Source of the DNA: a virus
Reading direction: 5' to 3' (one strand)
Virus record (IMG/VR): IMGVR_UViG_3300034418_003744
Span: 1 to 21,291 of that record
Length of the DNA stretch: 21,291 nt
A program made the translations under genes and the position numbers. The notes below the pieces were generated by a model. The model was not told the DNA's origin, did no database searches, and was given only the letters and a program-made list of their open reading frames with translations. This document shows positions 1-21,291 of this stretch, in pieces (position 1 is the stretch's first letter; the number at the start of each line of letters is the position of its first letter).

Positions 1-25
1 AAGGGCCTTCGATGTTTGACCCCAC
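1..25 (-). CDS. Possible 5-prime end of the next gene (partial)
   Basis: Downstream of the HNH gene stop (minus strand) the only start codon before the window edge is a GTG at 25, with an open frame of eight codons to the edge. The G-rich stretch directly before it is too close to be a well-placed ribosome binding site, so the start is doubtful. By analogy with other phages a terminase subunit is expected here, but nothing in eight codons proves it. Confidence 0.2.
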
Positions 26-39
26 CCCGTAGTTATGCC

Positions 40-399
40 CTAGTGGGTAGGTGCGCGGCGATTTCCTCGGCTGCGGTTGCAGAGACGGTGAGTTGGAAGC
101 AATTGGCTATCTGGATTACCCGCCTCTACGTGGTCGATGTCTATGTCTTGCGCCAGCTCTATTGGTTTCTTGCAGAGATAACAGACGAATCCGTATTGCC
201 GTACGTACTGGACTATCTCCCTACGCTTCTTTTGATAATCAGTGCCGTAAAGGATTTTCTTTTTTGCTTTTCGTTCGGGATCAGAGTCACGTTGTAGGTT
301 ACGAGCCTGCGCCAGCTCCCTAGCGTGTATCGCGCAGTACGTCCCGCCTGGCTCGGTAGTCCCCCCGCATTTCAAACACGGCCGAGAAAACTTAGGCAA
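40..399 (-). CDS. HNH endonuclease with two zinc knuckles
   Basis: 119 aa. An N-terminal zinc knuckle (C8, C11, C22, H25) is followed by a basic linker and an HNH core: C73-x2-C76, the DIDHV motif with H90, then H104, C107 and N108. The two CxxC pairs would hold structural zinc, and H90 sits in the expected metal-dependent nicking site. Small HNH proteins of this type lie next to the terminase genes in many HK97-like phages and assist DNA packaging; that role is inferred from family and position, since no terminase is in view. The start is a TTG at 399 inside the last codons of the glycosyltransferase. It is supported by a strong AGGGGAG ribosome binding site six bases upstream, so translation is probably coupled. 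This is the last complete gene before the left edge. Confidence 0.85.
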   Translation of the reverse strand: MPKFSRPCLKCGGTTEPGGTYCAIHARELAQARNLQRDSDPERKAKKKILYGTDYQKKRREIVQYVRQYGFVCYLCKKPIELAQDIDIDHVEAGNPDSQLLPTHRLCNRSRGNRRAPTH

Positions 400-1471
400 C
401 GACTACTCCCCTAAATGCTTCACCTACTACGTCCCAGCTAATCGTCTTGGCATAAGCCAGGTTCTTTTCTGATTCCTTCCGCCAGTCAAGTTGCGTGAGC
501 TTCGGGTCGTTGAGCTTGCGTAGTGCGTGCAGCACCTCGACTTCCGTGTCGGCAACGATGGCAGTCGGGTAACCGCGAGCGCCGACCTTAGTTGCAATCA
601 CCGGTAAGCCGTAAGCCATAGCCCTTGCGTTCTTGAGTGAGGTTCCGCTGCCAGTCCTTACTAGGTTCACGAATGCGTAAGCGTTGCGAAAGTAGTCGTC
701 CTTCTGTTCCTCAGTCACCGTGCCTACTAGTTCGACGTTCTCTGAGTCGCTCTTGACTAGCTGGGCGCAAGGGCCGAGTATCTGGATTGTGTAGCCATCG
801 AGTACCGGTGCAAGGTTTACTAGGTTTTGTGCTGCCTTTACGTTAGGGCCATAGATCGAGCCGATAAAGATTAGGTTCTTTGTCTTTCCTTCGGCTGGCT
901 TGCTTGGGATGTCCGTGCCGTTAGGTATGTAGTGCATTGCCGTCTCTACTTGGTATCGCTTTTTGAGTAGCAACGCATCGACCTCGGAGCAGACTGTTAT
1001 GGCTTTTGCCTTAGTCACGGCTTGAGTCTCTAGTTCCTCTACTAACTGAGCGTCGTAACTGTTAGGCCAACGTGTTTGCGTTAGGTAGCCTTCGGCATTG
1101 TGAGCGTCATAGATAAAGGGGACGTCACCTACGAACGGGTAGAGCCAGGGATGCTCAAGAATGATTAGGTCTGGTTCTTCCTCCGCGATTGCATCCTTTA
1201 GCGTCGTTAGGTTGTTCTTGCAAAGCATCGGCATTGGGTCGTAAGTCATTACGCCTAGTTTCATTAGCTTCTCCGACTGCTCGACGGCAGCGGGATCGGC
1301 AGGGACGAGTCGATACTTCATCTCGCCTACAGAGCCTTCCTGACTGACACCTTGCCAGTTGAGTGCAAGAGTGGTTAGCTCCCCGACGCGAGTGAGTAGG
1401 TTATAGCATCGCTCGGCCCCACCGAAGTTTGGAGGGATGATGTTGAACGGTGTTAGTGCGACGATCTTCAT
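392..1471 (-). CDS. Glycosyltransferase, GT4-like (GT-B fold)
   Basis: 359 aa. The N-terminal half carries the GG turn (17-18) and YDAHN (121-125), followed by VCSEVD (160-165) and PNGTD (183-187). The nucleotide-sugar half starts at IFIGS (201-205) and contains GSGTSLK (274-280) and AMAYGLP (284-290). This order is typical of GT4 enzymes, which move a sugar from a nucleotide donor to an acceptor. The usual catalytic-loop glutamate (K-x-x-E-A-M-A) is replaced: here the text reads K-N-A-R-A-M-A, so the protein is a divergent member. Acceptor unknown. Phage glycosyltransferases of actinophages can decorate virion proteins, and others modify DNA; the neighbouring DNA methyltransferase makes DNA possible too. 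The start ATG overlaps the stop of the zinc-ribbon gene (ATGA), indicating coupled translation. Confidence 0.85.
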   Translation of the reverse strand: MKIVALTPFNIIPPNFGGAERCYNLLTRVGELTTLALNWQGVSQEGSVGEMKYRLVPADPAAVEQSEKLMKLGVMTYDPMPMLCKNNLTTLKDAIAEEEPDLIILEHPWLYPFVGDVPFIYDAHNAEGYLTQTRWPNSYDAQLVEELETQAVTKAKAITVCSEVDALLLKKRYQVETAMHYIPNGTDIPSKPAEGKTKNLIFIGSIYGPNVKAAQNLVNLAPVLDGYTIQILGPCAQLVKSDSENVELVGTVTEEQKDDYFRNAYAFVNLVRTGSGTSLKNARAMAYGLPVIATKVGARGYPTAIVADTEVEVLHALRKLNDPKLTQLDWRKESEKNLAYAKTISWDVVGEAFRGVVVA

Positions 1472-1647
1472 TTGTTGTCCGTTGAGTAGAACCCAGAGCC
1501 AGTGAACTTGACACTAGGCGAGCCGTAGTCTCTCACCATCTCGGCTTTGCAATGCGAGCAGACTGGAATGCTTAGCTGGCGGTTGATTGCGGTTATAAGT
1601 GTTGCACTTTGGTCGCAGGTGCGGCACTTGTAGTCGTAAGTTGGCAT
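1468..1647 (-). CDS. FmdB-family zinc ribbon protein
   Basis: A 59 aa gene that fills the gap between methyltransferase and glycosyltransferase. The start MPTYDYKC, two CxxC pairs (C8/C11 and C30/C33) and the C-terminal signature VKFTGSGFYSTD are hallmarks of FmdB / putative regulatory zinc-ribbon proteins, which are found in bacteria and occasionally in phages. The four cysteines would bind one zinc ion. The molecular role of the family is unsettled (proposed transcriptional regulation of C1-metabolism genes in the founding case), so only the fold is claimed. Its ATG shares bases with the methyltransferase stop (TAATG) and its TGA shares bases with the glycosyltransferase ATG (ATGA). The gene is therefore locked into this operon on both sides, which strongly supports the call. 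Confidence 0.85.
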   Translation of the reverse strand: MPTYDYKCRTCDQSATLITAINRQLSIPVCSHCKAEMVRDYGSPSVKFTGSGFYSTDNK

Positions 1648-2861
1648 TAGAAAAGTTTTTCTTTCTCTTGATCCTGCGTTGCACTTAGCATTGCTTCGGC
1701 GTGCTTTAGCCTGCCCTCGATTATCGGAATGTAATCCTCTGTCAGTTCGATACCGACAAACCTAAAGCCCTCAAGGATTGCTGCCTTGCCGGTTGAGCCT
1801 GATCCTGTAAACGGGTCTAGGACTGTTCCGTTAGGTGGGGTTACTAGCTTTACTAGGTAGCGCATTAGGTCGGTTGGTTTGACTGTTGGGTGAAAGTTCT
1901 GCTTTGGTGCTTCCATTTCTGCCCATAAGCCAGCTGCAACATCTGAACGCTGGTCTGACTTCCTAAGAGGCAATCCCTCTAGCCCTTCGTTCCTGTCACG
2001 CTTTGAGGCTTTAGCGACATAGAAAAAGCGACTTGCATCGCTCTGCTCGTCTAGTATCTCTGCACTGTATTCGTCAAGGATTACATTTGAAGGCCAGCGA
2101 CCTTGACCGCTTTCCCTTAGCCCTGTTACTGTGCCCAAGTCGTAAGTGTTACCCTCTACTTTCCGCTTGGTTCTGTCAAAAGTAACTACGCCTTCGCCTG
2201 TCCCTATCCTGCTGCCGTCTACGTTCAACGCCCCTGTCCCATGAGTTAGGACATTCTGTGCGACTGTGCCGATTAGGGGTTTGCGAGCGACAACGATAGG
2301 TTCAAAGGCTGGTTTGAGTGCTGTTCCCCATCCTTCCCATTGTTGAGCTTCGGGTGTGGTTGCTTCTAAATCAAATGCCCCAAGTTGTTCAGGATTGTGG
2401 CTTCTAAACCCATGCTCAGCGACAGTTGCATACATTCCGATTTTCTCATCACCCGTTCGTTTGCCTTCTAATTTATGAAATCCGTTCTTAGCCGCCGACC
2501 CTGTGGTGAGCTTTGCCTCTATGCTTTTACCTACATTTAGCGACTTCGGGAATCCTGACCCATACATCCAAGCTATTGAGTCTCTGACCTCGAACCCTGC
2601 GTCCTCGATAGCGACTGCCACTCTGTGCCAAGTGCGTGTTCCGCCGAAAGACAAAAGGTGACCACCTGGCTTTAGGACTCTCAGGCACTCTTTCCAAAGC
2701 TCAACCGAATAAGCGATTCCGCTAGAGTCCCACTTCTTACCCATAAACCCAAGCTCATAAGGTGGATCGGTGACGATTGAGTCAATTGAGTTGTCCTCAA
2801 GGGTCGGTAAGACATCGAGGTTTGAGCCGATGTGGACTTTGTAGGTTTCGCCGGTGATCAT
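1647..2861 (-). CDS. DNA N6-adenine methyltransferase (beta-class order)
   Basis: 404 aa when started at the ATG at 2861, which overlaps the upstream stop as ATGA; a longer frame to 2957 lies inside the phosphoesterase gene and is rejected. The catalytic motif TDPPYELGF (DPPY at 32-35) comes first and the AdoMet-binding motif DPFTGSGS (349-356) comes last, the order of beta-class amino-methyltransferases such as those of type II systems. DPPY favours adenine-N6 over cytosine-N4. A central variable region of about 200 residues would hold the target recognition domain. No restriction endonuclease is visible beside it, so it behaves as an orphan phage methylase, probably protecting phage DNA from host restriction. 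The target sequence cannot be read from the protein. Confidence 0.9.
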   Translation of the reverse strand: MITGETYKVHIGSNLDVLPTLEDNSIDSIVTDPPYELGFMGKKWDSSGIAYSVELWKECLRVLKPGGHLLSFGGTRTWHRVAVAIEDAGFEVRDSIAWMYGSGFPKSLNVGKSIEAKLTTGSAAKNGFHKLEGKRTGDEKIGMYATVAEHGFRSHNPEQLGAFDLEATTPEAQQWEGWGTALKPAFEPIVVARKPLIGTVAQNVLTHGTGALNVDGSRIGTGEGVVTFDRTKRKVEGNTYDLGTVTGLRESGQGRWPSNVILDEYSAEILDEQSDASRFFYVAKASKRDRNEGLEGLPLRKSDQRSDVAAGLWAEMEAPKQNFHPTVKPTDLMRYLVKLVTPPNGTVLDPFTGSGSTGKAAILEGFRFVGIELTEDYIPIIEGRLKHAEAMLSATQDQEKEKLF

Positions 2862-4009
2862 AGTTTGAATACTGTTCCCGTGAAGTCCACGCCCTTCTCT
2901 AGCGTGAAAGTCGCTAAGCCTGGAACTGAGTCCTCGCCTGTTACCTTCTTCCACCATCCTGAGCCGTTGTCCATAGTTGGAGCCATAACTAGAAAGCGTG
3001 AAGTGCCTCGCGGTGTCGATCCCATCTCAGTCACTCTAAGGTGATGCCAGTGGCCGTGCACGAGCACCGAAGCGTCAGCGACTGGCTGGCGGCCGAATGC
3101 CTGCCCTCGCCACCAAGTAGCCATGTTGTCTGGTCTACGTGCCTGATGCCCGTGCACTACGCCGAGGATGTGGAAGCCATCGTCGAATACGTCAATAGCT
3201 AGGGACTCATCGTGAGTCTGCGGTTCGAGGAATCGAATGTTTAGTTCTTTTTCCTTCGCGAGCCGAGCGAGTTGTCGCCCTATGAACACGCCCCAGTCGT
3301 CGGTGGCCTTGCCGATCACCTGTTTTCCAATACGGAACTGGCAGTGATTGGAACCGACGGATGCGTAGGTTATTTGTGGGACGTGCTCATAGAGCAAGCT
3401 TAGGGTTTGCCAAGCGAACGTAGTTGCTAAATCAACCTGCTCCATAAGGCTTAGGTCGTTCGTTGCGAGTTGCTGTAAGTCGGCAGCGTTGTAGAAGGAC
3501 TCAATCGTGTCTCCGAGGTCGGCAAAGATTATCTGCTCGGGTCGCTCACGCTTTACCATCTCAATCAAGCGAGACTGCATTAGTGCCACGCGCTCGATCA
3601 AGCTTTGCGAGTTGCCTCTGTAATCAACCTTGCCTACTTGTAGGTCTGACCATAAGACAACTAGGGCCTTTTCCTGAGTGCTTCTGACCTTTGGAGCCTT
3701 GACCTTTTTCTTAGCTTCCGCAAGTAGTAGCGGGAGGTCGATGCCGGCAGTCTTGCGCCTAAACGTGAACCGGTACGACGTTAGCCACTCTCCGCCTTCA
3801 CGCTGTTGCCAACGTGAGGTTCTCACCGGAGGGATGATGTCGATTTCCTCGGGATTGAGTCCAGCGTCGATTAGGAACTCGTCGAAGTTCTGAGGCTCAG
3901 TTTCGTAGCCCGGCGTTGTCGCCGTGCCTTCCGTGCCATCAAACTCGACTCCAGGTCGGAAGTTTGCCGGTGCGGTTACTTTTGGTGCGGGCTTTAGGTT
4001 CTCTAGCAT
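2858..4009 (-). CDS. Metallophosphoesterase-like protein (calcineurin fold)
   Basis: 383 aa. From about residue 115 the protein shows the calcineurin-like metal-binding series: SDLQVG (121-126), DLGD (164-167), SNHC (220-223), HGH (286-288) and HGHWHH (318-323). Two residues differ from the textbook pattern: the first motif is D-x-Q rather than D-x-H, and the NHD triad reads NHC. Metal binding is likely, but substrate and activity are uncertain. The first 110 residues are a proline-rich leader plus a basic, aromatic segment (SRWQQREGG to FTFRRK) that could bind DNA. In actinophages similar proteins follow a small HTH protein, as here (4020-4241), and lie near terminase or packaging genes. No strong ribosome binding site is seen at the ATG; its stop overlaps the methyltransferase start. 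Confidence 0.75.
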   Translation of the reverse strand: MLENLKPAPKVTAPANFRPGVEFDGTEGTATTPGYETEPQNFDEFLIDAGLNPEEIDIIPPVRTSRWQQREGGEWLTSYRFTFRRKTAGIDLPLLLAEAKKKVKAPKVRSTQEKALVVLWSDLQVGKVDYRGNSQSLIERVALMQSRLIEMVKRERPEQIIFADLGDTIESFYNAADLQQLATNDLSLMEQVDLATTFAWQTLSLLYEHVPQITYASVGSNHCQFRIGKQVIGKATDDWGVFIGRQLARLAKEKELNIRFLEPQTHDESLAIDVFDDGFHILGVVHGHQARRPDNMATWWRGQAFGRQPVADASVLVHGHWHHLRVTEMGSTPRGTSRFLVMAPTMDNGSGWWKKVTGEDSVPGLATFTLEKGVDFTGTVFKL

Positions 4010-4019
4010 CTAGTCAAGC

Positions 4020-4241
4020 CTACTCGCACGGACATTCTTTGCGTCTATGGCGCAGGATTGTCGTATCGCTTACCTGTACGCCACGCTCACGTAGTTGTCG
4101 TGAAAGTGCTTTAGCGGCCCATGACGAGTCGGCTACGGCTTGTAGAAGTATCTTGCGGTCGTCTGGGTCTAGCGATGATGCGATGTCAGCTACCTTGCAG
4201 TAGCCCTCTTTCGGTAATGGCTTACTCAGTCCTTCTAGCAT
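4020..4241 (-). CDS. Small HTH DNA-binding protein, candidate small terminase-like
   Basis: 73 aa. The central part, from SLDPDDRKILLQAV to SDTTILRHRRKECPC, reads as a helix-turn-helix: an initiating helix, then WAAKALSRQLRERG, a turn (VQVSD) and the recognition helix TTILRHRR. It ends in a C-P-C tail. This arrangement is common in small actinophage proteins that are annotated either as HTH proteins or as small terminase subunits, because they are thought to select DNA. Which applies cannot be settled without the large terminase, which lies outside the window. ATG start with a good ribosome binding site (AAAGGGG). It lies ten bases upstream of the metallophosphoesterase gene, so the two probably form a unit. 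Confidence 0.65.
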   Translation of the reverse strand: MLEGLSKPLPKEGYCKVADIASSLDPDDRKILLQAVADSSWAAKALSRQLRERGVQVSDTTILRHRRKECPCE

Positions 4242-4250
4242 GATTCCCCT

Positions 4251-4481
4251 TTAGATTGTTATGTCGTTTTCGTCCGCTATCAAGGTTTGCACGATTTGGA
4301 TTAGGTGCGGGTTATTTCCCGCTCCGAGTGTCGCCTTAGCCGAAATGTAACGGGCCAAGTCTTTTCGGATGTTGTCGAAGTCGTTAGACCAGATTAGGTT
4401 GTCATCGTCGAGCAGTCCCGCCGCTTGCTTGAAATCGGCGTAGAGCTGATCGTTAGTTCTCTTGAGTATAGATTTTCGCAT
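4251..4481 (-). CDS. Hypothetical protein, 76 aa
   Basis: Not recognised. The protein is mostly helical in character with a basic N-terminus (MRKSILKR) and an acidic middle (LLDDDNLIWSNDFD), and no cysteines or membrane segment. The ATG at 4481 has an AGGGGC ribosome binding site and lies inside the end of the preceding gene (29-base overlap, different frame). Overlaps of this size are more than the usual four bases in this genome, but both frames have sensible starts. The next gene follows after nine bases. It belongs to the run of tiny early accessory genes. Confidence 0.6.
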   Translation of the reverse strand: MRKSILKRTNDQLYADFKQAAGLLDDDNLIWSNDFDNIRKDLARYISAKATLGAGNNPHLIQIVQTLIADENDITI

Positions 4482-4662
4482 AATGCCCCTGGTCGTATTC
4501 GTCGATGTAGTCGTTTAGGTCATCGAGATAGACATAGTCGCCGTTGTCTCTGTTCATGCTGGCTTCTTTGGCTAGTCGAAGGATGGCAAGGCGTTCATCT
4601 TTCCTGCCTTGCTGGTAGCTGATTATGCTACTGCGTGCGATTAGGTCGTTTAGGTCACTCAC
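4453..4662 (-). CDS. Small MSDL-start protein, 69 aa
   Basis: Third of three adjacent genes that begin with GTG and encode M-S-D-L. It carries the pattern Y-x-x-G-x-x-x-E-R-x-x-I (SYQQGRKDERLAILRL), which is also found in the gene at 4790-5026 (AYDEGRQVERERIIKAL). The two look like diverged copies of one small helical family common in phages. The C-terminal half is rich in D and Y (DYVYLDDLNDYIDEYD), giving a strongly acidic tail. The GTG overlaps the previous stop (GTGA), with AAGGG upstream. Function unknown; small acidic early phage proteins sometimes bind host enzymes, but nothing here shows a partner. Confidence 0.65.
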   Translation of the reverse strand: MSDLNDLIARSSIISYQQGRKDERLAILRLAKEASMNRDNGDYVYLDDLNDYIDEYDQGHYAKIYTQEN

Positions 4663-4793
4663 TTTATTTTCCCTTCAATAATGTCAATGACTAAGTCAAT
4701 GGTTGCAGCTAGGCCCCATTGACCGGTGTCCATAAGCTCTTTATGCTTTGCCTTTAGCCAGTCAATAACTGTTTCCTGTTGTAGATCACTCAC
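4659..4793 (-). CDS. Small MSDL-start protein, 44 aa
   Basis: A short gene that fills the gap between its two neighbours exactly. The GTG at 4793 overlaps the upstream TGA, and its own TGA at 4659 overlaps the downstream GTG. The translation begins MSDLQQETVIDWLKA, continues as an amphipathic helix pair (ELMDTGQWGLAATIDLV) and ends GKIK. An AGGAG ribosome binding site lies five bases before the GTG. The double stop-start overlap and the shared start junction with both neighbours make a real gene likely despite its length. No function recognised. Confidence 0.7.
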   Translation of the reverse strand: MSDLQQETVIDWLKAKHKELMDTGQWGLAATIDLVIDIIEGKIK

Positions 4794-5026
4794 TTTTGCT
4801 CCTGTCTAAGAACGTCTTTGATTCTGCCCCAAGCATGAGTCTGAATCACTTGTGGATGCTGCTTGTCTGTATTTCTGGCTAAGACCATAAGTGTCTTTGC
4901 TGTTTCCTCATTCCTGAGTGCTTTGATGATGCGTTCACGCTCGACTTGACGACCTTCATCGTAAGCATCACGAACTGCTTTGGTTACCAACCTTTGAATC
5001 TGCTGGCCTGGTAGTAGGTCACTCAC
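4790..5026 (-). CDS. Small MSDL-start helical protein, 78 aa
   Basis: First of three tandem genes with the same GTG start junction and M-S-D-L beginning. Residues 16-33 contain AYDEGRQVERERIIKAL, a charged amphipathic helix with the Y-x-x-G-x-x-x-E-R spacing that recurs in 4453-4662. The rest is helical and basic, ending RIKDVLRQEQK. No enzymatic motif is visible. It starts three bases after the stop of the Dcm-like gene with an AGGAA ribosome binding site, and its stop overlaps the next start as GTGA. Function unknown. Confidence 0.7.
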   Translation of the reverse strand: MSDLLPGQQIQRLVTKAVRDAYDEGRQVERERIIKALRNEETAKTLMVLARNTDKQHPQVIQTHAWGRIKDVLRQEQK

Positions 5027-5028
5027 TT

Positions 5029-5667
5029 TTACCTATTCCTTTCATAAAATGCTTTTGCAAATTTTTGCGAACATAAAGACCTAAACTCCATGTCCGAGTC
5101 TGGTTCAAAGCCAGCATCTATAAACTCTGGTATTAGCTTTGCAGCACTTTTGTGCATAAAAGCTAGTGAAGGTTTTTTGCGACCTGGTCTTATGTAAAGG
5201 CCATCTAACTTTGGAACATCTGCCCAGTTTGTATAGCTCGGATTGGGCATTTCGAACTCTCCCCATAATGCTGTTTTCTTTGTCCAGGGCGATCCATAGT
5301 GCCAAGGTTCGTAAGTGTAATTTGGTTTGCCTAAATAATCTTTTAGCCTGCCCTTTGCAGGATTCTCGATAACCCAAAACTTTAGGTTGCTAGAGCTTTT
5401 TGCTTCTTTGATTATTCGTAAACACTCGTTTACAAGTTCCATCCCCAACTCGGGGTTCCTCGCTTTACCATTGCTTCTAGCCGTCGAAAATTCTGTGCAT
5501 ACTGGATTAGCGATAATTCCGTAGACGTTAGGCGGCGATTTGTAATTTTCGACACCGATTCGCGAGCCAACTTTGACAACCTCATACTCATCTGACTGTT
5601 GATAATAACGAGTATCTGAGCCGGTATCAGCGCAAAGATGCAGAATAAGTTTTTTATTACTCATCAT
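5029..5667 (-). CDS. C5-cytosine methyltransferase-like protein (Dcm-like)
   Basis: 212 aa. The N-terminal LHLCADTGSDTR resembles the AdoMet-binding loop of C5-cytosine methyltransferases. NPVC (54-57) followed by TEFSTAR corresponds to the PC motif with the catalytic cysteine, and IENPAKG (100-106) corresponds to the ENV motif; a WTKKTALWG segment follows. This short, single-domain variant with ENP-x-x-G is widespread in phages and usually labelled DNA methylase. Length (212 aa) is well below that of classical enzymes, and no target recognition domain is evident. PVC replaces the usual PPC, so activity is likely but not certain. Two start codons in a row at 5667 and 5664 both overlap the end of the redoxin gene. 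It may add 5-methylcytosine to phage DNA or act in a base modification step. Confidence 0.7.
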   Translation of the reverse strand: MMSNKKLILHLCADTGSDTRYYQQSDEYEVVKVGSRIGVENYKSPPNVYGIIANPVCTEFSTARSNGKARNPELGMELVNECLRIIKEAKSSSNLKFWVIENPAKGRLKDYLGKPNYTYEPWHYGSPWTKKTALWGEFEMPNPSYTNWADVPKLDGLYIRPGRKKPSLAFMHKSAAKLIPEFIDAGFEPDSDMEFRSLCSQKFAKAFYERNR

Positions 5668-5962
5668 CTACCTCGTCTAAGTGTCGTATTGGATCGAGCG
5701 GAACGTTGATGCCTAAGTCGCGCTCGTGCTTTAGGTGATTGTCCAGGTCGCGGATGCGGTTTATGCGAAAGCCTGACCAACGGCGATCGTCAGTCTCGAC
5801 TATCGGTGCAGCAATCAAGCCCATTTCCTTGAACCGCTCTACGGCTTTAGGCGACCGGTTGAGTTGCTTTACTTGGTATTGGATGCCGAGCTTGTCGAAC
5901 TCGCGCTTAGTCTGATTGCACTGCACGCAGTTAGGCAGCTCCCAGACTGTTATCTTCATCAT
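5657..5962 (-). CDS. nrdH: NrdH-like glutaredoxin
   Basis: 101 aa. Active-site C-V-Q-C at 12-15 near the N-terminus, the cis-proline segment AAPIV (51-55) and WSGFR (62-66), which is the hallmark of NrdH redoxins, the electron donors of class Ib ribonucleotide reductase. A C-terminal extension of about 25 residues, acidic at the end (HLDEVDDE), is longer than the usual 75-80 residue family. Phages use NrdH to feed dNTP synthesis, here probably by working with the host reductase, because no nrdE or nrdF is in the window. The ATG overlaps the preceding stop (ATGA). Confidence 0.85.
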   Translation of the reverse strand: MMKITVWELPNCVQCNQTKREFDKLGIQYQVKQLNRSPKAVERFKEMGLIAAPIVETDDRRWSGFRINRIRDLDNHLKHERDLGINVPLDPIRHLDEVDDE

Positions 5963-6180
5963 CGAGTTACGTCCTTTGCCCTGCCAATGGCTACCTCATA
6001 GCCGAGCTTCAGTCGCTGGTCTGACCAATCGTAAAGATCGTTCTGCCTTAGCTCTGCCAGAATTGCGGCCTTCATTACCGTCTTGCCCATTGCGTAACCT
6101 TGCTGATACGCAGTCTCGTGAGCGTCCGGCGTAAATAGTTCCTTGAGCTTGAAATAGATGCGGTCTAGCCAGTTAGTCAT
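5959..6180 (-). CDS. Hypothetical protein, 73 aa
   Basis: Not recognised as a named family. The protein begins MTNWLDRIYFKLKELF, then has AYQQGYAMGKTVMKAAILAEL, which resembles the Y-x-x-G amphipathic helix in the MSDL-start genes at 4453 and 4790 but lacks the E-R pair. The rest is a mixed-charge helix. The ATG lies eight bases inside the end of the upstream gene and is preceded by GGGGAGAAA, a good ribosome binding site. No catalytic residues are apparent. Confidence 0.6.
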   Translation of the reverse strand: MTNWLDRIYFKLKELFTPDAHETAYQQGYAMGKTVMKAAILAELRQNDLYDWSDQRLKLGYEVAIGRAKDVTR

Positions 6181-6379
6181 TTTCTCCCCTTAGTTCTTTC
6201 GATGCCCACCGGAGCACCTCGGCTGCGATGGTGTCACCTTCGTTGTGTTTAGCATTGCTCATCTCGTCGATCATCTCTACGGCTGCGTTGAACCCGAGGC
6301 CGTAAGTCTGAAAGCCGAGCCTATCCATAATTGGTGAGATGTCCTTGCGGAAGTTCTCAAACGATTCCTCGATGGTCAC
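6173..6379 (-). CDS. Hypothetical protein, 68 aa
   Basis: Not recognised. Acidic helical protein (MTIEESFENFRKDISPIMD at the start) with no cysteines or membrane segment. The GTG start at 6379 overlaps the upstream TGA (GTGA), and the end overlaps the next gene by eight bases, so it is embedded in a coupled run. The Q-T-Y-G-L-G-F-N-A-A segment followed by a helix is again reminiscent of the small G-containing helical proteins nearby, but similarity is weak. Confidence 0.6.
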   Translation of the reverse strand: MTIEESFENFRKDISPIMDRLGFQTYGLGFNAAVEMIDEMSNAKHNEGDTIAAEVLRWASKELRGEND

Positions 6380-6663
6380 GATGCAAACTCCGATGCGATT
6401 AGGACTGCTTGCCTGCGAGCTGAGCGACCGGTACGGCGCTCGCCAGAATCAACTATCAAGCCTTTGCGCTTTAGTGCGGAGGGTCTGGCAGTGATTGAGG
6501 AATAGCTGTAAGCCTCGAACTTGCGTAGAAGCTCGTCTTGCGTCATCCCCTTGCGTTTGCTCTGCCGGATAGCGTTGAGCACCATGCGCTCTAGCTTTGG
6601 CAGTTCGATAGATTGTGCTGCTTCGATTGAGGTGTCGGAAGCACCTCGCCTAAATAGTGGCAT
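6376..6663 (-). CDS. Winged-helix DNA-binding protein
   Basis: 95 aa. After a short leader the protein reads as a winged helix. Helix 1 is LERMVLNAIRQS, helix 2 follows GMTQDELLRKF, and the recognition helix is SYSSITARPSALKRKGLIVDS. The wing is basic (GERRTGRSARRQ) and leads to a final strand AVLIA. This is the usual shape of small phage transcription regulators or DNA-transaction factors of the MarR-like winged-helix type. It is transcribed with the early accessory genes. The ATG at 6663 has an AGAAGGGGAT ribosome binding site, and its stop overlaps the next gene start. Targets unknown. Confidence 0.7.
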   Translation of the reverse strand: MPLFRRGASDTSIEAAQSIELPKLERMVLNAIRQSKRKGMTQDELLRKFEAYSYSSITARPSALKRKGLIVDSGERRTGRSARRQAVLIASEFAS

Positions 6664-6675
6664 TGTTATCCCCTT

Positions 6676-6801
6676 CTATAAACCTAGTAGTGCGTCTACT
6701 AGGACAATTGGTAGTGCGTGCAAAAGAATTAGCCCAAGTGAGCAAAATGTAATTATGATTGTGTAGCCGATAGGTCGGCGTATTGCATACCAGATTCTCA
6801 T
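6676..6801 (-). CDS. Small membrane protein, 41 aa
   Basis: The ATG at 6801 overlaps the stop of the upstream zinc-finger gene as TAATG, and the stop lies twelve bases before the next gene start. The protein begins with a basic MRIWYAIRRP and continues with one long hydrophobic stretch (IGYTIIITFCSLGLILLHAL, then PIVLVDALLGL), enough for one or two membrane passes with the N-terminus probably inside. No lysis genes are nearby, so a role in the host envelope during early infection is a guess. Support comes from tight coupling and clear topology. Confidence 0.6.
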   Translation of the reverse strand: MRIWYAIRRPIGYTIIITFCSLGLILLHALPIVLVDALLGL

Positions 6802-6989
6802 TAGCTCATAGTGGTAACTAGCTCAGGGTGGCACTCGTCAAAGTGGTTTTCCCAAGCTAGGTTCTTGCTCTTGAATTGGTGTGTCCATTCACATTCTGTG
6901 CAGTTGTATCGCATCCAAACTGGATCGCTAAAGTCGATTTTTGCAAATGGGTATAGCTTCCACTCGCTACTCTTTGTTGCTGTGTTCAT
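6801..6989 (-). CDS. Small C2HC-type zinc-finger protein, 62 aa
   Basis: Start chosen at the ATG at 6989 because AAGGGAAGGAAAC lies just upstream; a longer TTG frame would cover the repeat-rich leader. The protein begins MNTATKSSEWKLYPFAKI and contains C-T-E-C, then WTHQF, later W-E-N-H-F-D-E-C-H, giving a plausible set of zinc ligands (two Cys in the first knuckle; His and Cys in the second). Function unknown. It is the first gene after the only sizeable minus-strand intergenic stretch in this half (6990-7074), so it probably heads a transcription unit that runs towards the left edge. Confidence 0.6.
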   Translation of the reverse strand: MNTATKSSEWKLYPFAKIDFSDPVWMRYNCTECEWTHQFKSKNLAWENHFDECHPELVTTMS

Positions 6990-7074
6990 TTTGTTTCCTT
7001 CCCTTGTTGTTGAGACAACTCTATGAGACAAATTAGAGCAAGGAAAGTATGTTTTGGCGGTTGTTATAGAACCG
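6990..7074 (-). promoter_or_regulatory. Intergenic leader with direct and inverted repeats
   Basis: Eighty-five bases between the RusA stop and the start of 6801-6989, the longest minus-strand gap in the early region. TGAGACAA occurs twice (7011-7018 and 7024-7031, 13 bases apart). A perfect inverted repeat, GTTGT-TGAG-ACAAC, spans 7006-7019 and includes the first copy. These lie just upstream of the ribosome binding site, where an operator would act. A TANNNT -10-like hexamer is present on the minus strand but no convincing -35 was found, so the promoter itself is only inferred from position. Confidence 0.4.
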
Positions 7075-7470
7075 TTACATTTCGGCTATTTTGATGTCTG
7101 CGCCCTGAAAGTCGGTTGCGTAGACCTTTGTTGCCCTTAGCTCGATCACCTGAGAGTCGTCTCCCCAAACCATTCCTGATTGCCCAATCCCGTCGAGTGC
7201 TCCGCGAGCCAGCTTGTCGATGTCCGGTGGGACGATAGGAAGTGCTCTGTCTTTTTCCTTCACCGTCTTTGGTCTAGGTAGGTAGAACACTATGTCTACC
7301 CTGATCGGGCCGAGCATTAGCTTGTGTTCCTCAGTGACTTGAGCCAGGCACTCGTCTGCAATTGCTTTGCGCCAGACCTTGAGCGCGTTACCTGCGGCCT
7401 CGACTACTCGACCGTTATAGACACGCTTAGAGCCTTGCGGTTTAGGTAGTCCTTCAATCCTCAGTTGCAC
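7075..7470 (-). CDS. rusA: RusA-type Holliday junction resolvase
   Basis: 131 aa, the usual length for RusA. The N-terminal strand GLPKPQGSKRVY resembles the family start. The acidic catalytic block is visible: PPDIDKLARGALDGI (D83, D85, D93), then GMVWGDDSQV (D104, D105), matching the Mg-binding aspartates that cut four-way junctions. It works as a dimer on phage recombination or replication intermediates and would clear branched DNA before packaging. It follows SSB and the recombination genes in the same transcription direction. The start GTG at 7470 lies 16 bases inside the upstream membrane protein gene, and its ribosome binding site (GGAA) is weak. Confidence 0.9.
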   Translation of the reverse strand: MQLRIEGLPKPQGSKRVYNGRVVEAAGNALKVWRKAIADECLAQVTEEHKLMLGPIRVDIVFYLPRPKTVKEKDRALPIVPPDIDKLARGALDGIGQSGMVWGDDSQVIELRATKVYATDFQGADIKIAEM

Positions 7471-7621
7471 GGTTCCAGTTTAGTGCGAGGGCAAGGCTAA
7501 GCAGGATTGCCCAGCCATAGCCCACGAACTGCAAGAAGCCAGACGACTCAAGCGACAACGCGACGAGCGTCATCACAAGAAGCAGAATCGTAATCCTGCC
7601 CGCCCATTTAGAACGGAGCAT
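7454..7621 (-). CDS. Small two-TM membrane protein, 55 aa
   Basis: Chosen start is the ATG at 7621, inside the last codons of the SSB gene, because an AAGGAAG ribosome binding site sits a few bases before it; the longer frame is an antisense-like arginine/serine-rich extension and was rejected. The protein has a basic start (MLRSKWAGR) and two hydrophobic spans, ITILLLVMTLVALSL (about residues 10-24) and FVGYGWAILLSLALAL (about 32-47), ending with a short charged tail NWNRATED. It looks like a hairpin membrane protein with both ends inside. Function unknown; it is placed among replication genes rather than lysis genes. Confidence 0.6.
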   Translation of the reverse strand: MLRSKWAGRITILLLVMTLVALSLESSGFLQFVGYGWAILLSLALALNWNRATED

Positions 7622-7883
7622 CTGCTTCCTTGACCGTGACGTTGTTGAAGTGCATTGCTGCGTTCTGTCTCGGCTGGTTGTCTTTGCCGGTGTAGGACTC
7701 AAGCCTGACTGAGACATCGCCCGTGACCTCGACCTCCGAGCCAATAGTCGGGCGTGCATCCGTCCAGACCGTGACGTAGTTCTTTCGATCTTCACCGTCG
7801 AACCCCTTTAGTGTTTCGATTAGCTTGAAGCCGTGACCTTCGATGTGCCAGGCAACCTCGCCGCTTACTTTTCCTTTAGCCAT
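7608..7883 (-). CDS. ssb: SSB-like single-stranded DNA-binding protein
   Basis: 91 aa, shorter than cellular SSB. Alternating beta-strand pattern (VSGEVAWHIEGHGFKLIETL, KNYVTVWTD, GSEVEVTGDVSVRLESY) fits an OB-fold. The C-terminus (KEADAPF) resembles the acidic D-x-P-F tip by which SSB proteins recruit partner enzymes. It would coat ssDNA during phage replication and recombination. It lies between the replication initiator region and RusA, and a strong ACGGAGGAAT ribosome binding site precedes the ATG. Family assignment rests on pattern and context rather than on a long conserved motif. Confidence 0.65.
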   Translation of the reverse strand: MAKGKVSGEVAWHIEGHGFKLIETLKGFDGEDRKNYVTVWTDARPTIGSEVEVTGDVSVRLESYTGKDNQPRQNAAMHFNNVTVKEADAPF

Positions 7884-8002
7884 TATTCCTCCGTAGGTTT
7901 TTCTTTTACTTTACTTTGAGGCTCCGACAATGTGCGAACCATTGACGCAATCACGATTCCCGCAAGACCGGATGCCAGGTAGAACTTCGTCTCCGTCCTC
8001 AT
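7883..8002 (-). CDS. Possible nested small membrane protein (alternative frame)
   Basis: An open frame that overlaps the end of the HNH-like gene in another frame and ends in TAATG on the ssb start. From the ATG at 8002 it encodes 39 aa with a hydrophobic span (FYLASGLAGIVIASMV) and a charged tail; another ATG at 8038 would give 51 aa. The frame stays open back to 8170, where an ATGA overlap occurs. No convincing ribosome binding site was found, so this may be coincidence. Confidence 0.25.
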   Translation of the reverse strand: MRTETKFYLASGLAGIVIASMVRTLSEPQSKVKEKPTEE

Positions 8003-8165
8003 CGACTGGCGTAACCAAGTCCTCAGCGAATCCGCCATGCCAGGGTAAGCAGTCTCCGATTTTCTGTTGCTTGCGTGCTCGGCAGCCGAAGCAGGTGTCG
8101 TTGCTTTTGCGTGTCGAATTGACCTCAAAGACAATGCCGCACCTAACGCATACCTGTTCCGCCAC
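7911..8165 (-). CDS. Zinc-binding HNH-like protein
   Basis: 84 aa. It has an N-terminal zinc ribbon (CVRCG, later CFGC) and a second half with CLPWHGGF followed by CGNRDCVNGSHI. That last element, a Cys-x-N-x-x-C-V-N-x-x-H-I core, resembles the C-terminal part of small HNH nucleases of actinophages. The usual central histidine pair is not obvious, so nuclease activity is doubtful and a structural or DNA-binding role is possible. The GTG at 8165 lies one base after the replication gene stop. Another frame over the same DNA also stays open, but the cysteine spacing makes this one the real gene. Confidence 0.65.
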   Translation of the reverse strand: MAEQVCVRCGIVFEVNSTRKSNDTCFGCRARKQQKIGDCLPWHGGFAEDLVTPVDEDGDEVLPGIRSCGNRDCVNGSHIVGASK

Positions 8166-8166
8166 G

Positions 8167-8895
8167 TCATAAGCCTAGCCTTTTTCGAATGTCCGCGGGA
8201 GGTGGAGCGGAGTTCTTTTCTAGTTCCTTCATCTGATTGAGGTATTCATTTGATGCCTTGAGTTCTTTTTCCCTTCGGGCCTCGATCCCTGCACGAGCTT
8301 CTGGAGTCGTTGCAGCGTTCTCCCATGCGTCGTTGTTTAGCCAGGTCGCTGGATACTTCGTGAAGTCTGGATCGCGCTTAGGGTCGTTGCGATACACAAT
8401 CACACCGGCAAGGATGTCCTCAAACTTTGCTCGCTTTAGTGCCGATCGAAACGCTCTGAAGGCTTTGGCCTTGTCTAGCTTGCGAGGGTAGCTTGTCCAA
8501 AATTCATCGAACATTTTTTCTGTCTGCGCTTTAGATGGTTCTGTAATGGTTCTATTAAGGTTTTGTACGACAACAGTGTCACCCCTGACGGCCGAATCTG
8601 TCACCCCTGATTGCGATTCTGTCACCCCTGGCAACGTCACCCAATAAAGGTTTGACTTGTATTGCGTCTTGGTTGGAGCGTTCTGCACCTCGACTCGTAA
8701 CTCACCAATTGCCTGTAAGTGTTGGATGTCACGCTGCACGCTTCGCTCGGATGAATTGACCATCTTCGCAAGGGTCGAAATTGATGGCCAAGCACCTATC
8801 TCGCCTTGATGATCGGCGATTGCTAATAGAACTAATCTTGCCCTGCCGTCGGCTTTGGAGTTTTTCCAGACGGCATTCATGATCTCGATGCTCAC
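8167..8895 (-). CDS. Replication initiator, winged-helix N-terminus (lambda O-like layout)
   Basis: 242 aa. Residues about 5-70 form a helix-turn-helix of the type used by phage replication proteins (ARLVLLAIADHQ, then SISTLAKMVNSSERSVQRDIQHL). A flexible linker follows (about 85-115). The C-terminal domain (118-192: FDEFWTSYPRKLDKAKAF, FTKYPATWLNNDAW) is typical of phage replication initiators or helicase-loader proteins; a charged tail completes it. The linker DNA carries an iteron array (8577-8642), so the gene probably encodes the protein that binds its own coding sequence as the origin, as in phage lambda O. The GTG start at 8895 overlaps the upstream stop. No helicase or polymerase gene is in view, so host enzymes are likely recruited. 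Confidence 0.75.
   Translation of the reverse strand: MSIEIMNAVWKNSKADGRARLVLLAIADHQGEIGAWPSISTLAKMVNSSERSVQRDIQHLQAIGELRVEVQNAPTKTQYKSNLYWVTLPGVTESQSGVTDSAVRGDTVVVQNLNRTITEPSKAQTEKMFDEFWTSYPRKLDKAKAFRAFRSALKRAKFEDILAGVIVYRNDPKRDPDFTKYPATWLNNDAWENAATTPEARAGIEARREKELKASNEYLNQMKELEKNSAPPPADIRKRLGL
8577..8642 (-). repeat. Iteron array inside the replication gene; candidate origin
   Basis: The 10-mer GTCACCCCTG (plus strand) occurs at 8578-8587, 8600-8609 and 8621-8630, plus a 7-base partial copy GTCACCC at 8636-8642. Start-to-start spacings are 22, 21 and 15 bases, so the three full copies sit about two helical turns apart. Because of the 22-base step, one copy lies in a different reading frame (protein shows G-D-T instead of G-V-T), yet its bases are unchanged: selection acts on DNA. 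A more A+T-rich stretch, 8500-8576, follows on the downstream side. This is the layout of the lambda origin within gene O. Confidence 0.7.
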
Positions 8896-9095
8896 TTGCG
8901 CTCTAGCTCTCGATAACGCTTGTAAGCCTCAATCGCAAGATAGTCCCTGGAGCCGGCACTTGCTCGACCGGCATGAAAGTAAAGTTGTTTGAGTTCTTGC
9001 GTAATGTCTACACGATCCTTGTCAGTTAGAACTTTGTATTTTGAGCCTTCTAGTGCTCGTCCCCTTGCGTCCCTGGCTATGAGTTCAACGTCCAT
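8892..9095 (-). CDS. Hypothetical protein, 67 aa
   Basis: Not recognised. The start resembles a small DNA-associated protein (MDVELIARDARGRALEG), and the second half is helical and basic (YLAIEAYKRYRELERK). No cysteines, no membrane segment. The ATG at 9095 is preceded by a good AAGGGGAT site, ten bases from the HNH stop, and its TGA overlaps the initiator start (GTGA), so it is likely co-translated with the replication initiator. A helper role in replication is only suggested by that coupling. Confidence 0.6.
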   Translation of the reverse strand: MDVELIARDARGRALEGSKYKVLTDKDRVDITQELKQLYFHAGRASAGSRDYLAIEAYKRYRELERK

Positions 9096-9104
9096 GTAAT
9101 CCCC

Positions 9105-9443
9105 TTAGATTAGAAACGATGGTGGCCCCGACGGAACCTTCCTCCCATCACTCGTGAGTATAAACCAAGCGCCTAAAGGTTTGTCAAATACTGGCGTGTC
9201 GAATCCGTCCCAGCTACCTAGCTTCCAGCCGTGATCGCGAGCGTCGCTTGCGACCTGCGCGTTCTGCTCCATTTGATAGTTGAGCCAAGCGCAAACTCTG
9301 ATTAGGTTGTCTGCTCGATCGAGCTTGATTGAACCGCCCATGCCTTTGTTCCGGCGATGATGTATCTGTAAGCCGTCCTCAGCTCCGCAGTGCCAGCACC
9401 AAGCGTCACGTTCCTTGATGAGTTTGATGAGCTTGGGTTTCAC
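9105..9443 (-). CDS. HNH endonuclease (short, actinophage type)
   Basis: 112 aa. C16-W-H-C19 zinc pair, then LQIHHRRNKGMGGS with tandem H28-H29 and an N-L-I-R-V-C segment, the HNH core. The rest (LNYQMEQNAQVASDARDHGW, later TSDGRKVPSG) is the extended C-terminal part seen in a family of short HNH proteins of actinophages. They are thought to nick DNA, and role in vivo is unknown. The GTG start at 9443 directly follows the previous stop, with AGGGG essentially touching the start, so initiation probably depends on termination of the upstream gene. It lies between recombination genes and the replication module. Confidence 0.8.
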   Translation of the reverse strand: MKPKLIKLIKERDAWCWHCGAEDGLQIHHRRNKGMGGSIKLDRADNLIRVCAWLNYQMEQNAQVASDARDHGWKLGSWDGFDTPVFDKPLGAWFILTSDGRKVPSGPPSFLI

Positions 9444-9445
9444 CC

Positions 9446-9772
9446 CTAAAGTTTAGCCTCCGTCTGCACGAGCTTTGCCTGCGTCGCTACGGCCATGATT
9501 GCCGTCTCTAAGCCTTTGATTTTCATTCGCACGCGGTTAGCCTCAGCCTTGCGTAAGTCGCGCTGTAATCGCGCGTCTGCGGCTTCTAGCTTAGATAGGG
9601 CAGTTCTATCCGCAACCGTACCTTGAGCCTTTATGAAAGCCTTTTGCTCGATTGTATCGAGTTCGTGTTCTGCTTCCGCTAGGGCAATCTCGGCAGCGAA
9701 TAGGGCCTCCGCGCCTTTGCGATTCTCAGCGGTTAGTGTCGCTAGTTCCTGTATCAGTTCCGATGGCAGCAT
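9446..9772 (-). CDS. Coiled-coil protein, 108 aa
   Basis: Almost wholly helical: long alanine- and glutamate-rich heptads from about residue 10 to 100 (LIQELATLTAENRKG, ALSKLEAADARLQRDLRKAE, RMKIKGLETAIM). The TVADRTALSKLEAADARL stretch looks like a family conserved in actinophages near the exonuclease and annealing genes. Composition suggests a dimeric coiled coil rather than an enzyme. Function unknown. Its ATG at 9772 overlaps the end of the 78 aa gene by 47 bases in a different frame. Confidence 0.7.
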   Translation of the reverse strand: MLPSELIQELATLTAENRKGAEALFAAEIALAEAEHELDTIEQKAFIKAQGTVADRTALSKLEAADARLQRDLRKAEANRVRMKIKGLETAIMAVATQAKLVQTEAKL

Positions 9773-9962
9773 ACAAATCCAGTAGGTGAATGATTAGATT
9801 ATGTTGAAAGATGTCGTAGTGCTCACTGTTTCCGGTCAGCCTTGCTTCGATTGCTGCTTCCTCTAGCTCCCGAATCTTTGCTTCCAGTATCAAGTGCCTC
9901 TGCTCGCTCTTGTATTGCCTTGAGGACTGAGGCATCCTGGTTGGCTGCTTTGGCTTTGGCAT
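9726..9962 (-). CDS. Hypothetical helical protein; start uncertain
   Basis: 78 aa from an ATG at 9962 inside the annealing gene, but a TTG further in (before ILEAKIREL, preceded by AGAGG) may be the true start. The core KIRELEEAAIEARLTG, then HNLIIHLLDLYAAIG, is a convincing helical protein. It bridges the 50-base space between the annealing gene stop and the coiled-coil start. The final 15 residues overlap the next gene in another frame. Function unknown. Confidence 0.5.
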   Translation of the reverse strand: MPKPKQPTRMPQSSRQYKSEQRHLILEAKIRELEEAAIEARLTGNSEHYDIFQHNLIIHLLDLYAAIGTDTGTSDTNR

Positions 9963-10368
9963 AGAGCTTCCTTAGTTCGGTTACGTCGCTAATACTATCC
10001 GCTTGCGTCATGAAGTTGTCAATCGGTTTATTCGCTTTCACCATTTCCTCACGCGACGGGCCTTCACCGATACCGGCTAGTCGTAAGCACCTACCGACGG
10101 CTGAAGTCTCCGCATTCTCAAGTGCTGCGGTTGCGTTAGCTCCCGAGCCTCCGTCTATCTCGAACGCGTGACCAGTTGCTTTAGGCAGGTCGTTGGCTTG
10201 GTCGCCTGCCGTGAGGTAGAGCGAGGCTTTGACAACCCATGTCGAAACACTCCGATCACTGGGAGAAGTAAGGTTTTCCGTAATGACTCTGGCATCGGGC
10301 CACTCCTTATGTAGTGCGTTGAGACGTGATTGAACGTCTTGGTAGTTTTCTAAATTGAATCTAGGCAT
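9823..10368 (-). CDS. Putative ssDNA-annealing / recombination protein (ERF/Sak-like)
   Basis: 181 aa from the ATG at 10368; an ATG at 10377 is in frame but its AAGGGG site would touch the codon, whereas for the inner ATG the spacing is ideal. The central motif ENAETSAVGRCLRLAG, with T-S-A-V-G-R and a following G-I-G, is characteristic of a group of actinophage ssDNA-annealing or recombination proteins. The C-terminus is a low-complexity tail (GSKDSGARGSSNRSKADRKQ) that may carry a protein-interaction role. It lies two genes downstream of the YqaJ exonuclease, the classic exonuclease-annealer pairing. The motif is only family-like and no structure was checked. Confidence 0.5.
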   Translation of the reverse strand: MPRFNLENYQDVQSRLNALHKEWPDARVITENLTSPSDRSVSTWVVKASLYLTAGDQANDLPKATGHAFEIDGGSGANATAALENAETSAVGRCLRLAGIGEGPSREEMVKANKPIDNFMTQADSISDVTELRKLYAKAKAANQDASVLKAIQERAEALDTGSKDSGARGSSNRSKADRKQ

Positions 10369-10573
10369 CGTCCTCATCCCCTTCGTAATCCTCCACGAAC
10401 TTCCAGCCTTCGCTCATCCAAATTGGTTGCTCGATTCCCTTGATCGTGAGGTATTTGATTGAACCAGTCTCATCGTGTGTGACTAGACCGGTGACCTTGC
10501 CCGTGACAAACGTCTCGTCGTCTCCGATGCTGCGCATTAGTGTCACGGTATCGTGCAGAAAAATTGAGTTCAC
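10361..10573 (-). CDS. Hypothetical protein, 70 aa
   Basis: Beta-rich small protein (MNSIFLHDTVTLMRSIGDD, FVTGKVTGLVTHD, YLTIKGIEQPIWM) with an acidic end (VEDYEGDEDDA). The alternating strands suggest a small barrel such as an SH3-like fold, but no family was recognised. GTG start overlaps the stop of the exonuclease gene (GTGA), and its end overlaps the annealing gene, so it is expressed between the two and could be a partner in recombination. This is inference from position. Confidence 0.55.
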   Translation of the reverse strand: MNSIFLHDTVTLMRSIGDDETFVTGKVTGLVTHDETGSIKYLTIKGIEQPIWMSEGWKFVEDYEGDEDDA

Positions 10574-11454
10574 TTTGTCCTCTTGATTACTAGGTACGGT
10601 GCTCCGCCTCCGCGTGCTTGACGCTGGGCAAACTTGTAGCGCTTGCCTTCGTGCTCCATGTAGGCAGACTTAGCGTTTCCCATTTGAGCTAGCACCTCTG
10701 ACTTGGCTTTATTGAGTTCGTCTTTTGCTCGATCGTATTCGTCTTGAGCTAAGACTAGGTAATGCCCGCCCTCAATCTCAACTTCCTCGTCGGTGATTTC
10801 CAAGTTCTCCTGGCGCACGGCGTTGTAGGTCGAGTCGGAACCATCCCAAGCCGGACGCTCGCCGGACTGAAGGCTGTCCCAAAAGTCTTGCGCTGCTTGA
10901 CGCTGCTGCCTTATCTGAAAGTCGTCGCGGTCGATGTCTGCCTCTACCCAGTCCATCCCGACTAGGCCGATTATCTTTCCCTTTCGCAAGTCCATCACGT
11001 CCAGGTAGTGCTGCACCTGAGCTTCGTATTGCGGTGGCAATTCGTCCCAGTAGTTGCGTGAGGTCTTGACCTCTAGGATTATCCACTCGCCAGTCTCGAC
11101 ATTGCGAGCCAGCGCGTCTGGGTTTGCGTGTAGGTGTTTGACCTTCGGATGCTGATACGTGCCGGTTGTAAAGACTTCGTAGTCTGGGTTCTGTTCCTGC
11201 CAGATACTTAGGATTGGTTCTTCGAGGACTTGCCCTAGACGCATGGCGAAGTTGGATGTCGCTAGGGATTCGATTAGTCCTGATCGCTTTGCCCATAGTG
11301 CGTAAGCAGACTCCCAAGGATTGAGTCCGAGGATAGTTCCTATCTCCGAGCCTCCAATGCCTTCCTGACGGGCGTGATGCCACTCTGGAGACCCGTTTAC
11401 GAACACGCCTAGTAGTTTTGCCTTATTGAACTCTTGCGGAGCGTGTAGCTTCAT
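10570..11454 (-). CDS. YqaJ-type viral exonuclease
   Basis: 294 aa. The PD-(D/E)xK nuclease motifs are in order: GGSE (34-37), a G-x-x-x-E turn (74-78), NPDALA (111-116) and LEVKTS (127-132) with the catalytic E and K, followed by YEAQVQHYLDVM (143-154) as the conserved helix. The C-terminal 70 residues are a charged helical extension (AQDEYDRAKDELNKAK). YqaJ proteins resect dsDNA ends to give 3-prime overhangs for an annealing protein; the annealer candidate at 9823-10368 is the likely partner. It is the first gene of the early minus-strand operon. ATG at 11454 with a clean AGAGG ribosome binding site and only 29 bases before the divergent whiB. Confidence 0.9.
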   Translation of the reverse strand: MKLHAPQEFNKAKLLGVFVNGSPEWHHARQEGIGGSEIGTILGLNPWESAYALWAKRSGLIESLATSNFAMRLGQVLEEPILSIWQEQNPDYEVFTTGTYQHPKVKHLHANPDALARNVETGEWIILEVKTSRNYWDELPPQYEAQVQHYLDVMDLRKGKIIGLVGMDWVEADIDRDDFQIRQQRQAAQDFWDSLQSGERPAWDGSDSTYNAVRQENLEITDEEVEIEGGHYLVLAQDEYDRAKDELNKAKSEVLAQMGNAKSAYMEHEGKRYKFAQRQARGGGAPYLVIKRTK

Positions 11455-11483
11455 TTGACCTCTTTCGCTAATAGGCTTAGCTT
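11455..11483 (+). promoter_or_regulatory. Divergent gap with candidate whiB promoter
   Basis: Only 29 bases separate the exonuclease and whiB starts, so promoters must lie here or in coding DNA. On the plus strand TTGACC (11455-11460) is followed after 17 bases by TAGCTT (11478-11483), but that puts the -10 against the whiB ATG. The alternative TAGGCT (11472-11477) is six bases before the ATG, the geometry of a leaderless transcript, common in Actinobacteria. No good ribosome binding site precedes whiB, which favours a leaderless start. Confidence 0.35.
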
Positions 11484-11744
11484 ATGTCCGACCTCCGACG
11501 TTTTGACACGGCCTACGTCAATTTTCTACGGAAGATTCACGAAGCCGGTCGCGTGCCGTGTGATGGAAGGGCCAATTTATTTTTCCCCGATGACCTGCCG
11601 AATCCCGAGGCTCGCAAGCTTGCTACAAAAGTAGCAAAGCGGTTATGCCAAGAATGCCCTATCTTGCAGGAATGCTTTACGTACGCAATCGAGTCGAACC
11701 AGCGTCACGGAATCTGGGGAGGAACTTCCCCGAGTGAGCGTTAG
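11484..11744 (+). CDS. whiB: WhiB-like Fe-S transcription regulator
   Basis: 86 aa, a typical phage WhiB length. The four cluster-binding cysteines are present: C26, then C55-x2-C58-x5-C64, followed by the G-I-W-G-G turn (76-80) and TSPSER. The protein binds a [4Fe-4S] cluster and acts with the sigma factor to change transcription; the family is confined to Actinobacteria and their phages, which is the clearest host clue. The N-terminus (MSDLRRFDTAYVNFLRK) resembles a phage-type leader. This is the only plus-strand gene in the window. It is divergent from the exonuclease and converges with the membrane protein at 11741-12085, where the two stops share four bases. It may regulate phage or host genes. 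Confidence 0.9.
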   Translation: MSDLRRFDTAYVNFLRKIHEAGRVPCDGRANLFFPDDLPNPEARKLATKVAKRLCQECPILQECFTYAIESNQRHGIWGGTSPSER

Positions 11745-12085
11745 TCTTTAGCTAGCTCGTCGTCGGTGTCGGGAGTGTCGCTTAGGTCGTCCCAGTCGAA
11801 GTCGCCATCCTGATTGACCTCTAGTGCGTCTTGCACGGCCTCAGAGTCTGACTTTGCTACGGCAGCGCGATAAGCGTTCTGAATGTCTGTCAGCTCAAGC
11901 GTGCCTCTCCATGCAAGGCTAACGCCGATCGTAGTTAGTACGACTGCGAATGCCGAACCAACACCAATGATTGAACCCATTAGCCAGTCACCGGCAACTG
12001 CACCGATAGCAGTGCCTCCGAAGAACGTTGCGAGGGTAAGTCCGAGTGACCTGAGTCCGAACTGCTTTAGGTATTCTTTGAACAT
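11741..12085 (-). CDS. Two-TM membrane protein, possible holin
   Basis: 114 aa from the ATG at 12085, two bases after the endolysin stop, with AAGGA upstream; a longer frame to 12118 is rejected. Two hydrophobic spans lie at about residues 13-35 (RSLGLTLATFFGGTAIGAVAG) and 38-60 (MGSIIGVGSAFAVVLTTIG). The C-terminus is acidic (DFDWDDLSDTPDTDDELAKD). Small size, hairpin topology and position beside the M23 lysin fit a class II-type holin, but a second candidate lies on the other side of the lysin, so one may be a regulator or antiholin. Confidence 0.55.
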   Translation of the reverse strand: MFKEYLKQFGLRSLGLTLATFFGGTAIGAVAGDWLMGSIIGVGSAFAVVLTTIGVSLAWRGTLELTDIQNAYRAAVAKSDSEAVQDALEVNQDGDFDWDDLSDTPDTDDELAKD

Positions 12086-12087
12086 CC

Positions 12088-12633
12088 TTACTTTTTCCTT
12101 ACTTCTTGTCCGCAGCATTCACAGAGCTTCGGCTCCACCACCGCTTTAGCTTTCGTGTCCGTTTGTTTTGTCTGAGTCCCTTTGGTGTTTTCGAGAATGA
12201 GTTTGTAGAGATCGACTTTGTCGGACGTGACACCAAAGACTCCCTTCAGTTTACGGCTTGCGGTTGCGTGCAGGTGAGGGCCGGAACTCATACCCGAGTT
12301 ACCAACCAAGCCAACGGTCTGACCTTTGACTAGCTTCTGCCCGACCTCGTAGCCTGGACGCTTGTCCATGTGGCAGTAGCCGATGTACCAAATAACGCCG
12401 TCTTTATCCATAGCAGTTTGGACTACTACCCAGCCGAGCACTTTTGAATACTGAATAAGTCTGATTGTCCCCTTAGCAATTGCAGGGATGCGAGTTCCTC
12501 GAGGACGTGCCCAATCGGTTCCCGAGTGCGGTTGCATTCCGTTCTTACGACGGAAGTCGCTCATCGTGCCGTAGTGCCCCGTGATGTATTTGTCGGGATA
12601 GGGCAAGCGCCAGTCTGAGACTCGCTTAGCCAT
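12088..12633 (-). CDS. M23-family endolysin (LytM-like peptidase)
   Basis: 181 aa. The zinc-peptidase motifs of M23 are visible: H36-x3-D40 (HSGTDWA), then H88 (GYCHMD) and a final SGPHLHA (H120, H122). This metallo-endopeptidase cleaves peptide cross-bridges in the cell wall. No signal peptide is visible, so export requires a holin; the holin candidates flank it. The C-terminal tail carries a tight LCECCGQ cluster after a Lys/Thr-rich linker (KGTQTKQTDTKAKAV); the linker may be flexible and the cysteines may bind zinc. The ATG lies eight bases inside the preceding gene. Position after tail genes fits late expression. Confidence 0.9.
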   Translation of the reverse strand: MAKRVSDWRLPYPDKYITGHYGTMSDFRRKNGMQPHSGTDWARPRGTRIPAIAKGTIRLIQYSKVLGWVVVQTAMDKDGVIWYIGYCHMDKRPGYEVGQKLVKGQTVGLVGNSGMSSGPHLHATASRKLKGVFGVTSDKVDLYKLILENTKGTQTKQTDTKAKAVVEPKLCECCGQEVRKK

Positions 12634-12841
12634 TTAGAACCTGCGCAAAGAATGTAACGACTGAAGCGATAACACCGGCTGCACCTGCGACTATCCAGAC
12701 CTTGCGCTCTAGGGCACGGATACGCATCTCGTGATCCTTTATGTTGCGCTCCACCCAATCAACGTGAGTAGGGATTTTTTCATTTAGTCGCTCGACTTGC
12801 CTGATTAGTTCGATTGCCCATGCGGGAATGTCGTCGTTCAC
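12626..12841 (-). CDS. XhlA-like holin candidate
   Basis: 71 aa from the GTG at 12841; a TTG at 12853 is in frame but has no ribosome binding site, whereas GGAG sits at proper distance for the GTG. The protein has an acidic start, a long amphipathic helix (IELIRQVERLNEKI through EMRIRALERK) and one C-terminal membrane span (VWIVAGAAGVIASVVTFFAQVL). Coiled coil followed by a single TM is the plan of the hemolysin XhlA-type holin family. It precedes the endolysin directly, with an eight-base overlap, so the two are co-expressed. Holin or holin-helper function is probable but not proven. Confidence 0.65.
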   Translation of the reverse strand: MNDDIPAWAIELIRQVERLNEKIPTHVDWVERNIKDHEMRIRALERKVWIVAGAAGVIASVVTFFAQVLNG

Positions 12842-12880
12842 TACACGCTCCAATAACTCAAAGTGTGTAGGTTGTTAGGA

Positions 12881-13258
12881 CTATTCTACCGCAGGTGTTT
12901 CACTCTCGAAAACGACTGCTTCCCAGTCGCCTAGTTCCTCATTCCACTGGTAGATAACCGTGTCATCCTCTGGGTAAGGAACCGGAGCTTGCCATTGGCA
13001 AGTGTCCTCGTCGAGTAGCCATGAAGGGAAAGGCTGCGGAGGAATGAAAGCATCTCGATCCTCGTCGTAAGTGAATCCAATACCTGCGTAGTTCTTGCGA
13101 ATGTTTGCGTTGTAGGACGTGCGCTTACAAACCTGGCCATGAAACTTTCCGTAATAAGTTTCCCAATCGCTAACGCCGTCGATTAAGTCGTTTTCATTTC
13201 GACCAACGATGACCTGAGTCACGATGTTGTTTTCATTTAGTAATGCGTAATGTGCCAT
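12881..13258 (-). CDS. Small tail-associated protein (MAHYALL-type)
   Basis: 125 aa. It begins MAHYALLNENNIVTQVIVGR and contains CKRTSYNANIRKNYAGIG, then DAFIPPQPFPSW and a final acidic stretch. Proteins with this signature occur widely in marine and freshwater phages next to tail fibre or lysis genes, often annotated hypothetical or structural. The N-terminal beta strands and central aromatic loop fit a small virion protein. Relative to the pattern I remember, the loop between SYN and IRKNY looks shortened, but this is from memory. The role is unknown; it follows the host-contact proteins and precedes the holin. Its ribosome binding site (AGGAAG) is far from the ATG. Confidence 0.6.
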   Translation of the reverse strand: MAHYALLNENNIVTQVIVGRNENDLIDGVSDWETYYGKFHGQVCKRTSYNANIRKNYAGIGFTYDEDRDAFIPPQPFPSWLLDEDTCQWQAPVPYPEDDTVIYQWNEELGDWEAVVFESETPAVE

Positions 13259-13267
13259 TGTTAGATT

Positions 13268-14164
13268 CTATCTTCCTGCCCAAGTAGGGTATCGAACTAT
13301 GACTATGCCAGAGCCTCCGTTGTATCCATCTGGACTACTGATTCCAGCACCGCCACCACCGCCTCCACCGGTGTTTGCTTCGCCAGCTTCACCACCACCA
13401 CCGCTACCGTCGCCTGGGTAAACATCTGCGCGACCGCCACCACCTGCACCGCCTGAGCCTCTTCCAGTTGCGGCGTTGTAAACCGCACCGCCTCCACCCC
13501 CAGCGAAATAACCTGTCTCATTAGAGTCGCCTGTAGATGTGGCAGCAGCCCAGATAGCAAACTCGTTAGTTCCTACGCCACCGCTGTTAGTGTCACCGAT
13601 TTGACCATCATCTCCAACGCCGCCAGCGCCACCACCGCCACCGCCTACTGGAATAGCGCCATTGGTAGCATCGCGTCCCTGGCCTCCGGCGAAACCCTGT
13701 CCGCTAGTTCCAGCACCGCCCGAAGCTCCAGAGCCAGACGCGCCTTGTTCTCCTCCACCACCACCGCCAGAGCCTCCAGCTTGACCAGCGTTAGCGTTAT
13801 TGAATCCACCAGCACCTCCACCTATTGCAGTGCCTAGCGATGCGAAAGTTGAATCGCTACCGTTCGATCCATAACCTGAGCCGTTTGCTGCACCACCTGC
13901 TCCGATGCTTACGGAATAAACTCCAAACAATTCCTGATTTTCAAGATGCACTACTCCACCAGCACCGCCACCTGCGCCATACTGCTTACCACCAGGGCCA
14001 CCGCCAGCAATGATTAGCACCTCGGCTTGCTGTAGAGGGATGTCTAAGACCTCGAAAGTATCAGTTGAGGTAAAAACACGATAGTTGAATCCGTCTGCCG
14101 TGTGGAAAGTTCCGCCTTGCACGCGAGCACCTTGACTCGTAGCAAGTGCCGCTAGGGGAATCAT
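13268..14164 (-). CDS. Glycine-rich tail adhesin-like protein (second copy)
   Basis: 298 aa. An N-terminal beta segment (FHTADGFNYRVFTSTDTF, then VLIIAGGG) leads into a glycine-rich region of about 230 residues (roughly 52-285), with runs of G broken by A, S and N. The protein ends SGIVIVRYPTWAGR, a strand that closes the domain. Such proteins form packed polyglycine helices in phage tail tips and adhesins, where the loops bind the host surface. Here it would be the distal, receptor-facing part. It shares layout and C-terminus with 14791-15783, so the two are likely related by duplication. ATG overlaps the upstream stop (ATGA). No chaperone-like partner was identified. Confidence 0.65.
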   Translation of the reverse strand: MIPLAALATSQGARVQGGTFHTADGFNYRVFTSTDTFEVLDIPLQQAEVLIIAGGGPGGKQYGAGGGAGGVVHLENQELFGVYSVSIGAGGAANGSGYGSNGSDSTFASLGTAIGGGAGGFNNANAGQAGGSGGGGGGEQGASGSGASGGAGTSGQGFAGGQGRDATNGAIPVGGGGGGAGGVGDDGQIGDTNSGGVGTNEFAIWAAATSTGDSNETGYFAGGGGGAVYNAATGRGSGGAGGGGRADVYPGDGSGGGGEAGEANTGGGGGGGAGISSPDGYNGGSGIVIVRYPTWAGR

Positions 14165-14772
14165 ACGCCGATGCGTCCAATCACTCGATACTCGCCCGAA
14201 TCAGTCTTGACTACTGCGGCAGCAGCGTACTCGGTGTCGATGTAGAAGTCTGCGGAAGTGTTGGCTGTTCCGATGCCAGCCCAGGATGTCACGCCGGAAC
14301 CCGATGCAAGAATTGCTGATCCTGCTCCGTTACGAATCACTTGCACTACGTCACCAGTCGCGAGCACGTCATCGAAGGTTAGAGTAACGTGCGCTGTTCC
14401 TGAAGTTTCGATAATTGTGTTTGCGTCGGCAGCAACAATCGTGTAATCGGCAGTCTTAGTGTTTATCGTCGTTGCGATGTATTCGGCTTTCATGTCACCG
14501 AAGGTTGCGGGAGATGCTCCCTGAGAAACGTAGGGCTGACCCGCCGTGCCTCCAGTTAGGTCAGTGATTAGGTCTTGCCAAGCAGCGCCATCGTAATACT
14601 GGTATTTGTTGTCATCTTCCAGCCACGAAAGCATTCCCTCGGTAGGGACGATTACCGCCGTTGAACGAACTGCGTTGGAGGCAAATACCATAACGGTCTG
14701 GTCTTGCAAGTAATCCTGCACGTTTGAGGCAGTGATTACCTCGCCAGGTGTCCATGTTCTATAACCGCTCAT
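14161..14772 (-). CDS. Minor tail protein with shared N-terminal domain (copy B)
   Basis: 203 aa. Residues 1-67 (WTPGEVITASNVQDYLQDQ, then GMLSWLEDDNKYQYYDGAAW) match the start of 15793-16416 position for position in pattern (W-x-x-x-E-V-x-T-A, YLQDQ/YVQDQ, SWLED/SYLED, YYDGAAW/YYSAAW). This marks a common tail-attachment domain. The second half is beta-rich and ends RVIGRIGV. The gene pairs with a glycine-rich partner downstream, so attachment domain and adhesin may be assembled together. Strong GGAGGAAT site before the ATG. No enzyme motif. Confidence 0.65.
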   Translation of the reverse strand: MSGYRTWTPGEVITASNVQDYLQDQTVMVFASNAVRSTAVIVPTEGMLSWLEDDNKYQYYDGAAWQDLITDLTGGTAGQPYVSQGASPATFGDMKAEYIATTINTKTADYTIVAADANTIIETSGTAHVTLTFDDVLATGDVVQVIRNGAGSAILASGSGVTSWAGIGTANTSADFYIDTEYAAAAVVKTDSGEYRVIGRIGV

Positions 14773-14790
14773 TATTCCTCCAAGTCAATT

Positions 14791-15783
14791 CTAACTAAAG
14801 CTAACCGTGTCCGAGCCTGCGGTAAAGGTTGTTATCTTGTAACCTCCGCTAGTAGTTGTGGAGCTTGTTAGACCTCCACCTACTGAGATGCTGTAAACGT
14901 CTGGGTATTTGATTATCACGACACCCGAACCACCATTACCGCCGAAAGTCGCGCTACCTCCTGCCGGAGTGCCAGCCCCACCACCACCAGCTCCATAGTT
15001 AGCAGTTCCGTTACCGCCCGCGCTACCGCTGGAGCCTCCGTTACCGCCTCCATCAGTACCAGTGCCAGCGGAAGCAGCTACCGAAGGGCCGCCCGCTCCA
15101 CCGCCACCGCCGCCAGTACGCGTCACGGACGATCCTGTGATGCTTGACGAAACTCCCGAGCCACCGTTCCCAGATTGTCCGGTAGTTCCTGAAACGCCTA
15201 GTGAGCCAGCACCACCGCCACCACCAGAGTCACGAGTAACTCCCGAGGTTCCTCCACCGCCATAACCTTGATTCGCTGTGCCTGATCCAGTAGTTCCAGC
15301 AACACCGGCTCCACCGCCAGAACCACCAGAGCCAGCAGCTCCAGACTGCGGCCCACCGCCACCTCCACCAGATGAAGTGATTGTGCTAAATACTGAGTTG
15401 GAACCCGTCGTGCCAGTGACGTTGCCAGAGACTCCAGCACCACCGGCTCCGACCGTAACGGTGTAGCTAGTTGAAATTGAAAGGGTAAGGGATGACTCTG
15501 CGCTTGCGCCTCCGCCTGAAGTTCCTGCTGAAGTTCTGTAGCCTCCAGCTCCACCACCACCCGCGCCGTTAGACGAGCCAGTACCGCCGCCACCACCGCC
15601 ACCACCACCGGCAATAGTTAGGAAGTCAGTTGTAAACGTTGGCGATTTAGAAGTGAAAAACTCTTTCCAGACTCCAGAGATTTTGACGTGACCTGAATCT
15701 ACGTCTTTCCAAGCACCAGAAACTTTGACGTGTAAAGAATCTACGTCCTTCCAGCTACCGCTTATCTTTGTGTGCGCAGTCAC
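14791..15783 (-). CDS. Glycine-rich tail adhesin-like protein (first copy)
   Basis: 330 aa. It starts with three tandem 14-residue units built on K-[IV]-S-G-x-W-K-[DE] (KISGSWKDVDS, KVSGAWKDVDS, KISGVWKEF), then a strand (TFTTDFLTIAGG) and a glycine-rich region of about 220 residues with short GGxGG loops. A C-terminal strand SGVVIIKYPD and a beta tail follow. The KVSGxWK repeats are probably small beta-strand attachment units at the base of a tail fibre; glycine-rich domains of this kind form receptor-binding tips. GTG start with a clear AAGGGGAT site. Distinct from 13268-14164 by its N-terminal repeats and tail. Confidence 0.65.
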   Translation of the reverse strand: MTAHTKISGSWKDVDSLHVKVSGAWKDVDSGHVKISGVWKEFFTSKSPTFTTDFLTIAGGGGGGGGGTGSSNGAGGGGAGGYRTSAGTSGGGASAESSLTLSISTSYTVTVGAGGAGVSGNVTGTTGSNSVFSTITSSGGGGGGPQSGAAGSGGSGGGAGVAGTTGSGTANQGYGGGGTSGVTRDSGGGGGAGSLGVSGTTGQSGNGGSGVSSSITGSSVTRTGGGGGGAGGPSVAASAGTGTDGGGNGGSSGSAGGNGTANYGAGGGGAGTPAGGSATFGGNGGSGVVIIKYPDVYSISVGGGLTSSTTTSGGYKITTFTAGSDTVSFS

Positions 15784-15792
15784 GCTATCCCC

Positions 15793-16416
15793 TTATGGTG
15801 TGTAAACTAGCCAAACATCTCCATCGGAACCACCGCTAGGCGCTGAAGTCGAGAGATAGATGTTTCGCACTACGCCTGATCCTGCGGCTGCGGTTGTCAC
15901 CTGGCCATTAGTTTCTGAAACCTTGCCATCGAGCTGAGTCTGAATGTCCGAGCTAACTCCGCCGAGGTAATTTAGCTCTGAGGTTGTTACTGTTCCTCCG
16001 CTAAGAATGTTTAGTTCGGTGCTCGTAGCTGTTACGCCGTCGAGGATGTTTACCTCAGATGCCGAAGCGGTTACGTCTGTCACTTGAGCAAGTGAGATGT
16101 TTACGGCCGAACCGATTGCCGTGTAGTCGGCGTTTAGTGTGACGGCTCCGGTTGTTCCTCCGCCAGTCAATCCTGTACCTGCGGTGACTGCGGTGATGTC
16201 GCCAGGGTTTGAAATCGAGTTCCAAGCTGCGGAGTAGTAAACCTCTACCGAGTTGGTGTCCTCAAGGTACGAAACCATACCGTCGGAGACTGCCGTTCCG
16301 AGTGCCGATCCGCGAGCGCCGCTATCGGCATAAACTTGCACCACTTGGTCTTGGACGTAGGACTGAAACTCGCCAGCCGTCACGACTTCAGCGGTTGCCC
16401 ATTCTTTCCAGCTCAC
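15793..16416 (-). CDS. Minor tail protein with shared N-terminal domain (copy A)
   Basis: 207 aa. The first 66 residues match those of 14161-14772 in pattern (WATAEVVTAGEFQSYVQDQ, SDGMVSYLEDTNSVEVYYSAAW). Then comes TAGTGLTGGGTTGAVTL, followed by three tandem repeat-like units (EVNILDGVTATS, ELNILSGGTVTTS, ELNYLGGVSS), a pattern found in phage tail fibre stalks. The C-terminus is beta-rich. GTG start with AGGGAGAAT upstream; nine bases separate it from the gene before. It is the first of the host-contact array, right after the minor tail protein. Confidence 0.7.
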   Translation of the reverse strand: MSWKEWATAEVVTAGEFQSYVQDQVVQVYADSGARGSALGTAVSDGMVSYLEDTNSVEVYYSAAWNSISNPGDITAVTAGTGLTGGGTTGAVTLNADYTAIGSAVNISLAQVTDVTASASEVNILDGVTATSTELNILSGGTVTTSELNYLGGVSSDIQTQLDGKVSETNGQVTTAAAGSGVVRNIYLSTSAPSGGSDGDVWLVYTP

Positions 16417-16424
16417 GATTCTCC

Positions 16425-17642
16425 CTAATACGCTAGTGCGTTACCTAGTCTACCGAATACCAAGTCTGATAGTCTCCAGAACTCCCCGTCGGTGGAGCCA
16501 AGACCTAGCGTCACTTTGTGTGAAGTCTCAGTGACTCTCTGTGCGATTCTAATTACTTCCGCGTATCTATCTATCTGCGGAGGAACGTTATTAGGCGTGA
16601 ACTTTACCCTCACGAAGTCGCCTAGCTCAAGGTCAAGGATAGAGGTTTGTGTCGCATCGTCGAGGTCGATTATCTCAATCTCAATGGCCTCGAAGCGATA
16701 CTCGGGTTCGCTGTATTGCGTAATTAGATAGTCAGCAAGATTCTGCGCCGAGGTGTCATTGTCTAGCGGAAGGTTAGAGCGCGTTAGGTTTTGGATTCCG
16801 TATTGGTTTTGACTTGTAATGTCGGATGCTGTCGCTGTACCACCGTTATCGCGTGTAACTACCACTTCGTTGTAGAGAAGCTCAGCACCATAGACAACTG
16901 AAAGGTTTTGATAAGGAATGCCAGTGCCATCGTCAGCAAAGATAATTGGTGTACCTGCACTTTCGGCGTTGCGATCGAGGAATCTAACGTCTCCGCTCTT
17001 TGACACAAACAAAAGTCCTGGCTCGGATTCCGTAACTATCTGTAGGTAACTGAGTGCGTTTGTCCCATCTTCGATTACGTCAGCCTGTAGTGCTTGCTGG
17101 CCAGTCTCAGCGTCGATGCGGTCTAAGGGCCATTGCACGCCTGAGTTCTGCAGTATTGCTGTAACGCGTTCACCCGTTTGCTGAGCGGTTGCTGTGCCTC
17201 CCGATAGGGATTGGTTAGCGAACTGCGCGAAAGCGTCTGAGGATTTGATTATGGCGTAGCTGTTACCCGATGGCTCGTAGCTCAAGTCCCAGTCGTCGAT
17301 GACTGTCTCGGCTTGGATTACGTCGTTCGAGGTGACGCGCACCGAACGCTTAGGGATAATCTGCCCAGCATAAGGACTGGTCAAGTAAAGCGGATCGAAG
17401 ATGCGGTCGTTGTTGTCTAGGGTTACGTCTACCTTGCCGGCTTGGAAGCGATCGAGCTGGCGCGACTTGCCTCGGCTTATTGAGTATTGGACTACCTTCG
17501 GAGTTACGTCTTGGTAGATTGCGCCACCGAGGATTGTCTGCGGTGCGTCAAGGATTCCATAGAATGCATCATCTAGCTTTGCGAACTCTGCGCCTGCCTG
17601 CTCAGAGAAGTCAAACCCGATTTCGACTTTGTTAGTGGCCAT
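16425..17642 (-). CDS. Minor tail protein (distal tail / hub-like)
   Basis: 405 aa. Near residues 50-85 it carries the segment SISRGKSRQLDRFQAGKVDV, then LDNNDRIFDP, a pattern of actinophage minor tail proteins located right after the tape measure. The rest is beta-rich with acidic patches and a C-terminal FGRLGNALAY. By position it would form the tail tip or baseplate-like structure that contacts the fibres. The ATG overlaps the tape measure stop as TAATG. No hydrolase motif is visible, so the cell wall activity needed at entry may reside elsewhere. Confidence 0.75.
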   Translation of the reverse strand: MATNKVEIGFDFSEQAGAEFAKLDDAFYGILDAPQTILGGAIYQDVTPKVVQYSISRGKSRQLDRFQAGKVDVTLDNNDRIFDPLYLTSPYAGQIIPKRSVRVTSNDVIQAETVIDDWDLSYEPSGNSYAIIKSSDAFAQFANQSLSGGTATAQQTGERVTAILQNSGVQWPLDRIDAETGQQALQADVIEDGTNALSYLQIVTESEPGLLFVSKSGDVRFLDRNAESAGTPIIFADDGTGIPYQNLSVVYGAELLYNEVVVTRDNGGTATASDITSQNQYGIQNLTRSNLPLDNDTSAQNLADYLITQYSEPEYRFEAIEIEIIDLDDATQTSILDLELGDFVRVKFTPNNVPPQIDRYAEVIRIAQRVTETSHKVTLGLGSTDGEFWRLSDLVFGRLGNALAY

Positions 17643-19504
17643 TACGCCCTCGCAAAGACTCGGCCGCTAGCACGCTCGTATCTAATGATTTCGTCTACAA
17701 TCTTTCGGCCGACATCCTGACCGTCTGTTCCCATGCCGGCGTTTACCGTTATAGAGATGTTTCCACCTCCGCGTCCCATCATTGCGTCTAATCGGTCTAG
17801 CGGGATGACGGCTTCGCTTTGTCCAGCCTCACCGATGATTGCAAGTGTTCCGCCTGGCGTTGGTAGAACGATGCCACCTTCGGCAAAGCCTGGCACGTAA
17901 GTTTGTGTACCGCGATTTATTTCAAAGCCTGACACCGAAGTCATGCCGCCACCTGGCAGTGTCTTAGGTGCGACGCTAGTGCGGTTGAATGCCTTGATTA
18001 CGTCTATGACTCGTTGGAATACGTTAGCCACTGCTTCCAGTGCAGCCGCCAAAACGTTTAGTCCGGTGATGATGATTCCGCTTGTGAGGTCGAGCAAGAA
18101 CTGCACGATAGGCGACTTTAGAACAATGCCAATTTGTTCTGCAATGATGCCGAAGGACTTACCGATAGAACTTAGGGCCGCGAGGAAGCTTGCATTTGTC
18201 ACTAGCTTGATAACAGTGTTGAGCACTGTCTCACCGAGGATTCTTAGGAACTCCAACACTTGCCCGATTGGTTTACGCAAGTCCTCGAACAACGTCTGGA
18301 ACTTAGGCAATGCGTCCTCGACAAGCGGTGAGAGTCGATCGTAGTTTTCTTTGAAGATTGCGTTGATGTTGTCAAACAACCTAAGCAACATCGGCGCTGC
18401 CTCGTCAATAATTGGAGAAAGGCGATCGAGCAAGTCCAGTAGGCGAGGTGCAAGTTGTCCACCTATTTCGATGGCCACGTCCAGCAGTCGAGACTTGAGC
18501 AAGTCCATCTGCGCGTTGAATGACTCAAGTTGCTTATTAGCAATGTCGTCAGTTGTTCCGCTAGCAGCGCGTAGCTCTGTTTCGTAACGCTTGATTGCGT
18601 CTGAGGTTCCGAGCAATGCCTGGATGGAAGCTAGCGACTTGTCAGAGAATCCTGCCTGTAGAAGCGTAGCCTTTTGTGTCTCGTCGCTCATGCCAACGAG
18701 CACGTCCTCCAGGTTGGCAATAATGTCACCGAGGTTTCTCATGTTGCCTTCGGTATCAAATACCTGCAAGCCCATAGCCTCGAACTCGGCTTTGTTCTTG
18801 ATTGCCTTTGTCGTCAAGTCACGGAGGACGATTGACAACTGGGTTCCGGCTAGCTCACCCTTAATACCCTGATCAGCGAATGCAGCAAGGACGGCGACAC
18901 CTTCCTCCATGTCCTTATTCAAGGAACGCAAGGCAGCACCTGATTTGGTAGTAAGTGCGACGGAGAACTGCTCGACTGAAGCGTTAGCCAAAGTGTTAGC
19001 GCGAACTAGCACGTCGGAAACTCTTACCATTTCCTCCATGTTCGCAATCGCATCGTCGCGGATTGTAAGTCCTAGAGCAGACTGCGCGTCGGTCAGCAAG
19101 TCGGTAGCGCGGGCCATGTCGAACATACCCGCTTGAGCAAACTGAGCAACCTTTGGCATAGCGGTAATCGAAGCGGTTGCATCTAAACCGGCGCTCGCTA
19201 GGAAGTAGAAGCTCTCAGCGGCCTGCTCAGCGGAGAACGTGGTTGTCTTGGCAACTTCCCTAGCTGCCTCTGCCATGTCGTTTCTGAGGGCATCTGACAC
19301 GTCGCCCATAATCGAAACGGATTGCTGTAGAGCAGAGTCAAAGTTTCCAAACTCGCGGATCGAGACGGTTGCGATTCCAGCAATAGCAGCGGTAGCAGCG
19401 ACGGCCGATTGCTTAGCGAACTGGCTAAACTTCTTTAGGCTCGACTCGGCAGCCTTTACTCCGGCATCGGAGAACTTGGAGACTATGGGGAGATTGATAG
19501 CCAT
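17642..19504 (-). CDS. Tail tape measure protein (TP901-type core)
   Basis: 620 aa, the longest gene in the window. An N-terminal helical stretch of about 45 residues precedes FGNFDSALQQSVSIMGDVSD and AREVAKTTTFSAEQAAESF, the TP901 tape measure core signature. The middle is helical with hydrophobic spans (FLLDLTSGIIITGLNVLAAAL region) that would insert in the membrane during DNA entry. The end has FAEGGIVLPTPGGTLAIIGE and AVIPLDRL, a common C-terminal motif of this family. Using the rule of about 0.15 nm per residue, the tail would be about 90 nm. It overlaps both neighbours by TAATG. The antisense strand has shadow frames. Confidence 0.95.
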   Translation of the reverse strand: MAINLPIVSKFSDAGVKAAESSLKKFSQFAKQSAVAATAAIAGIATVSIREFGNFDSALQQSVSIMGDVSDALRNDMAEAAREVAKTTTFSAEQAAESFYFLASAGLDATASITAMPKVAQFAQAGMFDMARATDLLTDAQSALGLTIRDDAIANMEEMVRVSDVLVRANTLANASVEQFSVALTTKSGAALRSLNKDMEEGVAVLAAFADQGIKGELAGTQLSIVLRDLTTKAIKNKAEFEAMGLQVFDTEGNMRNLGDIIANLEDVLVGMSDETQKATLLQAGFSDKSLASIQALLGTSDAIKRYETELRAASGTTDDIANKQLESFNAQMDLLKSRLLDVAIEIGGQLAPRLLDLLDRLSPIIDEAAPMLLRLFDNINAIFKENYDRLSPLVEDALPKFQTLFEDLRKPIGQVLEFLRILGETVLNTVIKLVTNASFLAALSSIGKSFGIIAEQIGIVLKSPIVQFLLDLTSGIIITGLNVLAAALEAVANVFQRVIDVIKAFNRTSVAPKTLPGGGMTSVSGFEINRGTQTYVPGFAEGGIVLPTPGGTLAIIGEAGQSEAVIPLDRLDAMMGRGGGNISITVNAGMGTDGQDVGRKIVDEIIRYERASGRVFARA

Positions 19505-20016
19505 TAGAACTTCAGCTTTCTATTTACTTGCGTCACGTAACGATTGAGCGCATCTTTGGCTAGGTTTACGGCATCGGGTCGTAGCAGACGGAACTTAGTG
19601 TAGGCAAAGCGTCCACCGCGTCCCTTCATTGGATAACGCGAATTCAGGTTGCGAATCATGGCTCGGCCTCGGTTGCTTGCACCGCGACTTCTTGAGCCAC
19701 CTAGCTCGGCAATGTATAGACCGCGCTTGGCTGCACGTGGCTGAATACGAATCGAGACTAGGTGATTACCGGTCTTGCGTGAGCGACCTGGCGTAAAGGA
19801 AATCTTTGGCACTACGTCTGACCAGCCGGTCGAGCCAGTGTTGCCAAATCCTGAGAGCGGAGGATCGGTTGGCACGTTGTCTGCGACCTGCCTGGCAAGC
19901 GGTGAGATTTTTGAGCGTAGTTCTTTACGAAGTTCTTTGACGAGGTTAGGGTCTACGTTGCGAAGTTCTTTGACTGCATCGCGGATTTTCTCCGCGTTTA
20001 CTGTTGGGGTAATCAT
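19504..20016 (-). CDS. Basic tail protein between chaperones and tape measure
   Basis: 170 aa from the ATG at 20016; the GTG at 20022 lies against its AGGAG site, while the ATG is at good distance. Strongly basic (RKELRSKI, GRSRKTGNH, SRSRGASNRGRAM), with a helical start (VKELRNVDPNLVKELRKEL). It resembles HK97 gp10-like tail completion proteins, but those usually lie before the tail tube gene. Here it sits after the chaperones, so it may instead bind the tape measure or the tail tip. Homology is uncertain. Confidence 0.5.
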   Translation of the reverse strand: MITPTVNAEKIRDAVKELRNVDPNLVKELRKELRSKISPLARQVADNVPTDPPLSGFGNTGSTGWSDVVPKISFTPGRSRKTGNHLVSIRIQPRAAKRGLYIAELGGSRSRGASNRGRAMIRNLNSRYPMKGRGGRFAYTKFRLLRPDAVNLAKDALNRYVTQVNRKLKF

Positions 20017-20039
20017 CCGCACGCTCCTCGCCTATAAGT

Positions 20040-20443
20040 TTACCGCTTACGGTGTTGGCGCTGAGCCTTGAACTCTAGGTATCTACTTAGAGTCCAAAAC
20101 ATTCTGGAGTCAAGCTGCATTAGGTCGAGCGGGCTGATTCCCGTTTCTACGGCGATCCATGCGATTCGCCAGTGGTAGGAATCTTCGCCCAGCCCTACGA
20201 AGCTTTTGGGTCGGAACTGACTTCCTCTATGGTTTCCACCCAAGCCTCAAAGTCTAGGCTTGTGACCTTAGTCCTTTTGGCTGCGTGCCAAGCTAGGAAA
20301 TAGATGTAAGTCATCTTAGGGTCTTGGTTCAGACGACTTACACCTATCTCAAACTTAGCCTCGAATGCAACGATGTCGGCCGGTGAGGTTACTACCTCCG
20401 CCTTAGTGCCGTCAGCGTAAGTGATGTGTAGGTTGGTTTGCAT
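20040..20443 (-). CDS. Tail assembly chaperone G-T, -1 frameshift product
   Basis: Translation from the ATG at 20443 is predicted to slip by -1 at CCCAAAA (20204-20210) in the last codons of the G gene. It then continues through KSFVGLGEDSYHWRIAW to the stop at 20040, giving a fusion of about 134 aa. The T part (54 codons) has aromatic and helical segments (PLDLMQLDSRMFWTLSRYLEF) typical of tail chaperone extensions. The two forms, G and G-T, bind the tape measure and tail tube proteins before assembly, with G in excess. The 20040-20243 frame has no start of its own, which supports the frameshift. Confidence 0.8.
20195..20443 (-). CDS. Tail assembly chaperone G
   Basis: 82 aa. Short mixed alpha/beta protein (MQTNLHITYADGTKAEVV, then FLAWHAAKRTKVTSLDFEAW) of the family that lies between the tail tube and tape measure genes in siphoviruses. 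The AWHA(A)KR segment is a common feature. It ends SSDPKAS, and the -1 slip site lies in its final codons. ATG at 20443 with a good AAGGAAAC ribosome binding site, ten bases after the tail tube gene. Confidence 0.8.
   Translation of the reverse strand: MQTNLHITYADGTKAEVVTSPADIVAFEAKFEIGVSRLNQDPKMTYIYFLAWHAAKRTKVTSLDFEAWVETIEEVSSDPKAS
20204..20210 (-). promoter_or_regulatory. Programmed -1 frameshift slip site CCCAAAA
   Basis: On the minus strand the zero frame reads C-CCA-AAA, which can re-pair as CCC-AAA after a one-base backward slip: the canonical X-XXY-YYZ heptamer. It lies three codons before the G stop and in the only place where the downstream T frame can join G. No stable stem-loop downstream was proved by eye. 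Confidence 0.8.
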
Positions 20444-20452
20444 TTAGTTTCC

Positions 20453-20860
20453 TTATGCTGTTGCGCGAGTTACCGATCCGCTGGTTGGCCAGGTAACGCT
20501 AAGTGTAGCTAGGTCGCCTACGTTGCTGGCGAATGGCTGGTACTGGGTTACTAGGCAGTTTGCGGTGTAGGTAGGGTTGGTTGCTCCGACTGCTGCGCTG
20601 GTTGGCTTGACTACGACGGTTGCCTGAGTTCCCAGTAGTGGGAATAGGGTTGCGTCTACCGAAGCAGCACCGAAGTCCTGGTGGAAGTCCAAAGTAACCG
20701 AACCGTCCTTTAGGCCACCGATGCGAGTTCTGAAGCCAGAACCGAATGCGGTTGTGTCCTGTTCCTCGGCTGTGATGTCGAGGGTAACTGCGGCCAAACT
20801 TGAGCTGAAGTCTGACCCGTTGATCGTGATGCTGTAGTCAGTTGCTACGAACTTGGCCAC
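20453..20860 (-). CDS. Major tail (tube) protein
   Basis: 135 aa, a compact beta-rich protein. The start MAKFVATDYSITINGSDFSS, the TAEEQDTTAFGSGFRTRIGGLKDG segment (given here in part: EEQDTTAFG, RIGGLKDG) and VTWPTSGSVTRATA at the end fit the tail tube family of actinophages and related siphoviruses. It polymerises around the tape measure to form the hollow tail. The position between tail terminator and chaperones is the standard one. The GTG at 20860 has AAAGGAG at ideal distance, as expected for a heavily translated virion gene. Confidence 0.85.
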   Translation of the reverse strand: MAKFVATDYSITINGSDFSSSLAAVTLDITAEEQDTTAFGSGFRTRIGGLKDGSVTLDFHQDFGAASVDATLFPLLGTQATVVVKPTSAAVGATNPTYTANCLVTQYQPFASNVGDLATLSVTWPTSGSVTRATA

Positions 20861-20871
20861 GAGTTTCTCCT

Positions 20872-21279
20872 TTATTCTGCGTAAACTGTAACCGCAAAGT
20901 CTGCGGCTATGTAAGTTGCCTCACCCAATAATACCGCACCAACGTTTGTCATTTCGACTACGCGCACGTCTGCAACGACTCCGCCGAGGGTTCGGTCGGA
21001 CTCAATTGCTTCCTTTACGGATGATGCTCCCGAGGTGCTGGCATAGGCATCTAGCCTCTCCTGCGCTCGGCCCTCAGTCACCCTTGCAACGATGACTGAA
21101 ACTATGAATGAGTAGGTTGTAAGTCCGCCTTGAAATGCCGTGTCGTATGAGACGTTGCCCATCTGCACTACGGCCTGCGGAGGGTTAGGACTGTCTGGAA
21201 CCTCAGCCGACGTTCTTAGCCCGCTAATAGTTTGCAGGTTAGTAGCGATGCCGTCGCGAATCTGAGTGATGGTTGGCAT
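20872..21279 (-). CDS. Tail terminator protein
   Basis: 135 aa. Pattern VPDSPNPPQAVVQMGN near residues 27-42, a central VSVIVARVTEGRAQERLD and a C-terminal GEATYIAADFAVTVYAE are typical of the tail terminator family, which caps the tail tube and joins it to the head. It lies directly upstream of the tube gene, as usual. Its ATG overlaps the stop of the preceding gene (TAATG), so it is the continuation of a head-tail joining operon beyond the right edge. Confidence 0.75.
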   Translation of the reverse strand: MPTITQIRDGIATNLQTISGLRTSAEVPDSPNPPQAVVQMGNVSYDTAFQGGLTTYSFIVSVIVARVTEGRAQERLDAYASTSGASSVKEAIESDRTLGGVVADVRVVEMTNVGAVLLGEATYIAADFAVTVYAE

Positions 21280-21291
21280 TAGGCTGCGCTG
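21279..21291 (-). CDS. 3-prime end of the preceding head-tail gene (partial)
   Basis: Only three codons and a TAA (21279-21281) can be seen; the stop shares bases with the tail terminator start (TAATG). The frame ends S-A-A. By position a head-tail connector is likely, but there is no sequence evidence. Confidence 0.3.

Follow-up and report, generated by a model that had tools for sequence, protein, structure and literature searches.

A putative phage replication origin within an initiator gene, with direct iterons followed by a tandem 11-mer array

Organization of the initiator locus

The window, which is the whole stretch of 21,291 nucleotides that was analysed, harbors a replication initiator gene on its minus strand. 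The gene and its two structured domains are positioned as follows.

8167..8895, minus strand: replication initiator gene (242 aa, GTG start), encoding a winged-helix N-terminus, a disordered linker and a helical C-terminus.
8626..8895, minus strand: winged-helix DNA-binding domain, codons 1-90, the presumed iteron reader (HTH_36 match, AlphaFold2 model, domain swap in relatives L008 and L010).
8311..8532, minus strand: helical C-terminal domain, codons 122-195, with a presumed function as helicase-loader contact (AlphaFold2 model, comparison with relative L009).

The initiator matches phrog_270, annotated "replication initiation protein", with an E-value of 2.8e-36 over residues 1-211, and this profile match spans both the DNA-binding and the C-terminal regions. 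It also matches HTH_36 (PF13730, E 2.1e-8) and O-like PHROGs. The Phage_rep_O profile (PF04492) does not match it at E<=0.1, whereas lambda O scores 5.7e-36 with the same profile. The initiator had been called unrelated-looking in a preliminary description of this DNA, which holds with respect to PF04492 but not with respect to phrog_270, HTH_36 and the O-like PHROG matches. In the AlphaFold2 model (mean pLDDT 87), the winged-helix domain comprises residues 1-90 and the helical C-terminus runs from residue 122 on; pLDDT drops below 50 solely around residues 97-116, the predicted disordered linker. A sequence search against solved structures gave no significant match, and a PDB fold search with the model returned none at E<=0.001, its weak matches including DnaD-like and other winged-helix proteins.

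The nearest named phages by protein infect Arthrobacter, at about 35% identity, and a nucleotide search for related named phages found none. As these phages are the sole pointer to an actinobacterial host, the earlier label "actinophage" is not retained. The initiator region is flanked by a RecE/YqaJ-type exonuclease (window 10570-11454) and a RusA-like resolvase (7075-7470); Arthrobacter phage Galaxy also has this replication and recombination cluster. Directly after the initiator gene, two minus-strand ORFs of 95 and 84 residues (7883-8170 and 7911-8165) overlap in different frames. The 84-residue ORF is the likelier gene of the two, because its Cys-rich protein resembles the product encoded after the initiator in L008.

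Direct repeats in the linker

The 10-mer GTCACCCCTG occurs on the plus strand at 8578, 8600 and 8621, in steps of 22 and 21 bp, with no further exact copy in the 21,291 bases. The match extends to TGTCACCCCTG at 8577, 8599 and 8620, on a single strand, and the coding (minus) strand form of this iteron is CAGGGGTGACA.

8620..8630, minus strand: iteron 1, CAGGGGTGACA, encoding (P)GVT (sequence).
8599..8609, minus strand: iteron 2, CAGGGGTGACA, encoding (S)GVT, 21 bp from iteron 1 (sequence).
8577..8587, minus strand: iteron 3, CAGGGGTGACA, shifted in frame and encoding RGDT, 22 bp from iteron 2 (sequence and shuffles).
8569..8580, no strand assigned: short dyad GACAacagTGTC, formed by iteron 3 and a 4-bp inverted partner (sequence).
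8636..8642, minus strand: 7-base partial copy GGGTGAC, not conserved and not counted as a site (comparison with relatives).

The iterons are thus direct 11-mers, and an inverted partner (4 bp) is found at the last one only. Of 5,000 shuffles that kept both protein and codon usage, 0.02% contained a three-fold 10-mer and 0.7% an out-of-frame repeat of at least 11 bp, the observed one being 12 bp long. The preliminary description had placed three copies at these steps in the linker, one of them out of frame with unchanged bases, and the exact positions, the GVT, GVT, RGDT readings of one DNA word and the low pLDDT around residues 97-116 all agree with it. The partial copy that it also listed does exist, but as a fourth iteron it was rejected: none of four relatives keeps it at that place. 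Since it is absent there and falls in predicted β-strand codons (residues 82-86), it is probably due to chance.

Close relatives and domain exchange

Relatives were identified by protein similarity. Four complete ones share the N-terminal domain of the window initiator (L005, L006, L007 and L009); L004 is a fragment with an identical initiator protein and adds nothing to the comparison. All four carry CAGGGGTGACA three to four times, at 47-71% protein identity and in steps of 21, 22 or 33 bp, and the words between the copies vary. In L007 and L009, as in the window, a 22-bp step puts the last iteron in another frame. Across the five genes, 14 of 14 GVT copies are written GGG GTG ACA, with mixed codons elsewhere in these genes.

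The iterons follow one part of the protein. L008 and L010 have a C-terminus in common with the window initiator but a different N-terminal domain, and lack iterons, which supports the repeats being binding sites of the window-type domain. In L009 the C-terminal part is replaced by a DnaT domain, and the iterons, together with the 11-mers that follow them (see below), are kept. The iterons thus travel with the DNA-binding domain, as they are lost with the N-terminal swap and retained with the C-terminal one.

In place of iterons, L008 (2668-3444) and L010 (linker near 2985-3090) share the linker stretch GGAATCATTCCACTACGGAACAG, which in L008 takes the palindromic form GTGGAATCATTCCAC. This stretch possibly represents a second type of origin and a module that can be exchanged.

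Motif-blind survey of initiators

Initiators were gathered by protein only, without the use of any motif. The 88-residue N-terminal domain was searched against species genomes, which gave 32 loci; phrog_270 was searched in 397 genomes of the phylum of Streptosporangiales locus L340 and in 399 of the phylum of Paracoccus locus L357; and named phages were taken in as well. An initiator was present in 127 of the 147 loci, and 90 were usable and non-redundant.

Exact out-of-frame repeats of at least 8 bp occur 289 times in the linkers of these 90 initiators, against 22.3 expected from protein-preserving codon shuffles. Individually, 56 of the 90 genes reach p<=0.01, the lowest value that 100 shuffles can give, and 34 lie above it. 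Repeat spacing peaks at 22 bp (51 cases) and 23 bp (54), followed by 17, 11 and 44 bp. Linkers contain 16.9 out-of-frame repeats per kb, compared with 1.3 for the remainder of the gene and 1.0 for 354 neighbouring ORFs. Iteron sequences vary by lineage and change fast, so that overall their similarity correlates only weakly with N-terminal identity (rho 0.115, permutation p 0.009): iterons are shared by 31% of pairs at 60-80% N-terminal identity, against 1-4% of pairs at lower identity. The last iteron has an inverted arm of at least 6 bp in 32% of cases, compared with 3% in shuffles.

These data bear on whether the repeats are a protein feature, that is, whether a GVT/RGDT linker is selected as protein and the DNA identity merely follows from its codons. 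Two of the three window copies are in frame and encode GVT, GVT-rich linkers are found in many relatives, and six matches of the iteron scan described below, among the matches listed, are codon-periodic RGDCSGL-type repeat proteins outside initiators. However, the third copy is out of frame, the linker is predicted to be disordered, a single codon is used for each of G, V and T in 14 of 14 copies, and the 289 out-of-frame repeats face 22 in shuffles that preserve the protein. We discarded a protein repeat on the strength of the codon-preserving shuffles and the frame analysis, and regard it as highly improbable. The repeats are rather kept as DNA, as proposed in the preliminary description: out-of-frame repeats exceed those of codon shuffles, and relatives keep the copies in varied linkers. 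The comparison it had suggested, of 10-mer and spacing against a changing linker protein, came out in favor of persistence both in the close relatives and in the 90 motif-blind initiators.

A tandem 11-mer array follows the iterons

A second element, missed by the preliminary description, lies after the last iteron. It consists of tandem 11-mers of the type AGAACC[AG]TC, which are read in all three frames.

8556..8564, minus strand: first 11-mer unit, degenerate, AAAACCTTA, in register with the next unit at a distance of 11 bp (sequence).
8545..8553, minus strand: 11-mer unit AGAACCATT (sequence, 7-mer enrichment consensus).
8534..8542, minus strand: 11-mer unit AGAACCATC (sequence, 7-mer enrichment consensus).
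8530..8579, no strand assigned: A+T-rich 50 bp with the 11-mer array, a candidate opening site (66% A+T, top 0.8% of the window).

The consensus was obtained from a motif-blind enrichment of 7-mers in linkers against the same codon-shuffle null, in which the top-ranked 7-mers are pieces of AGAACC[AG]TC in all three frames. In the window, at least two AGAACC[AG]T[CT] units stand at 11-bp steps after the last iteron (8545-8553 and 8534-8542). The protein words NRTITEPS of the window and RTVLEPSLNRPVEPS of the Arthrobacter phages are one DNA word in different frames. Such 11-mers occur in phages and prophages of Actinomycetota and Proteobacteria.

Sites of this type lie at a distance of 11 bp in 22 cases, where 1.9 would be expected, and distances of 22-23 and 32-35 bp are also in excess. 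An out-of-frame GAACC tandem at 10-11 bp is found in 28 of the 90 genes (3.4 expected), and a GAACC tandem at 10-12 bp in only 39 of the 90 motif-blind initiators (9.0 expected); GAACC occurs twice at 10-11 bp in 22 initiators and in none of the 354 neighbouring ORFs used as controls. The order of the two elements is fixed, as is their register: 101 sites lie after the last iteron and 13 before it, and the first 11-mer usually starts 22-24 bp from the start of that iteron. With no motif used, the slot after the last iteron has an autocorrelation peak at lag 11 (z 3.7), and 16 genes have a CACCC-[AG]AACC junction (2.7 expected). L007 has intact iterons but a degenerate array.

The array coincides with a compositional feature. 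Positions 8530-8579 are the most A+T-rich 50 bp within 8400-8700, in line with the more A+T-rich stretch described earlier downstream of the repeats in the sense of transcription. The A+T content of the 11-mers themselves is only modestly raised, and the selection of AACC sites accounts for some of the A+T excess seen in the survey. GC skew was uninformative as an origin marker: in the window its cumulative curve reaches a minimum at 16.6 kb with no switch at the linker, and in phage Galaxy it rises throughout.

GAACC[AG]TC is replaced in L363, a Streptomyces sp. Z26 prophage, by a GAACGCAGT-type repeat at steps of about 9-11 bp, located about 10-60 bp after the last iteron; some lineages may thus have their own 11-mer word.

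Scans of viral contigs

We scanned 2.9 million viral contigs at the DNA level. Three copies of GGGGTGAC at 20-24 bp steps were found in at least 119 stretches, and AGAACCRTYNNAGAACCRTY in 89, the latter set being complete. Among the matches listed, 97 of 119 iteron stretches lie in ORFs with an initiator profile (44 of 60 after removal of near-duplicates). The corresponding figures for the 11-mer scan are 70 of 89 and 43 of 57, and the matches inside initiator ORFs are spread over all three frames (43, 21 and 6). Among the ORFs without this profile match, at least one (L142, phrog_19658) encodes an initiator that belongs to a different family.

Packaging signals can sit inside phage genes, and the repeats might accordingly be a pac or recombination site that chances to fall in this one. 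We give this almost no credence, as the repeats track the DNA-binding domain of the initiator itself and blind searches find them in initiators, not in terminase genes.

Long RGDCSGL-type protein repeats are present in L026, L052, L077, L082, L088 and L127, and their 21-bp codon period mimics iterons, which calls for caution in iteron scans. A scan with AGAACCRTYN{0,30}AGAACCRTY was rejected: among the matches listed, a small part of the collection, in-frame protein repeats dominate, and it was therefore not used for spacing.

Comparison with known origins

The layout is that of lambda O and its ori, as the preliminary description had proposed, with repeats within the initiator gene between the DNA-binding and C-terminal domains and an A+T tract downstream. 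The lambda ori in gene O and the Stx-phage ori likewise place iterons between these two parts, followed by an A+T-rich tract that opens (PMC7466680, PMC5043065). They differ in detail. Lambda O belongs to Phage_rep_O (PF04492) and the window initiator to HTH_36/phrog_270; lambda iterons are inverted repeats of 18-19 bp bound by dimers, whereas those of the window are direct 11-mers at 21-22 bp; and the lambda slot holds ACAAAAGA twice, 15 bp apart, instead of GAACC 11-mers.

Staphylococcus phage 80alpha gp20 and Lactococcus phage TP901-1 Rep have an HTH_36-like N-terminus and repeats in the initiator linker, and in 80alpha a putative origin is annotated at these repeats. Unlike the window initiator, they end in Phg_2220_C and DnaB_2 domains, and their repeats run at 15- and 30-bp steps, in frame. 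Linker repeats are thus found in all three of lambda O, TP901-1 Rep and 80alpha gp20 and the GAACC array in none; in lambda and 80alpha other repeats occupy its place. In 80alpha gp20 (L476:4440-5210), the 30-bp repeats are followed, in the 11-mer slot, by several copies of TACTAATAAT at 15-bp steps, which resemble a DnaA-trio type sequence.

Arthrobacter phages Galaxy and Basilisk carry the same gene family at 35-36% protein identity. Their iterons, GGGGTGAAC or GGGGTGNC at 22-bp steps, differ from that of the window by one or two bases, and three GAACCGTCC units at 11-bp steps start 22 bp after the last iteron. Both initiators are annotated only as replication initiation or HTH protein, and neither phage has an annotated origin.

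Iteron plasmids (P1, F, RK2, pSC101) also have direct repeats in helical phase beside an A+T-rich region (PMC5043065), whereas the array described here is inside coding sequence. In Pfam, the window initiator matched none of the iteron-plasmid initiator families. The basal unwinding system of bacterial oriC combines a double-strand anchor, the DnaA box, with a short one-strand tandem motif, the DnaA-trios, where opening starts (PMC10721633). The resemblance is one of analogy only, between DnaA with 3-bp trios and a winged-helix phage protein with an 11-bp repeat.

An origin inside an initiator gene is already known, and a study of mycobacteriophages named it as one possibility for RepA (PMC7157519). 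As the GAACC array is absent from lambda, TP901-1 and 80alpha and the window initiator does not match Phage_rep_O, the window origin would be a known layout with new features. Our literature search retrieved lambda-type intragenic origins and no report of the 11-mer; subscription papers were outside its scope, so that absence is not proven.

Proposed origin and mechanism

The repeats are conserved as DNA independently of reading frame, and the iterons are linked to the N-terminal domain. We therefore consider it probable that the linker region of the initiator gene is a phage replication origin of the lambda kind, in which the winged helix would bind the iterons and the 11-mer array would be the site of opening or helicase loading. 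Several observations weigh against it: 34 of the 90 genes stay above p 0.01 for iterons, the GAACC tandem is limited to 39 of 90 initiators, the array of L007 is degenerate, and GC skew does not switch at the linker.

A different role for the same sites would be that of operators, by which the initiator represses or gauges its own synthesis while the origin lies elsewhere. Binding within the gene could block transcription, and some plasmid initiators repress their own genes too. The site is mid-gene, however, rather than at a promoter. A second phased repeat often comes after the iterons, in this case within an A+T-rich patch, and an operator has no need of it. Lambda, Stx phages and putatively 80alpha, moreover, have their origin at this same place. 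An operator is thus an improbable reading of the locus.

For a lambda-like origin, the following sequence of events can be proposed. The winged-helix N-terminal domain would bind the CAGGGGTGACA iterons, three direct repeats that are spaced by about two helical turns and thus face the same side of the DNA. From there the complex would extend onto the adjacent tandem 11-mers AAAACCTTA, AGAACCATT and AGAACCATC, in the same helical register and in the most A+T-rich patch. This patch would then open, and the exposed strand may be held by the initiator or used to load the host helicase, which the C-terminal domain would bring. We infer iteron binding, strand opening and helicase loading from the arrangement of the locus. 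The protein linker is predicted to be disordered, and its codons would thus be free to carry DNA signals. In lambda, the iterons bound by O lie within the O gene, and O opens the A+T tract next to them (PMC5043065, PMC7466680). Single strands rich in A/T are bound by O proteins as well (PMC7466680), and DnaA, which anchors on double-stranded DNA, captures a motif repeated along one of the strands (PMC10721633); by analogy with both, a single-strand role of the 11-mers is plausible.

The iterons might also mark the origin without the 11-mers being the opened strand; the 11-mers would then be a further class of initiator sites on double-stranded DNA, or the site of a host factor. A step of 11 bp is one helical turn, which suits double-stranded DNA, the units are not strongly A+T-rich, and the 11-mer is common across phyla while iterons vary by lineage, as might be expected of a site for a common host factor. 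On the other hand, the 11-mers occupy the slot of the opened A+T tract of lambda, their strand orientation is fixed and the array coincides with the A+T peak of the window. We hold double-strand or host-factor sites to be a serious possibility, if a somewhat unlikely one.

With the 11-mers taken instead as the site of opening, their occurrence across host phyla and initiator modules, with iterons turning over, raises a broader proposal. Tailed phages and prophages may generally use the array to open their origins, as a phage equivalent of the DnaA-trios; its reader would be either a shared part of the initiator or a replication factor universal among hosts. We advance this tentatively, at a little below even confidence.

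To our knowledge, the origins of most tailed phages are unmapped, and the locus provides a concrete, testable candidate for a large phage family in this situation. It suggests a rule for placing origins from sequence alone, namely an HTH_36 initiator linker with iterons at 22/23 bp and then GAACC 11-mers. Words that recur in phage replication proteins, GVT/RGDT and RTI-EPS/NHQ, could be explained as footprints of DNA signals and not as protein motifs. Iteron-initiator specificity and origin opening become directly testable in laboratory phages, for example those of Arthrobacter.

Outside initiator linkers, tandems of AGAACC 11-mers were also observed near the start of ORFs for DnaB-like helicases or Holliday-junction resolvases (L149:475-2157, L166:2-1837 and L194:5495-6628). 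Such tandems may be due to chance or may mark an origin immediately ahead of the gene.
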